From the NCBI RefSeq assembly GCF_900168265.1, contig NZ_FVZF01000003.1:1-64000 (forward strand): DNA of 64,000 bases. The letters are read 5' to 3'. Positions 1 through 64,000 of the stretch are shown piece by piece. This DNA is from Salegentibacter salarius (lineage in GTDB: Bacteria; Bacteroidota; Bacteroidia; Flavobacteriales; Flavobacteriaceae). Both the position numbers and the translations under genes were made by a program. Positions within the stretch are counted from its first letter, which is position 1, and every line of letters starts with the position of its first letter. Under the pieces are notes generated by a model that was given only the letters and a program-made list of their open reading frames with translations, did no database searches and had not been told where the DNA came from.

Positions 1-752
1 ACGCTACTTTTATGCGGATGAAAGATGATTATATGCAAAATGGGCAATTAAAACCCGGGTATAACCTTCAGGCCTCCACCAATAATCAGTTCATCACCAA
101 TTATACCTTAGCCCAAACCACCGCCGATACCACTACCTTAAAAGACCACTTGCAAGATCACATAAACTCCTACGATCAAACACCTCAAAGCCTTACCGCA
201 GATGCCGGCTATGGCAGTGAAGAGAATTATACCGATTTAGAAGAAAAGCAAATTACTGCTTATGTGAAATACAACTACTTCCACAAAGAGCAACGCGATA
301 AAAAGCACCGAGAAAACCTATTTCATCCAGACAATCTGTTCTATAATAAAGAAACCGATACGTATTATTGCCCGATGGGCCAGGCGATGAAGAAAGTAAA
401 AAGTTATAAGAGTGAAACCACTACCGGTTTTAAGCAGCAGATCCATCGTTACCAGGCCGCCAACTGCAAGGGGTGCCCTTTGCGGGGCAGCTGCCATAAA
501 GCTAAAGGGAACAGGACTATCGAACGTAATCACAACCTGATTCGCCACAAGGAAAAGGCCAGGAACCTACTACTAAGTGAAGCGGGAATAGCACATCGCA
601 AAAGAAGGTGTTGGGATGTAGAAGCTGTGTTTGGAAACATCAAGCAAAACATGGGCTTTAAGCGGTTTATGTTGCGGGGAATGGATAAAGTAACTACTGA
701 AATAGGATTAATAGCTATGGCGCACAACTTAAGAAAATTCAGTATAGCATAA
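1..752 (+). CDS. IS1182-type transposase, 3' part (cut by window edge)
   Basis: C-terminal part of a DDE transposase that would cut and move an insertion sequence. The reading frame is open to base 1 (codons before the first ATG at base 12 read on in frame), so the gene starts outside the window. Visible landmarks are the QNGQLKPGYNLQ segment, the catalytic Asp in TADAGYGSEENY, a CPMGQ...CKGCPLRGSCH cysteine cluster and the C-terminal WDVEAVFGNIKQNMGF with the last acidic residue, all typical of the IS1182 (IS5-like, Tnp_DDE_2/6) family. It ends with NLRKFSIA, a normal family end, so the 3' end is intact. Whether the element is complete cannot be seen. Family assignment is confident; activity is not known. 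Confidence 0.85.
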   Translation, partial: ATFMRMKDDYMQNGQLKPGYNLQASTNNQFITNYTLAQTTADTTTLKDHLQDHINSYDQTPQSLTADAGYGSEENYTDLEEKQITAYVKYNYFHKEQRDKKHRENLFHPDNLFYNKETDTYYCPMGQAMKKVKSYKSETTTGFKQQIHRYQAANCKGCPLRGSCHKAKGNRTIERNHNLIRHKEKARNLLLSEAGIAHRKRRCWDVEAVFGNIKQNMGFKRFMLRGMDKVTTEIGLIAMAHNLRKFSIA

Positions 753-835
753 GAGATGGGGGCTCATTGCCTTTTTTCATCAGAAAGAAAATTTACAAAA
801 AGAAGAAGTGCTTCATCTCACAAAACTTTTATCAA

Positions 836-878
836 TAAAAAAAGGCCATCTAAATACTTTTTAGACAGCCTCTTTTTT
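836..878 (-). terminator. Hairpin terminator read on the minus strand
   Basis: Stem GGCTGTCTAAA / TTTAGATGGCC on the minus strand, loop of five bases, followed by a run of T. The minus strand pairs fully with two G-U pairs, while the plus strand would have two A-C mismatches, so the RNA should be the minus strand. It would stop anything that reads through the two small-RNA-like units from the purF side. Confidence 0.55.
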
Positions 879-892
879 TATCAGAATGTTTA

Positions 893-984
893 AAATAAAA
901 AAAGGCGGATCATTGATCCACCTTTCTTTGCCCCAAATCTACCATGAACTTAACCTACTTATGTTATGGTGACTCTAAAGTATA
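893..984 (-). ncRNA. Small-RNA-like unit, copy A
   Basis: On the minus strand a promoter-like TTG-18 bp-TATACTTTA (box at 976-984) is followed by about 75 bases ending in a terminator, GGTGGATC AAT GATCCGCC plus a T run (stem bases 904-922). The block from CATAAGTAGG to GGGGCAAA is identical to copy B, 350 bases away. A weak 5' hairpin pairs CCAT with ATGG. The terminator stem uses a G-U pair only on the minus strand. An ATG in the conserved block (MVDLGQRKVDQ) gives only 11 codons and differs from copy B afterwards, so I favour a non-coding RNA. Function unknown. Confidence 0.5.
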
Positions 985-1078
985 ATGAATAAACCTTGCT
1001 CGCAACTTTTTTAGACCAATGGCATATTTATTTGTTAAAGTATTGAAAATCAAAAAATAATGTAAGATAATTTTGATT

Positions 1079-1140
1079 TTACTCGATAATCGAGATTAAA
1101 TCCTCCGTCCCGAAGAATCGGGATGCCTCGAAATCAAATT
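1079..1140. repeat. TTACTCGATAATCGAG repeat plus TCCCGA hairpin
   Basis: Begins with the palindromic core CTCGATAATCGAG followed by ATTAAATCCTCCG, then TCCCGA-AGAA-TCGGGA, then TCGAAATCAAAT. Related copies lie at 4337, 14553 and 37260 in this window, so it is a dispersed intergenic repeat. No coding potential seen. Confidence 0.6.
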
Positions 1141-1239
1141 TATTTTCCAATAATAATTCTGTGTGAGCTTGCTTCGAAATTGTTTACTTACAATTCACCT
1201 GAATGATTTCCTTTTGAAGAAGTTTGAGGTTCGGATAAA

Positions 1240-1332
1240 AATAAAAAAAGGCAGATCGTTAGATCCACCTTTTTTTGCCCCAAATCTACCATGAACTTAA
1301 CCTACTTATGTTTATGGTTCTGCTAAAGTATA
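1240..1332 (-). ncRNA. Small-RNA-like unit, copy B
   Basis: Second copy of the unit at 893-984. On the minus strand TATACTTTA (1324-1332) precedes CCATAAACATAAGTAGG, the shared block, and a terminator GGTGGATC TAAC GATCTGCC with a long T run (stems 1250-1257 and 1262-1269). The stem has two G-U pairs on the minus strand that would be A-C mismatches on the plus strand. It starts about 60 bases after the purF stop codon, so it could also act as the purF terminator, but its own promoter-like box and the second copy argue for a separate transcript. Confidence 0.5.
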
Positions 1333-1393
1333 TAAACTTATTCCTGCTAAAAATCATTTTAGATGAAAGGCAGAAAAATTTGTTTAAATGCAC

Positions 1394-3292
1394 TTAATAG
1401 GCTCTTCCTTCGTTTCCTTCGTAGAAATTAATAAAAGCTCTATTCACCACGCGATTACCTCCATTGGTTGGATAGTTACCCGTAAAATACCAGTCACCCA
1501 GGTTTTTAGGGCAGGCTTTATGCAAATTATCTACCGTTTGGTATATCACCTTCACATCTGCCTTTACATCAGTGTCACAAAGCAATTCTGAAATTTTATC
1601 TGAGATCTGCTCATCGGTAAAAGGTTCGTAGATTTCCTTAACGAAATTCTTCACTTCTTCATCGGCAAGATCTACCTGCAGTTTACATTTCTCGTAAACC
1701 TTTTCTACAATATCGTATTGGTTATTATCTTTTAAAAGCTCCAGGGCTGCCCTAAAAGCAACAAGACCTTCCAGGCGCGCCATATCTATACCATAACAAT
1801 CTGGATAACGAATTTGTGGAGCCGAAGAAACTACTACAATTTGTCTTGGATTTAACCTGTCCATCATTTTTATGATGCTTTTCTTTAAAGTGGTTCCCCT
1901 AACAATACTATCATCTATAATTACCAGGCTGTCTTCCGGTTTAACCACCCCGTAGGTGACGTCATAAACGTGGGCAACAAGATCGTCCCGGCTGCTATCT
2001 TCAGTAATAAAAGTTCTAAGCTTTACGTCTTTGATCGCAATTTTTTCGGTGCGTAACCTGTGAGCAAGTATTTCCTGAAGTCGCGCATCGGTTAAAGTAT
2101 CTTTTTCAGCTAGAATTGCATCGTTCTTCTGCTTGTTTAATTCATCCTGTGCGGCTTCTACCATTCCGTAGAAACTTGTTTCCGCGGTATTCGGAATAAA
2201 AGAGAATACCGTATTGATGGTGTCGTGGTTTATAGATTTCAAAACTTCAGGCATCAATAAGCGCCCAAGCATTTTACGTTCTTTATAGATCTCGGCATCG
2301 CTTCCGCGGGAAAAATAAATACGTTCAAAAGAACAGGCTTTTCGCTCTAATGGCTCAAGGATTTCTTTAATATTTACCTCGCCGCTTTTTTTGGTAATAA
2401 TAGCGTGTCCCGGCGGTAATTCGTGAACATCATTAAAGTCTACATTAAAAGCAGTTTGAATTACCGGCCTTTCTGATGCCACTACAACCACCTCGTCGTC
2501 TTTGTAATAAAATGCGGGACGAATTCCTGCAGGATCACGTAAAACAAATGAATCTCCGTGACCTAACAATCCTGCCATAGCATAGCCGCCATCCCAGCTT
2601 TTAGATGATTTTCTAAGAATTTTTGCGACGTTTAATTTTTCAGCAATTATAGGCGAAGCCTGTACTTTACTAAAACTTTTTTTCTTTAACTTCCTGTATA
2701 GCTTTTCTACTTCAGAATCCAGGAAATGGCCAATTTTTTCCATTACCGTAACGGTATCGGCCTTTTCTTTTGGATGTTGCCCTAATTCCACCAAACTATT
2801 AAAAAGCTGGTTTACATTGGTCATATTAAAATTCCCAGCCACAATCAGGTTACGGTGCATCCAGTTATTCTGTCTAAGAAATGGGTGTACACTTTCTATA
2901 CTATTCTTACCAAAAGTCCCGTAGCGAACGTGCCCAAGATAAACTTCACCTACATAGGGAAGGTTCTTTTTTTGCAGATCAACATTATCGGCATATTCCG
3001 GGTTTGCTTTAATTTCGTCGTTAATTCTCCCATTGATCTGTTCAAAAATATCCTGAATTGGTTGTGCCGCGTTAGATCTAATTCGGCTTATATAGCGATC
3101 TCCAGGGGCGGTATTTAATTTGATGTTAGCAAAACCGGCGCCATCCTGGCCGCGGTTATGCTGTTTTTCCATCATTAAATACATCTTATTAATCCCGTAA
3201 AAGGCAGTACCATATTTTTCTTTATAGTATTCCAGGGGTTTTAACAATCGTATTTGGGCAATCCCACATTCGTGTTTTAAGGCGTCACTCAT
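1394..3292 (-). CDS. purF: Amidophosphoribosyltransferase (long Bacteroidota form)
   Basis: First step of purine synthesis: transfers the amide of glutamine to PRPP to give phosphoribosylamine, in the cytoplasm. Starts MSDALKHECGIAQ; Cys9 is the expected N-terminal nucleophile of the class II glutamine amidotransferase domain once the first eight residues are removed, and KQHNRGQDGAG near 43-53 is the matching active-site segment. The type I phosphoribosyltransferase loop VIIDDSIVRGTT lies at 457-468. At 632 residues it is well over 100 longer than the roughly 505-residue E. coli enzyme; the extra material is spread through the middle and C-terminus, as is usual in this phylum. Follows a PfkB kinase on the same strand after a terminator, so it probably has its own promoter. 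Minor alternative: a PurF paralogue. Confidence 0.93.
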   Translation of the reverse strand: MSDALKHECGIAQIRLLKPLEYYKEKYGTAFYGINKMYLMMEKQHNRGQDGAGFANIKLNTAPGDRYISRIRSNAAQPIQDIFEQINGRINDEIKANPEYADNVDLQKKNLPYVGEVYLGHVRYGTFGKNSIESVHPFLRQNNWMHRNLIVAGNFNMTNVNQLFNSLVELGQHPKEKADTVTVMEKIGHFLDSEVEKLYRKLKKKSFSKVQASPIIAEKLNVAKILRKSSKSWDGGYAMAGLLGHGDSFVLRDPAGIRPAFYYKDDEVVVVASERPVIQTAFNVDFNDVHELPPGHAIITKKSGEVNIKEILEPLERKACSFERIYFSRGSDAEIYKERKMLGRLLMPEVLKSINHDTINTVFSFIPNTAETSFYGMVEAAQDELNKQKNDAILAEKDTLTDARLQEILAHRLRTEKIAIKDVKLRTFITEDSSRDDLVAHVYDVTYGVVKPEDSLVIIDDSIVRGTTLKKSIIKMMDRLNPRQIVVVSSAPQIRYPDCYGIDMARLEGLVAFRAALELLKDNNQYDIVEKVYEKCKLQVDLADEEVKNFVKEIYEPFTDEQISDKISELLCDTDVKADVKVIYQTVDNLHKACPKNLGDWYFTGNYPTNGGNRVVNRAFINFYEGNEGRAY

Positions 3293-3319
3293 AATAAAAG
3301 GATTTCAATCCTGTTTTAT

Positions 3320-3349
3320 ATAAAAAATGCCCTGAAAATTCAGGGCATA
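3320..3349 (-). terminator. Terminator of the PfkB kinase gene
   Basis: Perfect 10-bp stem ATGCCCTGAA/TTCAGGGCAT (3327-3348), followed on the minus strand by TTTTTTATAT. It begins about five bases after the kinase stop codon and separates that gene from purF. Confidence 0.8.
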
Positions 3350-3352
3350 GGT

Positions 3353-4276
3353 TTAGGTTAATGCTATTTCAAACTGAGTTAATTTCTTAAACTCTTCGAG
3401 GCGCGAATCAACTTCCTCGCCTGAAAGTTCTACCATCCTCTCGGTGCCAAATTTTTCAACGCAGAAGGAGGCAAGATTGGAACCATAAATAATGGCGTTT
3501 TTCATATTCGCAAAGCTTATGTCGCCGGTTTTTGCAATATATCCTGCAAAACCTCCTGCAAAAGTATCTCCGGCCCCGGTTGGGTCAAAAACTTCTTCTA
3601 AGGGGAGGGCGGGTGCAAAGAATACCTGCTCCTCGTGGAATAATAATGCGCCGTGTTCTCCTTTCTTAATTACCACATATTTAGGACCCATAGTTGCGAT
3701 CTTTTTGGCGGCTTTTGCTAAAGAGTATTCGCCAGAAAGTTGGCGGGCTTCTTCATCATTAATAGTGATCACATCTACTTTGCTAATCACTTTCATTAAA
3801 TCTTCCAGGGCATTATCCATCCAGAAGTTCATGGTATCAAGTATGGCAAGTTTTGGAGATTCAAGCTGTTCTAAAACGCTAAGTTGAACCAAAGGATGCA
3901 GGTTCCCCAACATCACAATTTCAGCGTCTTTATATTCGTTTGGAACTACTGGCTTAAAATCGGCAAGTACATTTAGCTGTGTGTCTAAAGTATCCCTCGA
4001 GTTAAGGTCGTTATGGTAGCGGCCACTCCAAAAGAAGGTTTTTCCGCCGGGAACCACTTCAATTCCCTCTATATTTATATTGTTTTTGGTAAGTAGGTCA
4101 AGGTATTCCTGTGGAAAATCGTCTCCTACAACAGATACCACCGCGCTATCTACATTAAACTGCGAGGCCGAAAGCCCAATATAGGTTCCTGCACCTCCAA
4201 GAATTTTATCTGTTTTCCCAAATGGGGTTTCAATAGCATCAAAGGCTACAGTGCCTACAATCAGTAATTTACTCAT
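3353..4276 (-). CDS. PfkB-family sugar or nucleoside kinase
   Basis: ATP-dependent kinase of the ribokinase/PfkB fold, cytoplasmic; the substrate cannot be read from the sequence (ribose, adenosine or another sugar are possible). The glycine-rich N-terminal motif GGAGTYIGLSASQF (27-40) and the C-terminal signature DPTGAGDTFAGGF (231-243), with catalytic Asp237, are both present, and 307 residues is a normal length. A perfect TATATTTG box lies 24 bases upstream of the ATG and a terminator directly follows, so it is probably transcribed alone. Its place beside purF and purN suggests, but does not prove, a role in nucleoside or ribose salvage. Confidence 0.85.
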   Translation of the reverse strand: MSKLLIVGTVAFDAIETPFGKTDKILGGAGTYIGLSASQFNVDSAVVSVVGDDFPQEYLDLLTKNNINIEGIEVVPGGKTFFWSGRYHNDLNSRDTLDTQLNVLADFKPVVPNEYKDAEIVMLGNLHPLVQLSVLEQLESPKLAILDTMNFWMDNALEDLMKVISKVDVITINDEEARQLSGEYSLAKAAKKIATMGPKYVVIKKGEHGALLFHEEQVFFAPALPLEEVFDPTGAGDTFAGGFAGYIAKTGDISFANMKNAIIYGSNLASFCVEKFGTERMVELSGEEVDSRLEEFKKLTQFEIALT

Positions 4277-4299
4277 AATTTGGTTTAAAAAATGTGCTG

Positions 4300-4307
4300 C
4301 AAATATA
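4300..4307 (-). promoter_or_regulatory. Promoter box TATATTTG of the PfkB kinase
   Basis: Exact match to the Bacteroidota -7 consensus TAnnTTTG on the minus strand, giving a leader of roughly 18 bases. No clear -33 TTTG at ideal spacing. Confidence 0.6.
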
Positions 4308-4336
4308 CAGTTTGTTTTTCAAGGGCTCAATCAAAA

Positions 4337-4361
4337 TTACTCGATAATCGAGATTTAAATG
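4337..4361. repeat. Copy of the TTACTCGATAATCGAG repeat
   Basis: TTACTCGATAATCGAGAT followed by TTAAATGTT, matching the start of the repeat at 1079. It sits upstream of the PfkB kinase promoter and downstream of rnhA. Confidence 0.55.
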
Positions 4362-4378
4362 TTAATAGGAAGGTGAAT

Positions 4379-4846
4379 CTAACTTTGCTGAAAACCTTCG
4401 TCTATTAATAGCCTTTTTTCTTTTGAGGCAGCCACCGCTAAAGCGTCGCAACGTTCGTTTTGCGGATGGTCATTATGTCCCTTTATCCACCTAAAACTTA
4501 CATTATGTTTCCTAATTTCCTTTAAAAACTCTATCCAGAGATCGGCATTCTTTCGGTCTTTAAAATTTTTCTTTTCCCAGCCGAAGACCCACTTTTTGTT
4601 TACCGCATCGGCTACATATTTTGAATCGGTAAAAACAATGGCAGAAACACCTGGTTTTTTTAATTTTTTTAGCGCTTCAATTACCGCCATCAACTCCATC
4701 CGGTTATTGGTAGTGTGTTTAAAACCTTTTGCGAATTCTTTACGATAGGATTTACCTACCCATTCCATAACAATGCCGTAACCGCCGGGGCCGGGATTTC
4801 CTCTCGCGGCGCCATCGGTATAAATGTGTACCTGGGCTGTTTGCAC
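4379..4846 (-). CDS. rnhA: Ribonuclease HI
   Basis: Cuts the RNA strand of RNA-DNA hybrids, removing primers and R-loops. The four metal-binding residues of the family are visible: Asp11 (IYTDGAARGNPGPGG), Glu51 (NNRMELMAV), Asp74 (VFTDSKYV) and Asp134 (NERCDALA), with His124 in KGHNDHP. The length of 155 residues equals the E. coli enzyme. The start is GTG: its G is also the last base of the purN TAG stop (TAGTG), so the two genes are coupled by a one-base overlap and form an operon. Very confident. Confidence 0.96.
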   Translation of the reverse strand: MQTAQVHIYTDGAARGNPGPGGYGIVMEWVGKSYRKEFAKGFKHTTNNRMELMAVIEALKKLKKPGVSAIVFTDSKYVADAVNKKWVFGWEKKNFKDRKNADLWIEFLKEIRKHNVSFRWIKGHNDHPQNERCDALAVAASKEKRLLIDEGFQQS

Positions 4847-5445
4847 TATTGGGATTTCTTTTGAAGCAATTGCTGAATAATTTCGGGGAAATGTTTGTAT
4901 TCCAGGTTGTGAATTTTTTCTGAGAGACTTTCCGGCGTGTCTTCTTCTGAAATATCTGTTTTTGCCTGAAAGATTATTTCGCCTTCATCATAATTTTCAT
5001 TTACAAAATGAATGCTGATCCCGCTTTCTTTTTCCTTATTCTGGATAATGCTTTCGTGCACTCTCATACCGTACATTCCTTTGCCACCATATTTTGGAAG
5101 TAGGGCCGGATGAATATTTACAATCTTACCCGGGAATTTTTTTAAAATGTCTTCGGGAAAAATCCACATAAATCCGGCTAAAACAATTAAATCTGGATTT
5201 ATATCCTCTAAAATATGCAGAACATCGTAACTATTATAGAGTGCATCCTTATCAAAATGAAGGGCTTTAACATTTAGATCGTGAGCTCTTTTTAGCACTT
5301 TTGCCGATCTTTTGTTCGAGAAAACCGCTACAACACTGGCATTGGGTGATTTTTGAAAAAATTTAATGATGTTTTCAGCATTGGTTCCGGAGCCGGAAGC
5401 AAAGACAACTATTTTTTTTTGATCAATATGTGCTGGAGTGCTCAA
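4846..5445 (-). CDS. purN: Phosphoribosylglycinamide formyltransferase
   Basis: Third step of purine synthesis: adds a formyl group from 10-formyltetrahydrofolate to GAR. The N-terminal nucleotide-binding motif VVFASGSGTNAENII, the NIHPALLPKYGGKGMYG segment carrying the catalytic Asn-His pair, and VNENYDEGEIIFQAK near the C-terminus (with the catalytic Asp) identify it. 199 residues is typical. No ATG is available before the conserved FASGSGTN, and the best start is TTG at 5445, giving a nine-residue extension; the exact start is uncertain. Translationally coupled to rnhA. Lies divergently from acpP. Confidence 0.93.
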   Translation of the reverse strand: MSTPAHIDQKKIVVFASGSGTNAENIIKFFQKSPNASVVAVFSNKRSAKVLKRAHDLNVKALHFDKDALYNSYDVLHILEDINPDLIVLAGFMWIFPEDILKKFPGKIVNIHPALLPKYGGKGMYGMRVHESIIQNKEKESGISIHFVNENYDEGEIIFQAKTDISEEDTPESLSEKIHNLEYKHFPEIIQQLLQKKSQ

Positions 5446-5555
5446 AATAAGCTTGTTAACAATTATTAGAATGTAAAATTAAGTCCTTTCAACGAAATTT
5501 ATGTAAATTACGAGCACATTTTTAAAGTAAAAATCGGTTTTAAAATAAAGTTTTT

Positions 5556-5563
5556 TATTTTTG
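5556..5563 (+). promoter_or_regulatory. Promoter box TATTTTTG of acpP-fabF-rnc
   Basis: Exact TAnnTTTG match 30 bases before the acpP ATG. It lies over a possible upstream TTG start, which helps to reject that longer reading of acpP. Confidence 0.65.
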
Positions 5564-5593
5564 CCACCTAATCAAAATTTAAATAAAAGTATT

Positions 5594-5830
5594 ATGTCAG
5601 ACATTGCATCAAGAGTAAAAGCGATTATCGTTGACAAGTTAGGTGTTGACGAGAACGAGGTAGTTAACGAAGCGAGCTTCACAAACGACCTGGGTGCTGA
5701 TTCATTGGACACTGTGGAATTGATCATGGAATTCGAAAAAGAATTCGACATCCAGATTCCTGATGACCAGGCTGAGAACATTGCCACAGTAGGTCAGGCA
5801 ATTTCTTATATTGAAGACGCAAAAAAATAA
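5594..5830 (+). CDS. acpP: Acyl carrier protein
   Basis: Carries growing fatty acyl chains on a phosphopantetheine arm in type II fatty acid synthesis. The attachment site is Ser37 in [12 protein letters not shown], and the protein is small (78 residues) and very acidic, as expected. The start is the ATG of [12 protein letters not shown]; a TTG 33 bases earlier in frame overlaps the promoter box and is not used. fabF follows 16 bases downstream, the usual arrangement in this phylum. Confidence 0.97.
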
Positions 5831-5846
5831 AAAGAGTATAGACCAT

Positions 5847-7100
5847 ATGGAGTTAAAGCGAGTTGTAGTAACGGGCCTGGGAGCCCTAACCCCCATTGGT
5901 AACAATATTGAAGAATATTGGGAGGCTTTGGTAGCCGGAAAAAGTGGTGGTGCACCTATTACCTATTTCGATACTGAAAAATTCAAAACCAAATTCGCTT
6001 GTGAACTCAAAAATTTTGACCCGCTGGACTTCTTTGACCGCAAGGAAGTAAGAAGGCTGGACAGGTTTGCCCAATATGCCATTGTAGCTTCAGATGAAGC
6101 CATAAAAGATTCCGGCATCAATCTGGATACCGTAGATAAGTATCGGGTTGGTGTAATATGGGGGGCCGGAATTGGCGGATTGGAAACATTTCAGAATGAA
6201 GTGCTAAATTTCGCGAAAGGCGATGGTACACCAAGGTTTAACCCCTTCTTTATTCCTAAGATGATTGCTGATATTGCCCCGGGTAATATCTCTATTCGTC
6301 ACGGGTTTATGGGAGCAAATTACACTACTGTTTCAGCTTGTGCATCTGCGGCTAATGCCATGATAGATGCGCTAAATAATATTAGGCTGGGGCATAGTGA
6401 TATTATTGTTTCCGGAGGTTCAGAAGCAGCGGTAACTATGGCGGGAATGGGTGGCTTTAATGCCATGCATGCCTTATCTACACAAAACGATAATCCTCAA
6501 ACAGCTTCAAGACCATTTGATGCTACGCGAGATGGTTTCGTGCTAGGAGAGGGTAGTGGAGCACTTATTCTTGAAGAATACGAGCACGCAAAAGCCAGGG
6601 GAGCCAAAATTTATGCTGAAGTTCTTGGAGGAGGTTTATCTTCTGATGCTTACCACATGACAGCGCCTCATCCTGAAGGAAATGGAGTTGTGGCGGTAAT
6701 GGAAAACTGTCTTAGTAATGCAGAAATGAAGCCCGAAGATGTAGACGCCATTAACACGCACGGAACTTCAACACCACTAGGTGATGTAGCCGAGTTGAAA
6801 GCGATAAGCAAGGTTTTTGGTGAACACGCCAAAACCATAAACATCAATTCAACAAAGTCTATGACCGGGCACTTACTTGGTGCTGCCGGTGCGGTAGAAG
6901 CGATTTCAGCAATTCTATCTATGCAACATGGTATTGTACCACCTACCATTAATCACGAACATAAGGATGAAAATATTGATCCTGAGTTGAATCTTACTTT
7001 AAATAAGGCTCAAAAACGTGATGTGAAAGTTGTTATGAGTAACACTTTTGGATTTGGAGGGCATAATGCCTGTGTATTATTTAAAAAGTACGATGAATAA
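5847..7100 (+). CDS. fabF: 3-oxoacyl-ACP synthase II
   Basis: Condensing enzyme that elongates acyl-ACP with malonyl-ACP. The catalytic triad is visible as Cys165 (TTVSACASAANAM), His305 (AINTHGTSTPLGD) and His342 (KSMTGHLLGAAG); 417 residues is the normal length. The start at MELKRVVVTGLG is chosen over an in-frame ATG 36 bases upstream because that one lies inside acpP. It sits between acpP and rnc as one transcription unit. Confidence 0.97.
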   Translation: MELKRVVVTGLGALTPIGNNIEEYWEALVAGKSGGAPITYFDTEKFKTKFACELKNFDPLDFFDRKEVRRLDRFAQYAIVASDEAIKDSGINLDTVDKYRVGVIWGAGIGGLETFQNEVLNFAKGDGTPRFNPFFIPKMIADIAPGNISIRHGFMGANYTTVSACASAANAMIDALNNIRLGHSDIIVSGGSEAAVTMAGMGGFNAMHALSTQNDNPQTASRPFDATRDGFVLGEGSGALILEEYEHAKARGAKIYAEVLGGGLSSDAYHMTAPHPEGNGVVAVMENCLSNAEMKPEDVDAINTHGTSTPLGDVAELKAISKVFGEHAKTININSTKSMTGHLLGAAGAVEAISAILSMQHGIVPPTINHEHKDENIDPELNLTLNKAQKRDVKVVMSNTFGFGGHNACVLFKKYDE

Positions 7101-7111
7101 CCAAATGTAAT

Positions 7112-7843
7112 ATGGGCGTTATTCGAAATATATTAAATTCCCGTTCTGGTAAAGGCGGGAATTTTTTTTCTGTTTTATACAAAATGCTGGGTTTTAAGCC
7201 TAAAAACCTGCTTCACTACCAAAAAGCATTTACCCATCGTTCTCTTAATATTAAAGATGAAAAAGGAAATGCTATAAGTTTTGAACGCCTGGAATTCTTA
7301 GGTGATGCAATGCTTAGTGCGGTTATCGCTTCCCATCTTTTTAAAGCGGTTCCCGGCGGAAATGAAGGTTATCTTACCAAGATGCGATCTAAAGTGGTAA
7401 GCCGAAAGCATTTAAATGAACTGGGCAAGGATCTTAATCTTATAGATCACGTACAAACTAATATTCCAAAAGATCAATTCGGTTCCAACATTCACGGTAA
7501 TTTATTTGAAGCTTTAATAGGCGCGATTTATCTGGACAGAGGTTATAAATACTGTAAACGTTTTATTCACGAGAGGGTGATTGAACCTTACGTAGATATA
7601 GAGCAATTAGAAGGCCGGGTAATAAGTTACAAGAGTCTTTTTATTGAATGGTGTCAGAAAGAGAAGCGAGAATTCGACTTTGAAGTTTATGAAGACACCG
7701 GGAATGATGAAGTAAAACATTTCGCTGTGAAATTGCGGTTAGATGATAAAGTTGTGGCAAAAGCAAGAGCTACCTCAAAAAAGAAAGCTGAAGAAAAAAC
7801 CGCAAAAAGAGCTTATTACGCACTTCAAAATAAAATCACTTAA
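7112..7843 (+). CDS. rnc: Ribonuclease III
   Basis: Double-strand-specific endoribonuclease for rRNA and mRNA processing. The signature FERLEFLGDAML (57-68) supplies Glu58, Glu61 and Asp65, and GNLFEALIGAIYLD (129-142) supplies Glu133; a double-stranded-RNA-binding domain follows (about 165-240, ending KKKAEEKTAKRAYYAL). The position of E. coli Asp114 is Asn130 here. There is a long basic N-terminal tail before the catalytic domain (about 30 residues). Third gene of the acpP-fabF-rnc unit, 11 bases after fabF. Confidence 0.95.
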   Translation: MGVIRNILNSRSGKGGNFFSVLYKMLGFKPKNLLHYQKAFTHRSLNIKDEKGNAISFERLEFLGDAMLSAVIASHLFKAVPGGNEGYLTKMRSKVVSRKHLNELGKDLNLIDHVQTNIPKDQFGSNIHGNLFEALIGAIYLDRGYKYCKRFIHERVIEPYVDIEQLEGRVISYKSLFIEWCQKEKREFDFEVYEDTGNDEVKHFAVKLRLDDKVVAKARATSKKKAEEKTAKRAYYALQNKIT

Positions 7844-7931
7844 AATTGTGAAATTAGCGCAAACTATAACGTTTTCGTAGATAAATATGAATTTTTGAAG
7901 GTGTAAAGCTTCATTTTTCTCAATCTTATCT

Positions 7932-7939
7932 TATCTTTA
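7932..7939 (+). promoter_or_regulatory. Probable promoter box TATCTTTA before the IPExxxVDY gene
   Basis: One base off the TAnnTTTG consensus. The expected transcript start, near 7945, lies just before the ATG at 7957 and leaves no room for the in-frame TTG at 7948 to be used with a leader. Confidence 0.4.
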
Positions 7940-7956
7940 ACCTTAAATTGAAAGCT

Positions 7957-8445
7957 ATGCAATTGCATAAAACGCTGCTGGAAGATGTTGAGGAAGATGA
8001 ATTCGGGCTCATAGCGCTTTATGGTGATTTAGAAGAATATAAGATGGCTTATTTGCTAAATAAGTATCTAAAACTTCAATTAAAAAGAGAACGTAGGGAT
8101 TTAGACTTCAACCATAAATCGGTAAAAGCTTACTACGCTCATTATTCCTTTAAAGACCTGAAAAATTTCAGATCTTATCACCTGGTAGCCAACAAATTTA
8201 AAGGAGAATCCAAAAAAATATTAAGTGCGGGTTCTTTATTTGAAGAAGAAGAAGTTAGACCCTTACAGGTAAACCTGGTACCTGAATATAAAAAGGTAGA
8301 TTTCTTTCTTAAGATAGATGAGGAACTTAATCAAAAAGACCTCAATTTGCTCGTTAACGCCATAAGCCAGATACCGCAGGTTAGAGCAGTTTATAAAATT
8401 GATACAGATTTATTAAAATCCAAACAAAATTTAATTTTTGAATAA
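7957..8445 (+). CDS. IPExxxVDY family protein
   Basis: Member of a small family known from Bacteroidota and named for a conserved segment; here it reads VPEYKKVDFFLKI (about 109-121). The biochemical role is not known. The protein is 162 residues, highly charged, with no signal peptide or membrane segment, so cytoplasmic. Start taken at MQLHKTLL. Its TAA stop overlaps the pyk ATG by one base (TAATG), so it is translated together with pyruvate kinase, as is common for this family; a link to central carbon metabolism is only an inference from that. Confidence 0.85.
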   Translation: MQLHKTLLEDVEEDEFGLIALYGDLEEYKMAYLLNKYLKLQLKRERRDLDFNHKSVKAYYAHYSFKDLKNFRSYHLVANKFKGESKKILSAGSLFEEEEVRPLQVNLVPEYKKVDFFLKIDEELNQKDLNLLVNAISQIPQVRAVYKIDTDLLKSKQNLIFE

Positions 8446-9875
8446 TGCCAACAAATAAGAAAACTAAAATAGTTGCAACCCTAGGACCGGCAACTAGTTC
8501 CAAAGAAACTTTAGATAAAATGCTCCAGGCCGGGGTAAACGTTTTTAGAGTGAACTTTTCCCACGCTAATTATGACGATGTAAAAGAACGCATCCAAATG
8601 ATTAGAGACCTGAATAAGGAAAAAGGCTATAATGCCGCGATTTTGGGAGATTTACAAGGCCCAAAGCTTCGTGTTGGAGTGATGAAAGATGAAGTGGTTG
8701 TAGCTGAAGGTGATGAGATCGTTTTTGCCACAGGAAAGGAATTTAAAGGAACTGCAGAACGCGTTTATATGAATTACGAAACTTTTCCGCAAGATGTATC
8801 TGCGGGAGAGCGTATTCTTTTAGACGATGGAAAACTTATTTTTGAGGTAGTAAGTTCTAATAAAAAAGATGAAGTTAAAACTCGCGTAATTCAGGGTGGA
8901 CCTTTAAAGTCTAAGAAAGGTGTAAACCTTCCAAATACTAATATTTCACTTCCTGCTTTAACTGAAAAGGATGTGAAAGATGCGATTTTTGCTTGTGAGA
9001 TGCAGGTAGACTGGATGGCTCTTTCTTTTGTGCGTCACGCCGAGGATTTAAAAGAGCTTCAGGATTTAATTAAGAAGCACAGCGAATATAAAATCCCAAT
9101 CATAGCCAAAATTGAAAAGCCGGAAGGTGTGGCCAACATCGATAAGATCGTGGCTTACTGTGATGGTTTAATGGTGGCTCGTGGAGATTTAGGAGTAGAA
9201 ATTCCTGCTCAGGAAGTTCCACTTATTCAGAAGAAATTGGTACTTACGGCTAAAAAAGCCAGAATTCCGGTAATTATCGCTACCCAAATGATGGAAACCA
9301 TGATCACAAGCCTTACCCCAACCAGGGCAGAGGTTAATGATGTGGCAAACTCTGTTATGGATGGAGCAGATGCGGTAATGCTTAGTGGAGAAACTTCAGT
9401 AGGGCAGTACCCGGTGCAGGTTATTCAAAAAATGGCTCAAATTTTAGAAAGTGTAGAGAACTCGCCTTTGATTAAAGTTCCTCACGATCCGCCACACGTT
9501 CGTACCAAGCGCTACATTACAAAAGCAGTTTGTTATCACGCGGCGCATATGGCTAATGAAATTAAAGCCAAAGCTATTTGTACTTTAACCAATAGTGGGT
9601 ACACCGCATTCCAGATCTCAGCCTGGAGACCGGAAGCGCATATTTTGGTGTTTACATCAAATAATAGAATCTTATCGCAGCTTAGTTTGCTTTGGGGTGT
9701 GAAAGCCTTTCATTACGACAGGTTTGTAAGTACCGATGAAACTATTGATGATATTAACAGAATTGCAAAAGAGAAAAAGTTCGTTGAAACGGGAGATTTT
9801 GCCATTAACCTGGCAGCAATGCCAATTGGTGAAAAAGGTATGGTAAACACTTTAAGAGTTTCTGAAATAGAATAA
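8445..9875 (+). CDS. pyk: Pyruvate kinase
   Basis: Last step of glycolysis: phosphoenolpyruvate plus ADP to pyruvate plus ATP. Landmarks are KIVATLGPATSS at the N-terminus with VFRVNFSHANYDD, the active-site signature IIAKIEKPEGVANID with its catalytic Lys, VARGDLGVEIPAQEVP, and ATQMMETMITSLTPTRAEVNDVAN (split here into shorter recognisable parts such as ATQMMETM and PTRAEVNDVAN). 476 residues is the normal bacterial length, with the C-terminal regulatory domain present. Coupled to the IPExxxVDY gene by a one-base overlap; followed by a strong terminator. Confidence 0.97.
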   Translation: MPTNKKTKIVATLGPATSSKETLDKMLQAGVNVFRVNFSHANYDDVKERIQMIRDLNKEKGYNAAILGDLQGPKLRVGVMKDEVVVAEGDEIVFATGKEFKGTAERVYMNYETFPQDVSAGERILLDDGKLIFEVVSSNKKDEVKTRVIQGGPLKSKKGVNLPNTNISLPALTEKDVKDAIFACEMQVDWMALSFVRHAEDLKELQDLIKKHSEYKIPIIAKIEKPEGVANIDKIVAYCDGLMVARGDLGVEIPAQEVPLIQKKLVLTAKKARIPVIIATQMMETMITSLTPTRAEVNDVANSVMDGADAVMLSGETSVGQYPVQVIQKMAQILESVENSPLIKVPHDPPHVRTKRYITKAVCYHAAHMANEIKAKAICTLTNSGYTAFQISAWRPEAHILVFTSNNRILSQLSLLWGVKAFHYDRFVSTDETIDDINRIAKEKKFVETGDFAINLAAMPIGEKGMVNTLRVSEIE

Positions 9876-9895
9876 TTTATATTTTTATAAAGACT

Positions 9896-9942
9896 AAGCC
9901 ACGAATACACAATTAGTGAATTCGTGGCGTTTTTATTTTAAA
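9896..9942 (+). terminator. Terminator of pyk
   Basis: Stem GCCACGAAT / ATTCGTGGC around a 13-base loop (9898-9928) followed by GTTTTTATTTT on the plus strand. Confidence 0.75.
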
Positions 9943-9952
9943 AACTTTCTCA

Positions 9953-10003
9953 CGTCATCCTGAACTGGTTTCAGAGCCTGCCCCGATTCTTTATCGGGGA
10001 TCT
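9953..10003. repeat. REP-like hairpin repeat in the pyk-dinB convergent gap
   Basis: CGTCATCCTGAACTGGTTTCAG, shared with sites at 25747, 26429 and 60968, directly followed by CCCCGATTCTTTATCGGGG, a separate hairpin. This copy has lost part of the compensating outer stem (AGCC follows CAG). Confidence 0.6.
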
Positions 10004-10023
10004 AAAAATAAAAAGTTTCTATT

Positions 10024-11127
10024 TTAAAATTCAAACTTCAACTGCACTTCAATTTCCTTTTCCTCTTTTGGTTTCTTTTCGCTTTTATCGGTATTTAAGT
10101 TTGAAAGCGAAATTCCCAAAAGTCGAACCGAATCTTTCATTTTTTCCTGGTATAATAATTCCCTGGCATTTTCCAGGATCAATTCTTTGCTGGAAATATA
10201 GAACGAAACAGTTTTACTGCGGGTTTGTAAAGTAAAATCGCTGTATTTTATCTTCAGGGTAATAGTTTTACCGGCAACCTTGCTCTTTTTGAGTCGGCGT
10301 TCTATTTCTTCGGCGATATTTTCCAGTCTCTCCAGCATAAAAATTTCTGAAGAGATATTTTCATTAAAAGTGCGTTCGGCACCAAGGGATTTTCGTATTC
10401 GGTTTGGTTTTACTTCGCTTAAATGAATGCCGCGAACCACATTAAAATAATGCGCACCACTTTTCCCGAATTTTTCGGTTAGATAATCCAGGCTTTTGGT
10501 TTTTAGGTCTTTTCCGGTAAAAATACCCAGCATATACATTTTCTCTGCAGTCACCTTTCCCACACCGTGAAATTTTCGGATATCCAAAACCTCTAAAAAC
10601 TCTTCAACTTCTTCAGGATTTACCGTTTTCTGTCCGTTGGGCTTATTAAAATCACTGGCTATTTTTGCAATAAACTTGTTGATAGAAATTCCTGCCGAAG
10701 CATTTAAGCCAGTTTTTTCTTTAATTTTCTCCCGTATTTCTTTTGCGATAAGGCTTGCACTGGGATTTCCCTTTTTATTTTCGGTAACGTCCAGGTAAGC
10801 CTCATCTAAAGAAAGCGGTTCCACCAGGTCGGTATATTCATAAAATATTTCCCTTATGCGTTGCGAGATTTCGCGGTAACGGTCAAAACGGGTTTTTACA
10901 AATATTAGATGCGGGCAATTGCGTTTGGCAATCACGCTGCTCATAGCGCTTTTAACGCCGTATTTACGCGCTTCGTAGCTTGCTGCGCTAACTACACCTC
11001 TTTCTGAACTTCCGCCCACCGCAATGGCCTTACCGCGTAATTCGGGATTGTCCAGTTGTTCTACCGAGGCATAGAATGCATCCATATCTATATGAATGAT
11101 TTTGCGAAGTGGAAGTTCTTGATTCAC
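10024..11127 (-). CDS. dinB: DNA polymerase IV (Y-family)
   Basis: Error-prone translesion polymerase. The first metal site is in IIHIDMDAFYASVEQ (Asp14, Asp16) and the second in SLDEAYLDV (Asp108, Glu109); the little-finger domain follows and the C-terminus ends VQLKFEF, which fits a beta-clamp binding tail (QLxxF type). 367 residues is normal. The start is GTG (MNQELPLRK); no earlier ATG. An imperfect 21-23 bp inverted repeat begins ten bases upstream of the start (11137-11194). No LexA box was recognised. Confidence 0.95.
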   Translation of the reverse strand: MNQELPLRKIIHIDMDAFYASVEQLDNPELRGKAIAVGGSSERGVVSAASYEARKYGVKSAMSSVIAKRNCPHLIFVKTRFDRYREISQRIREIFYEYTDLVEPLSLDEAYLDVTENKKGNPSASLIAKEIREKIKEKTGLNASAGISINKFIAKIASDFNKPNGQKTVNPEEVEEFLEVLDIRKFHGVGKVTAEKMYMLGIFTGKDLKTKSLDYLTEKFGKSGAHYFNVVRGIHLSEVKPNRIRKSLGAERTFNENISSEIFMLERLENIAEEIERRLKKSKVAGKTITLKIKYSDFTLQTRSKTVSFYISSKELILENARELLYQEKMKDSVRLLGISLSNLNTDKSEKKPKEEKEIEVQLKFEF

Positions 11128-11507
11128 TTTACAAAGTTAGTGAAACTTCAATTTGCCAAGACAAGGGCGCAGGCAAATTGAATAGTTTCACTAATCCCGG
11201 CGCAGGCCGGGATCCCTTTATCCAAAATCAGGTTCAAGTTGATTCGCTTTTATTGCAAAGATTATAATTGTTGCCATGACAAAGGGGCAGGCCGGGATCT
11301 CTTTTTAAAAACTAACTGTATGGCGAATTCTTATATGTTAAGGATTAATATGAGGTCAACTCCAAACCTTGTAAATCCTAACTTAGGTAAGCTTCTTAAA
11401 ATTTAGTTACGGTTCATAGTGGGACGGGTTATTTTGTTTATATTCTTTACTGAAAGCTAATATTGTTAAACAAACAATTATTAACCGATCAAAAAAAATA
11501 AAAGATA
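11128..11507. other. Divergent gap between dinB and the NAD-binding gene
   Basis: No gene supported. Contains a long inverted repeat (11137-11194), the hairpin ATCCCGGCGCAGGCCGGGAT (11194-11213), a related half-site GGGGCAGGCCGGGATCTC (about 11284-11301) and AT-rich DNA that should hold the promoters of both flanking genes. I could not pick a convincing TAnnTTTG box. Confidence 0.6.
11137..11213. repeat. Inverted repeat and GGCCGGGAT hairpin upstream of dinB
   Basis: Arms TTAGTGAAACTTCAATTTGCC (11137-11157) and its complement with a two-base bulge (11172-11194), loop AAGACAAGGGCGCA, then ATCCCGG-CGCAGG-CCGGGAT. Both loops contain GCGCAGG. It looks like a mobile-type palindromic repeat that landed in the dinB 5' region. 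Confidence 0.65.
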
Positions 11508-12173
11508 ATGCCAAAAACAGCTATAATTTTAGGAGCTACCGGCCTTACCGGTGGGATGTTACTTCAGCAATTACTGGATGACGATAGGTATGAAAAGATC
11601 AAACTCTTCTCAAGAAATTCGGTGAAAATTGAAGATCCTAAGCTCGAGGAACATTTAATAGACCTTTTTAAACTGGAAGAGCACAAAGATAAGTTTACAG
11701 CAGATGAGGTTTTTTGTTGCGTAGGTACTACTAAAAGCAAAACTCCAGATCATGAAACCTATACCAAGATAGACCGTGGGATCCCAATTGCTGCCGCGAA
11801 ACTGTGTAAAGAAAATAATATAGAAACTTTTCTTGTGGTTTCTGCGCTTGGGGCTAACCCTAAAAGTCGCGTGTTTTATAACCGGACCAAGGGTAAGATG
11901 GAACAGGAAGTTTTAGATCAGGAAATAAAACATACTTATATTCTACAACCTTCCCTTATTACCGGCGAGCGGAAGGAAAGCAGGAGTTTTGAAAAAGTAG
12001 GAAAAATAATGTTGAATTTCATCAATCCTTTTTTCCTTGGAACTTTAAGAAAATACAAATCTATTTCAGCTGAAAGTATTGCCAAAGCAATGGTAGCCAT
12101 TGCCAATTCACCCGAGTTGGACGTGCAAAGAATCCCTTCAGACGAAATTAAAAACATAGCACATAATAACTAG
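11508..12173 (+). CDS. NAD(P)-binding Rossmann-fold protein (HTATIP2-like)
   Basis: Single Rossmann domain of the atypical short-chain dehydrogenase group. The dinucleotide site is AIILGATGLTGGMLLQQLL at the N-terminus; VFCCVGTTKSKTPD and FLVVSALGANPKS follow, and YNRTKGKMEQEVL holds the Tyr...Lys pair expected in this fold. 221 residues. The resemblance is to the HTATIP2/YbjT-like proteins whose natural substrate is not settled, so I assign only a nucleotide-dependent oxidoreductase. The next gene begins directly after its stop codon, so they are cotranscribed. Confidence 0.75.
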   Translation: MPKTAIILGATGLTGGMLLQQLLDDDRYEKIKLFSRNSVKIEDPKLEEHLIDLFKLEEHKDKFTADEVFCCVGTTKSKTPDHETYTKIDRGIPIAAAKLCKENNIETFLVVSALGANPKSRVFYNRTKGKMEQEVLDQEIKHTYILQPSLITGERKESRSFEKVGKIMLNFINPFFLGTLRKYKSISAESIAKAMVAIANSPELDVQRIPSDEIKNIAHNN

Positions 12174-12641
12174 ATGCAGGAAATTGAACGAAAATTCCTT
12201 GTAGTTTCAGAGGATTTTAAAAAAGAGGCTTTTAAGAATTTCAGTATAAAACAAGGATTTTTAAATACCCATCCAGAGCGAACTGTTCGTTTAAGGATTA
12301 CCGGTGATAAAGCTTTTATAACCATTAAAGGGAAATCTTCTAAAAACGGATTATCCCGTTTTGAGTGGGAAAAGGAAATTGATGTAAAAGAAGCAGAAGC
12401 GCTATTTGAACTTTGTGAACCCGGAATTATAGAGAAAACCCGGTATTTGGTAAAAGCAGAAGATTTTGTGTTTGAAATTGACGAATTTTATGGTGAGAAC
12501 GAAGGCTTAAAGGTGGCAGAAATCGAACTCAATAAAGAAACCGATACCTTTGAAAAGCCCCAGTGGCTCGGAACAGAAGTAACCGGGGAAATAAAATATT
12601 ACAATTCGCAACTAAGTAAAAACCCTTTTAAAGACTGGTAA
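12174..12641 (+). CDS. CYTH-domain protein (triphosphate hydrolase type)
   Basis: Belongs to the CYTH/triphosphate tunnel metalloenzyme fold, which binds triphosphates and divalent metals; bacterial single-domain members are mostly inorganic triphosphatases rather than cyclases. The defining EIERKFLV motif is at residues 3-10; TVRLRI, FITIKGKSS, FEWEKEI and the acidic VFEIDEFYGENEGLKVAEIE strands complete the tunnel. 155 residues is typical. It abuts the upstream Rossmann-fold gene with no gap. The exact substrate cannot be seen. Confidence 0.88.
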   Translation: MQEIERKFLVVSEDFKKEAFKNFSIKQGFLNTHPERTVRLRITGDKAFITIKGKSSKNGLSRFEWEKEIDVKEAEALFELCEPGIIEKTRYLVKAEDFVFEIDEFYGENEGLKVAEIELNKETDTFEKPQWLGTEVTGEIKYYNSQLSKNPFKDW

Positions 12642-12650
12642 TTCTAAAGA

Positions 12651-13151
12651 ATGAAAAAACTAATTTTTATACTCGTTTTTCCTCTATTATTAATTTCCTG
12701 TAAAGATATTCCCGAGCAGGAACGAGGCATCCCTGGTCCCGAAAAAGTTGCGGTAGAAAAACCTAAAATGAATATTGATTCCGTAGAAAATGATCTAAAG
12801 GAAAAGGGCTATCAAACTTTTAGATATAAAGACGGCGATACCACTTATTTAATGCAACAATATTATATGGTTTTTCTAAAGAGTGGTGCCAATAGAAGTC
12901 AGGATTCTACTGAAGCTGCTCGTTTGCAGAAGGAACACCTGGCCTATTTAAGCCGGATGGCTGAAGAAGGTTATGCCAGCTTAATTGGACCCTTTGGTGG
13001 CGACGGTGATATTCGTGGAATTGCGGTTTATAATACCGCAACCCTGGAAGAAGCTGACAGTTTGGCCAGGCAGGATCCTATGGTAAAAGCCGGTAGACTG
13101 AAAGTTGAAGTTAATCCCTGGTGGACCGCAAAAGGGGGAAAACTGAACTAG
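12651..13151 (+). CDS. YCII-related lipoprotein
   Basis: Signal peptide with lipobox LLLISCK (Cys about residue 17), so a lipid-anchored envelope protein. The mature part, from YYMVFLKSGANRSQDS to DPMVKAGRLKVEVNPWW, follows the YCII/YciI pattern: a short ferredoxin-like domain with MVFLKSG, a central KEHLAYLSRMAEEG helix and a GPFGGDGDIRGIAVY strand. YciI-like proteins are poorly understood; some are small hydrolases. Possession of an export signal is less common for the family. 166 residues; nine bases after the CYTH gene. Confidence 0.7.
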   Translation: MKKLIFILVFPLLLISCKDIPEQERGIPGPEKVAVEKPKMNIDSVENDLKEKGYQTFRYKDGDTTYLMQQYYMVFLKSGANRSQDSTEAARLQKEHLAYLSRMAEEGYASLIGPFGGDGDIRGIAVYNTATLEEADSLARQDPMVKAGRLKVEVNPWWTAKGGKLN

Positions 13152-13185
13152 AGTTAAGCAAACAGAAATTTTAAATATTTGAATT

Positions 13186-13467
13186 ATGAAGATTGAGCAA
13201 ATTGATGAGGTAACCAAAGGATTTTTTCAAGTTTTAGAGGATGAAACACAAGCCGGGAAGATAGAATATACCTGGGCTGGGAAGAGTAAATTTATAATAG
13301 ATCATACTGAAGTTGATCCTGAATTTAAAGGTAAAGGTGTTGGGAAGAAGATGGTGAGAGCAACGGTAGATTTTGCAAAAGAAAATAAACTAAAAGTGAT
13401 TCCACTATGTCCTTTTGCTAAAAGCGTGATAGAAAAAACCCCTGAATTTCAGGAAGTGCTTGCTTAA
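13186..13467 (+). CDS. Small GNAT-fold acetyltransferase (YjdJ type)
   Basis: 93-residue minimal GNAT protein. The acyl-CoA binding segment is FIIDHTEVDPEFKGKGVGKK followed by MVRATVDFAKENKLKVIPLCPFAKSVIEKTPEF; the final CPFAKSVIEK pattern is the hallmark of the small YjdJ/GTLF3A-like (NATD1) group. Substrate unknown. Probably part of the run of small genes starting at 11508. Confidence 0.85.
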   Translation: MKIEQIDEVTKGFFQVLEDETQAGKIEYTWAGKSKFIIDHTEVDPEFKGKGVGKKMVRATVDFAKENKLKVIPLCPFAKSVIEKTPEFQEVLA

Positions 13468-13484
13468 TTTTTAATTCAGTAATT

Positions 13485-14411
13485 ATGGAAAAATTCTCAC
13501 TTCCCGATTTAAGATATGTAGGTTTCGAAAAAGAGAAACTCACACTTCACCTTTTTCTGCAGGTAGTGGGAAAGATCAGGATGAAGCTTTCGCCTAGAAA
13601 AAATCACTGGTGGTATATAACTCATTACCTCAATCAACATGGGTTTACCACTGGCGCTATTTCTTATAACAATGGGTTTAGCAGTTTTTCTATAGATTTT
13701 AATTTTATTAAGCATCAACTGGAAATAGCAACAAGCGAAGGGGATTTTGAGCTTGTAAAGCTTGAAAGTGGATTAAGCATTTCCGATTTTTATAAAGAAG
13801 TTTTTACGATTTTAAAATCATTGAAAATAGAGGTAAATATTGTTGACAAGCCTTTTGATCTGGGTATCGATAAGAAATTTTCAGACATTTCTGAAATCCA
13901 TCAATACGATAAATCTTGTGCTGAAAAACTTTGGAAAAGCCTGTTATGGACAGACGGAGTTTTTAAAGAATTTAGCGGAAGATTTTACGGAAAAACCTGT
14001 CCGGTGCATTTATACTGGCATTCTATGGATCTTGCCGTTACCAGGTTTTCGGGCAAAAAAGCTCCAAAAATGCCTGCTGAAGCCAGACTTTCAGACAAAG
14101 ATGCTTATACTCACGAATGTATAAGCTTCGGTTTTTGGCCGGGTGATGACAAAGTGCAGGAGCCGGCATTTTATTCCTATACTTTTCCTAATCCTGAAGG
14201 TTTGGAAAGTCAAGAACTTCAACCTAAATCTGCAAGTTGGGAAATGAACAACGGCAGCCCCATGGCTATTCTAACTTATGCTAATCTTAGAGAAGAAGAA
14301 AATCCAAGAAAGGCTTTACTGGATTTTATGGAAAGTGCTTACCAGGCCGGTGCTGAGCTTGCAGGATGGCCAATTGAAGACTTAAAAGTGCCAGATCTCG
14401 ATAAACTGTAG
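13485..14411 (+). CDS. DUF5996 family protein
   Basis: Uncharacterised family recognised by the N-terminal TLHLFLQVVGKIRMKLSPRK followed by NHWWYITHYL, and further on the SMDLAVTRFSGKKAP and ECISFGFWPGDDKVQEPAFYSY blocks, which are aromatic and His-rich. 308 residues, no signal peptide or membrane segment. The reaction is unknown. Last gene of the plus-strand run before a REP-bearing convergent gap. Confidence 0.75.
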   Translation: MEKFSLPDLRYVGFEKEKLTLHLFLQVVGKIRMKLSPRKNHWWYITHYLNQHGFTTGAISYNNGFSSFSIDFNFIKHQLEIATSEGDFELVKLESGLSISDFYKEVFTILKSLKIEVNIVDKPFDLGIDKKFSDISEIHQYDKSCAEKLWKSLLWTDGVFKEFSGRFYGKTCPVHLYWHSMDLAVTRFSGKKAPKMPAEARLSDKDAYTHECISFGFWPGDDKVQEPAFYSYTFPNPEGLESQELQPKSASWEMNNGSPMAILTYANLREEENPRKALLDFMESAYQAGAELAGWPIEDLKVPDLDKL

Positions 14412-14436
14412 AAGGTAAAATGCTAATTATAATACA

Positions 14437-14546
14437 TCATTGCGAACCCGTTTTTGGTTGAAGCAATCTGTTTTCAGCAAGATAATATTTTCTGAAATAG
14501 ATCTTATAATTCAATAGATTGCCACAGATCCGGCCTCGCAATGACG
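14437..14546. repeat. CATTGCG...CGCAATGA inverted repeat in a convergent gap
   Basis: Outer arms TCATTGCGA and CTCGCAATGACGA enclose GAAGCAATCTG / AGATTGCCACAGA-type inner arms. This is the widespread Bacteroidota REP style (CATTGCGAGG...CGCAATGACG). Lies between the DUF5996 and thioredoxin stop codons. Confidence 0.6.
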
Positions 14547-14552
14547 AACTTC

Positions 14553-14582
14553 TTTACTCGATAAAGATTAAATGTTCCGGCG
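14553..14582. repeat. Degenerate copy of the TTACTCGATAA repeat
   Basis: TTACTCGATAAAGATTAAATG lacks part of the palindromic core seen at 1079 but keeps the ATTAAAT tail; it follows the REP at 14437. Confidence 0.45.
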
Positions 14583-14590
14583 TTATTTAA

Positions 14591-14890
14591 TTATGATTTA
14601 GAATTGATCACTTCAATAATTTCTGCCTTTTGCAAAACTCCAGATTGTCTCCAAAGTTGTTGCCCGTTTTTAAATAAAATCATAGTAGGCACACCACGCA
14701 CCTGATATTTTCCTGCCAACTCCTGGTTTTTATCTACATCTATCTTTACGATTTTTACTGCATCGCCTAATTCGGCTTTTACCTCTTTTAGAATTGGAGC
14801 CAATGTTTTACAAGGCCCACACCAATCGGCATGAAAGTCTACTAAAACGGCTATTTCATCTTTTATAATTTCGCTAAAATTGCTTTTCAT
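14591..14890 (-). CDS. Thioredoxin family protein
   Basis: Cytoplasmic dithiol-disulfide oxidoreductase. The active site WCGPCK is at residues 23-28, within VDFHADWCGPCKTLAPILKE, and the cis-proline is in VRGVPTMILF. 99 residues is slightly shorter than E. coli TrxA. The ATG at 14890 (MKSNFSEI) is preferred to longer in-frame starts because a TAACTTTA promoter-like box lies at 14912-14919. Monocistronic. It may be TrxA or an accessory thioredoxin, so no symbol is given. Confidence 0.9.
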   Translation of the reverse strand: MKSNFSEIIKDEIAVLVDFHADWCGPCKTLAPILKEVKAELGDAVKIVKIDVDKNQELAGKYQVRGVPTMILFKNGQQLWRQSGVLQKAEIIEVINSKS

Positions 14891-14911
14891 AATAATTAAA
14901 TTAAGCTTTCT

Positions 14912-14919
14912 TAAAGTTA
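14912..14919 (-). promoter_or_regulatory. Probable promoter box TAACTTTA of the thioredoxin gene
   Basis: One mismatch to TAnnTTTG on the minus strand, 22 bases from the chosen ATG; used to set that start. Confidence 0.4.
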
Positions 14920-14959
14920 CTGAATTTCCTGCTTTAGTCGAAAATAAATTGCTCTTCCA

Positions 14960-14996
14960 ACAAAAAACAGCCACGAAATAAAATTCCGTGGCTGCC
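14960..14996 (-). terminator. Terminator of the RND efflux operon
   Basis: Stem CAGCCACG-G-AAT / ATT-T-CGTGGCTG on the minus strand followed by TTTTTTGTT. The single variable pair is G-U on the minus strand but A-C on the plus strand, so the hairpin serves minus-strand RNA from the outer membrane factor gene, whose stop codon is 35 bases upstream. Confidence 0.75.
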
Positions 14997-15030
14997 TCTT
15001 CAACAATTAATAAAACAAATTCAACAAAAA

Positions 15031-16440
15031 TTATTGCCAGCCTCCACCAAGGGCTTTATAAAGGTTTACGATGGAATTCAATTTATTGTATTCAGCACTA
15101 ATCAAATTAAGCCTTGAGTTTAGTGCATTTTCCCTGGCAGTTAAAACTTCCAGGTAATTTAGGAGTCCATTATTAAGCAATTCTTCAGAAAAATCTGAAG
15201 CTTTATTATAGGCTTGATATTCGTTTTCTAGAATATTTTTACGTTCTGTACTTGCTTTATAGTTAGAAAGCGCATCAGAAACTTCCCTGCCGGCCACCAG
15301 AATCGCTTGTTTAAAATTTAGCAAGGCTTGTTGCTGTTCTGCCTGTGAAACTTCATACTGCGTTCTTATTTGCCTTTTGTTAATTATAGGTTGTAATAAA
15401 GATGCACCTAAATTAGCAAAGAGAGAGTTTGCGTTTAATAATTTATCTAATTCTAAACTCTGGAAACCTCCCGACGCGGTTAGTGTAAGGGAAGGATAGA
15501 AATTTGCCCTGGCAGCATTAGTAAGCTCAAAAGCATTTATAAGCCCGTACTCTGCGGCGATAACATCTGGCCGGTTTCTAAGCAATTGAGAAGGCACACC
15601 GGTATTAAGTGGGGTGATAATATTCTGCTTAAAAAGCTCGGTTCTTTCTATTTCCTGCGGACCTTCGCCCAGGAGAATAGAAAAAGCATTTTCGAGTAAA
15701 CGAATTTGATTTTTAAGCTGTACCACTAAGGCTTCGGCCGTATGCAATTGGGCCTTGGTTTGCTGTACCCCAACTTCGGTAACATTCCCGGCTGTCTTTA
15801 AAGCTTCGGTAGTTTCCAAACTGCTTTCCCTGTTTTCAAGAGTTTGTTCAGCAATTCTAAGTTGTTCATCCAGGCTCAGCAATTGGTAGTAGTTACTGGC
15901 AATATTGGCAATAAGCTGAGTTTTCACCGCTTTGTGAGCCGCTTCACTTTGTAAATAAGCCGCGGTAAAAGCACGATCGTTACTTCTTATTTTTCCCCAG
16001 ATATCGGCTTCCCAGGAAAGATTTCCGGTTACATCGTATTGGGTAATACTTCCATCAAAGAAAGACCCGAACTGGCTATTTGGAGATAAGATTTGATGGC
16101 TCACAGACGGCCCCGCATTTAAAGTAGGAAAATAGCTTGCTTTCCCCTGTTTTACGTAAGCTTCTGCTGCCAGCATTTGCTGTATGGCAATTCGAATATC
16201 AATATTATTCTCTAGGCCTTCTTTAATATGGTCTTTCAGAATAGGATCGGTAAAAATTTCTTTCCAGGAAATCACCGCCATACTTAGGGAATCCTTCGGA
16301 AGGTTATCTGTTCTATAAAGTTCTTCTGAAATTTCTTCCAGTTCAGGACGTTCGTATTCTTTAGCGGCAAAGCAGGAAACCAGTAAAAATGGTACGGCAC
16401 CCGCAAGCAAAAATTTATATATACTTTTTCTTCTCATCAT
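15031..16440 (-). CDS. RND efflux outer membrane factor (TolC/OprM-like lipoprotein)
   Basis: Outer membrane channel of a tripartite multidrug pump. N-terminal signal with lipobox FLLVSCFAAKEYERPEL, then the duplicated long-helix OEP domains (LPSQLLRNRPDVIAAEYGLI in two shorter recognisable pieces, PSQLLRNRPDV and AEYGLINAFE; FYPSLTLTASGGFQS). 469 residues is normal for the NodT/OprM group. Two adjacent ATGs open the gene; the upstream pump gene's TAA overlaps the first by one base, so the two are coupled. Substrates cannot be inferred. Confidence 0.92.
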   Translation of the reverse strand: MMRRKSIYKFLLAGAVPFLLVSCFAAKEYERPELEEISEELYRTDNLPKDSLSMAVISWKEIFTDPILKDHIKEGLENNIDIRIAIQQMLAAEAYVKQGKASYFPTLNAGPSVSHQILSPNSQFGSFFDGSITQYDVTGNLSWEADIWGKIRSNDRAFTAAYLQSEAAHKAVKTQLIANIASNYYQLLSLDEQLRIAEQTLENRESSLETTEALKTAGNVTEVGVQQTKAQLHTAEALVVQLKNQIRLLENAFSILLGEGPQEIERTELFKQNIITPLNTGVPSQLLRNRPDVIAAEYGLINAFELTNAARANFYPSLTLTASGGFQSLELDKLLNANSLFANLGASLLQPIINKRQIRTQYEVSQAEQQQALLNFKQAILVAGREVSDALSNYKASTERKNILENEYQAYNKASDFSEELLNNGLLNYLEVLTARENALNSRLNLISAEYNKLNSIVNLYKALGGGWQ

Positions 16441-19400
16441 TATGCTTTTTCAGAAATTGATTTCTTTTCTGTTTGAGCTGCTTCAGGAGCGCCCGAAATT
16501 TTTTCTTGTAACCATTGGAATATGATATAAAGAATAGGAATTACAAAAACACCTACAACCGTTCCAATTAGCAATCCACCGGCAGCTCCTGTACCAATAG
16601 ACCTGTTACCTTCGGCTCCTACACCTGTAGCAAGTACCAAAGGAGTTAGTCCTAAAATAAATGCGAAAGAGGTCATTAAAATAGGTCGCAATCTAACACG
16701 CGCGCCGTCTACTGCAGCTTCGGTTAAAGGCATTCCTTCCCTACGCCGCTGTATGGCAAACTCTACAATAAGAATAGCGTTTTTGGCCAGTAAGCCAATC
16801 AACATTATTAGGGCTATCTGGAAGTAGATATTATTTTGTAAACCTGCCATCCAGGTGGTGAAATATGCTCCTGCAATTCCAATAGGTAAAGAGAGTATTA
16901 CCGAAAATGGTAAGAGGTAACTTTCGTATTGCGCTGCCAGTAAAAAGTAAACAAATACAATACTTAAGAGGAAGATTATTCCCGCCTGGCCTGAAGAAGC
17001 GATTTCTTCCCGGGTAAGTCCGGAGAAAGCCACGTCATATTCGTTAGGTAAACTTTGTTCTGCAGTTTGCTGAATGGCCGTAATTGCATCTCCCGAGCTA
17101 TAACCCGGAGCTGAAGAACCGGTAAGTGTTACCGCATTAAACAGATTAAAACGGGTTACGGTTTGTGGACCATAGATTCGATCTAAAGTCACGAATTGTG
17201 AAACCGGTGCCATTTCCCCGCTGGGAGTTTTAAGGAACATGCTATTAAGGCTTTCCTTATTTACACGATCTTCGGGCAGAGCCTGTACAAAAACACGATA
17301 TTGTTTTCCAAATCGGCTAAAGTTAGCAGTATAAATACCTCCAATATATCCCTGTAGGGTACTTAAAATATCACTAATGCTTACTCCGGCTTCTTTTGCC
17401 TTAGGCACATCAATATCCATTTGTAACTGCGGATAATTTGTGCTAAAAGGATTAGAAGCAAAGGCGATCTCAGGTCGCTGCATTAGATTTCCTACAAACT
17501 GGGTAGCTGTTTCGTCTAAAGCTTTTAGCTCACCCGATGCTCTGTCTACCAATTGCATTTCAAAACCATCTGCACTACCAAACCCGGGAACACTGGGCGG
17601 AGTGAAATAAATGATCTGAGCGTCGTTGATAGAGGCAGCCTTTTTATTAAGCTGAGCGATAATTCCGTCTACCGAAGTTGCTTCTGTTTCCCTGTCTCCC
17701 CAGTCTTCCAGAATAATAAAGCCCATAGCATTAGAACTACCTGCACCCGAGAAAAAGTTACGCCCGGCAATAACTGTTGCGGTACGTACTCCTTCAACGC
17801 TTTCCATTTGATCGTAAAGTGTTTGGGAAACCTCATAGGAGCGGTCCAAAGAAGAACCAGGAGGAAGTTCGGCATTAACGAAAATTACTCCCCGGTCTTC
17901 GGTAGGGACAAAACCTTTAGGAATAGAGCTATCTGCCCAAAAGATACCTGCCGCGGCAATCGCCAGGATTAGAAAAGTAATCCATTTGTGTTTTACTAAA
18001 AAGCCTAATGAGCTTGTATATTTTCTCGTTGTAGCTTTAAACCCTGCATTAAAAGCACTATAAAACCTTTGTAAAAAGTTTTTCTTTTTATGTTCTTCAG
18101 AATGTGGTTTTAAGAATAATGCACATAGGGCGGGACTTAAGGTTAGCGCGTTTACTGCTGAAATTAATATCGCAACAATAAGTGTCACACCAAATTGCTC
18201 ATAAAATACTCCAGATGGTCCCTGTATAAAAGTAATAGGAATAAAAACCGCTGCCATTACCAGGGTAATGGAAACAATAGCACCAGCAATTTCACTCATT
18301 GCTGAAACTGAAGCTTTTTTGGCACTTTCGGCGCCATCTTCCAACTTGGCATGGACGGCTTCAACAACTACAATAGCATCATCTACCACAATACCAATGG
18401 CGAGGACCAGTGCGAATAAAGTAAGCAGGTTAACTGAATATCCTAAAACCCCAAGAAAGAAAAATGTTCCGATAATCGAAACAGGAACAGCAATCGCCGG
18501 GATTAATGTAGATCTAAAGTCCTGAAGAAATACAAATACCACTAAGAAAACCAGCAAGAATGCTTCAATTAAAGTGGTTTTTACTTTTCCTATAGATGCG
18601 GTTAAGAATTTGTTGGTGTCATAGTTAATAATATAATCTACGCCTTCCGGAAAATCTTCTTTTAGATCATCCAGTTTTACATAGATCTCTTCAATAACTT
18701 CCTGGGCATTTGAACCCGGAGTTTGAAAAACACCAAAACTAATAGCCGGATGCCCTTTAGACCTGGAAAGTGAAGAGTAGGAGAACGCATCCAGTTCTAC
18801 CTTTCCAACATCTTTAACTCTTAAAAACTGACCATTATCCTGGGCAGAAATAATAATGTTTTCATATTCTTCAGCAGTTTTATAACGGCCTTTGTATTTC
18901 AATACATATTCAAAAGACTCGCCTGCGTTTTGTCCTAAAGCTCCCGCGGCTGCTTCTAAACTTTGTTCTCCAATGGCTGAGGTTACATCCCTTGGCACCA
19001 AACCGTAGTTCGCCATTTTAGCGGGATCTAACCAAACTCGCATTGCGTAGTCTTTTCCTCCAAATACATTAACCTCACCAACACCGTTAATTCGCTGTAG
19101 TTCTGGTTTTACATTAATATTCAAATAATTCTGAATAAATGTATCGTCGTAATCTGGATTGGTAGAGTATAAACCGGCATATAATAAAGCCGAGTTTTGT
19201 CTTTTTGTAGTCGTTACACCGGCCCGAATAACTTCATCGGGTAACACTGCATTAGCCCTGGAAACCCGGTTTTGAACGTTTACGGCGGCAATATCTGGGT
19301 CGTAGCCCTGTTCAAAGAAAACTGTTATACTGGCGCTACCATTATTACTTGCGCTGGAGGTAAGGTATGTCATTCCTTCCACCCCGTTAATTTGCTCTTC

Positions 19401-19595
19401 AATAGGTACAACTACACTTTCAAGTATTGTCTCTGCATTAGCCCCGGGATAAGATGCATTTACCTGCACCGTAGGTGGTGCAATGTCTGGATATTGAGTT
19501 ACCGGTAATTCTGATAGTCCTAAAACACCTAAAATCACAATGATAATAGATACTACTGTAGATAATACAGGACGTTCTATAAAGGTTTTTAGCAT
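16440..19595 (-). CDS. RND multidrug efflux permease (HAE1, AcrB-like)
   Basis: Inner membrane proton-driven drug exporter, 1051 residues, with the AcrB topology: two halves each with a large periplasmic loop and six membrane helices. N-terminal FIERPVLSTVVSIIIVILG, the proton-relay Asp pair in AIGIVVDDAIVVVEAVHAKL-like helix 4, and the second-half GLLAKNAILIVEFA helix are clear. Middle gene of the adaptor-pump-channel operon under a GbsR/MarR-type regulator; seven bases after the adaptor gene. Confidence 0.96.
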   Translation of the reverse strand: MLKTFIERPVLSTVVSIIIVILGVLGLSELPVTQYPDIAPPTVQVNASYPGANAETILESVVVPIEEQINGVEGMTYLTSSASNNGSASITVFFEQGYDPDIAAVNVQNRVSRANAVLPDEVIRAGVTTTKRQNSALLYAGLYSTNPDYDDTFIQNYLNINVKPELQRINGVGEVNVFGGKDYAMRVWLDPAKMANYGLVPRDVTSAIGEQSLEAAAGALGQNAGESFEYVLKYKGRYKTAEEYENIIISAQDNGQFLRVKDVGKVELDAFSYSSLSRSKGHPAISFGVFQTPGSNAQEVIEEIYVKLDDLKEDFPEGVDYIINYDTNKFLTASIGKVKTTLIEAFLLVFLVVFVFLQDFRSTLIPAIAVPVSIIGTFFFLGVLGYSVNLLTLFALVLAIGIVVDDAIVVVEAVHAKLEDGAESAKKASVSAMSEIAGAIVSITLVMAAVFIPITFIQGPSGVFYEQFGVTLIVAILISAVNALTLSPALCALFLKPHSEEHKKKNFLQRFYSAFNAGFKATTRKYTSSLGFLVKHKWITFLILAIAAAGIFWADSSIPKGFVPTEDRGVIFVNAELPPGSSLDRSYEVSQTLYDQMESVEGVRTATVIAGRNFFSGAGSSNAMGFIILEDWGDRETEATSVDGIIAQLNKKAASINDAQIIYFTPPSVPGFGSADGFEMQLVDRASGELKALDETATQFVGNLMQRPEIAFASNPFSTNYPQLQMDIDVPKAKEAGVSISDILSTLQGYIGGIYTANFSRFGKQYRVFVQALPEDRVNKESLNSMFLKTPSGEMAPVSQFVTLDRIYGPQTVTRFNLFNAVTLTGSSAPGYSSGDAITAIQQTAEQSLPNEYDVAFSGLTREEIASSGQAGIIFLLSIVFVYFLLAAQYESYLLPFSVILSLPIGIAGAYFTTWMAGLQNNIYFQIALIMLIGLLAKNAILIVEFAIQRRREGMPLTEAAVDGARVRLRPILMTSFAFILGLTPLVLATGVGAEGNRSIGTGAAGGLLIGTVVGVFVIPILYIIFQWLQEKISGAPEAAQTEKKSISEKA

Positions 19596-19601
19596 AGCTT
19601 T

Positions 19602-20726
19602 TTATTTAAAAACTGTGTTGAAGGAATTTACAATACTATCTAAAGCGATAGGCTGAGGTTGTATTTTGGTACCCGTTTTTACTTTGTTAGCTCCTTTAGC
19701 CAGAATAGTGGTTCCTTTTTCTACGCCTTCATTCACTACATAAACCTTATCTATTTCTGCAATAATATTTAGAGAAGAAGCAATCAGGCTTGAATCGGTT
19801 TTTACTTTGTAAACAAAAGTTTTTCCCTGTTGTTCAAAGGTGGAAAGGGTGGGAACTATTAATGCATCTTCATATACATTAGGTATTTTAACTGTACCGC
19901 TACTTCCATTTCTAAGCAAACCCTGGCGATTATCGAATTTAGCCCGAAAGGTTACGGTACCGGTCTGCTGATTTATTTCTCCGGAAATTGTTTCTATAGT
20001 TCCTTTCTTTTCATATTCATTTCCGTTGGCCAGAATCAAATTAATTTCAGGAAGATTTTTTATTTTTTCTTCCATACTATTAGCCTCGGTATTACTCATA
20101 AAGCTTAGGAAGTCTTTCTCATTCATAGAAAAGAAAGCGTAAACCTCATCGGTTTGGGAAACCGTGGTAAGGGGAGTGGGATCGCCGGGTGAAACCAAAG
20201 CGCCATTTCTAAAATTAATGTCTCCTACATAACCGTCTACCGGGCTTTTGATTTTAGCGTAGCCAATACTGGCTGCAATACTGTTGTAATTTGCCTCAGC
20301 TTGTGAAAGCTGCGCTTTCGCGGTTTCTAATTGAACTTCGCTAATGATATCTTTTTCAACCAGGGGTTTTAGTTTTTCAACTTCTACGCGGGCTGCATTT
20401 ACATTTGCTTTTGCGGCTTCAGCATCACCAGACAAAGATTCGGTTTCAAGCTTAAAGAGTAGCTGCCCTTTCTTTACTTTTTCACCTGCATCAACCAAAA
20501 CATCGGTAACATAGCCAGAAACTTTTGCTCTCACTTCACTATTTACAACACCTTCAATACTGGTGGGGTATGAAGTATATCCGGTAACCGTCCTGGTAGG
20601 TACATCTATTACCGGGAAAGGTTGTGGGCCCTGGGCCTCTTGAGCTGGCTGTCCCTTTTTGCTGTCTGAGCACGAAGTGAAAACTGCTGCGCTTATAAGG
20701 AGACTAAAATAGATTATCTTTCTCAT
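19602..20726 (-). CDS. RND efflux periplasmic adaptor (AcrA-like lipoprotein)
   Basis: Membrane fusion protein linking pump and channel. Lipobox AAVFTSCSDSKK sets an inner-membrane lipid anchor. Barrel-sandwich halves flank a coiled-coil hairpin: VRAKVSGYVTDVLVDAGEKV and KGQLLFKLETE, then helices about 85-140, then YAKIKSPVDGYVGDINFRNG. 374 residues is the family length. First structural gene of the operon, 15 bases after the regulator gene. Confidence 0.95.
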   Translation of the reverse strand: MRKIIYFSLLISAAVFTSCSDSKKGQPAQEAQGPQPFPVIDVPTRTVTGYTSYPTSIEGVVNSEVRAKVSGYVTDVLVDAGEKVKKGQLLFKLETESLSGDAEAAKANVNAARVEVEKLKPLVEKDIISEVQLETAKAQLSQAEANYNSIAASIGYAKIKSPVDGYVGDINFRNGALVSPGDPTPLTTVSQTDEVYAFFSMNEKDFLSFMSNTEANSMEEKIKNLPEINLILANGNEYEKKGTIETISGEINQQTGTVTFRAKFDNRQGLLRNGSSGTVKIPNVYEDALIVPTLSTFEQQGKTFVYKVKTDSSLIASSLNIIAEIDKVYVVNEGVEKGTTILAKGANKVKTGTKIQPQPIALDSIVNSFNTVFK

Positions 20727-20741
20727 TGCTTTTACTATGAA

Positions 20742-21230
20742 TTATTGGTTGTCTATGTTCTTCTTTAATTTATTAACTGCTGCAGTCGCTTCATCCAGAA
20801 AGTCTAGCAGGCTTTTTTGAAACTCCAGGTCAAAAGGAGGATCTTCCTTGTTCAATTCGTTACTCTGTATTTTAAATTCAAGCACTTCTTTATGAATGCA
20901 TCTTTGCGCTTCCCATTTGGCCGTCATTTCATCAATGTATTTTTCCATAAGATCTGGCTTTACTACAAAATAGCGTTTGCGGTCTCCCGTTTTTGTATAA
21001 TACTCTATTCTGTTGGTTGCCTGTAAGTGTTCTAGATGGCAGGATACGGTACTTTTCCCCGCATTTAAATCCATCACCAATTGATCGAAAGTGATTCCTT
21101 TTTTTCCTGTAACTATGGCGGTGGCAAAGATCCTTGCGGCCACTGGCGCTAATTGATATTCTTTTTCAAACTGAACGCCCAGTTTTTCAATGAGGCGGGT
21201 TTTTTCTTTTTCTAAGTCAGATTTATTCAT
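20742..21230 (-). CDS. GbsR/MarR-type transcriptional regulator of the efflux operon
   Basis: Winged-helix DNA-binding protein. The helix-turn-helix is in KKGITFDQLVMDLNAGKSTV followed by SCHLEHLQATNRIEYY and the wing TGDRKRYFVVKPD (about 45-110); the C-terminal helices probably dimerise. This pattern, PVAARIFATAIV before the HTH, is that of the GbsR-like MarR proteins often placed before Bacteroidota RND operons. 162 residues. Likely senses a drug-like ligand and represses its own operon; a palindrome lies in its promoter region. Confidence 0.85.
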   Translation of the reverse strand: MNKSDLEKEKTRLIEKLGVQFEKEYQLAPVAARIFATAIVTGKKGITFDQLVMDLNAGKSTVSCHLEHLQATNRIEYYTKTGDRKRYFVVKPDLMEKYIDEMTAKWEAQRCIHKEVLEFKIQSNELNKEDPPFDLEFQKSLLDFLDEATAAVNKLKKNIDNQ

Positions 21231-21262
21231 TCTTTTCTTTTGAAGCTGCGAAATTAATGTTT

Positions 21263-21283
21263 GGTTCCGGATAAACCGAACTA
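21263..21283. promoter_or_regulatory. Possible operator of the efflux regulator
   Basis: GGTTCCGGATAAACCGAAC is an imperfect palindrome (GTTCCGG / CCGAAC) 33 bases upstream of the regulator start, in the region where a promoter (TAATTTCG-like box nearer the gene) would lie. Position suits autorepression; specificity is inferred only. Confidence 0.35.
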
Positions 21284-21301
21284 AATAAGTTTAAATATTT
21301 G

Positions 21302-22143
21302 TTAAAGCGCGTCCGGCAGGGACTTCAGGAAATTGAGTTCATCGGATTTTAGCACAAATCCGGCACGAACCATACTCCTGTTTTCTTCATAATTGAGAAG
21401 ACTTTCAGAATTTCCTTTAAACCATTCCAGCATTAAATAAATATTAGAAGAATTAAAAGGTTTATACATTAAACGTGTTCTCAATGTACCGTTCCAATCT
21501 TTAGTGCCTTTCATCAACATAACATCTACAAGAAACTCATTAGGTATAATGTTGTAGGTAAGGTTTAATTTGCCATAGCCAACATATTCGATCAAATCTG
21601 GGTTATCTTTTTTGTATCTGAAAGGGACCAGCCTTTAATACTAACCAAGAAATTTTCGTTAATAGCGGTGTGATAGCCCAGGGAAATTCTATTCCAGCTT
21701 CTGGAATATATACTGTCTCGCCCGTTAGACTCGTGTTCTAATTGCAAATATGCCATCCCGGCTAAATGATCGTTTCGGTTGTAAATCGGTTTCCCTAGAG
21801 CAAGACCGGGTTGAAAATTAATCTCCTGAAAAGGACTTGAGAATTTATAAATATTCCAAAAAGCCTTTTGAGTGTAGGTAAGAAACAAATGCGTATCAAA
21901 CGGTAAAGTATTTCGGGTAAGTAAAGCTTTAAAGCTAATTTGATATTTTGCATCGGCGGTTTCTGATGAGATTTCTTTATCTGTTGAAATACCGCTTATA
22001 AAATAATTATCCTTGTGTATAGAAAATACGGGCATTTTCTCTAGAGTATCATTTATCTTTTCTCGGGATAATCTTTGAGAAGTAGCTTCACCGATACTTA
22101 AAGTGAAAATTATTAAAAGGAGAAAGTAAGCCCTGTTTATCAT
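21302..22143 (-). pseudogene. pldA: Outer membrane phospholipase A, split by a frameshift
   Basis: Would hydrolyse phospholipids in the outer membrane. Frame 1 (from ATG 22143) has a signal peptide MINRAYFLLLIIF...ATSQ and the catalytic region LEHESNGRDSIYSRSWNRIS, matching OMPLA His, Ser and Asn. It ends at TGA just past KKITQI. A -1 shift at the run AAAAAAG (21607-21613) continues as DNPDLIEYVGYGKLNLTY... to ESLLNYEENRSMVRAGFVL, the normal barrel end, ending at 21302. Joined length is about 280 residues, like the 289 of E. coli. Either one A has been lost (mutation or sequencing error) or a -1 ribosomal frameshift is used; the run is in the A-AAA-AAG phase. TACTTTTG box upstream fixes the start. 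Confidence 0.8.
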
Positions 22144-22167
22144 TTTTGTACATTTTATAAGAACCAG

Positions 22168-22175
22168 CAAAAGTA
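22168..22175 (-). promoter_or_regulatory. Promoter box TACTTTTG of pldA
   Basis: Exact TAnnTTTG match on the minus strand, about 25 bases before the ATG. It overlaps an in-frame TTG that would otherwise lengthen the protein by nine residues, so that start is rejected. Confidence 0.6.
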
Positions 22176-22226
22176 TGCTTAGTTCTGAATCTCCCGAACT
22201 AACAATCTTTAAATTTCCGTTAAAAG

Positions 22227-22257
22227 AAAAAACCCAACTTTTTAGTTGGGTTTTTTA
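22227..22257 (-). terminator. Terminator of the asparaginase gene
   Basis: AAAAACCCAACT / AGTTGGGTTTTT hairpin with T runs on both strands; it lies 20 bases past the asparaginase stop codon and upstream of the pldA promoter. Confidence 0.8.
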
Positions 22258-22278
22258 ATCTAATAGGTTGGTATGTAA

Positions 22279-23355
22279 CTAGTTGTTATAAATTCCTATT
22301 TCCAGGTCGCCATTCTTATTCATTTTTGCGCGGTACATTCCCGCGGTATTAAATTCCATTGAAACATTTCCCTGGTGATCTATTGCGATGATTCCGCCAC
22401 TACCGCCAAGTTCGGGGTTTTTATTCTGGATCACTTCTTTAGTAGCTTCGGCAAGACTCATTTCTTTATATTCCATTAATGCTGAAATATCATAGGCTAC
22501 GACTCCACGAATAAAAAATTCTCCCCAGCCGGTTGCAGATATCGCTGCGGTTTTATTATTAGCGTAAGTTCCAGCGCCAATTATTGGAGCATCGCCTATG
22601 CGCCCCCATTTTTTATTGGTCATTCCGCCGGTTGAGGTTCCTGCCGCCAGGTTTCCATTTTTGTCTAAAGCGGCACAACCAACAGTGCCAAATTTAGAAT
22701 CTTTGATAAACGGATCTACAAAAGCAGTCTTCCCATCGTGATCAAGCTCTGTTTTTTCTGAATCTCTTTCCTTTAAGCGTTCTAAACTTTTAAATCGGTT
22801 TTCGGTATAGAAATATTCAGGATCTACTATTTCCAAATTTCGTTCTTCAGCAAATTGTTCAGCTCCTTTTCCCGAAAGCATTACGTGTTCTGAATTCTCC
22901 ATGACTTCCCAGGCTAAATTTATTGGGTTTTTCACGGTGGTTACTCCAGAAACTGCTCCTGCATTTAAAGTCTGCCCATCCATTATTGAAGCATCGAGCT
23001 CATTTTTGCCTTCGTTTGTAAAAACAGCTCCTTTCCCGGCGTTGAAAAGTGGTGAATTCTCCATGATATTTATAGTTCGCTGCACAGCTTGAATTGCAGT
23101 TCCGCCATTGGCGAGAATTTCGTGCCCCGTTCTTATGGCTTCTTCCAGTTTGGCTTTATAGGCTTGTTCAAGGGAATCGCTCATATTTTCCTTTAAAATT
23201 GTACCCGCGCCGCCGTGAATTACAATGCCAAAGTTTTCTACGGAATCCTGATCTTTTTTGGTTTCGGTAGTTTCATTTGTTTGAGTTTCTTTTTCAGCAG
23301 AAGTATTACAGGCTAAAAAAAGTGATAAACTGAATAAAAGGAATATTTTTTTCAT
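22279..23355 (-). CDS. Isoaspartyl peptidase/L-asparaginase (Ntn hydrolase lipoprotein)
   Basis: Plant-type asparaginase that cleaves isoaspartyl dipeptides and asparagine after self-cleavage. The nucleophile is Thr224 in KFGTVGCAALDKNG, with AAGTSTGGMTNKKWGRIGDA behind it and the alpha-subunit motif FGIVIHGGAGTI at 42-53; NAGKGAVFTNEGKNELDASI is also typical. Lipobox SLFLACN predicts export to the envelope, seen often in this phylum. 358 residues. Divergent from the dioxygenase gene, with its own terminator. Confidence 0.93.
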   Translation of the reverse strand: MKKIFLLFSLSLFLACNTSAEKETQTNETTETKKDQDSVENFGIVIHGGAGTILKENMSDSLEQAYKAKLEEAIRTGHEILANGGTAIQAVQRTINIMENSPLFNAGKGAVFTNEGKNELDASIMDGQTLNAGAVSGVTTVKNPINLAWEVMENSEHVMLSGKGAEQFAEERNLEIVDPEYFYTENRFKSLERLKERDSEKTELDHDGKTAFVDPFIKDSKFGTVGCAALDKNGNLAAGTSTGGMTNKKWGRIGDAPIIGAGTYANNKTAAISATGWGEFFIRGVVAYDISALMEYKEMSLAEATKEVIQNKNPELGGSGGIIAIDHQGNVSMEFNTAGMYRAKMNKNGDLEIGIYNN

Positions 23356-23374
23356 AAAAAGTGTGATTTTCAGC

Positions 23375-23382
23375 CGAAGATA
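23375..23382 (-). promoter_or_regulatory. Possible promoter box TATCTTCG of the asparaginase gene
   Basis: One mismatch to TAnnTTTG on the minus strand, about 27 bases before the start codon. Confidence 0.35.
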
Positions 23383-23407
23383 AGCATTTGTATAATTTTT
23401 TGATCTT

Positions 23408-23486
23408 GCGCCGGGGATAGCAGTGTAAATCCCGCAGGCGCCAACAGGCGACGAGGAATTGCAGCGAATAGCCCGTTAAGGCGCCC
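23408..23486. repeat. GGCGCC-bounded palindromic repeat in the divergent gap
   Basis: Hairpin GCGCC-GG-GGGAT...ATCCC-GCA-GGCGC (23408-23441) followed by a block with GCAGCGAATAGCCCG and a second GGCGCC (23480-23485). The GCAGCGxATAGCCCG phrase is frequent between genes of flavobacteria. It separates the two divergent promoters. Confidence 0.6.
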
Positions 23487-23543
23487 AAAAAGATAATGAA
23501 ATCGTCCTTTTTTTCGAGCTTTAAGTTGTAATTTTAAGCAATA

Positions 23544-23551
23544 TAATTTTG
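23544..23551 (+). promoter_or_regulatory. Promoter box TAATTTTG of the dioxygenase gene
   Basis: Exact TAnnTTTG only five bases before the ATG, so the transcript should start at or next to the start codon (leaderless). Confidence 0.6.
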
Positions 23552-23556
23552 AAATC

Positions 23557-24099
23557 ATGGCAGTAAATAAACCTTTTAACCTTAATAAATGGGTTGAGCA
23601 AAACCGCGAATCGCTTAAGCCGCCGGTTGGTAACCGAAATCTTTATAAAGAATCTGAAGATTATATTGTAATGGTTGTGGCCGGGCCCAACGCCCGTAAA
23701 GATTACCATTATAACGAGACAGAAGAGCTTTTTTACCAGTTAGAAGGTGAAATAGAAGTGCATATTCAGGAAGATGGTGAAAAAAAGACAATGCAATTAG
23801 GCCCGGGAGATATGTACCTGCATCCCGGAAAAGTACCGCACTCGCCGGTGAGAAAAGAAGGTTCGATTGGCCTGGTTGTGGAGAGAAAAAGGCTTCAATT
23901 AGAGGGTAAGGACGGACTTTTATGGTTTTGCGATAATTGTAGCCATAAATTGTATGAGGTCTATTTTCCCTTAACCGATATCGAGAAAGATTTTCTAAAA
24001 CATTTTAAGCATTTCTACGGAAGCAAAGACTTGCGAACCTGCGATAACTGCGGGGAAGTGATGCCGGTAGACGAACGTTATGTTGCCGGGACAGATTAG
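23557..24099 (+). CDS. nbaC: 3-hydroxyanthranilate 3,4-dioxygenase
   Basis: Cupin Fe(II) enzyme that opens the ring of 3-hydroxyanthranilate (kynurenine pathway), giving 2-amino-3-carboxymuconate semialdehyde. Iron ligands are His51, Glu57 and His95, in KDYHYNETEELFYQLEG and GKVPHSPVRK; the second, rubredoxin-like metal site is Cys125/Cys128 (WFCDNCSH) and Cys162/Cys165 (TCDNCGE). The numbering agrees with the well-studied Cupriavidus enzyme. 180 residues. Precedes an aldehyde dehydrogenase by 61 bases. Used for tryptophan breakdown or NAD synthesis; no other kynurenine genes are in the window. Also called haaO. Confidence 0.95.
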   Translation: MAVNKPFNLNKWVEQNRESLKPPVGNRNLYKESEDYIVMVVAGPNARKDYHYNETEELFYQLEGEIEVHIQEDGEKKTMQLGPGDMYLHPGKVPHSPVRKEGSIGLVVERKRLQLEGKDGLLWFCDNCSHKLYEVYFPLTDIEKDFLKHFKHFYGSKDLRTCDNCGEVMPVDERYVAGTD

Positions 24100-24160
24100 C
24101 GTTAAAAATTTAGTATTTTAGCAGGAAACACACAAAAGAACAGATAAAATTTACAAATTA

Positions 24161-25714
24161 ATGAGTGAAATAGCAGAGAAATTCGGAATTAAACAAGCTT
24201 TAAAGGATCTTGGTTTGCAGGAAACCAATAATGGAACTTCTACCGGAAAAGATTTTTTTAGTAGTGGTGAAGTAATTGAATCTTATTCTCCTGTAGACGG
24301 CGCTTTAATTGGAAAAGTAAAAGCGACCACCAAAGAAGATTACGAAAAAGTAATTACTACTGCCACCGCAGGTTTTAAAGAATGGCGCACCTGGCCGGCA
24401 CCTCAGCGTGGTGAAGTGGTTCGCCAGTTCAATGATGAATTAAGAAGATTAAAAGAACCTTTGGGGAAATTGGTTTCCTACGAAATGGGGAAATCTTACC
24501 AGGAAGGTTTGGGCGAAGTTCAGGAAATGATAGATATCTGCGATTTCGCAGTGGGACTTTCCCGCCAGTTACACGGGTTAACCATGCATTCTGAACGCCC
24601 AGGACATAGAATGTACGAGCAGTACCATCCGCTTGGTGTGGTTGGGATTATTTCGGCATTTAACTTTCCGGTTGCGGTTTGGTCGTGGAATACGGCTTTG
24701 GCGTGGGTTTGTGGAGATGCTTGCGTTTGGAAAGGATCAGAGAAAACTCCTTTAACTTCTGTAGCCTGTCAGAATATTGCCGCTAGAGTTTTTGCTGAAA
24801 ACAATGTTCCGGCAGGAATTTCTTCATTGATCACCGGCGATTATAAAGTGGGTGAAATGATGACCAACGATAAACGAGTGCCGTTAATTTCGGCTACCGG
24901 TTCTATTAGAATGGGAAAAATAGTTGCCCAGGCAGTTGCCGCAAGATTAGGAAAATCTCTTCTTGAATTAGGAGGAAATAACGCCATAATCGTAACCCCA
25001 GATGCCGATATTAAAAATACGGTAATCGGCGCGGTATTTGGAGCTGTGGGAACTTGCGGGCAGCGTTGTACTTCTACCCGAAGATTAATAATTCACGAAT
25101 CTATTTACGATAAAGTAAAAGATGCGATTGTAAAAGCTTATAAGCAATTGCGAATTGGAAACCCATTAGATGAAAATAATCACGTGGGGCCGCTTATCGA
25201 TAAAGATGCGGTAAAAAATTATCAAAACGCTTTAGATAAAGTTGTGGAAGAAGGCGGTAAGATCTTAGTTGAAGGCGGTGTTTTAGAAGGCGAAGGTTAT
25301 GAAAGCGGATGCTACGTAAAACCGGCCATTGCCGAAGCAAAAAATGAGTTTAAGATCGTACAGCACGAAACTTTTGCACCGGTACTTTATATTATGAAAT
25401 ATTCTGGAGATGTTTCTAACGCTTTGGAATTACAAAATGGAGTAGTGCAGGGACTTTCTTCAGCAATAATGACCAATAACTTAAGGGAAGCCGAACGTTT
25501 TCTTTCTGTAGAAGGTTCAGATTGCGGGATTGCAAATGTGAATATAGGAACTTCCGGAGCTGAAATTGGTGGCGCTTTTGGCGGTGAAAAAGAAACCGGA
25601 GGCGGAAGAGAATCTGGATCTGATGCCTGGAAGATCTATATGCGCAGACAAACAAATACTATTAATTATACTACTGAACTGCCGTTGGCACAAGGTATTA
25701 AATTCGATTTGTAA
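24161..25714 (+). CDS. Aldehyde dehydrogenase, ALDH7 (antiquitin-like) type
   Basis: NAD-dependent oxidation of an aldehyde to an acid, cytoplasmic. Catalytic Cys303 is in GTCGQRCTSTRRL and the general base Glu269 in LLELGGNNAI. The HPLGVVGIISAFNFPVAVWS-type segment, GGGRESGSDAWKIYMRRQTN and overall 517 residues match ALDH7/AmaB, which oxidises alpha-aminoadipate semialdehyde or piperideine-6-carboxylate (lysine breakdown). Because it follows the 3-hydroxyanthranilate dioxygenase, an alternative substrate is the aminomuconate semialdehyde of the kynurenine route, though that is usually ALDH8 type. Promoter not identified; terminator about 150 bases downstream. Confidence 0.88.
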   Translation: MSEIAEKFGIKQALKDLGLQETNNGTSTGKDFFSSGEVIESYSPVDGALIGKVKATTKEDYEKVITTATAGFKEWRTWPAPQRGEVVRQFNDELRRLKEPLGKLVSYEMGKSYQEGLGEVQEMIDICDFAVGLSRQLHGLTMHSERPGHRMYEQYHPLGVVGIISAFNFPVAVWSWNTALAWVCGDACVWKGSEKTPLTSVACQNIAARVFAENNVPAGISSLITGDYKVGEMMTNDKRVPLISATGSIRMGKIVAQAVAARLGKSLLELGGNNAIIVTPDADIKNTVIGAVFGAVGTCGQRCTSTRRLIIHESIYDKVKDAIVKAYKQLRIGNPLDENNHVGPLIDKDAVKNYQNALDKVVEEGGKILVEGGVLEGEGYESGCYVKPAIAEAKNEFKIVQHETFAPVLYIMKYSGDVSNALELQNGVVQGLSSAIMTNNLREAERFLSVEGSDCGIANVNIGTSGAEIGGAFGGEKETGGGRESGSDAWKIYMRRQTNTINYTTELPLAQGIKFDL

Positions 25715-25746
25715 ATATTTTCAGGAACTTTTTGAAAAGTTATTGC

Positions 25747-25837
25747 CGTCACCCTGAACTCGTTTCAGGGTCTAATATGTACATAAAAATAACTTAGATT
25801 CTGAAATAATCCCGGAGCTTCGGGACAGAATGACGGA
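25747..25837. repeat. REP-like pair downstream of the aldehyde dehydrogenase
   Basis: CGTCACCCTGAACTCGTTTC with CAGGGTCTAA forms a hairpin whose outer pairs are CCC/GGG; it is followed by a decayed inverse copy, TTAGATTCTGAAATAATCCC, a hairpin CCCGGAGCTTCGGG, and AGAATGACGG. Same family as 9953, 26429 and 60968. Confidence 0.6.
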
Positions 25838-25862
25838 GTATCCTGATTGGAGTTATAAACCA

Positions 25863-25906
25863 AACAAACCTCACAGCATTAAAATCTGTGAGGTTTGTTT
25901 TTTCTC
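25863..25906 (+). terminator. Terminator after the dioxygenase-aldehyde dehydrogenase unit
   Basis: 14-bp stem AACAAACCTCACAG / CTGTGAGGTTTGTT with an eight-base loop, followed by TTTTCTC on the plus strand. Confidence 0.75.
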
Positions 25907-25977
25907 AGATTTTAGCATTTCCCTAATTAAACCTTCAATAATAATTTTATATTTTGTGGTCATCAAAAAAATAGACA

Positions 25978-26370
25978 ATGAGTAAAATCGATAACGAAAC
26001 AATTAAGAAAGAGCATAAAAAGCGCCAGGAAGATTTTGAAGAGGAAGATGTGCATAATGTGCTGGAAGATGAAGAAGAGATAAAGTCTAAGTTTGAAAAT
26101 AAAGGAAAGCTGCAGCGTTATGTAGACGATGCACAACTACTTTTTAATTTGCTAAGAGATTATGCCAATGGAAATTATAGGGAAGTTCCTTTTAACGTGG
26201 TTGCGGCTATTGGAGGAGCATTACTATATGTGCTTTCGCCATTAGATCTAATCCCAGATTTTATTCCGATAGTTGGTTATTTAGACGACGCGGCTGTAAT
26301 TGCTTTTTGTCTTAACCTAATTGAAAAAGACCTGATCTCTTATAAGGTCTGGAAGAGAAATGCTGCTTAA
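25978..26370 (+). CDS. YkvA family protein (DUF1232)
   Basis: Small membrane-associated protein of unknown role. The DUF1232 core is AAIGGALLYVLSPLDLIPDF followed by IPIVGYLDDAAVIAFCLNLI, with one or two hydrophobic helices (about 78-112) and the conserved SPLDLIPDFIP turn. The first half is a very charged, Glu/Lys-rich cytoplasmic part typical of coiled coil. 130 residues, single-gene unit ended by the element at 26401. Confidence 0.85.
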   Translation: MSKIDNETIKKEHKKRQEDFEEEDVHNVLEDEEEIKSKFENKGKLQRYVDDAQLLFNLLRDYANGNYREVPFNVVAAIGGALLYVLSPLDLIPDFIPIVGYLDDAAVIAFCLNLIEKDLISYKVWKRNAA

Positions 26371-26400
26371 GCTCTTGATCACTAATTATATAGGTCAATA

Positions 26401-26540
26401 AAAAGAGGCTGTTTGAAAAGTTTGTTCTCGTCAAGCTGAACTCGTTTCAGCTTCTAACATGTAATTTAATTATTAACATATTTGATCCTGAAATGAATTA
26501 AGGATGACGATTTTATAACTTTCAGACAGCCTCTTATTTT
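26401..26540 (+). repeat. 140-bp element with terminal inverted repeats and inner REP
   Basis: Arms AAAAGAGGCTGTTTGAAAAG and AACTTTCAGACAGCCTCTTA (17 of 18 pairs, one G-U on the plus strand) enclose CGTCAAGCTGAACTCGTTTC with AGCTTCTAAC and a decayed inverse REP. The ends resemble the sequence at 844-870 beside the IS1182 transposase, so this could be a MITE; it could equally be a long-stem terminator for the YkvA gene. Lies between convergent genes. Confidence 0.55.
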
Positions 26541-26557
26541 ATCAATTTTTCCAGAAA

Positions 26558-27562
26558 TTATAGTCTTCCGTTGGCCTCAACCCATTTAAAGGTGTGTTGA
26601 TCTTCTGGGATAGCCATTCTTCCTGCAATTCTTCGCATTCTGTCTGGTAATTTCATTAGATAATCTCTTGCTTTTTCGGCCTCATCTGTTAAAGAGCGCA
26701 TTTTGTCTATTTCCCAGTAGCCATTAAGTTTCTCCAGGATTTCTATATAATCGTAGGTGGTGTAAACGCCAAGACGCTGTGCTGCATTTGAGAAATTTTC
26801 AAAAGCTTCAGCAATTCCCTGTCCGCTTTCACGTAAGAACTGGGCCGGCATTACAATTTTTTTCTTCATCATATCGTGAAAAGCCAGCATCATTTCACTA
26901 GGATCGTGTTCAAAAATAGTTTTCACGAATTCACGATAAGCCATATAATGTCTCATCTCGTCGCCGGCGATGATATTACACATCTTCCCAAGCATTTTGT
27001 TTCCTTTTTTCTTAGCTAATTGCCCTACACGCTTGTGTGAAATATTAGTAGCTAATTCCTGGAAGCTAGTATAAACAAAGTTCCTATATGGATCTCGACC
27101 TGTTCCAATATCAAAACCATCATTGATTAAATATTGTGTGGTTTTCTCAACTTCTCGCATATTTACACGGCCAGAAAGGTAAAGATATTTGTTAAGCGTA
27201 TCTCCGTGGCGATTTTCTTCTCCCGTCCAGTGGCGAACCCATTTAGACCAGGCATTTTCCTCGCCGCGGCTTTTCCCGTGTTGTTCTACACCTTCCATAT
27301 CCATAAGCCAGGATTCGTAGGTTGGCAGGGCTTCCTCAGTAACCATATCTGCAACTAAAACTACCCAAAAATCGTATTCAAGCTCTTTGGCTTCTTCCCT
27401 AATTTGGTTGATTTCATCCATATAATTTTCTCCCTGTAAATTAGGAAGAAGGTCGGTGGGTTGCCAAATATCTTCTACGGGAATAAGGTATTCTTTAATG
27501 AAACCGTCTACCTGTTTTTCAACGGTATTCATCACTTCTAATCTAATATTGTCGAGGGCCAT
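26558..27562 (-). CDS. Acyl-ACP desaturase (soluble di-iron, FAB2 type)
   Basis: Introduces a double bond into acyl-ACP with ferredoxin and oxygen, setting membrane fluidity. The di-iron ligands are visible in two EExxH-like motifs: Glu77 (VTEEALPTY), Glu116/His119 (TGEENRHGD), Glu169 (SFQELATNISH) and Glu202/His205 (IAGDEMRHY). Four-helix ferritin-like fold, 334 residues from ATG 27562 (MALDNIRLEV); an in-frame start 51 bases upstream adds an unconserved basic stretch and is not used. Single gene. Confidence 0.92.
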   Translation of the reverse strand: MALDNIRLEVMNTVEKQVDGFIKEYLIPVEDIWQPTDLLPNLQGENYMDEINQIREEAKELEYDFWVVLVADMVTEEALPTYESWLMDMEGVEQHGKSRGEENAWSKWVRHWTGEENRHGDTLNKYLYLSGRVNMREVEKTTQYLINDGFDIGTGRDPYRNFVYTSFQELATNISHKRVGQLAKKKGNKMLGKMCNIIAGDEMRHYMAYREFVKTIFEHDPSEMMLAFHDMMKKKIVMPAQFLRESGQGIAEAFENFSNAAQRLGVYTTYDYIEILEKLNGYWEIDKMRSLTDEAEKARDYLMKLPDRMRRIAGRMAIPEDQHTFKWVEANGRL

Positions 27563-27731
27563 TCTAGTTTTTTTTTGGAGCAGAAATCTAAAAAATCTGC
27601 CGATATTAATCAACTCTTAAGAAAGAATTGTGCTAAAAATATTCTGTTTGGGAATTTTGAACATAAATAAAAGTCAAAATCCCTGAATTACAAAGATATA
27701 AAGAGAAAATGCGTTTTGTGGTAAAATCGTC

Positions 27732-28460
27732 TTAATTTCTACCTTCTTCTTCGGGATAGAGTTTAAATACAGGCTCACTTTGCCAAATTTCCTTTGTATT
27801 TACCTCTAAAGCGGATAATTTTCCCATAAAAGCAGCGCCGGTATCTACATTCCAAATATTTGCCCGTTTTACGGGGGCTTCTGCATTAATTCGGGTTACC
27901 GGTGTATGCCCTATAAAAATTTCATCAAAAATTTGAAGGCGTTTTGGATAGTTTGTGTCGCCAGGCTCAATATTTTTATCTAAAGAAAGCGCCATTTCCC
28001 ATAAAGTTCTATCCCAATAGAAGCCAGTTTCATGATATTCCTGCTCGGGGCCATGTTGGCTTGTAAAACCGGCGTGTACAAAAAGCCTGTTCTTTTTATC
28101 GACATAGTAATTTAGCATCTGGTTATAAAACTCGATATGCGATTCTATTTCTTCCGACGAAAAATTTCTATAGGCGTCAATACTGGATTGCCCGCCATGT
28201 TCCAACCATTTTTCATTAAGCTCCCCGGTTGCCAACCAACGATGGGTGAGATCGTCATGATTCCCTCGTAGAAAAATACAGGTATTTTGTTTGGCGAGAT
28301 CTATTAGGTATGAAACTACATTGGCTGAGTCGCTCCAGCCATCTACGTAATCTCCAAGGAAAATAAGTTCATCTTCCGGGGTTACCTCTATTTTTTCAAG
28401 GAGTTGTATTAAAGCTTTTAATCCGCCGTGAATGTCTCCAATAGCAATACTTCGGCCCAT
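27732..28460 (-). CDS. Metallophosphoesterase (PPP-like serine/threonine phosphatase fold)
   Basis: Two-metal phosphoesterase. The family motifs are GDIHG (8-12), GDYVDGWSDS with GDxxD, and FLRGNHDDL, followed by a His in LFVHAGFT and FIGHTPV near the C-terminus. 242 residues, close to bacteriophage lambda-type PP and the diadenosine-tetraphosphatase group. No signal peptide, so cytoplasmic. One base separates its start from the end of the AlbA_2-domain gene upstream, so they are cotranscribed. Confidence 0.9.
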   Translation of the reverse strand: MGRSIAIGDIHGGLKALIQLLEKIEVTPEDELIFLGDYVDGWSDSANVVSYLIDLAKQNTCIFLRGNHDDLTHRWLATGELNEKWLEHGGQSSIDAYRNFSSEEIESHIEFYNQMLNYYVDKKNRLFVHAGFTSQHGPEQEYHETGFYWDRTLWEMALSLDKNIEPGDTNYPKRLQIFDEIFIGHTPVTRINAEAPVKRANIWNVDTGAAFMGKLSALEVNTKEIWQSEPVFKLYPEEEGRN

Positions 28461-28461
28461 A

Positions 28462-29598
28462 TTAATTGTATTTTACTTTTCTTAAAATTCGCATACTTTC
28501 TTTGTAATAATTATAAACTTCCTGGCTGTATTCTTTTAAATACGGTTTTGCTTCTTCCAGTTTGTCTATTGCCTGTTCAAAGTTATTTAAATAGCAAAGT
28601 AAATAAGTTGAAGGCAAATTTTTTAGGTCTTTTTTTTGTTGTTTATCTAGTGGAAGCTTTTTTTTAAGCCTTTCTACCAGCTTGCTGTTTATGTTGTAAA
28701 TATGGTAAAGCGTTTTTTTGTCGAATTCGGGTGGCTCAAATAACAACTTGCTTTCAATATCGTAACTTACGCTATCTTTAAAACTGATGGTGACCTCCTC
28801 CAACGGGTAAAACTGGTATTTATCGTGTAATCCCAATTGAACGTATTCCAGAATTTTGAACTCTTCATCGGTCAGGCTAATGCTCACCTGGTCTAAATCT
28901 GAATAAAACAATTTTACCTGTTCGTTGATGAGCTCTATATCTACCCTGGAATAGAAAGTTTCGTGTTTTGCCTGAATCTTTTTTCCGGCCCAACAAACCA
29001 CAAAATATTCTTTAAAAACTTTATAAGTAGCGTTATAATCTTTTCTTTTCTGAAGAAAATCGAACACTCCATCCAGCGTCAATTCAATATTATTATGAGA
29101 ATGTTTTTCTATAGAATTCACTATTTCTGAATTCACATCGGTGATCTCCACACCAAAAACCTTAGGCATACTAATACTGCCATCTCTAAGAAAAACCGAA
29201 CCTCCGTAATACTTCCAGATATTCTTTTTAAGCGAACATATTTTCCCGTGATTCGGCCTAATACTCACCAAACCAACCACCAGGTTTCCCGGCAAATGAG
29301 GAAAAGGGATATTTTCATAAGAAATTAACGGCGGATTGCTCAAGTAAGCATTCACCAGGTTTTGAATTTTACTATCGTCAAAAAAATCGGTGCCTATAAT
29401 ACTGTTATCTTCATCCTGGACTCCAATTACTATATAAGAATTGTTTTCAGGGTTGGAATTTGAAAGTGCGCAAACGTGCTTTAAAAACTTGGCTTTCCCT
29501 TCTCTTTCACCAATATTGAGCTTCAGCTTTTTGTCGTAAAAGCTGTTCTCGTCGTTATGAGCGAGCAGGTTTTTTATTAAAAGCCGTTTGTTAATCAT
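28462..29598 (-). CDS. AlbA_2 (Schlafen-type) domain protein
   Basis: N-terminal AlbA_2 domain (about 20-150): GEREGKAKFLKHVCALSNSN followed by YIVIGVQDEDNSIIGTDFFD and a LVGLVSIRPN strand, the fold found in Schlafen-like proteins and often annotated as ATP-binding. The remaining 230 residues are charged, with no recognised domain. Possible nucleic-acid or nucleotide binding. 378 residues. Forms an operon with the metallophosphoesterase. AlbA_2 also occurs in defence genes, but the neighbours here are housekeeping, so I do not call it defence. Confidence 0.7.
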   Translation of the reverse strand: MINKRLLIKNLLAHNDENSFYDKKLKLNIGEREGKAKFLKHVCALSNSNPENNSYIVIGVQDEDNSIIGTDFFDDSKIQNLVNAYLSNPPLISYENIPFPHLPGNLVVGLVSIRPNHGKICSLKKNIWKYYGGSVFLRDGSISMPKVFGVEITDVNSEIVNSIEKHSHNNIELTLDGVFDFLQKRKDYNATYKVFKEYFVVCWAGKKIQAKHETFYSRVDIELINEQVKLFYSDLDQVSISLTDEEFKILEYVQLGLHDKYQFYPLEEVTISFKDSVSYDIESKLLFEPPEFDKKTLYHIYNINSKLVERLKKKLPLDKQQKKDLKNLPSTYLLCYLNNFEQAIDKLEEAKPYLKEYSQEVYNYYKESMRILRKVKYN

Positions 29599-29610
29599 AC
29601 TAACCTTGTC

Positions 29611-29630
29611 ATTTCCGCGAAGGCGGAAAT
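29611..29630. repeat. Short hairpin repeat ATTTCCGCGAAGGCGGAAAT
   Basis: Stem ATTTCCGC / GCGGAAAT with a GAAG-like loop, preceded by TTGTCATT. A common flavobacterial intergenic palindrome, here in the 5' region of the AlbA_2 gene. Confidence 0.55.
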
Positions 29631-29679
29631 CTCTATTTAGTTATTTTCTATTCTTTTTGCCTAAGGTGTTCCAAAAACT

Positions 29680-29710
29680 AAACCTACAAGGTTTTTAAAA
29701 CCTTGCAGGA
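29680..29710 (-). terminator. Terminator of the SDR gene
   Basis: Minus-strand stem CCTGCAAGGTTTT / AAACCTTGTAGG followed by TTTAGTTTTTGG. The one variable pair is G-U on the minus strand and A-C on the plus strand, which fixes the RNA strand. Confidence 0.6.
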
Positions 29711-29728
29711 AGTAAATCTCAAGAAATA

Positions 29729-30478
29729 TTATTCTTTATTCACCGTAACACTACTCGCTTGCGCGGTTGGCATCACCACTAAATCTGCAATATTTACGTG
29801 ATAAGGTCTGGTAACCACAAATCGAATAATATCAGCGATATCTTCCGGGCGTAAAGCTTGAAAACCTTCATAAACACTTTTAGCTTTTTCTGTATCTCCT
29901 TTAAATCTTACCTCGCTGAATTCGGTTTGGGTAAGTCCGGGGTTTACGGCACCAACTCTAATTCCATGTTTGTTGAGATCTATTCGCATGGCCTGGTTTA
30001 AGGCATCTACTGCATATTTGCTGGCGCAATAAACATTGCCGTTGGGATAAACTTCTTTCCCGGCGGTAGACCCAATATTGATGATATGCCCCGTTCCCTG
30101 GCTTATCATTAGCGGAAAGATCGCTTTACTTACATATAGTAAACCTTTTACATTAATATCTAACATAGCGTCCCAATCGTCTATATTTCCATCCTGGATT
30201 GGGTTCAAACCGTGCGCATTTCCGGCATTATTGATAAGAATATCTATTTTTTGAAATTTCTCAGGAAGGCTATTGATTTTTTCAAAAACCACTTCCTTAT
30301 CCCGAACATCAAAACAAAGCGTGTACACCGCGACTCTTTTTGATAATTCTTTTTTTAACTCAGCTAATCGCTCTTCTCTTCTTCCGCAGAGAATAAGATT
30401 AATCCCTTCCCTTGCCAAGGCACTCGCCGTAGCTTTCCCTATTCCGCTCGTTGCTCCTGTAATAAATGCAGTTTTCAT
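29729..30478 (-). CDS. Short-chain dehydrogenase/reductase (YdfG-like)
   Basis: NAD(P)-dependent oxidoreductase with the classical SDR layout: cofactor motif TGATSGIGKAT (7-17), LINNAGNAHG (about 85-94), catalytic Ser in INIGSTAGK and YxxxK in YCASKYAVDAL. The sequence FCVT...NIADLVVMPTAQ-like C-terminus resembles the YdfG/serine-3-dehydrogenase group (NADP-dependent 3-hydroxy acid dehydrogenases). 249 residues. Monocistronic between a terminator and the divergent DUF4382 gene; substrate not known. Confidence 0.9.
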   Translation of the reverse strand: MKTAFITGATSGIGKATASALAREGINLILCGRREERLAELKKELSKRVAVYTLCFDVRDKEVVFEKINSLPEKFQKIDILINNAGNAHGLNPIQDGNIDDWDAMLDINVKGLLYVSKAIFPLMISQGTGHIINIGSTAGKEVYPNGNVYCASKYAVDALNQAMRIDLNKHGIRVGAVNPGLTQTEFSEVRFKGDTEKAKSVYEGFQALRPEDIADIIRFVVTRPYHVNIADLVVMPTAQASSVTVNKE

Positions 30479-30633
30479 AAATTATTTTTCTATTGCTAAA
30501 GTGTCTACAAGTAAGTAGCTTAGGCTTACATATGCAATTTAAAGTCTTGTTAAATTTAATTAATCTGGGGTCTTTCATAAAATTTAATCGACTATGCTGC
30601 GTTTTCCTGTCTAAACAATTAATAAACCTATTT

Positions 30634-31452
30634 ATGAAAAGAACGATGAAGCACCTAAAGTTAAAAAGCTTACTGCTTGCCGCAGTAATCGCTTTTGGAT
30701 TTACAAGTTGTAGTGATGACGATGAAAATAACGTTGCAGAGGGTAATGCCCAATTAACCGTGAGAATGACAGATGCTCCCGGTGATTATGATCACGTTTG
30801 GGTAGATGTACAGGATGTGATGATTAAAACCGAAGCCGCCGTGGGAGAAGAAGAGGCTGAGTGGGAAAGCCTTGCTAATGTTGAAACCGGCCGTTATGAT
30901 CTGTTACAATTAACCGGCGGAGTTTCTCAATTATTGGTAGAGGCAGAAATTCCTGCAGGTTATCTTGATCAAATAAGATTGGTGTTAGGCCCCGATAATG
31001 TAGTTGACATTGCTGGCGAAGAAATTGCCCTTGCTACGCCAAGTGCTCAACAATCTGGCTTAAAACTAAATGTACAACAGGAACTTGAAGCAGGAGAGCA
31101 CTATGAATATCTTCTGGACTTTGATGTAGACGAATCTGTGGTGATCACCGGTAATGCGGGCTATATTTTAAAGCCTGTAATTAGAATGTCGGCTATGGCC
31201 AGTACGGGTTCTATTATGGGTAAAGTACATCCAACAAATTTTCAAAGTTTGGTGAAAGCACAAAATGCGAGTCATACCATTTCTGCGTATACAGATGAAT
31301 CTGGAAATTTTGTTTTACACGGGGTTCCGGCAGGAACTTACCAGGTGACTGTTACTCCAGAGGCTACAACTGGTTTAGAAGTAAAAACAGAAGATAACAT
31401 TGAGGTAGAAGAAGATGCTGCTGTAGATCTTGAAACAATTTATTTGGAATAA
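30634..31452 (+). CDS. DUF4382 lipoprotein with C-terminal carboxypeptidase-regulatory-like domain
   Basis: Envelope lipoprotein: signal LKSLLLAAVIAFGFTSCSDD with lipobox Cys. The DUF4382 domain (about 35-180) begins AQLTVRMTDAPGDYDHVWVDV and contains YLDQIRLVLGPDNVV; the last 70 residues, FVLHGVPAGTYQVTVTPE, are a Carboxypeptidase-regulatory-like beta sandwich. 272 residues. The ATG at 30634 is chosen because earlier in-frame ATGs precede the signal peptide with unrelated residues. Role unknown. Ends at a strong terminator. Confidence 0.85.
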   Translation: MKRTMKHLKLKSLLLAAVIAFGFTSCSDDDENNVAEGNAQLTVRMTDAPGDYDHVWVDVQDVMIKTEAAVGEEEAEWESLANVETGRYDLLQLTGGVSQLLVEAEIPAGYLDQIRLVLGPDNVVDIAGEEIALATPSAQQSGLKLNVQQELEAGEHYEYLLDFDVDESVVITGNAGYILKPVIRMSAMASTGSIMGKVHPTNFQSLVKAQNASHTISAYTDESGNFVLHGVPAGTYQVTVTPEATTGLEVKTEDNIEVEEDAAVDLETIYLE

Positions 31453-31471
31453 TTTAAATAATTCCTATATA

Positions 31472-31512
31472 AAAAAAAGAGCGGCTGTAAAAGGCCGCTT
31501 TTTGTTTTTTAA
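31472..31512 (+). terminator. Terminator of the DUF4382 gene
   Basis: Stem AGCGGC / GCCGCT (31480-31498) preceded by an A run and followed by TTTTTGTTTTTT; it isolates the Bat operon from upstream transcription. Confidence 0.8.
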
Positions 31513-31587
31513 CCATACATTAACAGCCTATACGCTAATAATTTTCCAATTTGCGGCCACGAATTTAAGGTCTTTAATACTTATAAA

Positions 31588-32592
31588 ATGATAGATAATA
31601 ACGCCTCTGTAGATATTGCAAGTTTAAACGAGAAAATTGAGAGGGAAAGTGCTTTTGTAGATTTACTAAACACTGAAGTCAATAAGGTGATAGTAGGACA
31701 AAAGCATATGATGGAGCGTTTGCTTATTGGGTTATTAGGGCAAGGCCATATTTTGCTTGAGGGTGTTCCCGGTTTGGCAAAAACTCTTGCTATTAATACA
31801 CTTTCCCAGGCAGTTCACGGTAGTTTTAGCAGGATCCAGTTTACGCCAGATCTTTTACCGGCAGACGTTGTTGGAACCTTGATTTATAATATGAAGCTGA
31901 ATGATTTCAGCATTAAAAAAGGACCCATTTTCGCAAATTTCGTGCTTGCAGATGAGATTAACCGTGCCCCGGCCAAAGTACAATCGGCTTTGCTGGAAGC
32001 TATGCAGGAAAAGCAAGTAACCATTGGGGAAGAAACTTTTATTTTAGATAAGCCGTTTTTGGTAATGGCTACTCAAAACCCGGTAGAGCAGGAGGGAACT
32101 TATCCTTTGCCTGAAGCCCAGGTAGACCGTTTTATGCTGAAAACCGTAATAGATTATCCCGAATTTAACGACGAGCAGTTAATTATGCGCGCAAATTTAA
32201 AGGGAGAATTTCCAAAAGTAAATCCTGTGGTAAGCATTGAGCAAATTTTGCGTGCTCAGCAAGTGGCCAGGGAAGTCTATATGGATGAGAAGATTGAAAA
32301 ATATATCCTGGATATTATTTTTGCTACCCGTAATCCTGAAAAATATAATTTAAAAGAGCTTAAACCACTAATTAGTTTTGGTGCTTCGCCAAGGGGAAGT
32401 ATTAACCTTGCACGGGCTTCAAAATGCTATGCTTTTATAAAACGCCGCGGATATGTAATCCCTGAAGACGTGCGGGCAGTGGTTTTAGATGTACTTCGCC
32501 ATAGAATTGGAATTACCTACGAAGCCGAAGCAGAAAATGTGACTTCAGAAGATATTGTACACAAAATAGTGAACGAGATAGAGGTGCCTTAA
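31588..32592 (+). CDS. MoxR-family AAA+ ATPase
   Basis: Chaperone-type ATPase that works with von Willebrand factor A proteins, here those of the Bat operon. Walker A LLEGVPGLAKTLA (57-69), Walker B in FVLADEINRAPAKVQ, sensor 1 in VMATQNPVEQEGTYPLPEAQ and the arginine-finger region LDRF-like QVDRFML are all present. 334 residues, cytoplasmic. First gene of an eight-gene operon. Confidence 0.95.
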   Translation: MIDNNASVDIASLNEKIERESAFVDLLNTEVNKVIVGQKHMMERLLIGLLGQGHILLEGVPGLAKTLAINTLSQAVHGSFSRIQFTPDLLPADVVGTLIYNMKLNDFSIKKGPIFANFVLADEINRAPAKVQSALLEAMQEKQVTIGEETFILDKPFLVMATQNPVEQEGTYPLPEAQVDRFMLKTVIDYPEFNDEQLIMRANLKGEFPKVNPVVSIEQILRAQQVAREVYMDEKIEKYILDIIFATRNPEKYNLKELKPLISFGASPRGSINLARASKCYAFIKRRGYVIPEDVRAVVLDVLRHRIGITYEAEAENVTSEDIVHKIVNEIEVP

Positions 32593-32656
32593 ACTATTGA
32601 TTTCCACTAATTTTCGCATTTCCCAATAATTTGTGTAAAAACACAATCGTTTCCTA

Positions 32657-33523
32657 ATGGATACTAAAGAGCTTTTAAAAAAAGTAAGAAAGATTGAAAT
32701 AAAAACCCGGCGTTTGAGCGATCACGTTTTTGGCGGGGAATATCATTCTACTTTTAAAGGCCGCGGAATGACTTTTAGTGAAGTTAGGCAATACCAGTTT
32801 GGAGACGATGTTAGAAATATAGACTGGAACGTTACCGCGCGTTACAGCGAACCTTTTGTAAAGGTTTTTGAAGAAGAACGCGAACTTACCATGATGCTTA
32901 TGGTAGATGTTTCAGGTTCAGAATTCTTTGGAACAAAAGATCAGCTAAAAAAAGATGTGATCACCGAAATTGCGGCGACTTTGGCTTTTTCGGCTACACA
33001 AAACAACGACAAGATTGGGCTGATGCTTTTTTCAGATAAAATAGAGCTTTATATTCCGCCTAAAAAAGGACGTTATCATGTGCTTCGGATTATTAGAGAA
33101 TTAATAGAATTCAAGCCAGAATCTAAAAAAACCGATATTGCGGCAGCCATAAAATACCTTTCTAACGTGATGAAGAAAAAGGCGATAGTCTTTATGCTTT
33201 CAGATTTTATGGACGACGATTATCAGCAAACTTTAAAAATTGCAGGTAATAAACACGATGTTACCGGGATTAGAGTTTTTGATCCCGCCGAGGAGGAAAT
33301 TCCAAATTTAGGATTGGTACAAATGTTGGATGAGGAAACCGGAGAATTTGTCACTGTAAACACCGGTTCAAAATCGGTTAGAAAAAATTACGCTGAATAT
33401 TATCGTAGCCGGGCGGCTTATTTTAATGAAAGTTTCACCCTTAGTGGAGCCGGCGTTATCAATAATCGCGTAGATGAAAGCTACGTAAAAAAATTACTGG
33501 GTTATTTTAAAAGAAGAGGTTAA
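32657..33523 (+). CDS. DUF58 domain protein (Bat operon)
   Basis: Cytoplasmic VWA-like protein. The DUF58 signature DVRNIDWNVTARYSEPFVKV is at about 50-69, followed by VWA-like MMLMVDVSGSEFFG with the metal-site DxSxS pattern. 288 residues. Conserved second gene of MoxR-Bat loci, thought to act with MoxR on periplasmic VWA partners. 65 bases after moxR. Confidence 0.92.
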   Translation: MDTKELLKKVRKIEIKTRRLSDHVFGGEYHSTFKGRGMTFSEVRQYQFGDDVRNIDWNVTARYSEPFVKVFEEERELTMMLMVDVSGSEFFGTKDQLKKDVITEIAATLAFSATQNNDKIGLMLFSDKIELYIPPKKGRYHVLRIIRELIEFKPESKKTDIAAAIKYLSNVMKKKAIVFMLSDFMDDDYQQTLKIAGNKHDVTGIRVFDPAEEEIPNLGLVQMLDEETGEFVTVNTGSKSVRKNYAEYYRSRAAYFNESFTLSGAGVINNRVDESYVKKLLGYFKRRG

Positions 33524-33528
33524 GAAGA

Positions 33529-35163
33529 ATGAAAAATAGGTCTTTAACAACAATTACTATTTCCAAAGCGGCAACCTTGCTGCTTTTTCTGTTGTTGTCT
33601 TTTCAGTCTTTTGCCCAGCAACCAAAAGTAGATGCCGAAATAGATTCTACTTCGATCAAAATTGGAGAACAGGTTATTTATAGAATTGAAGTGGAGACCG
33701 ATTCTACCAATTTGGTGGTTTTTCCGGAAGGTCAAACCTTTGATCCTATGGAAATGGTGGAGTCTCTAGGAGCTGATACCACCACGATTGAAGATCGGTT
33801 TAAACTTTTAAAGAAATACTCGCTTACCCAATTTGATTCCGGTTCCTATACTATTCCTGAGCAGAAAATTATAATACAAAACCGGGAATACTTAACCGAT
33901 TCTTTTAGAGTTGAGGTGGCCGATGTAAAAGTAGATACTACTCGCCAGAAAATGTATCCTATAAAACCGGCGGTAGATGTGCCAGAACCCTTTGAGGTGC
34001 CAAACTGGGTTTGGTGGCTGCTTGCTGCATTGGTTGTTCTTGCGATTGCCTTTTATTTCTTCAGAGAAAAGAAGAAAAAGAAAGAAGAGGAACAGGAATT
34101 GCCGCCATATGAGCAGGCTATGCTTGAACTAAAGCAATTAGATAATTCTTCTTTACTGCCAAATAGAGAAATTAAAGAGTATTATTCTCAGCTTACGTTT
34201 AGTGTTAGAAAATACCTGGATAGAAAGATTTATGACAGGGCGCTAGAAAGCACCACGTCAGAACTTATCGTCTATTTAGAATTAAGAAAACAAGCTGGCG
34301 AATTAAGCTTGAAGGATAAATCTATAGATAATCTTCAGCAGTTATTAAAACGTGCCGATTTGGCCAAATTTGCCAATTCAAGACCCGATGTGATCACTGC
34401 AAAAAGCGATCGTACCAAAGTAGAGCATCTTATTAAAGACATTAGGCAGGTGGTTCCCGAACCGACAGAGGAGGAATTGATGCAGGATGAAAATTACCGA
34501 AAGGAAAAATTAAGGCGAAAAAGAAGAAATAAGATTATCGCTGTCCTTGGCGGAATTGTGGTCCTAGCCATTATAGTTATTACCGTTTTGGTGAATACCA
34601 AAGGCTTTGACTATGTACAGGATTCAGTTTTAGGGAATGAAACCAAAGAATTACTGGAAGGCGATTGGATTAGAAGTGAATACGGTACGCCACAAGTGAC
34701 CATCACTACGCCTGAAGTTTTGGTAAGAAAAACGGTAGATCGTGATGACGAACTCCAGGAAATGTTGCTGGGAAGCGAGACTTTTGACGCGGGAACCCTG
34801 GAAGGTAATTTATATACTTTATTGATCACCGGTCCGGTGAATCCGCAAGCTGATTTTGATTTGCAAAAAGCAGTAGATGGTATTTATGAGTCTTTAGAAG
34901 CCCAGGGCGCCCGAAATATCATAATGAAACAGGAAGATTTTTCTACTATAAATAATACTGAAGGAATAAAGGTTTTTGGAACTTTTGATCTTGAGAATCC
35001 GTTAACCGGCGGGCCAATTAAAAAGGAATATGCCATTCTAAATTTTGCTGCGAACGGCGGTTTTCAGCAAATTATGGTAGTGTTTAATGAAGATGATGAA
35101 TATGCCGAAGAGATTTCACAACGTATAGAGAGTTCGGTTCAATTAAAAAATCAGGCTAATTAA
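33529..35163 (+). CDS. Bat-operon membrane protein with two membrane segments
   Basis: Signal peptide TLLLFLLLSFQSFAQ, a BatD-like extracytoplasmic beta domain (about 30-145), a membrane helix at VWWLLAALVVLAIAFYFF (about 160-177), a cytoplasmic charged helical part, then a second membrane helix KIIAVLGGIVVLAIIVITV (about 337-356) and a C-terminal outer part of about 180 residues without a recognised domain. 544 residues. It holds the place between DUF58 and BatA found in flavobacterial loci. Its stop overlaps the batA start (TAATG). Function unknown beyond the locus. Confidence 0.75.
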   Translation: MKNRSLTTITISKAATLLLFLLLSFQSFAQQPKVDAEIDSTSIKIGEQVIYRIEVETDSTNLVVFPEGQTFDPMEMVESLGADTTTIEDRFKLLKKYSLTQFDSGSYTIPEQKIIIQNREYLTDSFRVEVADVKVDTTRQKMYPIKPAVDVPEPFEVPNWVWWLLAALVVLAIAFYFFREKKKKKEEEQELPPYEQAMLELKQLDNSSLLPNREIKEYYSQLTFSVRKYLDRKIYDRALESTTSELIVYLELRKQAGELSLKDKSIDNLQQLLKRADLAKFANSRPDVITAKSDRTKVEHLIKDIRQVVPEPTEEELMQDENYRKEKLRRKRRNKIIAVLGGIVVLAIIVITVLVNTKGFDYVQDSVLGNETKELLEGDWIRSEYGTPQVTITTPEVLVRKTVDRDDELQEMLLGSETFDAGTLEGNLYTLLITGPVNPQADFDLQKAVDGIYESLEAQGARNIIMKQEDFSTINNTEGIKVFGTFDLENPLTGGPIKKEYAILNFAANGGFQQIMVVFNEDDEYAEEISQRIESSVQLKNQAN

Positions 35164-36167
35164 TGTTTGCTAATTATACATTCGAAAATCCGGAGTTTTT
35201 CTGGCTGTTATTGCTGCTTTTGCCGGCAACGGCCTGGTATTTCTGGAAACGTAAGCAGCAAACTCCAGAGCTTAAAATGTCTAGCGTAAAAGGTTTTAAA
35301 GTAAAGCAATCGCTGCTTTCAAAATTAAAACCCGTGCTTTTTGTGCTGCGCTTACTGGCTTTAGCGCTGTTAATTACCGCTATGGCCAGGCCAAGAACAG
35401 TAGATGTTACTACCCAAAGCAGCAATATTCGAGGGATAGATATCGTGATGGCTATAGATGTTTCAGCAAGTATGTTGGCTCGGGATTTTGAGCCAAACCG
35501 ACTCGAATCTGTAAAAGAAGTTGGCGCAGAATTTATTGAAAATCGGCCTAACGATAGAATCGGCCTGGTGCTATTTGCAGGTGAGAGTTTCACCAAAACT
35601 CCAATTACTAGCGATAAAAGTATAGCCTTAAGGGCCATAGAAGAAATTGAATACAGTAATGTTCTGCAAAGCGGTACGGCAATTGGTTCTGGTTTGGCAA
35701 CTTCTGTGAACAGGTTAAAAGATAGTGATGCCAAAAGCAAGGTGATTATTTTATTGACCGATGGGGTGAATAATTCAGGGTTTATAGATCCTAAAATTGC
35801 CAGTGAGTTGGCAGTAGAATTCGGGATTAAAACCTATACTATTGGGGTGGGAAGTAATGGTAATGCATTAACTCCCGTAGGAATTTTGCCTAACGGAAGA
35901 TTTCAATATGGCGTGCAAAAAGTAGAAATTGACGAAGCGCTATTACAGCAAATTGCCGCAGATACCGGCGGAGAATATTTTAGGGCTACCAATAACGAAA
36001 AACTGGAGGAGATCTATGAAGAAATAGACAGCCTCGAAAAATCTGAAATTGAAGAATTCAGATATTATAATTATACCGAAAAATTTAGGCCTTATGTGCT
36101 ATTGGCGCTTGGGTTGCTACTTTTTGAAGTGGTCTTGAGATATACTGTATTTAAAGGCTTTATTTAA
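35163..36167 (+). CDS. batA: BatA, VWA-domain membrane protein
   Basis: Aerotolerance-locus protein with a von Willebrand factor A domain. Membrane helices lie at 12-28 (FFWLLLLLLPATAWYFW), 57-73 and the C-terminus (YVLLALGLLLFEVVLRY); the VWA domain between them carries a full metal-site motif Asp99-x-Ser101-x-Ser103 (AIDVSASML) and a second Asp in LLTDGVNNSG. 334 residues. Probably complexes with BatB and the MoxR ATPase. Translationally coupled to the gene before. Confidence 0.93.
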   Translation: MFANYTFENPEFFWLLLLLLPATAWYFWKRKQQTPELKMSSVKGFKVKQSLLSKLKPVLFVLRLLALALLITAMARPRTVDVTTQSSNIRGIDIVMAIDVSASMLARDFEPNRLESVKEVGAEFIENRPNDRIGLVLFAGESFTKTPITSDKSIALRAIEEIEYSNVLQSGTAIGSGLATSVNRLKDSDAKSKVIILLTDGVNNSGFIDPKIASELAVEFGIKTYTIGVGSNGNALTPVGILPNGRFQYGVQKVEIDEALLQQIAADTGGEYFRATNNEKLEEIYEEIDSLEKSEIEEFRYYNYTEKFRPYVLLALGLLLFEVVLRYTVFKGFI

Positions 36168-36185
36168 AATCTGAAAGGAAGTTTA

Positions 36186-37232
36186 ATGATCTTAGAAGAG
36201 AAAATATATTTATGGCTTTTACTGCTTATTCCGGCGGTACTGCTGTTGTATCTTGTTTTTAGAATATGGCAAAAACGTGCCCGTTCTAAATTTGCTAAGC
36301 CAGAACTTCTAGGTTATTTATCACCAAACAGGTCTTCATTTAAGCCATTTTTAAAGGTTTTATTTATTGTATTTGCTCTGGCTGGTTTGGTTTTAGCACT
36401 CGTTAACCCTAAAATAGGATCGCAATTAGAAACCGTAAAGCGTGAAGGTGTAGATATTGTTTTTGCTGTAGATGTTTCTAAAAGTATGGAGGCCGAAGAT
36501 ATTGCGCCAAATCGTTTGGAAAAATCTAAACAATTAGTTCGGCAAATAATTGGCAATTTAGGAAGTGACCGTGTAGGGATTATCGCCTATGCCGGCAGTG
36601 CTTTTCCGCAGTTACCAATTACCACAGATTACGGCTCGGCTGAAATGTTCCTGGAGAGTTTGAATACCGATATGATCTCCTCACAAGGAACGGCAATTGG
36701 AGACGCGATAGACCTTGCAACCGGCTTTTTTGACGATAACCAGCAAACCAATAGGGTGATGTTCATACTTAGTGATGGTGAAGATCACGGTGGAAACATT
36801 GAAGACATGGCCAGGCAGGCTGCAGAAGCTGGGATTAGAATTTACACTATTGGAGTAGGAACAACCAAAGGCGGACCAATTCCTATAAAAAGAAATGGCG
36901 TAGTTCAGAATTATAAGAAAGACAACCAGGGAGAAACGGTTATTACCAAACTGGATCCTGCAATACTCCAGGAAATTGCTGAAGAAGCTAATGGCGAGTA
37001 TATTGACGGAAGTGTAACCGCAGAAGTCACCGAGAAAGTACAGGAAGAGTTGCTTACCATTGAAAAAACAGAATTTGAAGCCAAACAATTTGCCGATTAT
37101 AAATCGCAGTTTCAGTGGTTTGTTGGTTTGGCAATTTTATTACTGTTGCTAGACATATTTATGCTGGAACGAAAAACCGGCTGGATAAGAAGACTTAATT
37201 TATTCAACGAAAAGAGAAAAACAGAAGAGTGA
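36186..37232 (+). CDS. batB: BatB, VWA-domain membrane protein
   Basis: Second VWA protein of the locus, a paralogue of BatA with the same layout: helices at 9-27 and 57-73, VWA domain with Asp96-x-Ser98-x-Ser100 (AVDVSKSME) and FILSDGEDHGG, and a terminal helix FVGLAILLLLLDIFML. 348 residues. 18 bases after batA. The spacer to batC is long (103 bases) and contains a repeat. Confidence 0.93.
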   Translation: MILEEKIYLWLLLLIPAVLLLYLVFRIWQKRARSKFAKPELLGYLSPNRSSFKPFLKVLFIVFALAGLVLALVNPKIGSQLETVKREGVDIVFAVDVSKSMEAEDIAPNRLEKSKQLVRQIIGNLGSDRVGIIAYAGSAFPQLPITTDYGSAEMFLESLNTDMISSQGTAIGDAIDLATGFFDDNQQTNRVMFILSDGEDHGGNIEDMARQAAEAGIRIYTIGVGTTKGGPIPIKRNGVVQNYKKDNQGETVITKLDPAILQEIAEEANGEYIDGSVTAEVTEKVQEELLTIEKTEFEAKQFADYKSQFQWFVGLAILLLLLDIFMLERKTGWIRRLNLFNEKRKTEE

Positions 37233-37259
37233 TAGAATGAGAGGTTTTTCAGCAAACAT

Positions 37260-37310
37260 ATTACTCGATAATCGTGGGTTAAATGCTTCGGGGCTTGCTT
37301 CGAAATTCAA
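37260..37310. repeat. TTACTCGATAATCG repeat inside the Bat operon
   Basis: TTACTCGATAATCGTGGGTT, AAATGCTTCGG and GCTTGCTTCGAAATTCAAA; the first part matches 1079 and 4337 and the last matches 1155-1170. It fills the batB-batC spacer, and an apparent ATG at 37237 reads through it into batC, which is why that longer start is rejected. Confidence 0.55.
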
Positions 37311-37335
37311 ATATTCCTTTTTTTCGGAATACTTA

Positions 37336-38205
37336 ATGAGCTTTCTTCGGGGTGGTTTATTTGTAATTTTTGGCTTGTTATTTTCATTTCAAGTTGGTGC
37401 TCAGCAACAAAATGATAAGGAAAGAGAAAAGGCCCAGAAAGAAGCACTGCAACTTATGCAGGAAGCCGATGAAGCGCTGGGAGATAATAATTTCCCGGCA
37501 GCAGAAGCCGCTTATAGAAAAGCGATAGCTAAAGATCCAGAGAGTAGTGCTGCGCGGTATAATATGGGAAATATGTATTACACCCGAGAAAATACACCGC
37601 AAGCCGCACAACGTTTTAAGCAGGCTGCTGAGGTTGCCGATACTAAAGAGGCAAAACACCAGGCCAATCATAATCTTGGGAATGCTTATATGAAGCAAAA
37701 AAAGTATCAGGAAGCCGTAGACGCTTATAAAGATGCTTTAAGGAATAACCCTACCGATGATGAGACCCGTTACAACCTGGCGCTAGCCAAGAAAATGCTG
37801 GAAGAACAGCAGCAAGACCAGAATCAGGATGGTGGCGATAATGAAAATCAGGATCAGGAAAACAAAGATCAGAAGAATCAGGACCAGGAAAATAAAGAGA
37901 ACCAGGATCAACAAGATCAAAGTGGCGAAGGGGAGAATGAAGGAGATCAGGATCAGCAAGAGAAAGATCAGGAAGAGAAGGAAGGCGATCAGGATGAGAA
38001 AGAGCAGCCAGATGGCGAGGGTGACCAGGAAGAAAAGGAAAAACAACCACAACAAGGCCAGCCGCAACCCACGCAAGGACAGTTGTCTCCAGAGCAAATA
38101 CAGAGTTTGTTAGAGGCTATGAATAACGAAGAAAGAAAAGTGCAGGATAAAATAAATGCAGAAAAACAAAAAGGTGCCAAAGTGAAATCTGAAAAAGATT
38201 GGTAA
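37336..38205 (+). CDS. batC: BatC, TPR protein with Gln/Glu/Asp-rich tail
   Basis: Signal peptide LRGGLFVIFGLLFSFQVGAQ, then two to three tetratricopeptide repeats (NFPAAEAAYRKAIAKDPESS, AARYNMGNMYYT, YQEAVDAYKDALRNNPTDDE), then a low-complexity tail made of Q, E, D, N and K (about 165-265) and a short conserved end LSPEQIQSLLEAMNNEERK. 289 residues from ATG 37336. Periplasmic or membrane-attached. The tail composition is usual for BatC in the phylum. Confidence 0.9.
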   Translation: MSFLRGGLFVIFGLLFSFQVGAQQQNDKEREKAQKEALQLMQEADEALGDNNFPAAEAAYRKAIAKDPESSAARYNMGNMYYTRENTPQAAQRFKQAAEVADTKEAKHQANHNLGNAYMKQKKYQEAVDAYKDALRNNPTDDETRYNLALAKKMLEEQQQDQNQDGGDNENQDQENKDQKNQDQENKENQDQQDQSGEGENEGDQDQQEKDQEEKEGDQDEKEQPDGEGDQEEKEKQPQQGQPQPTQGQLSPEQIQSLLEAMNNEERKVQDKINAEKQKGAKVKSEKDW

Positions 38206-38263
38206 AATTTTTGATACATTTCTTTCCAAAATCATACTTATCTTAAAGAAAAGGATTTTATAG

Positions 38264-40015
38264 ATGAAGTTGAAATTTTTAATACTTAGCATTTTATTTT
38301 TTGCCGGCCTTAGTTTACAGGCCCAGGTGAGGTTCGAGGCCAAAGTGAGCAAGGACAAACTTGGGGTGAACGAACGCCTTAGGGTAGATTTTGAAATGAA
38401 CCAGGACGGCGATAATTTCCGGCCACCTTCTTTTGATGGGTTTACCGTAGTGGGCGGCCCTAACCAGGCGGTGAGTAACCGTTGGATTAATGGCGACCGT
38501 ACGTATTCCAAAACCTATTCGTATTACCTGCAACCAAATTCACGGGGAAGAAAAACCATTGCCCAGGCAGAAATAACCGTAGACGATAAGATCTATAAAA
38601 CTACACCGGTAGATGTTGAAGTTACTGCTGCAGTAGAAAAACCTACCGATGGCGATGATTCAGAATTAATAGCTTCAGATAATCTGCATTTGGTGGCAGA
38701 GGTTTCTGATGCGACCCCTTATTTAAACGAAGGTATTACAGTAGTTTATAAGCTATATGTGAGTCCGCGAATTAGTGTTAGTAATTTCCGGGAAGTAGAC
38801 AGTCCTAAATTTTCAGATTTCTGGAGTCAAAATATCGAAATAAGAGAATTAAGACCGGAAAATGGCGAATATCGGGGAGAGCCCTATCGTTATGTAGTAC
38901 TTAAAAAAGCAGTGCTTTATCCGCAGAAAACGGGAGAACTGGAACTGGAGCCACTTACTTTGTCGGTTTCGGTAGATGTGCCCAGTGACCGGAGAGATAT
39001 TTTTGGAAGCAGAATTTACAAAACTATAAATAAAACAGTTGCTGCCGGCACCAGGACCATAGATGTTAAACCATTGCCAGATGGGAAACCGGCGGGATTT
39101 ACCGGTGCGGTTGGCAAATTTAGTATGGATGTGAGTACCACCAAGGAGAAGCTGAAAGCTTCAGAATCTTTGGAAGCTAAAGTGGAAATTAGAGGAAACG
39201 GAAATTTAAATTTATTTGAGTTACCGGCTTTAGAAGTACCATCTTCTTTAGAAATGTATAGTCCTGAAAGAAAAGAGAACGTTACCACAACGCTTAACGG
39301 GAAACAGGGAAGTATTATAGATAGTTATACTATTGTGCCTACACGTAAGGGCCAATATCCAATTAAACCGCTTAATTTCTCTTATTTTGATCCTCAGAGC
39401 GAAACCTATAAAACCCTTTCTTCCCAGGAAATTGTGATAGATGTGGAAGAAGGTCCAGCCACTGGAGGAAATGCTGTTGCTGGTAATACCAGGCAATCTG
39501 TTAACCTGCCTTCAGAGCAATTCAGGTTTATAAAAACAAATACCAATTTAAAACCTTTAGATCAGCAGGCATTTTTTAGGTCCTGGACTTTTTGGGGTTC
39601 TTTGTTTTTACCTTTTGCAGCCATTCCGCTATTTATTTTATTCGGAAAAAGGAGAGAGGCTAAAGCAGCTGATGTTACCGGAAACAGGAGAAAGAAAGCC
39701 GATAAGCTGGCGCGAAAATATCTTTCTGAAGCGAAGAAGAACCTTGGCGATCAGCAAAGCTTTTACGAGTCGCTAGAACGGGCAATGCATAATTATTTGA
39801 AGGCGAAATTGCATATCCAAACTGCCGAAATGAGTAAGGAAAGGATTTCAGAAATATTAAAAGAAAAAAATGTTGCTGATGAAACTTCAACCGAATTTAT
39901 CGAGGTATTAAAGAGTTGCGAATTTGCCCGCTACACCCCGGCATCAAATACTGCACAGCACGACGATTACGATAAGGCAGTGAAAGTAATTTCCAAACTT
40001 GACAAAGATTTGTAA
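38264..40015 (+). CDS. batD: BatD, oxygen-tolerance protein
   Basis: Exported protein of the BatD family: signal peptide LILSILFFAGLSLQAQ, several beta-sandwich domains starting VRFEAKVSKDKLGVNERLRV, and a membrane helix near 445-463 (TFWGSLFLPFAAIPLFILF) followed by a basic cytoplasmic helical end containing YLKAKLHIQTAEMSKERI. 583 residues. 58 bases after batC; its stop codon is one base before the batE ATG. Confidence 0.93.
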   Translation: MKLKFLILSILFFAGLSLQAQVRFEAKVSKDKLGVNERLRVDFEMNQDGDNFRPPSFDGFTVVGGPNQAVSNRWINGDRTYSKTYSYYLQPNSRGRKTIAQAEITVDDKIYKTTPVDVEVTAAVEKPTDGDDSELIASDNLHLVAEVSDATPYLNEGITVVYKLYVSPRISVSNFREVDSPKFSDFWSQNIEIRELRPENGEYRGEPYRYVVLKKAVLYPQKTGELELEPLTLSVSVDVPSDRRDIFGSRIYKTINKTVAAGTRTIDVKPLPDGKPAGFTGAVGKFSMDVSTTKEKLKASESLEAKVEIRGNGNLNLFELPALEVPSSLEMYSPERKENVTTTLNGKQGSIIDSYTIVPTRKGQYPIKPLNFSYFDPQSETYKTLSSQEIVIDVEEGPATGGNAVAGNTRQSVNLPSEQFRFIKTNTNLKPLDQQAFFRSWTFWGSLFLPFAAIPLFILFGKRREAKAADVTGNRRKKADKLARKYLSEAKKNLGDQQSFYESLERAMHNYLKAKLHIQTAEMSKERISEILKEKNVADETSTEFIEVLKSCEFARYTPASNTAQHDDYDKAVKVISKLDKDL

Positions 40016-40016
40016 T

Positions 40017-40766
40017 ATGAAAAAACAGGTATTTATATTACTCCTATTTTTATCGTCTTTGGCGCAGGCTCAAAACCCAGAGCTTTTTGAAGAAGCTAAT
40101 GATGCATATGCAAACGACGATTTTGAAACTGCCATAACCAAATATGAAAAGATCCTTGAGAACGGGGAGACCTCGGTGGCGGTTTATTATAACCTTGGGA
40201 ATGCACATTATAAATTAAATAATGTAGCCCCCAGCATTTATTATTTTGAGAAGGCGCTTCAGTTAGATCCTACCGATGAAGATGTGCAAAACAACATAGA
40301 ATTTGCAAGAAGCATGACTATTGATGATATTCCGGTGAACGAAGAAACCGGTTTTCAGAAGAAGATTAATAGTTTTATTTCTACTTTTTCCTATAATACC
40401 TGGGCTTACCTGGCTATCGCCTTATCCATAACTTTTGTTATTTTATTTTTGCTTTATTATTTCAGTCGAAATTCTTTACAAAAGCGGATCTTCTTTGGAG
40501 TGGCAATCTTTGCTTTTCTACTAGGTGGTATTTCAGTGTTTTTTGCATTTCAGCAACAGGAAATTCAGTTTAATAATCAATTTGCTATAATTTTTGCTGA
40601 AGAAGCTCCGGTAAAAAATGAGCCATCACAAAGAGGAGAGGCTGCATTTAGTCTTCACGCCGGTACTAAAACAAGGGTGTTGGAAGATTACCAGGAATGG
40701 GTGAAAATAGAGCTTCCAAACGGTACACAGGGATGGATAGAAAATAATAATTTGAAGCGACTATAA
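40017..40766 (+). CDS. batE: BatE, TPR and SH3-type protein
   Basis: Signal peptide VFILLLFLSSLAQAQ, TPR repeats (NDAYANDDFETAITKYEKIL and VYYNLGNAHYKLNN), two membrane helices (about 133-153 and 160-180: WAYLAIALSITFVILFLLYY and IFFGVAIFAFLLGGISVFF), and an SH3-like C-terminus, EEAPVKNEPSQRGEAAFSLH to VKIELPNGTQGWIENNNL. 249 residues from ATG 40017; an in-frame ATG 18 bases earlier lies inside batD. Last gene of the Bat operon. Confidence 0.92.
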   Translation: MKKQVFILLLFLSSLAQAQNPELFEEANDAYANDDFETAITKYEKILENGETSVAVYYNLGNAHYKLNNVAPSIYYFEKALQLDPTDEDVQNNIEFARSMTIDDIPVNEETGFQKKINSFISTFSYNTWAYLAIALSITFVILFLLYYFSRNSLQKRIFFGVAIFAFLLGGISVFFAFQQQEIQFNNQFAIIFAEEAPVKNEPSQRGEAAFSLHAGTKTRVLEDYQEWVKIELPNGTQGWIENNNLKRL

Positions 40767-40831
40767 GAAATATTGATATTAGTTTAACATTAAAGTATGA
40801 GTTTTTCTTTTTAATTAGAAGCATTTCTTAT

Positions 40832-40839
40832 TATTTTTG
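40832..40839 (+). promoter_or_regulatory. Promoter box TATTTTTG, leaderless position
   Basis: Exact TAnnTTTG ending five bases before the ATG of the small secreted protein gene; the transcript should begin at about the start codon. Confidence 0.6.
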
Positions 40840-40844
40840 CCGCT

Positions 40845-41135
40845 ATGAAAAGATTGGCCTACATACTAACCTTCGTATTTATGGCGTTTATAGCAACGCC
40901 AAGTATTGTAGCCTATATTGATAATTCTGTAGATGTTTCTTTTGCATTTAACGTGAATGAAGAAGAAAGTTCTTCAAAAAATGAGATCAATCTGGAATTT
41001 AATCTGGAGGAACATCATTCTAATTACGCCAGCATACATTATCTACAGGAACATACTCATACCGAAGACATTTACACAGAAAGCTACCCAATAGTATTTC
41101 TGGATATTATTTGCCCCCCGCCCAAAAGCGCTTAA
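40845..41135 (+). CDS. Small secreted acidic protein upstream of SulP
   Basis: 96 residues. The N-terminus LAYILTFVFMAFIATPSIVA is a signal peptide or single membrane helix; the rest is acidic and His-rich (EEHHSNYASIHYLQEHTHTE) and ends in DIICPPPKSA. I do not recognise a domain. Similar short proteins with the TPSIVAYIDN phrase occur in other flavobacteria beside transporter genes, from memory only. About 200 bases before sulP on the same strand, so it may be cotranscribed. His-rich acidic segment could bind metal; that is a guess. Confidence 0.7.
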   Translation: MKRLAYILTFVFMAFIATPSIVAYIDNSVDVSFAFNVNEEESSSKNEINLEFNLEEHHSNYASIHYLQEHTHTEDIYTESYPIVFLDIICPPPKSA

Positions 41136-41256
41136 TCTAATTTAACTTTTACTGAATTTTTATAAACTTTCGGCAACATTTTGCAGTGAAATCACTTTGG
41201 CATTTATGTCTTTGTGTGTCAAAAATTCTATTCGATTATTTAAAAATTAGATTACA

Positions 41257-41312
41257 GAGATCAATCCAAAAAAGAACTTCAGGGAATATAAACTCCTGAA
41301 GAAATTGATCTC
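41257..41312 (+). promoter_or_regulatory. Two-tier hairpin in the sulP leader
   Basis: Outer stem GAGATCAAT (41257-41265) with ATTGATCTC (41304-41312), inner stem CTTCAGG (41277-41283) with CCTGAAG (41295-41301), internal loop between. It ends 20 bases before the sulP ATG. Could be a regulatory leader, an mRNA stabiliser or a double operator. Both stems are perfect, so the strand is inferred from the gene. Confidence 0.45.
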
Positions 41313-41332
41313 AACTTAATAAAGCGTTTTAT

Positions 41333-42892
41333 ATGTTTAAACATCTTAATAAAGATTTCCCGGCAAGTATTGTAGTATTTTTTGTAGCCATTCCGTTGTG
41401 TTTAGGAATTGCACTTGCCAGTGGAGCTCCATTATTTGCCGGTTTAATTGCCGGTATGGTTGGAGGTATCGTAGTAGGTAGTATTTCAAATTCTCAACTT
41501 GGGGTAAGTGGTCCCGCGGCCGGCCTTGCAGTAATTGTTTTAGGCGCCATTCAATCACTTGGCAGCTATGAAATATTTTTGGTAGCTGTGGTAATAGCCG
41601 GACTTCTTCAAATAGTAATGGGAGCTTTAAAAGCCGGGATTATTGGGTATTATTTCCCTTCCTCGGTAATTAAAGGTATGCTCGCCGGTATAGGTATTAC
41701 CATTGCAATTTCACAAATTCCAAACGTTTTGGGCTTTTCCAGTGATCTAGAAATTTTTTCTATTGATGGTGGAATTGGTTCTGCGTTAAGTAAAATTGCT
41801 GATAACCTTCACTATGGTAGTATATTAATCACTCTTGTTGCCCTGGCAATCTTACTATTATGGGAAAAAGTTCTTACAAAAAAGAGTAAAATATTCAGCA
41901 TTGTTCCGGGACCTCTAGTAGCCGTTGCTATGGGAGTAGTTTACTATCTTGTAGTAGATGGTCCAGCTTTTAGAATCCAGGATTTTCAGTTAGTAAGTGT
42001 ACCGGTGCCAGAGAGTGCCGCCTCTTTCTTTGGGCAATTTTCTATGCCTAACTTTGCTGAGATAGCTAATTCTGAAGTATGGGTTGTTGCAGTAACTATT
42101 GCTATTGTTGCCAGTTTGGAAACTTTATTAAGTGTTGAAGCTATAGATAAAATTGACCCGTTAAAAAGAACAACCAACACCAACCGTGAGCTATATGCAC
42201 AGGGAGCTGGTAATATGATATCTGGACTTATTGGTGGTTTGCCGGTTACACAGGTAATTGTGCGAAGTTCTACCAACGCTCAATCTGGTGGTAGAACAAA
42301 AATGTCTGCCATTTTACACGGTTTTCTTATCCTTTTCTCCATTATTGCTATTCCAACTGTATTGAATATGATTCCTTTGGCTGTACTTGCCGCGGTTCTT
42401 CTGCTGGTAGGTTACAAGTTGGCTAAGCCGGCTTTATTCAAGCAAATGTTTAAATTAGGAAAAGGACAATTTCTTCCTTTTATAATCACTATTCTTGGGG
42501 TGGTATTTTTAGACCTTCTAATGGGAATTGGACTTGGTCTGGCAGTTGGTATAGGTGTTATTTTAATTAATAGCTATAAAAACTCTCACTTCTTACATAA
42601 AGAAGGTTATGACAATAACGATGGTAACTATAAAATTACGCTTGCAGAGGAGCTTTCTTTCTTGAATAAAGGTGCGATTTTAAGAGAATTAAACGATATA
42701 CCAGATGGTTCTACCGTATTAATTGATGTTAGGAAGACCAAGGTACTGGATTATGATGTTTTGGAAATTCTAGATGAATTTGCTGTAAAAGCAAAACGTA
42801 AGGATATTACCATTAAACTAGTTTCCGGTAAAGGTGAAGTTATAAATCCTGATAGCTTTAGGAGATATTTTGGCTTAGATGTTCCACTTTAA
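41333..42892 (+). CDS. SulP family anion transporter with STAS domain
   Basis: Inner membrane transporter of sulfate, bicarbonate or another anion. About 10-14 membrane helices with the family signature DFPASIVVFFVAIPLCLGIA near the N-terminus, VSGPAAGLAVIVLGAIQ and the conserved ETLLSVEAIDKIDP segment (about 262-275); a cytoplasmic STAS domain fills the last 80 residues (GSTVLIDVRKTKVLDYDVLE). 519 residues. Such genes often sit beside a carbonic anhydrase, which is not seen here. Structured leader upstream, terminator downstream. Confidence 0.93.
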   Translation: MFKHLNKDFPASIVVFFVAIPLCLGIALASGAPLFAGLIAGMVGGIVVGSISNSQLGVSGPAAGLAVIVLGAIQSLGSYEIFLVAVVIAGLLQIVMGALKAGIIGYYFPSSVIKGMLAGIGITIAISQIPNVLGFSSDLEIFSIDGGIGSALSKIADNLHYGSILITLVALAILLLWEKVLTKKSKIFSIVPGPLVAVAMGVVYYLVVDGPAFRIQDFQLVSVPVPESAASFFGQFSMPNFAEIANSEVWVVAVTIAIVASLETLLSVEAIDKIDPLKRTTNTNRELYAQGAGNMISGLIGGLPVTQVIVRSSTNAQSGGRTKMSAILHGFLILFSIIAIPTVLNMIPLAVLAAVLLLVGYKLAKPALFKQMFKLGKGQFLPFIITILGVVFLDLLMGIGLGLAVGIGVILINSYKNSHFLHKEGYDNNDGNYKITLAEELSFLNKGAILRELNDIPDGSTVLIDVRKTKVLDYDVLEILDEFAVKAKRKDITIKLVSGKGEVINPDSFRRYFGLDVPL

Positions 42893-42920
42893 ACCTGAAA
42901 GCTAAAAGTTAATTTTTATA

Positions 42921-42960
42921 AAGGGGAAGTCTACAGGTTAGACTTCCTCTTTTTTATTTT
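42921..42960 (+). terminator. Terminator of sulP
   Basis: Stem GGAAGTCTA / TAGACTTCC with loop CAGGT, followed by TCTTTTTTATTTT. It overlaps the stop codon of the convergent cvpA gene. Confidence 0.75.
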
Positions 42961-43483
42961 CAAAAAGTTCACTTTCATCATCCAGTAGGTCTCTTTCCCT
43001 GGCTTCTCTTAAAATTGAAGGAAGCACTGCCGGCGCAATAACTTTAACCGGAGCGTAAAGTTTTGATTCTTCAAGTTTTTCTTTGCTAACCAGTTCTATT
43101 TCCTCATTGGTAGCTGCAAAAAACATAATTATTACACTGGCTATAAAAGCCATTTTTAATAATCCAAAACCGGCACCTAGTAGTTTATTTACGATACCTA
43201 GCGCTGCAAAACCGGCCATTTTGGTTAAGATCTTTCCGGCCAGCGAGATTAGAAAAATAATAAGAACAAACGTGATGGCAAATGCGATTAGGTTTACATA
43301 TTCTGAATCCCAATTCATATTTTCAGAAAAGAAATCGCTTAAAATATAAGAGAAATGGATAGCGCCGTAAATTCCGGCTACAATGCCAACCAGGGAAGCG
43401 ATCTCGGCCAAAAGCCCTCTAAAAAATCCTCTAACGAGCCCATAAAGCAGAATTAAGGCCAGGACGATGTCTACTGTATTCAT
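42938..43483 (-). CDS. CvpA family membrane protein
   Basis: Four membrane helices: MNTVDIVLALILLYGLVRGF, SLVGIVAGIYGAIHFSYIL, VNLIAFAITFVLIIFLISLA and LLKMAFIASVIIMFFAA. The opening DIVLALILLYGLVRGFFRGL is the CvpA hallmark. The family was named for colicin V production in E. coli and is linked to envelope homeostasis and purine-operon context; exact role unknown. 181 residues with an acidic cytoplasmic end. Convergent with sulP. Confidence 0.88.
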   Translation of the reverse strand: MNTVDIVLALILLYGLVRGFFRGLLAEIASLVGIVAGIYGAIHFSYILSDFFSENMNWDSEYVNLIAFAITFVLIIFLISLAGKILTKMAGFAALGIVNKLLGAGFGLLKMAFIASVIIMFFAATNEEIELVSKEKLEESKLYAPVKVIAPAVLPSILREARERDLLDDESELFENKKEEV

Positions 43484-43611
43484 GTTTCAAATATAGTAAA
43501 ATACCTGTGGCAAATTTCGGGTAGATTAAAGTGAAAAGAACTGCTGTTTTACTAAGAAGCTAGCTAAACATTTTAAGTCTCTCAAGGGGGTAAATTCAAA
43601 AAGGAAGATAT

Positions 43612-43619
43612 TATCTTTG
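43612..43619 (+). promoter_or_regulatory. Promoter box TATCTTTG, leaderless position
   Basis: Exact TAnnTTTG five bases before the ATG at 43625. Confidence 0.6.
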
Positions 43620-43624
43620 CGGAC

Positions 43625-43981
43625 ATGACACGAGACGAAAATTTGAAAGGTAGATGGGATGGTTTGCAAAAAAAGCTTTCTAACCAGTTTGCCGATGGAG
43701 AATCAATGGATCTGGATGCGATAATTTATGTAATTGGCGTTCAGGAATTAGGGCAGCCTCACAGAAAATTCAAAAAAGACCATAAAATAGATCTAATGCA
43801 TATTGCTATTTGCCGTTTGCTGGAACCATACGGTTACTATGAATTTGATTATTTTGATGAAGAAGGCTGGCCACATTATAAGATTTTAGAGCAATTACCC
43901 ACGCTTAAAGCCGGTGAGCAATCGGTTTTAATGAAAGAAGCCATTGTGAATTATTTTATCAATAACGAGTACATAGATTAA
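43625..43981 (+). CDS. Conserved hypothetical protein
   Basis: 118 residues, soluble, no signal peptide. Recognisable phrases are ERWDGLQKKLSNQFADGESM-like LKGRWDGLQKKL, DAIIYVIGVQELG, KIDLMHIAICRLLEPYGYYE and DEEGWPHYKIL. I believe orthologues are widespread in flavobacteria, but no function or domain is known to me. Its promoter box is so close to the ATG that the mRNA is probably leaderless. It lies just upstream of pheS on the same strand. Confidence 0.75.
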   Translation: MTRDENLKGRWDGLQKKLSNQFADGESMDLDAIIYVIGVQELGQPHRKFKKDHKIDLMHIAICRLLEPYGYYEFDYFDEEGWPHYKILEQLPTLKAGEQSVLMKEAIVNYFINNEYID

Positions 43982-44047
43982 AGGCGCCGCGTGCTGCCTA
44001 AAACTACATTTTTACTAAATTTGCCCTTCTGAAAAGAAAAGGATCTC

Positions 44048-45067
44048 ATGATAGATAAAATTAAGCAACATATAGCTGAAGTAGAAGCTTTTAAAACCGA
44101 ATCGGCTAAAGAAGTAGAGGCCTTCAGAATTAAATACCTGGGAAAAAAGGGAATTTTAAACGATTTCTTCGCCTCTTTTAAGGAAGTGCCTAACGAGCAA
44201 AAAAAGGAATTTGGCCAGGCGGTTAATGCTCTTAAAAAGGCTTCTGAAGCTAAAGTTACTGACTTAAAAGAAAACCTGGAAAGCAAGCAGGAAGAAAAGG
44301 GAGTTTACGGTGATCTTTCAAGACCGGGAGAACCTATTGAAATTGGCTCAAGACATCCTATTTCTATCGTTAAAAACCAGATTATCGAGATCTTTTCTAA
44401 CATTGGCTTCAATGTTTCTGAAGGACCTGAAATGGAAGACGACTGGCATAATTTTACCGCGCTTAACCTGCCGGAATATCACCCGGCGCGAGATATGCAG
44501 GATACCTTTTTTATTCAAACAGATCCAGATATTTTACTGCGTACCCATACCTCTTCAGTACAGGTGCGATATATGGAAAATAACAAACCGCCAATTAGAA
44601 CAATTTCTCCGGGACGGGTTTTTAGAAATGAAGCGATTTCTTCACGTTCCCACTGTATTTTTCATCAGGTGGAAGGACTTTATATTGACAAGAACGTAAG
44701 TTTTGCAGATCTAAAACAAACCCTGCTTTATTTTACAAAGCAACTCTTCGGAAAATCTAAGATTCGATTAAGACCTTCTTATTTTCCATTTACCGAGCCA
44801 AGTGCTGAGGTAGATATTTACTGGGGTCTGGAAACCGAAACCGATTACCGAATTACTAAAGGAACCGGTTGGCTAGAAATTATGGGCTGCGGAATGGTAG
44901 ACCCAAATGTGCTTAGAAATTGTAATATAGATCCTACCGAGTATTCAGGCTTTGCCTTTGGGATGGGAATAGAACGTATCGCGATGTTGCTTTATCAAAT
45001 TGGCGATATTAGAATGTTCTATGAAAACGATATTAGATTTTTGGAGCAATTTAAATCCTCATTCTAA
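44048..45067 (+). CDS. pheS: Phenylalanine-tRNA ligase alpha subunit
   Basis: Catalytic subunit that charges tRNA-Phe. N-terminal coiled coil (1-100, [20 protein letters not shown]), then class II synthetase motifs: [26 protein letters not shown] in part, [30 protein letters not shown] and motif 3 [20 protein letters not shown]. 339 residues is standard. pheT is not adjacent in the window. The next two small genes follow on the same strand. Confidence 0.97.
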
Positions 45068-45110
45068 AAGACGATTTCTGCAAAAACTGGAACGATAAAT
45101 AATTATAATT

Positions 45111-45278
45111 ATGAAAAAAACAGGATTGATCATTTTTGGCATTCTAGCCCTTGCGGTTATTATTATTTTAGTTGCAGTAGAAATAATTGAATTAGCACTG
45201 GGTGCTATTTTACTGGGCATTGCTGCACTAATCTTATGGGGATTGTTTAAATGGGCTAAAAATAAGATTGAAGATTAG
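45111..45278 (+). CDS. Small hydrophobic membrane protein (55 residues)
   Basis: Begins MKKTGLIIFGILALAVIIIL and ends LFKWAKNKIED: two membrane helices (about 4-23 and 26-45) with a positively charged cytoplasmic end. No domain recognised. Evidence that it is real is the good start context after pheS (43 bases) and its TAG stop sharing a base with the GTG start of the next gene (TAGTG), the same coupling used at six other junctions here. Confidence 0.65.
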   Translation: MKKTGLIIFGILALAVIIILVAVEIIELALGAILLGIAALILWGLFKWAKNKIED

Positions 45279-45673
45279 TGAAGAAAGATATTGACATACC
45301 TGAGGTAGAAAACGTTTATGTGGCGGCTGTAAAGGTCTATAACGAGTCTTTTAAAGTAGATGAGTGGAATGCTTATCTTATAAACGATAGGGACGAAGCT
45401 ATTGAGATGGCTTTAATTGTAAGTAAAGGCTATGATAATAAGAAAGAAACCTCTGTTATACGCCATAAGCTGGAAAAGCTTCCCTCTAAGTCTTTTGCTA
45501 AAATTGAATTTATCCAGGAAGAAGTACTCGCCCTGAATAACCAGTTTCAGGTTACTTTTTTTGCTGATGGTAAAATGTTTGAAAAGAAATATTTATTCAG
45601 GAAAAATACCGTAAACGAAAAAGCTTTACGTGAAATTCCTATCATCCCGAATAAAGGGGTTTTAGCCGAATAA
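45278..45673 (+). CDS. Conserved hypothetical protein coupled to pheS
   Basis: 131 residues, soluble, mixed alpha/beta by appearance. Begins at GTG (KKDIDIPEVENVYVAAVK) and contains EWNAYLINDRDEAIEMALIV and FQVTFFADGKMFEKKYLFRK. No domain or function known to me. It overlaps the small membrane protein gene by one base and ends five bases before the convergent gpsA stop, so it closes the pheS unit. Confidence 0.7.
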   Translation: MKKDIDIPEVENVYVAAVKVYNESFKVDEWNAYLINDRDEAIEMALIVSKGYDNKKETSVIRHKLEKLPSKSFAKIEFIQEEVLALNNQFQVTFFADGKMFEKKYLFRKNTVNEKALREIPIIPNKGVLAE

Positions 45674-45678
45674 CAGGT

Positions 45679-46674
45679 TTAAGTAAGCTTCTCTGCCAGT
45701 TTCTTAATTACTTTTTTAGGGTTTTTTCCTTCATAAAGAATCCCATATACAGCGTTAATTATAGGCGTTTTAGCGCCTTTATCTTTATTTATTTTATAAG
45801 CACTTTCGGTAGCGTAATAACCTTCGGCAATCATACTCATTTCCATTTGGGCGCTTTTTACGGTATAGCCTTTCCCAATCATATTCCCGAACATACGGTT
45901 TCGGCTAAATACAGAATATCCGGTTACCAGAAGATCTCCCAGGTAAGCAGAATCGTTTATGTTACGCTTCATACTATGTACTTTCTTAATAAAGCGTTTC
46001 ATTTCTTTTATAGCGTTACTCATCAACACACTCTGGAAGTTGTCTCCATAACCCAATCCATGTGCAATCCCGGCGGCAATGGCGTAGATATTCTTCAGCA
46101 TTGCTGCATATTCGGTTCCGGTTACATCATCGCTTAATTTGCACTTAATGTATTCGCTGCTTAGATTATCAGCCAGGATCTTCGCCTTTTTCTCATCGGT
46201 ACAGGCAATGGTAAGGTAAGAAAGCCTTTCCAGGGCTACTTCTTCGGCGTGACAAGGCCCTGTGATCACCCCAATATTATCGGCCGGCACGTGATGATAT
46301 TCTTCAAAATGTTCTCCTACAATTAGGCTGCTTTCAGGAACAATTCCTTTAATAGCAGAAAATATAATCTTATCCTCCAGGGAAACCGTTAAAGCATCTA
46401 ACTCTCTCTTTACAAAAGCCGATGGGATAGCGAAAATAAGAAAGTCTGCTGCTGCTACCGTTTTATTAATATCACTGCTAAGTTCTAACTGGTTAATATC
46501 AAACTCAACCGAGCTAAGATAATTTGGGTTGTGTTCCTGTTTTTTAATATGCTCAATAGCATAATTACTACGCATATACCAATAAATGGTATCTACATTT
46601 TCACTCAGCATCTTTACAATTGCGGTAGCCCAGCTACCTCCGCCAATCACGGCAAACTTTGGAGATTTATCCAT
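45679..46674 (-). CDS. gpsA: Glycerol-3-phosphate dehydrogenase (NAD(P)+)
   Basis: Makes glycerol 3-phosphate from dihydroxyacetone phosphate for phospholipid synthesis. Rossmann motif FAVIGGGSWATAIVKML (7-23), the GVITGPCHAEEVALERLSYL substrate segment (G-x-CHAEE) and catalytic Lys in YAAMLKNIYAIAAGIAHGLG. 331 residues. TATTTTTG box 20 bases upstream. Monocistronic. Confidence 0.96.
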   Translation of the reverse strand: MDKSPKFAVIGGGSWATAIVKMLSENVDTIYWYMRSNYAIEHIKKQEHNPNYLSSVEFDINQLELSSDINKTVAAADFLIFAIPSAFVKRELDALTVSLEDKIIFSAIKGIVPESSLIVGEHFEEYHHVPADNIGVITGPCHAEEVALERLSYLTIACTDEKKAKILADNLSSEYIKCKLSDDVTGTEYAAMLKNIYAIAAGIAHGLGYGDNFQSVLMSNAIKEMKRFIKKVHSMKRNINDSAYLGDLLVTGYSVFSRNRMFGNMIGKGYTVKSAQMEMSMIAEGYYATESAYKINKDKGAKTPIINAVYGILYEGKNPKKVIKKLAEKLT

Positions 46675-46693
46675 AGGTTGGTTTTCTGTAATT

Positions 46694-46701
46694 CAAAAAT
46701 A
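46694..46701 (-). promoter_or_regulatory. Promoter box TATTTTTG of gpsA
   Basis: Exact TAnnTTTG match on the minus strand, giving a leader of about 14 bases. Confidence 0.55.
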
Positions 46702-46809
46702 AACAAATTTCTAAGTATATCTAAAGAGACAGGGCTTATAAACATATTTCTTGCAGAATATCTAAGAAATACCGATAAAAATTTAACATATATAAATTAT
46801 ATCTGTGGC

Positions 46810-46955
46810 AATTCTAGAGGTTTTTGAGCGTTGTCTTATAGACGACGAGTCCTTCTTTTAGAAGAAGACGGATTTTCTTAGTTTTTTTGGTTGGTTATTT
46901 AGTTTGAAAACCGCAAACACACAATTAAATTGTTGTTTGCGGTTTTTGTTTTTCT
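46810..46955 (+). ncRNA. Candidate structured RNA ending in an orphan terminator
   Basis: Three plus-strand hairpins in a row: CGTTGTCT-TAT-AGACGACG (46829-46847; the one imperfect pair is G-U on plus and A-C on minus), CTTCTT-TTAG-AAGAAG (46852-46867) and the terminator AAAACCGCAAACA / TGTTTGCGGTTTT (46907-46946) with TGTTTTTCT. The upstream neighbour gpsA is on the other strand, so the terminator must belong to a transcript that starts inside this gap. No ORF fits. The 5' end is not located; a poor TATCTGTG lies at about 46799. May be an independent RNA or an attenuator ahead of the BON-LysM gene. Confidence 0.4.
46905..46955 (+). terminator. Strong plus-strand terminator with no upstream gene
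   Basis: 13-bp perfect stem plus T-rich tail, 106 bases before the BON-LysM start codon. The minus-strand reading lacks a good T run. Confidence 0.75.
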
Positions 46956-47060
46956 ATTCCTTACACGTAAGAAAAATCTAACAAAAATTTAGGATTTCAT
47001 ATATGCTGAACACAAATATTCTTTCGTACTTTTCTTTTTACTAACTTAGTAATCAGACTT

Positions 47061-47564
47061 ATGGGAATATTTTCATTTATAAAAGATGCCGGAGAGAAAA
47101 TCTTTGGAAAGGAAAAAGAGAAGGAAGAAGAACATATAGAAATAACAGAGGCTAAAAAGGAAATAGTAAGAAAGGAGAATGCGAAAGCGGCAGAGAAACT
47201 TCTGGAAACTATAAAAGGCCTTGATTTGAGCGTAGAAAATCCTGTAATTAATATTGAAGGAAATACCGCTACAGTTTATGGACTGGCAGATTCCCAGGCT
47301 ATTCGTGAAAAAATAGTGCTTGTAATTGGTAATTCTGAAGGTATCGCGAAGGTAGACGACAGGTTAGCTGTAAAAATTGAAGCGCCAGAAGCTAGTTTTC
47401 ACACCGTAGAACGAGGCGAAAATTTAAGCAAAATAGCGAAAGAACATTACGGTGATGCTAATAAATATACGCTGATCTTTGAGGCTAATAAGCCAATGCT
47501 TAAAGATCCTGATAAGATATATCCCGGGCAGGTTTTACGAATTCCACGCCTGGAGCAGAAATAA
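47061..47564 (+). CDS. BON and LysM domain protein (Kbp/YgaU-like)
   Basis: Two-domain protein: BON (about 40-105, NPVINIEGNTATVYGLADSQ) followed by LysM (113-165, HTVERGENLSKIAKEHYGDA and LKDPDKIYPGQVLRIPRL). This is the layout of E. coli Kbp (YgaU), a cytoplasmic potassium-binding protein. 167 residues, no signal peptide, Lys/Glu-rich N-terminus. Potassium binding is inferred from the family. Followed by an inverted-repeat element before the convergent nadD. Confidence 0.9.
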   Translation: MGIFSFIKDAGEKIFGKEKEKEEEHIEITEAKKEIVRKENAKAAEKLLETIKGLDLSVENPVINIEGNTATVYGLADSQAIREKIVLVIGNSEGIAKVDDRLAVKIEAPEASFHTVERGENLSKIAKEHYGDANKYTLIFEANKPMLKDPDKIYPGQVLRIPRLEQK

Positions 47565-47570
47565 GGATTA

Positions 47571-47703
47571 AAGACTGTTTAAAGTTTTTGAGGTTGTTAT
47601 ATTGAGGGCAGTCGACGTCCTATAGCTTGTAGTTCCACAATGAAAAAAGTAGGTTCAATCAGCTAACCCGAACAGCTAAAATGAGATTTTTAAACAGTCT
47701 TTT
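47571..47703 (+). repeat. 133-bp element with terminal inverted repeats after the LysM gene
   Basis: Arms AAGACTGTTTAAA (47571-47583) and TTTAAACAGTCTT (47689-47701), followed on the plus strand by TTTGTTTTTT. The inside carries ATTGAGGGCAGTCGACGTCC, a phrase of a common flavobacterial repeat (GCAGTCGA). Same design as 26401-26540: a long stem that could terminate transcription around an inner palindromic repeat. Confidence 0.5.
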
Positions 47704-47723
47704 GTTTTTTAAAGATTCAACGA

Positions 47724-48308
47724 CTATTTAAAGAAATTCATCAGTTTAATATAATTCCAAACCGAATCTGGTAACATGGGTTTAATGAATTTCCCCTCCT
47801 TTACAGATTTTCTAATGAAAGTAGATGAAATCTCTACCACCGGTGCTGCTACCCGTTTAATTTTAGGATGATCTTTAAATTCATTTTCAACCTTGCCTCC
47901 AGAAATTCTGGGATACACGTATATTTCATGGTTTTCTAAGATCACCTCGTAATTCTTCCATTTATGGAAGGTTTTCAGATTGTCTTCTCCCATAATTGGG
48001 CAAAACTCATTAGTGGGATATTTCTCCTGAAGATGTACCAAAGTGGTACTGGTATAATTGGGCTGTGGCAGGCTAAACTCTACATTAGAAGGCTTTAAAT
48101 GCTCATAACCTTCGCAGGCTTTATAAACCATCTCCAGGCGGTGATGATTTTCTAAAAGCGTATTTTTCTTTTTATGCGGATTATGGGGGGTAACCACTAG
48201 CCAGACCTCATCCAAATCTGAAAATTCGGCCATGTGGTTGGCAATAATAAGGTGACCAATATGAATAGGATTGAAGGTCCCGAAAAATAAACCTACTTTC
48301 CTATTCAT
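47724..48308 (-). CDS. nadD: Nicotinate-nucleotide adenylyltransferase
   Basis: Adenylates nicotinate mononucleotide in NAD synthesis. Nucleotidyltransferase motif GLFFGTFNPIHIGHL (6-20) with the HxGH pair, and the C-terminal ISSTFIRKSVKEGK, are diagnostic. 194 residues. Its start overlaps the end of gmk by eight bases; third gene of yicC-gmk-nadD. Confidence 0.95.
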   Translation of the reverse strand: MNRKVGLFFGTFNPIHIGHLIIANHMAEFSDLDEVWLVVTPHNPHKKKNTLLENHHRLEMVYKACEGYEHLKPSNVEFSLPQPNYTSTTLVHLQEKYPTNEFCPIMGEDNLKTFHKWKNYEVILENHEIYVYPRISGGKVENEFKDHPKIKRVAAPVVEISSTFIRKSVKEGKFIKPMLPDSVWNYIKLMNFFK

Positions 48309-48894
48309 CTTTATCTTCCTTTTTTACGCCTACATAGCTTGCAACAAGATCGTAAGCTTCCTTAAGCGCGGTGCCTAAATGATGATTTTCTATAATAAAG
48401 TCAAATTGCGGTGCTGTAGCCAGCTCAATAGAGGCTTTAGCTACACGCATGCTTATTTTATCATCGGTTTCGGTTTTACGCTTTTTCAATCTTATTTTTA
48501 ACTCTTCAATACTTGGTGGCTTTACAAAAACCGCCAGGGTTTTCTCCGGATAGATGTTTTTTATATCCAATCCGCCAACTACATCAATATCAAAAATCAC
48601 GTTTTTTCCATTGGCCCAAATGCGTTCTACTTCGCTTTTTAAGGTGCCGTAAAAATTATCGCGATATACTTCTTCCCATTCCAGGAATTCGTCGTTTTTA
48701 ATCTTCTTTTTAAAGTCCTCTAAAGATAGAAAGTAATAATGCTGTCCGTCTTTTTCTTCTCCCCTTGGAGCACGCGAAGTAGCCGAGGTCGAAAATTCAA
48801 GGTTAAGCTCTTTATGTTTCAACAAATGTTGGACTATCGTAGTTTTTCCCGATCCTGAAGGTGCCGAGAAGACGATAAGTTTACCATCGCTCAT
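48301..48894 (-). CDS. gmk: Guanylate kinase
   Basis: Phosphorylates GMP to GDP. P-loop FSAPSGSGKTT (9-19), GMP-binding STSATSRAPRGEEKDGQHYYF region with TSRxPR, and DIDVVGGLDIK. 197 residues. Directly follows yicC (stop codon adjacent to start) and overlaps nadD. Confidence 0.96.
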   Translation of the reverse strand: MSDGKLIVFSAPSGSGKTTIVQHLLKHKELNLEFSTSATSRAPRGEEKDGQHYYFLSLEDFKKKIKNDEFLEWEEVYRDNFYGTLKSEVERIWANGKNVIFDIDVVGGLDIKNIYPEKTLAVFVKPPSIEELKIRLKKRKTETDDKISMRVAKASIELATAPQFDFIIENHHLGTALKEAYDLVASYVGVKKEDKDE

Positions 48895-49752
48895 TTAGAG
48901 TACGTTTAAAAGTTGTTCTTTAATTTTTTCAAGCTCATCTTTCATTTGCACCACCAATTGTTGCATTGGTGCATAGTTAGATTTGCTTCCAATCGTATTG
49001 ATCTCACGGCCCATTTCCTGAGAAATAAAGCCAAGTTTTCTACCGTTAGAATCCGGCGAATTTATGCTTTCGTTAAAATAAGCAAGGTGGTTTTCTAACC
49101 TTACTTTTTCTTCGGTAATATCAAATTTTTCAATGTAGTAAACCAATTCCTGTTCAAAACGGTTTTCATCTACATTCTCCTTAAGATCGGCAATTCCTTT
49201 TCTTAGTCGTTCTTTTACAGCATCAACTCTTTCTGGATCAATTCTTAAAACTTCCTGAAGCAAGGCGCCAATATTATTCACTCTAAGTTTCAGGTCTTTC
49301 TCTAAAGCTTCGCCTTCGTCTTTTCTAAATTGATTGATCTCTTCCAGAGCTTCAATCACTGCGTCTTCAATCGCTTTAAATTCAGATTCGTCAATTTCAT
49401 CTCTTTCGGTAGTAACTGCATCGGGCATTCTCACTGCCATTTTTAGTAGTTCAGTTTCATCGCCGTCAACAATACTTTTCAGCTGTTGCATATAATTTTT
49501 TACCACGCCCCGGTTTACAGAGGCCGTAGTTTCTTCGCCGGTCACCTCTACATAAAGGGAAAAGTCTACTTTTCCGCGAGTAAGTGATTTTGAAATTGTA
49601 TTTCTTAGCTGAAGTTCTTTTTCGCGGTACTGCGAAGGAATTCGGGCGTTTACATCAAGGTTTTTGCTGTTTAGCGACTTGATTTCAACGGTTACTTTTT
49701 TGGATGGGAGCTGCGTTATGCTTTTCCCAAAACCTGTCATTGACTGAATCAT
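48895..49752 (-). CDS. yicC: YicC family endoribonuclease-like protein
   Basis: Begins IQSMTGFGKSITQLPSKKVT and has the C-terminal block ISQEMGREINTIGSKSNYAP that define YicC/YloC, shown in other bacteria to affect RNA turnover (endoribonuclease activity). 285 residues with a long helical middle. First gene of the yicC-gmk-nadD unit, behind a perfect TATCTTTG box. Confidence 0.92.
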   Translation of the reverse strand: MIQSMTGFGKSITQLPSKKVTVEIKSLNSKNLDVNARIPSQYREKELQLRNTISKSLTRGKVDFSLYVEVTGEETTASVNRGVVKNYMQQLKSIVDGDETELLKMAVRMPDAVTTERDEIDESEFKAIEDAVIEALEEINQFRKDEGEALEKDLKLRVNNIGALLQEVLRIDPERVDAVKERLRKGIADLKENVDENRFEQELVYYIEKFDITEEKVRLENHLAYFNESINSPDSNGRKLGFISQEMGREINTIGSKSNYAPMQQLVVQMKDELEKIKEQLLNVL

Positions 49753-49772
49753 GAGTGATTTTTAAGCTTGTG

Positions 49773-49780
49773 CAAAGATA
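49773..49780 (-). promoter_or_regulatory. Promoter box TATCTTTG of yicC-gmk-nadD
   Basis: Exact TAnnTTTG on the minus strand; predicted leader about 15 bases. Confidence 0.6.
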
Positions 49781-49868
49781 ATCAATTCTATAGCAGGGCA
49801 AAGCCGGGAAAAGGGTATTTTGCAGATTCTGAAGTTATTGATTTTGAAATTTGCCTTTTGCCACGGGC

Positions 49869-50837
49869 TTATGCTAGTTTAACCTGAGTGATAAATTCCA
49901 GGGCTCGTTCTTCGTGATAATAGGCTTTATTATGCTGAATATAACCTACGTGCCCACCGTGTTTAGGACTTTCTAAATGAAGAAATTCCGAATTTTTTGC
50001 TACTTCCGTCGGGTAAGAATTCGGGGAAAGAAAGGAATCATTTTTGGCATTTAACAGCAGCGTGGGAATAGTGATATTTGGTAAAAAACCTATACAGCTG
50101 CATTTTTTATAATAATCTGAAGCATTTTTAAATCCGTGGGCTTTGCTGGTGTATAGTTCATCTATGGCCAGCAGTGAATTGCACTGTGTGATTTCTTCTT
50201 TGCTAATTTTTTCAGGAAAATGGGTTTGCCTAAGCTGTAATTCCTTTTTCAGATTTTTTAGAAAACGTTTCGAATATAGGAAGTTATGTGTTTTGTTAAG
50301 TTCTTCCAGGGACGCACCAAGATCGCAGGGCGTAGAAATAGCCACTGCCGATTTAATTTCTGAAGGAATACCTTTTTGCTCGCCTAAATATTTAAGTAGT
50401 AAATTCCCCCCAAGACTGAAACCAATCAAATCGATTTCTTTATACTGATTTTCCTGCTGAAGATGTTTAATTACCGCTTGAAGATCTTCGGTTGCACCGC
50501 CGTGGTAACTGCGATAAAGCCGGTTCATTTCCCCGCTGCAACTTCTAAAATTCATAGAAGCCACGTCCCAGCCGTTATTCTGGAATTGCTTTGCCATTCC
50601 CAACATATAAGGACGGTTTGCATTTCCCGCAAGACCATGAAGCAGGATAATGATTTTATCATTTTTAGGAGAATAGAAACCACGCTCTAAATCTAAAAAA
50701 TCTCCATCTCCTAATTCTATGCGATCTGTAGTGTGAAAACTAAAGTCTACTTTTCGCAAAGTGGCAGCATAAATGCTGGATACGTGAGGGTTTTTAAAAA
50801 TCCCGGGAGCTTTATATTCGGTTTTGAGTATAGGCAT
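49869..50837 (-). CDS. Alpha/beta hydrolase (YheT-like)
   Basis: Serine hydrolase with the YheT layout: oxyanion HG in IILLHGLAGNANRPYM, nucleophile in DLIGFSLGGNLLLKYLGE (GFSLGG), Asp in LLNAKNDSFLSP and His in SPKHGGHVGY. 322 residues from the ATG at 50837; a TTG nine bases earlier overlaps the TAACTTTG promoter box and is rejected. Substrates of YheT-type esterases are not settled. Divergent from the thioesterase gene. Confidence 0.88.
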   Translation of the reverse strand: MPILKTEYKAPGIFKNPHVSSIYAATLRKVDFSFHTTDRIELGDGDFLDLERGFYSPKNDKIIILLHGLAGNANRPYMLGMAKQFQNNGWDVASMNFRSCSGEMNRLYRSYHGGATEDLQAVIKHLQQENQYKEIDLIGFSLGGNLLLKYLGEQKGIPSEIKSAVAISTPCDLGASLEELNKTHNFLYSKRFLKNLKKELQLRQTHFPEKISKEEITQCNSLLAIDELYTSKAHGFKNASDYYKKCSCIGFLPNITIPTLLLNAKNDSFLSPNSYPTEVAKNSEFLHLESPKHGGHVGYIQHNKAYYHEERALEFITQVKLA

Positions 50838-50843
50838 AGCGGG

Positions 50844-50851
50844 CAAAGTTA
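50844..50851 (-). promoter_or_regulatory. Promoter box TAACTTTG, leaderless position
   Basis: Exact TAnnTTTG on the minus strand six bases before the hydrolase ATG, with ATTG 21 bases further upstream as a possible -33 element. Confidence 0.6.
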
Positions 50852-50985
50852 AGCAGTATTATGCTAAGTGAACAATCTTGTTGATAATTCTGCGAGATAT
50901 TAAATCTGTTACAAATTGACTTTGAACAAATTTGCTTCCAAAGACCGCGTTAAACCTTCATTTGGTCTCTTAAAATTTTGAAATA

Positions 50986-51001
50986 ATTATGCATGCATAA
51001 T
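50986..51001. promoter_or_regulatory. Perfect 16-base palindrome ATTATGCATGCATAAT
   Basis: Lies 35 bases before the thioesterase ATG in the divergent gap. The size and position suit an operator for a dimeric regulator, but the regulator is unknown and AT-rich palindromes can arise by chance. Confidence 0.35.
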
Positions 51002-51036
51002 ATTTATGCTTAGTTTTATTAAAAAATAAGAAGAAA

Positions 51037-51531
51037 ATGTATACCAAAGAATTTGAAATACGCTGGAGTGATATAGATGCAAACAGACATTTGGCGAATA
51101 CGGCTTATGTGAATTTTATGAGCCATACCAGGATGGCTTTTTTAATGGAAAACGGTTTTGGCCAGGAGGATCTTGCTAAAGAGAATATTGGGCCGGTTGT
51201 TTTTTATGAGCATATCTATTATTTTAAAGAAGTTTTTGCCGGTAAACCTATAAAAGTAACCTTACAATTGAAAGGCCTTGCCGAAGACGGGATGTACTTT
51301 GAATTTTTGCATAATTTTTATGACGAAAATGGTCAAAATTTTGCCAGCTGTGAGATGATGGGTGCGTGGATAGATCTAAAAGAAAGAAAACTCACAAAAC
51401 TTCCAAAAGCCCTGCATGATAATTTGGACAGCTTGAGCCATACCGATGATTTTAAAATTTTGACCAGAGAAGATACCCGAAAGTTTGGAAAAAAACCACA
51501 ACATTTAAATCCGGAAAAAATAGGATTTTAA
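51037..51531 (+). CDS. Acyl-CoA thioesterase (4HBT hotdog fold)
   Basis: Hydrolyses acyl-CoA or acyl-ACP. Hotdog signature FEIRWSDIDANRHLANTAYV (6-25) with the Asp (SDIDANRH) used by the 4-hydroxybenzoyl-CoA thioesterase group, then FMSHTRMAFLMENGFG. 164 residues, cytoplasmic. The stop TAA shares a base with an ATG (TAATG) that opens the next, frameshifted gene. Confidence 0.88.
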   Translation: MYTKEFEIRWSDIDANRHLANTAYVNFMSHTRMAFLMENGFGQEDLAKENIGPVVFYEHIYYFKEVFAGKPIKVTLQLKGLAEDGMYFEFLHNFYDENGQNFASCEMMGAWIDLKERKLTKLPKALHDNLDSLSHTDDFKILTREDTRKFGKKPQHLNPEKIGF

Positions 51532-52233
51532 TGTTTCCTTCTTTAGAAATACTTAAATTTCCATATCAAAAAACATAGTTTTTACATAAAATCAGAAAAA
51601 GAACAAACCCGGGAGATCCTTAGATTTTCCGGGATTGCTTTTTTGGTATTTTTGGCATTTGTACTCATCGCTTTATTCCTTGAATGGTATTATTTGCCAC
51701 TTTTTATAGCTCTAATAATCCTTACGGTCCTGTCACCTTTTATAGATATGCCTCAAGGTAGAAAAAAAGGTAACCTTATCTATTACACTCCCCTTTTCAT
51801 TACTGAAAAAGAGAAAAATGGAAGAATCATTATTCACGGTGGAACTTTGTTTGATTACTATTATATGATTGATAGAAATTGGAAGGGAAAGCAGCGTATA
51901 AGATTTATTCTTAGCCAATATATTTTAGGGCTGGTAAAGCTTAGTGAATCCTTCAGCGAAAAAGAGGCAGAAAAAATCACCCTGGAAGGCACAAGCTATA
52001 TTCTTAACGACAGGACTGCAGAAAAACTGGGTTTCCGTAGAAAAGAAACTAATCTATTACAACAATTCATTCTTACTTATAATTATCTGCAAATACTCCT
52101 TGCCAATTCAATAGCGAAAGGAAAAGTAAGTTTTCCGGCGATAGGTAGGGTTAGCACCTTTACAGCGCCACTTTCAGCAATAAAAGCCAATAAAAATTAC
52201 CTGTGTAAACTAGCGAAAAAACTGGAAGATTAA
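51531..52233 (+). pseudogene. Membrane protein gene with a frameshift in an A6 run
   Basis: The ATG coupled to the thioesterase stop reads MFPSLEILKFPYQKT and stops. Dropping one A from the run at 51568-51573 joins it to an open frame that reads KHSFYIKSEKEQTREILRFS, then two membrane helices (GIAFLVFLAFVLIALFLEW, LPLFIALIILTVLSPFI) and 150 soluble residues with no known domain, ending KLAKKLED at 52233. Joined length is about 233 residues. The second frame alone has no ATG before the membrane helices, only weak TTG or ATT starts. So this is a recent mutation, a sequencing error or a slippage site. Function unknown. Confidence 0.6.
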
Positions 52234-52234
52234 A

Positions 52235-53134
52235 CTATGCCCTAACTTCGGTTTTCTTTTTCGTCACCATATAAACCCCTACGAATACCAAAATTGCTGC
52301 TACTGCTTTTACCATATTAAGCTCATCGGCGCCGGTCAAAATCGCATACGTAATCGCGATTAGTGGTTGGAGATAAATAAATACACTTATGGTGGAGGCC
52401 GAAAGTTGTTTTAAAGCATAAATATTAAGTAAATAGGTGGAAAAGGTGGTTCCTGCTACCACAAAAGCCATTTTCCAAATGGCATCAAATGGTAAACTTG
52501 CCCAGTTTACTTCGGTGAATTCACCAATGGTAATAGGGAAATTTATAAGAACTCCTATAAAAAATAACCATTTCATTAAAGTAAGCGCGTGATATTTTTT
52601 TGTAAGTGGTTTTACCAAAATGAGGTAAAGTCCGTAGCTAAATGCGTTTACTATAAAAAGAATATTACCCAAAGGAATGTTGGGCGCGCTTACGGTACTA
52701 TCGGTGCTAAAAAGCACCAACACCAAAGCACCCGCTAAACCAACAATAATTCCAAGGGTCTTGAGTAAAGTTATGCGCTCCTTTATTAGAATAGAAGCCA
52801 GAATAAGCACCATAACCGGTGAAAGCGTTACAATTACCGAACTATTAATAGGGGTAGAGAGGCTTAGGCCTTTAAAGAAAAACAGCATATTAATTGCCAT
52901 TCCAAAAACGGCACAGCCTAAAATTCTTGGCCAGTCAGAAGTAGCAATCTTTTCTTTGGGTCCCAGCCAGCTAATTCCCCAAAATAGGATAGCTGCACCA
53001 AAAACCCTTAAAAAAATAAATCCAAAAGGTTCAATATAAGTAGGCATTACGCCCTTGGCAATCGTGTGGTTGAGTCCGTAGATCGCACTTGCGCCAATGG
53101 CTGCGAAGATGGCCCAAATACGTTTGTTATCCAT
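52235..53134 (-). CDS. EamA/DMT superfamily transporter
   Basis: Ten membrane helices in two EamA repeats (IWAIFAAIGASAIYGLNHTI and GNILFIVNAFSYGLYLILVK mark the two halves). Exports or imports a small metabolite; substrate unknown. 299 residues from ATG 53134, which is chosen over an earlier in-frame start because the extra residues are charged and lie inside the upstream gene. It overlaps the ArsC-like gene by eight bases, so they are an operon. Confidence 0.9.
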   Translation of the reverse strand: MDNKRIWAIFAAIGASAIYGLNHTIAKGVMPTYIEPFGFIFLRVFGAAILFWGISWLGPKEKIATSDWPRILGCAVFGMAINMLFFFKGLSLSTPINSSVIVTLSPVMVLILASILIKERITLLKTLGIIVGLAGALVLVLFSTDSTVSAPNIPLGNILFIVNAFSYGLYLILVKPLTKKYHALTLMKWLFFIGVLINFPITIGEFTEVNWASLPFDAIWKMAFVVAGTTFSTYLLNIYALKQLSASTISVFIYLQPLIAITYAILTGADELNMVKAVAAILVFVGVYMVTKKKTEVRA

Positions 53135-53480
53135 GCACGGCTGCTTTGGCCGCCGCAACGGTTTTCTTGGAATTACCTATAAAAATTTCATCATTATTGA
53201 GAATCACCGGTCTTTTTAGAAACGTATAATGATCTAGAATGAGCTCTTTATAATCAGCTTCAGAAAGCTCTTTTTTATTCAGTTCCCTTTCGCGATAGAG
53301 ACGTGCCCTTCGGCTAAATAAAGCTTCATAACTTCCTGCAAGCGCTTCCATCTCTTCCAGTTGCTCTTTGGTGATTTCTTCTTCTTTGATATCCTGAGTC
53401 TCAAAAGAAGCTGGCAAATTCAGTTCCTTTAAAATCTTTTGGCAGGTGTTGCAGCTTGAGAGGTGATAAACTTTATTCAT
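53127..53480 (-). CDS. ArsC/Spx family protein (arsenate reductase-like)
   Basis: 117-residue thioredoxin-fold protein. CxxC at SSCNTCQKIL (about 9-15) and FLKRPVILNNDEIFIG with the conserved Arg-Pro of the ArsC/Spx/YffB family. Canonical arsenate reductase has CxxxxxR with one Cys; the CxxC here is nearer to Spx and YffB, so arsenate reduction is not certain. No other ars genes are nearby. Overlaps the EamA gene. Confidence 0.8.
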   Translation of the reverse strand: MNKVYHLSSCNTCQKILKELNLPASFETQDIKEEEITKEQLEEMEALAGSYEALFSRRARLYRERELNKKELSEADYKELILDHYTFLKRPVILNNDEIFIGNSKKTVAAAKAAVHG

Positions 53481-53491
53481 GGTGGTTTAGT

Positions 53492-54283
53492 TTAGTAAAT
53501 AAGCCATTGTGCTACTTTGTTCTTCGGAATAGATAATTTCAATTCTCCTTCTGCATAACTGGCAGCTTCATAGCGATTATAGACCAGAATCACCCGATTT
53601 TTGGTAACGGCTATATTTTCTGGAAGCGCAAATTTATCATTTTCAAAGAAAAATCCTTTAGCATTGATGTTTTCTCCTTCCGGAATTTTATATTTTTTTC
53701 TGAATTCTTTTTCAGCAAAATCTTTAAAAGCCTCGAGGTTAGAAAATAAATCGTCTTTTTCTAGCAATTCGCCAGACTTAATATTAAAATTTGCATACCT
53801 GGTAGCGCCATACCCATGAGCGCCCCCGGTAAAGATATAAAAATCGGTTTCCAGCGTTAAAAGCTCTTTGGTTTGGCTTATTACAGCTTGCGAGATCTCT
53901 ACTTCATAACCCGCTTGAGAATATGGGAAATCATTTTTAAAATTCTGGTAATCATTAATAAATTCCTGAACCGCCGCTTTTATATTCTCGGCATTGGTGT
54001 CTTCTTCAGTATTATTAAATATTTTAGTAAGGATTTTTTCATTGTATCGATTCATAGCCCGCGCAGCTTCACGATCTTCCCTAAACTGTAAATAATTCAC
54101 CCTAATTTTAGGGCATTTTGCATTCTTACACGCTTCAAAATCTTTTGGTAAGAGACCTTCGTCGTAAAAGCTTAAAGCTTCGGTATCACCCTTAACCTGT
54201 TTTACCCGGGTGTCCGTTTTTTCGTCGCGACAGGAGGTGAATAAGAGAAAAATCGCTATAATAGGAACTAATTTTTGAAACAT
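53492..54283 (-). CDS. DUF3298/DUF4163 lipoprotein
   Basis: Lipobox IAIFLLFTSCRDEK anchors it in the envelope. The DUF4163 part (about 55-150, CPKIRVNYLQF...QFINDYQNF) is followed by DUF3298 (about 165-255, FYIFTGGAHGYGATRYANFN to LVYNRYEAASYAEGELKLSI), the arrangement known from anti-sigma-V-like RsiV proteins, though no sigma factor gene is adjacent. 263 residues from ATG 54283, which places the signal peptide at the N-terminus. Divergent from the cystathionine synthase gene. Confidence 0.85.
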   Translation of the reverse strand: MFQKLVPIIAIFLLFTSCRDEKTDTRVKQVKGDTEALSFYDEGLLPKDFEACKNAKCPKIRVNYLQFREDREAARAMNRYNEKILTKIFNNTEEDTNAENIKAAVQEFINDYQNFKNDFPYSQAGYEVEISQAVISQTKELLTLETDFYIFTGGAHGYGATRYANFNIKSGELLEKDDLFSNLEAFKDFAEKEFRKKYKIPEGENINAKGFFFENDKFALPENIAVTKNRVILVYNRYEAASYAEGELKLSIPKNKVAQWLIY

Positions 54284-54322
54284 ATAAAAGGCTGTTAAAT
54301 ACTTGAATAAAGATAAACCTAT

Positions 54323-54354
54323 TTTGCTTAAACACAATGAGCCTGCTACATTTG
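54323..54354 (+). promoter_or_regulatory. Full promoter TTTG-20-TACATTTG of the cystathionine gene
   Basis: The best promoter in the window: TTTG (54323-54326), 20-base spacer, exact TAnnTTTG (54347-54354). The transcript should begin near 54361, which rules out an in-frame ATG at 54303 and supports ATG 54372. Confidence 0.75.
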
Positions 54355-54371
54355 CTATAAACCGAAGACTT

Positions 54372-55514
54372 ATGAAATTTAATACCAAAACAATACATGG
54401 AGGCCAGGAAAATATAGATCCGGCATACGGTTCTGTAATGCCGCCAATCTATCAAACCACTACTTATTCGCAAAGTACACCTGGTGGCCATAAAGGATTT
54501 GAATATTCGCGAAGTGCAAATCCTACAAGAACCGCCCTTGAGAAGTCCTTGGCAAGTATTGAGAATGGTAAATTTGGTATTGCATTTGGCTCTGGTCTTG
54601 CGGCAATAGATGCAGTTTTAAAGCTTTTTAAACCCGGGGATGAAATTATAACCACAAACGATCTTTACGGCGGATCTTATCGGTTATTTACTTCCATTTT
54701 TGAAAAGATGGGAATTAAATTCCACTTTATCGGGATGGGTGAAGCTAGCAATATTGAGAAATACATCAACGAAAATACTAAACTGCTTTGGGTAGAAACG
54801 CCCACTAACCCGATGATGAATATTATTGATATTGAAGCGGTTTCTAAAATCGCGAAAGCAAACAATTTATTGCTGGCGGTTGATAACACCTTTGCTACTC
54901 CCTATTTACAGCAACCTCTAGAACTGGGAGCCGATATTGTAATGCACAGCGCTACAAAATATTTAGGCGGACATAGTGATGTGGTAATGGGTAGCCTGGT
55001 GGTGAAAGATGAAGACTTAGCTGAAAAACTTTACTTTATTCAAAAAGCGAGCGGTGCTATTTGCGGGCCGCAAGACAGCTTTTTGGTTTTACGCGGAATA
55101 AAAACGCTGCATCTTAGAATTCAGCGTCACTGTGAAAATGGAGAAACAGTGGCAAAATTTTTAAAATTACACCCAAGAGTAGGAGAGGTCTACTGGCCCG
55201 GATTTGAAGATCATCCCAATCACGATATCGCGAAAAAGCAAATGAAAGGTTTTGGAGGAATGATCTCTTTTACCACTAAAGAAAACACCCTGGAAAGTGC
55301 TACAAAGATTGTAGAAAACTTAAAAGTGTTCACTTTGGCAGAATCGCTTGGTGGCGTAGAATCTCTGGCCGGACATCCTGCAAGTATGACCCATGCTTCT
55401 ATCCCGAAAGAAGAAAGAGAAAAAACCGGAGTAGTAGATTCCCTTATTAGGTTAAGCGTAGGAATTGAAGATGAAGAAGATCTAATAAACGACTTGAAGC
55501 AAGCTTTAGACTAG
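54372..55514 (+). CDS. Cystathionine gamma-synthase or gamma-lyase
   Basis: PLP enzyme of the Cys/Met metabolism family, acting in transsulfuration. The PLP Lys196 is in MHSATKYLGGHSDVVMG, the phosphate-binding region in EYSRSANPTRTALE and FGSGLAAIDAVL, and ESLGGVESLAGHPASMTHAS is the C-terminal substrate segment. 380 residues. Sequence alone does not separate synthase (MetB) from lyase (MccB); flavobacterial copies are annotated both ways. Confidence 0.93.
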   Translation: MKFNTKTIHGGQENIDPAYGSVMPPIYQTTTYSQSTPGGHKGFEYSRSANPTRTALEKSLASIENGKFGIAFGSGLAAIDAVLKLFKPGDEIITTNDLYGGSYRLFTSIFEKMGIKFHFIGMGEASNIEKYINENTKLLWVETPTNPMMNIIDIEAVSKIAKANNLLLAVDNTFATPYLQQPLELGADIVMHSATKYLGGHSDVVMGSLVVKDEDLAEKLYFIQKASGAICGPQDSFLVLRGIKTLHLRIQRHCENGETVAKFLKLHPRVGEVYWPGFEDHPNHDIAKKQMKGFGGMISFTTKENTLESATKIVENLKVFTLAESLGGVESLAGHPASMTHASIPKEEREKTGVVDSLIRLSVGIEDEEDLINDLKQALD

Positions 55515-55566
55515 TTTGACTTTTCTCAGAGATATTTAATTAGTGGTTTCAATATTGAAGAGGTTT

Positions 55567-55600
55567 GTCATTGCGATCCCGGTTTGAATCGCAATGACGA
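55567..55600. repeat. GTCATTGCGAT / ATCGCAATGAC hairpin
   Basis: 11-bp perfect arms with loop CCCGGTTTGA, followed by GAAATCTT. REP-like repeat filling the 100-base convergent gap; may double as a terminator for either side. Confidence 0.65.
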
Positions 55601-55615
55601 AATCTTAAAAACGTA

Positions 55616-56842
55616 CTAAATCACTTTCTTTAAAACCCAAATCAATCTTTTTACTTCATCAAGAGAGTTGTAGTGCACCAGGCTAACTCTTACCACGCCG
55701 TTCTTTTCTTTTAAACCTGCGTCTTCAATTAATTTTTTAGCGTAAAAATCTCCAAACCGAATCCCGATACGATAATCATCTACTTTTTCAACAATTTTAT
55801 CGCTTTTCATTTTATGGTGTACGAATGAAATTGTGGGTACTCTTTTTTCCCTATCGGCAGTCTCTTTACCAATAATTTTAATGTCTGGATGTTCAGCTAA
55901 ATAATTAATTAGGGGTTTGCTAATTCGCTCTTCGTGGCGCCCTATGTGTTCAAAGATCTTATCCATTTTTTGCTGAAAATCTACCTTTTTCTCCCTGGGA
56001 AATTCGTGCTTGAATAACTGGTCAAAATATTCTGTAATTCCCAGTAAACTATAAGTGAGTTCAAAGTTGAAATTTCCGGGTTGGAACTTATAAGGCACAT
56101 CTTTTTTCGTAAAAAAATAATGGTTTATACCATCCATTTTATACAACTGATTGTACTTTCCGTACATCACCGCTAAATGTGGGCCATAGGTTTTGTACCA
56201 GCTAAACACATAAAAATCTATATCCAGTTTTCTAACATCTACACGTCTATGAGGTGCGTAAGCAACTCCATCTACACAAATAAGCGCGCCAGCCTTATGC
56301 ACGGTTTTTGCAATTTCTTTAATAGGATTTATACTTCCTAAAATGTTAGAAGCGTGGGTTACGGCTACTAACTTAGTGCGCTTGGTCAACAATTTGTTGA
56401 GGTCGCTTATTTCCAATTCAAGGCTTTCAGGATTTGCCTTCCAGACTTTTACTTTTATCCCTTTTTCCTTTAAATCTGTCCAGGGAGAAACATTTGCCTC
56501 GTGATCTGTGTTGGTGACAATTACCTCGTCGCCTTCCTGCCATTGCTTGCTTATGCAAATACTTAAAATTCGTAAGAGCATAGAAGAAGAAGGGCCAATT
56601 ACCACTTCTTTGGGTCTGCCCGCATTTATGTATTTACTTACCTGTTTGGTGGCGTAGGTGAGTTTTTCTCCTGCTTCCCTGGAAACTTTATACGACGCAC
56701 CCAATTGAACATTATGATGTAACAAATACCCACTGATGCGTTCTGCTACTTTCTTTAAAGTTTGTGACCCGCCGGCATTATCCATAAAAGTGAATTCCCT
56801 TTCCAGCGCCGGAAATTGGTTTCTTACAAATTCAATATCCAT
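55616..56842 (-). CDS. Cysteine desulfurase-like PLP enzyme (class V aminotransferase fold)
   Basis: Class V fold-type I PLP protein. Lys217 in DFYVFSWYKTYGPHLAVMYG binds PLP; TDHEANVSPW, HASNILGSINPI and DGVAYAPH are the matching pocket segments. The N-terminus DIEFVRNQFPALEREFTFMD and the 408-residue length fit the CsdA-like family, in which the usual SufS/IscS active-site loop with a catalytic Cys (RxGxHCA) is replaced; here GIRFGDFYAKKLIE shows no Cys. So a sulfur-donating role is doubtful. Coupled to the S9 peptidase gene (TAATG). Confidence 0.85.
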   Translation of the reverse strand: MDIEFVRNQFPALEREFTFMDNAGGSQTLKKVAERISGYLLHHNVQLGASYKVSREAGEKLTYATKQVSKYINAGRPKEVVIGPSSSMLLRILSICISKQWQEGDEVIVTNTDHEANVSPWTDLKEKGIKVKVWKANPESLELEISDLNKLLTKRTKLVAVTHASNILGSINPIKEIAKTVHKAGALICVDGVAYAPHRRVDVRKLDIDFYVFSWYKTYGPHLAVMYGKYNQLYKMDGINHYFFTKKDVPYKFQPGNFNFELTYSLLGITEYFDQLFKHEFPREKKVDFQQKMDKIFEHIGRHEERISKPLINYLAEHPDIKIIGKETADREKRVPTISFVHHKMKSDKIVEKVDDYRIGIRFGDFYAKKLIEDAGLKEKNGVVRVSLVHYNSLDEVKRLIWVLKKVI

Positions 56843-59235
56843 TAGTCTAAAAGGCTTTCGTTGAACAATTCAAGAATTCTTCTGTATTCGTCGGTCCAAC
56901 TGCTGGGTTCTACAAAACCGTGATCTTCTACGGGATAAATTGCCATTTCCCAGTCTTCTTTGCCTAATTCAATTAAACGTTGAGAAAGCCTAACCACATC
57001 CTGAAAATGAACATTTACATCTACCATTCCGTGGGCGATCAATAGATCCCCTTCTAATCCTTCAGCAAAATAAATGGGAGAAGACCTTCTGTAAGCAATA
57101 GGATCAGCTGCCGGTTCATTTAAAATATTAGAAGTATAGCCATGATTATAATGGGCCCAATCGGTTACTGATCTTAATGCAGCACCGGCTTTAAAAGTTT
57201 CAGGTTCGGTAAACATTCCCATTAAAGTGATAAAACCACCATAACTTCCACCATAGATCCCGACTTTTTCAGGGTTTATTCCGTGATTTTCTATTAAATA
57301 TTCCACGCCGTCAACCTGGTCAGAAAGGTCTTTACCACCCATATGGCGGTAAATTCCTGTTCTCCAATCGCGACCATAACCTGCACTTCCGCGGTAATCG
57401 ATATCGATTACGGTGTAGCCAAGATCTGTTAAAAGATTATGAAACATATATTCCCTAAAATAACTGCTCCACCATTTGTGCGCGTTTTGTAGGTAACCTG
57501 CACCATGTACAAAAACTACTGCAGCATTGTTTTTTACATCTGCTTCCGGTTTGTATAACCTGGCGGGAACCATAGCGCCATCTTTCGCTTCAAATTCTAT
57601 TAATTCGGGTTCTCTCCATTCGTAGTTGCTAAATGCTTCAGATTGTCCTTCGGTTAGTTGTTTGGCTTCCGCATTTGCTTTCGTTTTCTTTAAATATAAT
57701 TCCCAGGGTTTATTGCTATAGGAATGTAAAATGGCCATATTTTTTTCATCGGGAGAAAGGTAAACATCATTGTTGCCTTCCATTTGAGTCAGTTTTTCCA
57801 TCTTACCACCCATAACCGGCATTTTATAAAAATGACGTTCGCCGGGCCCAACTTCTGAAGTCGTTAAGAACCAATGTTTTTTATTGTTGGAAAGTTCCGG
57901 ATCAAAAACTTCAAAATCGCCCTTGGTCAATGCTTTTTTATTGCCAGAAGTAACATCTAACAGGTATAGATGAGAATATCCTGTTTCCTCACTTTGAAAG
58001 TAAATATGTTTGTTATCTGGCAACCACCCCATCTCTTCATTACCGTAAAAAGTATAGCCAATTCCCGGCCCGGCAATCCAGGCTTCGTCTCGCTGACGGT
58101 CTAAAGTATTTAACTCGCCGGTTTCCAGGTTTATTTTAGCGATCCAGCGGTCTTTATTGTCTTTAGAACGAATGTTAACCACGGCGTGTTCCCCATTTTC
58201 TGAAAAATAAACGGTAGTGGGAACTACTTCTCTTTCGGTTTCTTCCCATTCTTTATCTGGATAATCTTTTACGTAATCGGGTAGATCAGTAATTCCGGGT
58301 AATTCATTTGTCTTTATGTTATAAACCGTGTCTTTTTCAAAGTTGTAAATAGCAAGTTCAACTTTAGTTTCATTTTCACCAACTTTACTGCGGGCAGGCA
58401 GATTTACGGTGTACCCCGACTCATCAACATAATTTGGAACATTGGTGTTTTCTCCACCTTCGCGGGTAATGAGCTTAAAAGTTGCGAATTTTGCGTTTGG
58501 TGAAACCTGTAAGCTACTAAGATTACGCTCTTCCAGGTAAAATGTAAAGCTCTCTTCTTCCGCAGTAGCTTCACGATAAGCTTTTTCATTTTCCTCTTCG
58601 GTTTTTCGCTGATTAACAACTTCCAGAAGTTCAAGATTTTCATCTCTAACCCAGGCATCTTTTTCCGAAGTTTTGTCTTCTTTCTCTTCTTTTGCTTTAC
58701 CGCTTTTAATATTAGTAAGCTGTTTAATGCTGCCTGCTTTTTTATTATAGATAAAAGCGTTTTCGCCCAGGCTAAAGCTGATTTTATTTTCATCTGCCAT
58801 GAATTCGGCATTCGAAATACTTTCCGAAAGATCTAATAGCTGGGTAGTTTCACCGGATTTTAGCTCGTAAATCATCAAATTTCCATTTTCACTATAGACC
58901 TTTTTACTTCTGGCTTTATTGAAGTCGCCATACCTGGGAATTAACTTTCGTTCTTCTTCAAGGCTTACCTTGCTTATTTTTGAAGTATTGCTCAAGTCAA
59001 TTTTATAAAGCGAATCTTCAGTATTTTTCTCGGGATTATAGTCAAAATAGATGGTTTCACTATCTGCACTCCACTTTACATTAGAAGGGAAGGTGCCCAT
59101 CCAATTAGGATCCTGCATAATTTTTTCTACGGAAAGCTCGCTTGTTTGCGAGATGCCGATAAAACTGAAACCTATTAATGTTAAAAAGAGAAAGTGAAAT
59201 TTAAATTTGAGGGGATTGGGTAGATGTTTTTTCAT
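56842..59235 (-). CDS. S9 family peptidase (dipeptidyl-peptidase/prolyl oligopeptidase type)
   Basis: Exported serine peptidase: signal FHFLFLTLIGFSFIGISQ, a long N-terminal beta-propeller region (about 30-520), and a C-terminal hydrolase domain with the catalytic triad Ser664 (GIYGGSYGGFITL), Asp739 (AHGMVDVNVHFQD) and His772 (YPVEDHGFVEP). 797 residues. Likely releases dipeptides in the periplasm. The downstream PLP gene begins within its stop codon. Divergent from an M28 peptidase, so this spot is a small peptide-use cluster. Confidence 0.94.
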   Translation of the reverse strand: MKKHLPNPLKFKFHFLFLTLIGFSFIGISQTSELSVEKIMQDPNWMGTFPSNVKWSADSETIYFDYNPEKNTEDSLYKIDLSNTSKISKVSLEEERKLIPRYGDFNKARSKKVYSENGNLMIYELKSGETTQLLDLSESISNAEFMADENKISFSLGENAFIYNKKAGSIKQLTNIKSGKAKEEKEDKTSEKDAWVRDENLELLEVVNQRKTEEENEKAYREATAEEESFTFYLEERNLSSLQVSPNAKFATFKLITREGGENTNVPNYVDESGYTVNLPARSKVGENETKVELAIYNFEKDTVYNIKTNELPGITDLPDYVKDYPDKEWEETEREVVPTTVYFSENGEHAVVNIRSKDNKDRWIAKINLETGELNTLDRQRDEAWIAGPGIGYTFYGNEEMGWLPDNKHIYFQSEETGYSHLYLLDVTSGNKKALTKGDFEVFDPELSNNKKHWFLTTSEVGPGERHFYKMPVMGGKMEKLTQMEGNNDVYLSPDEKNMAILHSYSNKPWELYLKKTKANAEAKQLTEGQSEAFSNYEWREPELIEFEAKDGAMVPARLYKPEADVKNNAAVVFVHGAGYLQNAHKWWSSYFREYMFHNLLTDLGYTVIDIDYRGSAGYGRDWRTGIYRHMGGKDLSDQVDGVEYLIENHGINPEKVGIYGGSYGGFITLMGMFTEPETFKAGAALRSVTDWAHYNHGYTSNILNEPAADPIAYRRSSPIYFAEGLEGDLLIAHGMVDVNVHFQDVVRLSQRLIELGKEDWEMAIYPVEDHGFVEPSSWTDEYRRILELFNESLLD

Positions 59236-59337
59236 CGATTTAAGGAATTGTCGTTTTAATTTTTAAAAGCACAGCCAATATAGTTAAAATGCTAAAAACA
59301 GTAAAGCATTCGCTTGAAGTTGAAAAAATATAAATGA

Positions 59338-59345
59338 TATCTTTA
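59338..59345 (+). promoter_or_regulatory. Probable promoter box TATCTTTA of the M28 peptidase gene
   Basis: One mismatch to TAnnTTTG, with TTG 21 bases upstream (59314-59316). Leader about 25 bases. Confidence 0.45.
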
Positions 59346-59377
59346 GGCTCAATTCTTAACATATTAATCAAAATAGA

Positions 59378-60928
59378 ATGAAGAAAAACTTACGTTCACT
59401 TTTTAGTTTATTCCTTGTGGCCGGTGCATTACAGGTGCAGGCGCAAGAAGAAATGGTAGACAAAATTGTAAAGGAAGCCAATGAAAATTCAAAGTTAGAA
59501 GAACTTGCCCACGAAATGGTAGATGTGGTAGGGCCACGATTGGTGGGAACCCCGCAAATGAAAAACGCACACGACTGGGCAGTAAAAAAATATGATAGCT
59601 GGGGGATTTCAGCAGAAAATCAGGAATATGGAACCTGGCGAGGCTGGGAACGCGGAATTACCCATATAGATCTTGTAGAACCAAGAGTGAGAACCTTAAA
59701 TGGACGGCAATTGGCCTGGAGCCCTTCTACAGGAAAAAAAGGAGTGACTGCCGAGGTAGTTATTCTACCTGAAGCAGAAGATTCTACTGCGTTTGCCGAA
59801 ATGCTTTCCTCGGTTAAAGGAAAATTCGTGATGATATCGGTAAACGAACCTACCGGAAGACCACCATATAACTGGGAAGAATGGGCTACTGAAAAATCCT
59901 GGAAGAATATGCAGGAAAGCATAAAGGAAACCGATTCTCTTTGGAGAAACCGAATTCAAAATACGGGATATGGTTATCGTGAACTGCCAAAAGCTTTAGA
60001 AGAAGCCGGTGCAGCAGGTATTGTAACTTCAAACTGGTCTCACGGATTTGGTGCGAATAAGGTTTTTGGTGCGTATACCAATGATATTCCCACTATAGAT
60101 CTTGCTCTGGAAGATTACGGTTTGCTTTATCGTTTAGCCGAAAATAATAACGCACCGGAGATAAAAGTAGTGGCCCAATCTAAAGATCTGGGTGAAGTGC
60201 CAACTTTCAATACAATAGCCAGAATTGAAGGCAGCGAAAAGCCTGAAGAATATGTTATTCTTTCTGCGCATTTCGATTCCTGGGATGGTGGAACCGGAGC
60301 AACCGATAATGCTACAGGAACTATGGTGATGATGGAAACGATGCGAATCCTTAAAAAACTATATCCAAACCCTAAACGAACTATTATTGCCGGGCATTGG
60401 GGTAGTGAAGAGCAGGGACTTAATGGTTCTCGTGCTTTTGTAAAGGACAACCCGGAAATTGTAGCTAATGTTCAGGCCTTATTTAACCAGGATAACGGAA
60501 CCGGAAGAGTGAAAAATATTAGCGGACAGGGATTTTTGCACGCCTATGATTATATTGGAAGTTGGTTAGAACCTGTTCCACAGGAAATAAAAAGTGAGAT
60601 TGAAACTTCTTTCCCCGGAACACCTTCCAGCGGAGGAACTGATCATGCTTCTTTCGTGGCTGCCGGAGCGCCTGCGTTTATGTTGAGATCTTTAAACTGG
60701 TCTTACTGGGACTATACCTGGCACACCAATTTAGATACCTATGATAAAATTGTTTTTGATGATGTACGCAGTAATGTGATCTTAACCGCGATTATGACTT
60801 ATATGGCGAGCGAAGATCCTGAAACTACCTCAAGAGAAAGAGCTGTTTTACCAATTAACAGAAGAACAGGCGAACAAATGACCTGGCCTGAACCAAGAGA
60901 TGCTGAGAGAAAAGGCGGATTGGATTAA
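59378..60928 (+). CDS. M28 family aminopeptidase/carboxypeptidase Q-like
   Basis: Exported two-zinc exopeptidase. Signal peptide LFSLFLVAGALQVQAQ; a PA-type inserted domain (about 120-275); then the M28 core with metal and catalytic residues His298 and Asp310 (SAHFDSWDGGTGATDNATG), Glu344/Glu345 (HWGSEEQGLNGS), Asp372 (ALFNQDNGTG) and His423 (GGTDHASF). 516 residues. The nearest characterised relative in style is carboxypeptidase Q. Works, probably, on peptides released by enzymes such as the divergent S9 peptidase. Confidence 0.93.
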   Translation: MKKNLRSLFSLFLVAGALQVQAQEEMVDKIVKEANENSKLEELAHEMVDVVGPRLVGTPQMKNAHDWAVKKYDSWGISAENQEYGTWRGWERGITHIDLVEPRVRTLNGRQLAWSPSTGKKGVTAEVVILPEAEDSTAFAEMLSSVKGKFVMISVNEPTGRPPYNWEEWATEKSWKNMQESIKETDSLWRNRIQNTGYGYRELPKALEEAGAAGIVTSNWSHGFGANKVFGAYTNDIPTIDLALEDYGLLYRLAENNNAPEIKVVAQSKDLGEVPTFNTIARIEGSEKPEEYVILSAHFDSWDGGTGATDNATGTMVMMETMRILKKLYPNPKRTIIAGHWGSEEQGLNGSRAFVKDNPEIVANVQALFNQDNGTGRVKNISGQGFLHAYDYIGSWLEPVPQEIKSEIETSFPGTPSSGGTDHASFVAAGAPAFMLRSLNWSYWDYTWHTNLDTYDKIVFDDVRSNVILTAIMTYMASEDPETTSRERAVLPINRRTGEQMTWPEPRDAERKGGLD

Positions 60929-60967
60929 GGGCTAATTAATAAAAAGGTTGTTTGATTTTTTTTAAAA

Positions 60968-61046
60968 CGTCATCCTGAACTTGTTTCAGGATCTAAGATG
61001 TTGACAGTAAAAACAAGTTAGAAGCTGAAACAAGTTCAGCTTGACG
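60968..61046. repeat. Inverted pair of REP hairpins, CGTCA...TGACG
   Basis: Left unit CGTCATCCTGAACTTGTTTC-AGGATCTAA and right unit, read in reverse complement, CGTCAAGCTGAACTTGTTTC-AGCTTCTAA. Each unit is its own hairpin with loop CTTG, and the outer stem pairs differ (TCC/GGA against AGC/GCT) while pairing is kept. Located between convergent genes. Confidence 0.7.
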
Positions 61047-61057
61047 AACTTAAAAAA

Positions 61058-61125
61058 CGTCATTGAGAGGGACGAAGTAATCTGTAAATTAATGGCAGAT
61101 TACTTCACTCCGTTCTTAATGACGT
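61058..61125. repeat. CGTCATTGAGAGG...TTAATGACG inverted repeat
   Basis: Arms CGTCATT / AATGACG enclosing GACGAAGTAATCTG and CAGATTACTTCACTCC, the second common flavobacterial REP style. Adjoins the element at 60968 in the same convergent gap. Confidence 0.65.
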
Positions 61126-61150
61126 TTTGATTTATAGAAATCTTATAGAT

Positions 61151-61504
61151 TTAACCTTTCAAATCCCCTCCTACAGGAATGCTGCAATCGTGATAAGGCT
61201 CACCGTGTGGAGGATTTTTAGTAGGCTTGTCTTGTCTTACTCTTATTGGGGAAGTGGTCATTTCCTGTTGGGTGTCAGTACTGTTGGCTTCAGTTAAAGA
61301 AGCGCCAACCGGCATATCGCAACGGTGACCGGGTTGTCCATGTGGAGGATTCACATCTGGAGTTTCTTCGCTACCTGCAGTGTTTCCTGTCATTTGAGTA
61401 TTTGGCGCAGTTTCAGGAGTTTTTTCTTCTTCTTTACACGAAGTAAAAACAGTAAGTCCTAAAACAGCAATTCCGAGAAAAATTTTATTTATAGTGATTT
61501 TCAT
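61151..61504 (-). CDS. Lipoprotein with two NPPHGxPxHxCxxPVG repeats
   Basis: 117 residues: signal with lipobox TVFTSCKEEEK, a Glu/Thr/Pro-rich linker, then two copies of a 19-residue unit, NPPHGQPGHRCDMPVGASL and NPPHGEPYHDCSIPVGGDL, about 40 residues apart, the second at the C-terminus. The unit is His/Cys/Pro-rich and may bind metal. From memory, similar units recur in unannotated flavobacterial proteins; the function is unknown. Next to a DUF1028 gene on the same strand. Confidence 0.75.
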   Translation of the reverse strand: MKITINKIFLGIAVLGLTVFTSCKEEEKTPETAPNTQMTGNTAGSEETPDVNPPHGQPGHRCDMPVGASLTEANSTDTQQEMTTSPIRVRQDKPTKNPPHGEPYHDCSIPVGGDLKG

Positions 61505-61532
61505 AACAGTAATATTTTAAGTTTTAAAGGTA

Positions 61533-62537
61533 CTAATTCTTAGAAGATTGACTGGTGAGCATTTCTAGTTCCTCTTCGGTCACATCTATAAGTCCGGCTT
61601 TTGGTAGACGCTTCAACATTGTTCTCCAGTTTTCGTCTTCATCAAAAATTCTATCAAAAATTTGTTTCGCTTCTTGTAAACGAGCGCTGTTGGCAAGAGC
61701 CACCGCTTTCCAGAAACGCATTTCCAGGTTTTCCGGGAACATACTTTCAGCAGTGCCGTATTGCTCCAGAGCTTTTTCTACATTTCCTTCTTCCATAGCC
61801 AGATCGCCACGGTTCATAAATTCGTAAGCTCTTGCTGTTTTTAGCAGTCTGTCCAGTTCTTTTATAGGGTTTTTATGGTCATCTACTCTCAGGTCTATTT
61901 TCTTATCCTTCCAAACTTCTTCAACTTTATCGGGACCAACCACGATTAAAGCTGCCGATTGTTTCCCGCGGATATCTCCACCTGCTTTTTGAGCAGCTTT
62001 TAAAACGGCTACGACTCTTTCGGCTAGAGGCAGATTTACATTTTCAGTAAAGGCTTTTGCCATTTCAGGAACTACTTGATCATTAAGCATCATATTAGCC
62101 TGAACCGAAAAGTTATCTCCGGTAATATGCCGGGCTTCAGCTACACAATTTTCGCCGGTATAAGCTGCATTTTTTCCCGATTTTCCAAGAATGGCTAATT
62201 GCCGAAAATCGCGACCTTCATCGTTATTAATAAGTGTTTCTATAGCTTCTTCCGGGGTGTAGCCTTCGTTTAAAAGTTTAAGGCCTTCGGGACCAAAAGC
62301 AGGATTTACAAAAGATTGGGTGGCAACCACGCCAACTCCAGATTTTCCCCAGGCCACCAGAGGCCCAACCGAAAACCAATGACTTTGAACGCCCACAGCC
62401 ATCTCGCCGGTTTTAGCATCCCGGGCTACAATAGAATAGGTATGTGCAAAAGCGTCTCCGCTAATTTCAGAATTTTGGGCTTTACTATTTAAAGTTGAGA
62501 TAAATAGTAAAACGCTAAAGAGTAAAAATTGCTTCAT
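61533..62537 (-). CDS. DUF1028 domain protein with C-terminal helical domain
   Basis: Exported (signal FLLFSVLLFISTLNSKAQ). The DUF1028 part (about 30-225) begins HTYSIVARDAKTGEMAVGVQ and SHWFSVGPLVAWGKSGVGVV, and looks like an Ntn-hydrolase fold; the last 100 residues hold TPR-like helices (RGDLAMEEGNVEKALEQYGT). 334 residues. Function not established. A TATCTTTA box lies 24 bases upstream. Confidence 0.88.
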   Translation of the reverse strand: MKQFLLFSVLLFISTLNSKAQNSEISGDAFAHTYSIVARDAKTGEMAVGVQSHWFSVGPLVAWGKSGVGVVATQSFVNPAFGPEGLKLLNEGYTPEEAIETLINNDEGRDFRQLAILGKSGKNAAYTGENCVAEARHITGDNFSVQANMMLNDQVVPEMAKAFTENVNLPLAERVVAVLKAAQKAGGDIRGKQSAALIVVGPDKVEEVWKDKKIDLRVDDHKNPIKELDRLLKTARAYEFMNRGDLAMEEGNVEKALEQYGTAESMFPENLEMRFWKAVALANSARLQEAKQIFDRIFDEDENWRTMLKRLPKAGLIDVTEEELEMLTSQSSKN

Positions 62538-62560
62538 AACGCAGGTTTCTGATTAAAAGT

Positions 62561-62568
62561 TAAAGATA
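62561..62568 (-). promoter_or_regulatory. Probable promoter box TATCTTTA of the DUF1028 gene
   Basis: One mismatch to TAnnTTTG on the minus strand at a normal distance from the start codon. Confidence 0.4.
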
Positions 62569-62588
62569 GCGAAACTCTACTGAATTAT

Positions 62589-63284
62589 TTAAAAAGTATG
62601 ATGCAGGCTAAGCTGAATTTGGCCTTTGCTCACATTATCTGTAGTCTGTGTCATATAACCGGCCTGGACTTTAAGATTGTCTTTTAGCGCATAACCCAGT
62701 GCTGAATAGAATCGGTTACGATCAAATAATTCTACGCTTCTACCACCGCCAATTTCCCGTTCGCCATTTATGAAGATCTCGTTATATAAGGCAAGATAAA
62801 CAGCGTTTTTGTTGAGGTTTTTCTGATTTAAAGGCACATTTAAAAATAAATTATAGCGATAACGGGTTCTAAAATCCTGGTCTTCTACCCAGCGCTGCTC
62901 GTATCTAAAGCGGTGTGTGAGGTAAAAACGTTCACTTAATTTATGCGGAAGCAAAGCCTCCTGGTAAATCCTGCTTTCACCTGAAGTATCGTCGCTATCA
63001 CCAAAAGTTCCAGAGGTAATATTACCATATCCAAGAGTGAATTTTACATCTGCATTTTTTGGCGAATAGGTAAGTCCGCCGCGAATAAGTAGTTGCTCTA
63101 AATCGCCACCAAGATTCCAGTTTCTATATTGTATATCTCCCTGGAGACCCCATTGACTCTCGCCAAGATTAGTGTTCCAGAAATACATATACCAGGCGCC
63201 GGTTTGATCTTCATCAATCTGGGCATTGGCAGAAAAGGAAATAAGAAGGCTAAATAGAATTGCGGAAAGAAGTGAATTTTTCAT
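62589..63284 (-). CDS. DUF2490 outer membrane beta-barrel protein
   Basis: Signal peptide SAILFSLLISFSANAQ, then amphipathic strands beginning DEDQTGAWYMYFWNTNLGES and ending in a C-terminal Phe (IQLSLHHTF), the usual outer membrane barrel signal. The order of motifs (GLQGDIQYRNWNLGGDLEQL, RFRYEQRW) is that of DUF2490. 231 residues. Role unknown. Perfect TATATTTG box 14 bases upstream of the ATG. Confidence 0.9.
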   Translation of the reverse strand: MKNSLLSAILFSLLISFSANAQIDEDQTGAWYMYFWNTNLGESQWGLQGDIQYRNWNLGGDLEQLLIRGGLTYSPKNADVKFTLGYGNITSGTFGDSDDTSGESRIYQEALLPHKLSERFYLTHRFRYEQRWVEDQDFRTRYRYNLFLNVPLNQKNLNKNAVYLALYNEIFINGEREIGGGRSVELFDRNRFYSALGYALKDNLKVQAGYMTQTTDNVSKGQIQLSLHHTF

Positions 63285-63297
63285 TTTTGCTTTTTCG

Positions 63298-63305
63298 CAA
63301 ATATA
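63298..63305 (-). promoter_or_regulatory. Promoter box TATATTTG of the DUF2490 gene
   Basis: Exact TAnnTTTG on the minus strand; predicted leader of only about seven bases. Confidence 0.6.
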
Positions 63306-63331
63306 GCATTCCGCAGTGAAAAAGTATGGTA

Positions 63332-63634
63332 TTACTGCTCTTTCACTTCTGTAACCAGAATATAATCGGGGCCACCATCTACGGGATAACCTTCTATTTT
63401 TGATCCTGAAACTTTGATTTCTTTACCTACAAATTCGTCCAGATTCAATTTTTCACTTTTTAAAGCATAAAAATCCTCTTCTGAATTTAAAACGTGGGTG
63501 CCATATTGGTAAGAAGTAATTCCCTGGTTTTCTATAGTTCCGGTAAGTTGCATTTGTTCTTGTGTTTTTTCCCTGTCACAGGTAGCAGCAAAAAAAATGA
63601 GTCCGGTAAACAGGCTTAGAAAAAAGACTTTCAT
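63332..63634 (-). CDS. Small lipoprotein of unknown function
   Basis: 100 residues. Signal LSLFTGLIFFAATCDREK with an atypical lipobox (AATC). The mature part, LTGTIENQGITSYQYGTHVL to LVTEVKEQ, looks like a small beta barrel (OB-like, similar to bacterial proteins with a GTxxxxxxxxG...KxVxVxG plan); VGKEIKVSGSKIEGYPVDGG is the clearest piece. No family named. Upstream of the DUF2490 gene on the same strand, with a terminator not seen between them. Confidence 0.65.
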   Translation of the reverse strand: MKVFFLSLFTGLIFFAATCDREKTQEQMQLTGTIENQGITSYQYGTHVLNSEEDFYALKSEKLNLDEFVGKEIKVSGSKIEGYPVDGGPDYILVTEVKEQ

Positions 63635-63736
63635 AAAATTTTATTTTGAAAATAAACAATCGAATTAAAGTTAATAAAAGCCGTGAAACTGACTGAAGTT
63701 TTAAGTTATAATATGATAAATTTCTGAAAACATTAT

Positions 63737-63744
63737 TATTTTTG
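63737..63744 (+). promoter_or_regulatory. Promoter box TATTTTTG of the tRNA-Arg unit
   Basis: Exact TAnnTTTG 12 bases before the first, degenerate tRNA copy; no promoter-like box lies between the two copies, so both are probably in one transcript. Confidence 0.55.
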
Positions 63745-63756
63745 TTGCGCTTACAA

Positions 63757-63830
63757 GGCCTCGTAGTTCAACGGATAGAATAGTCCCGAAGCTTCGGGAT
63801 CCTAAACCTAAGATCCGGGTTTTTAAGGTA
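63757..63830 (+). pseudogene. Degenerate tRNA-Arg copy with a palindrome in the anticodon arm
   Basis: Its first 27 bases equal the 5' half of the intact tRNA-Arg 87 bases downstream. The 5' anticodon stem is then replaced by the perfect palindrome TCCCGAAGCTTCGGGA, after which TCCTAAACCTAAGATCCGGG is a decayed form of the anticodon-variable-T region. The 3' acceptor half (CGAGGCT) is missing, so it cannot fold as a tRNA. Confidence 0.75.
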
Positions 63831-63843
63831 AGTTTTAAATATT

Positions 63844-63915
63844 GGCCTCGTAGTTCAACGGATAGAATAGAAGTTTCCTAAACTTTAGATCCAGGTTCGA
63901 TTCCTGGCGAGGCTA
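63844..63915 (+). tRNA. tRNA-Arg (anticodon CCT)
   Basis: 72 bases. Acceptor GGCCTCG / CGAGGCT with discriminator A; D arm GTTC-AACGGATA-GAAT; anticodon arm GAAGT-TTCCTAA-ACTTT giving CCU (reads AGG); variable AGAT; T arm CCAGG-TTCGATT-CCTGG. CCA is not encoded. A run of T follows directly and could end the transcript. Confidence 0.92.
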
Positions 63916-63972
63916 CTTTTTCTGCATTTATCAAAACCCTCAAGAAATTTCAACATCTTCTTAAATAAATCA

Positions 63973-63980
63973 TAGCTTTG
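63973..63980 (+). promoter_or_regulatory. Promoter-like box TAGCTTTG near the window end
   Basis: Exact TAnnTTTG on the plus strand 20 bases before the window edge; would serve a gene outside the window. Confidence 0.35.
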
Positions 63981-64000
63981 TGCTTGAAATGGGGTGCTTG

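Follow-up and report, generated by a model that had tools for sequence, protein, structure and literature searches.

A Predicted Tandem Small RNA Downstream of purF, Conserved Across Most Sampled Flavobacteriaceae

We describe two tandem units on the minus strand of Salegentibacter salarius, downstream of a purF-like gene, each of which looks like a complete small-RNA gene of 74–76 nt with a predicted transcript, and which recur in most sampled genera of Flavobacteriaceae. The unit is very probably a free-standing small-RNA gene, judging by its conserved anatomy, and taken as a whole it is best read, with reasonable though not strong confidence, as a LytTR-activated, multicopy, trans-acting regulatory RNA. 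The window is the whole stretch of DNA analysed, 64,000 nucleotides long (bases 1–64000 of one contig); the genome to which it belongs was searched as 3.33 Mb in 48 contigs. The anatomy, structure, conservation, promoter position, distribution and synteny reported below are read from the sequence.

Results

The preliminary description had reported the same block twice on the minus strand, about 350 bases apart; the two copies indeed lie 347 bases apart. In a blastn search of its own genome, copy A returned copy B at 91% identity (E 1.7e-29), and since the next match stood only at E 0.3, the genome holds two copies and no wider repeat. Copy A occupies positions 1243..1318 (76 nt; predicted +1 at 1318, the A of ACC, and end of the T run at 1243), and copy B positions 897..970 (74 nt; +1 at 970, end of the T run at 897). 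Folding (z -4.25 for copy A and -4.60 for copy B), alignment and covariation all back the two as small RNAs; the covariance model R1, which had both in its training set, gives them 91.6 and 98.1 bits, respectively. The order of parts is the same in both: a 5' hairpin with loop GUAGG (1288..1318 in copy A, 941..970 in copy B), the unpaired stretch AGAUUUGGGGC, and a covarying terminator hairpin. Both RNAs share one fold, in which the 5' hairpin is made up of ACCAU, AAC (an extra A being optional), an A.A mismatch, a further three pairs and the loop. The linker AGATTTGGGGC (1277..1287 and 930..940), unpaired in the folds and near-invariant, is a candidate seed or protein site. The intrinsic terminator, comprising A run, stem and T run, spans 1243..1276 in copy A, where terminator scan and covariation agree on it, and 897..929 in copy B, where it is drawn from fold and covariation, a simple scan having listed only a plus-strand stem there; in the folds of both copies the A run pairs with the U tail. 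Differences between the two hairpins keep pairing through G-U on the minus strand only, as had been proposed, and the plus strand gives A.C mismatches. Just past copy B, at about 838–876, lies a further hairpin flanked by A and T runs (AAAGAGGCTGTCTAAAAAGTATTTAGATGGCCTTTTTTT, minus strand), probably a terminator for convergent transcription.

Across relatives, the seven sequences folded gave z values from -2.9 to -7.7. Covariation was scored on 42 copies out of the 71 distinct copies listed. In these, 7 of the 11 pairs of the terminator helix change on both sides, with a covariation score that none of 500 shuffles reaches; its number of pair types, however, is no higher than shuffling gives, being reached in 376 of 500 cases. 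The 5' helix of the same 42 copies is nearly unvarying, with no both-sided change. When the 5' module was represented by 34 variants from 333 copies, 96.2% of cells paired, the loop, 3' arm and linker were nearly invariant, and both-sided change was confined to two pairs, in four cells. Among 500 shuffles, the score is reached by 8 and the number of both-sided pairs by 82. A control with the partners slid by +2 yields eight both-sided cells, yet only 21.5% of its cells pair. Given these mixed statistics, comparative support for the 5' hairpin, assigned from folds, variants and pair counts, is modest. Its clearest cases are L024 (13 perfect pairs) and L125/L183 (GGC with GUC), and the 5' module of L120 does not adopt the fold. 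Terminators from one locus resemble each other more (0.85, with 15 of 79 pairs identical) than do terminators from different loci (0.77, with 88 of 4957 identical); concerted evolution of the copies was considered and set aside, this likeness being explained equally by shared descent.

The sequence TATACTTTA, noted earlier as preceding each block, holds a putative -7 box, TACTTTAG, on the minus strand at 1323..1330 in copy A and 975..982 in copy B (-12 to -5), ending in both cases 5 nt before ACC. The predicted +1 is placed at the A of ACC because the sigma-A box TAnnTTTG sits at -12 to -5 (PMC9723704). In a profile of 329 distinct upstream regions anchored at ACC, positions -12 and -11 are T and A (88% each), -8 and -7 are TT (99% and 92%) and -5 is G (71%); the distance from promoter to 5' end is thus fixed over the 329 regions, as in a free-standing small-RNA gene. 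Farther upstream, two LytTR-like half-sites, located from the position profile and the promoter model R2, lie at 1379..1390 (-72 to -61) and 1357..1370 (-52 to -39) before copy A, and at 1031..1042 and 1009..1022, in the same two registers, before copy B, all on the minus strand. Over the 329 regions the half-sites share C, TTT, C and A in the same register with a 20 bp period (good examples of the pair: TGCATTTCRTCTAAAA), so that tandem copies have a regulatory box in common, recovered in the window by R2. LytTR sites are described as repeats of 9–11 nt with 10–13 nt between them, mostly upstream of -35 in activated promoters (PMC4847170, PMC11347149), and without a common consensus (PMC4847170); direct repeats of this layout, upstream of the core promoter, are what we find. 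The YpdB site, GGCATTTCAT twice (PMC4847170, PMC11347149), is likewise a direct repeat upstream of the core promoter and comes close to the TGCATTTCRT of the small-RNA promoters. Six candidate LytTR proteins are encoded in the genome itself. We therefore predict, as fairly probable from sequence likeness, that a LytTR-type activator acts on both promoters.

R2 is a sequence-only promoter model; its 46 rows were chosen from the 121 regions retained out of 330. Upstream of the two +1 positions, the 76-base stretches score 44.1 (copy A) and 40.1 bits (copy B), both being among the rows of R2, so that the scores are not independent of the model. Elsewhere in the genome nothing exceeds 15.5 bits, and the five loci examined have no common theme. 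The DNA between the copies had been called unrelated; this fails for these 76 bases, where the same activator-like box and promoter recur. The interval between the copies also includes, at 1065–1150, a segment bearing a CCCGATTCTTCGGG palindrome. Of the 387 loci retrieved, 10 match it, all of them, judging by coordinates, copies of this same place, and none from another genome does; as a whole the segment folds no better than shuffles (z -0.79). It may be a small insertion, since copy spacing is larger here than in most related loci.

The upstream neighbour in the window, given for context, is a purF-like gene of 632 aa (1394..3292, minus strand), so named from synteny and from its best NCBIfam match, TIGR01134 purF (130.4 bits, below the cut-off of 350). 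An exact-pattern scan of named genome contigs returned at least 116 stretches. In all 97 of the named loci that show purF, the array lies downstream of it on the same strand, 75–139 nt separating the last aligned purF residue from the array start in all but three; purF is not seen in the other 19 of the 116 loci listed, several of them at contig ends. A convergent sodA follows just after the array in 172 of 204 loci, which overlap in part with one another, and is never found in another orientation; among the 116 named loci listed, 91 have sodA and 79 both genes. One copy is present in 50 of these loci, two in 57, three in eight and five in one, so that 66 of them hold two to five, as the window holds two. 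In Salinimicrobium the locus is broken: L109 has purF without sodA, and L119, L151, L153 and L176 have sodA without purF (recJ replaces purF upstream in L119, and L151 and L176 look alike by eye), each of the five retaining a copy. In L098, L115 and L192 copies stand with neither gene in the 8-kb locus, which counts for a free-standing, trans-acting gene. In the window, the place expected for sodA is taken by the contig end and by a fragment at 3–752 (plus strand) of an IS1182-like transposase, its C-terminal part running off the contig start (NCBIfam 233.7 bits against a cut-off of 270; model positions 254–484 of 488); other Salegentibacter loci have sodA here, on the corresponding side of the array.

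By blastn, all 15 Salegentibacter genomes carry the element, and in the family sample it turns up in 163 of 199 genomes, covering 162 of 198 genera; of the 165 good genomes, 143 have it. With R1, scores above 65 bits were reached by 40 of the 50 family genomes listed in an order-level sample (296 genomes searched) and by 31 of the 38 listed in a phylum-level sample (345 searched). The order sample also held 24 genomes of other families with 29–36 bits, taken as terminator noise, and none of the 307 non-family genomes of the phylum sample exceeded 65 bits (best 37.2). These two samples thus contain no confident R1 match outside Flavobacteriaceae, a result in which distant relatives could be missed, R1 having been built from family members and stricter filters applied in both. 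The 80 titles listed from the exact-pattern scan are Flavobacteriaceae genera, besides some bins placed no further than Bacteroidetes or Bacteroidia and a few oddly named ones (e.g. Algicola). Extra copies lie off the main-array contig in three genomes (G003, contigs C24 and C13; G013, C19 and C21; G014, C133), and L383, from G010, has at about 1000, outside the main array, what looks like a degenerate copy of the RNA (AGGTAAGTTATGGTAGATTTGGGGC, one strand). Viral contigs contain no element by exact pattern, nor do phages and plasmids by blastn. An IS end or mobile repeat, one of the outcomes that would have undone the preliminary description, was rejected: the own genome has two copies only, the flanks are conserved, viral contigs, phages and plasmids have none, and the block is conserved outside this locus.

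No Rfam family claims the element, in keeping with the earlier failure to link it to one. At gathering cut-offs the window matches nothing but a tRNA, and 17 related loci nothing but Flavo-1 in two, outside the element. Flavo-1 (RF01705), the comparison urged at the outset, is absent from the matches up to E 10, in a search whose library does detect it in L077 (2451–2531, minus strand) and L114 (5116–5193, plus strand), about 110–140 nt upstream of sodA on the same strand. The trpB motif, sraA and other weak Rfam rows fall below their cut-offs and align mainly through the terminator. In architecture the RNA resembles several described ones, and by the tests made it is a member of none. Yfr1 of cyanobacteria (PMC2190773), 54–69 nt long, has like our RNA two stem-loops around an unpaired conserved stretch, the 3' one being the terminator, and is likewise lineage-wide with a conserved place, beside guaB and trxA rather than purF and sodA. 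This is a likeness of layout only: its ultraconserved 11-mer ACUCCUCACAC is absent here, where AGAUUUGGGGC stands instead, its loops are not conserved, it belongs to another phylum, the Rfam library search gave no Yfr1 row, and the parts of PMC2190773 used mention neither tandem copies nor a response-regulator box. LhrC1–5 of Listeria (PMC4132741) are also multicopy, with a promoter per copy, and depend on a two-component system; their unpaired stretch between stem-loops, a feature common to LhrC, Yfr1 and our RNA, is reported to pair with target mRNA. They differ in their CU-rich motifs, their regulator LisR and their phylum, and in our case regulator and target are putative. NsiR1 of Nostoc (PMC9045159), of about 60 nt, is arranged in tandem copies whose promoters each carry the same motif, some diverged; with 12 copies, a DIF1 motif, heterocyst control and an overlap with hetF, it is unrelated in sequence. 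Nearest by host are the Rfp RNAs of Flavobacterium psychrophilum (PMC9723704), which are independent RNAs from another member of Flavobacteriaceae. There are 85 of them, and ours could be among these; the main text of that paper names neither purF nor sodA, and Rfp18 pairs through a third stem-loop, which our RNA does not have. A literature search that included six sequence stretches found no description of the element within its coverage, most subscription journals and supplementary tables lying outside it. We call this a new RNA family of a known kind, the Rfp RNAs having been compared through the main text alone.

Discussion

A free start and terminator, an upstream box shared by the copies, additional copies elsewhere and a core that hardly varies are what one would expect of a regulatory RNA that acts in trans. 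The preliminary description offered two readings, separate small RNAs that each have a promoter and a terminator, or a repeated regulatory 3' module; box register, covariation, copies away from purF and family-wide occurrence support the former, and a 3' module of purF is unlikely because copies occur without purF. Transcription, the regulator, base pairing and the targets are the parts of the explanation that we infer. A LytTR-type response regulator would bind the half-sites at about -70 and -50, upon which RNA polymerase with the housekeeping sigma factor would initiate at the A of ACC, and an RNA of about 75 nt would stop at its own terminator. Acting in trans, this RNA would pair with target mRNAs through the unpaired AGAUUUGGGGC and the 3' arm GUUCAUGGU, the weak 5' hairpin being able to open and free that arm, and the pairing would alter translation or stability of the target; tandem copies may boost dosage or speed.

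Base pairing is the mode of action towards which we lean slightly. As the target searches were negative or uninformative, it is the likeliest mechanism by analogy and not by demonstration. The genus shows no enrichment of perfect complements to the 14-mer of 3' arm and linker: there are 55 hits beyond the small RNAs themselves, and 61 for the reversed control. For the linker complement GCCCCAAATCT, 26 sites lie outside the copies, compared with 15 for the control, and there is no convincing start region in 21 of the 26 (20 regions read); the sites read are mostly antisense inside coding frames, one of them recurring in four genomes. Start-codon masking had been hinted at by the pattern TTCATGGTN{0,5}AGATTT, met in 100 of 247 class genomes and at several loci lying on the other strand of gene starts, and was rejected given the genus result for the 14-mer. 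Start regions of the neighbours give modestly better duplexes than shuffles, with means of -18.0 against -15.3 kcal/mol for sodA (156 regions) and -16.7 against -15.6 kcal/mol for purF (78 regions). In 139 sodA start regions, however, 7-mer seeds do not stand out (linker 0, loop 2 and 3' arm 4, against 2, 0 and 1 for the reversed controls), so that the sodA excess is treated as composition, and both genes were set aside as targets.

The near-invariance of hairpin and linker exceeds what a short seed needs, which counts against base pairing and brings in its main rival, protein binding. On this view an RNA-binding protein would recognise both AGUAGGUUA, the invariant part of the 5' hairpin, and the linker GAUUUGGG, the RNA serving as decoy or cofactor without need of an mRNA partner, and copy number would set how much protein is titrated. 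We hold this to be rather unlikely, although the conservation of loop, 3' arm and linker and the negative target searches speak for it, as does the binding of the FopS RNAs of Bacteroides to the RRM protein RbpB; yet FopS, though protein-bound, acts by pairing (PMC11697453). The same RNAs suggest another alternative, for which we see only a small chance, that ours is the Flavobacteriaceae branch of FopS/GibS, with the same seed and the same mode at start codons. FopS (RF04319; PMC11697453) belongs to the same phylum, is multicopy with a terminator at its end, and has in its seed region UUCAUGGU and AGAUUU, which our RNA shares with a 3-nt gap. These shared letters are a lead: the alignment score of the unpaired parts is reached by 98 and by 114 of 5000 shuffles (about 2%) and, with a cheaper gap, by 380 (8%), the figure depending on gap cost and on the side shuffled. 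Membership fails in any case, with 17.3–20.2 bits against a gathering cut-off of 56, the element at 17.3 bits ranking ninth in its own genome, and perfect start-codon complements are not enriched. FopS also has an unpaired 5' stretch leading into the terminator with no consensus 5' hairpin, where such a hairpin forms in ours, and in the loci examined it is dispersed rather than tandem.

Conservation of place invites a cis role, in which the units, lying between purF and the convergent sodA, would provide 3' ends or insulation, or would be antisense to sodA read-through, their promoter likeness being secondary. The fixed position wherever the two genes are shown (purF is upstream at each of 97 named loci, sodA convergent at each of 172 loci) and the better-than-shuffled sodA duplexes would suit this; it is nonetheless improbable, since L098, L115 and L192 carry copies without either gene, the core is conserved far beyond what a terminator needs, no 7-mer seed is outstanding in sodA start regions, and sodA often has its own place for an end in between. 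Least probable by far is a small peptide encoded by MVDLGQ(K/R)K. Its ATG frame is open in most copies, but it runs from 8 to more than 30 codons, enters the terminator, and is shifted to MVRFG by one extra base; that the peptide is not conserved further, as first described, is thus borne out by its many end lengths. The reading as a regulatory RNA acting in trans remains the one that we prefer.

Flavobacteriaceae have been called an understudied family (PMC9723704), and the small RNAs characterised in it are few. Since its core is near-invariant across 162 of 198 sampled genera, its predicted start is precise to one base, and it has a fixed locus and a predicted activator box, the RNA is a ready test case: a single probe design would suit many species, the whole array would be removable as one locus, and the RNA could be used as bait for small-RNA partner proteins of Flavobacteriaceae. 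It also merits an Rfam entry. A bolder possibility, which we advance tentatively, is that the RNA is part of the regulatory core of the family: a tandem array driven by a signal through LytTR control, retained between purF and sodA across Flavobacteriaceae, and acting as a global post-transcriptional regulator whose partner, protein or mRNA class, would be new to Bacteroidota. The presence of a near-identical RNA in most sampled Flavobacteriaceae probably means that an important, undescribed gene regulator is at work in common marine and soil bacteria.
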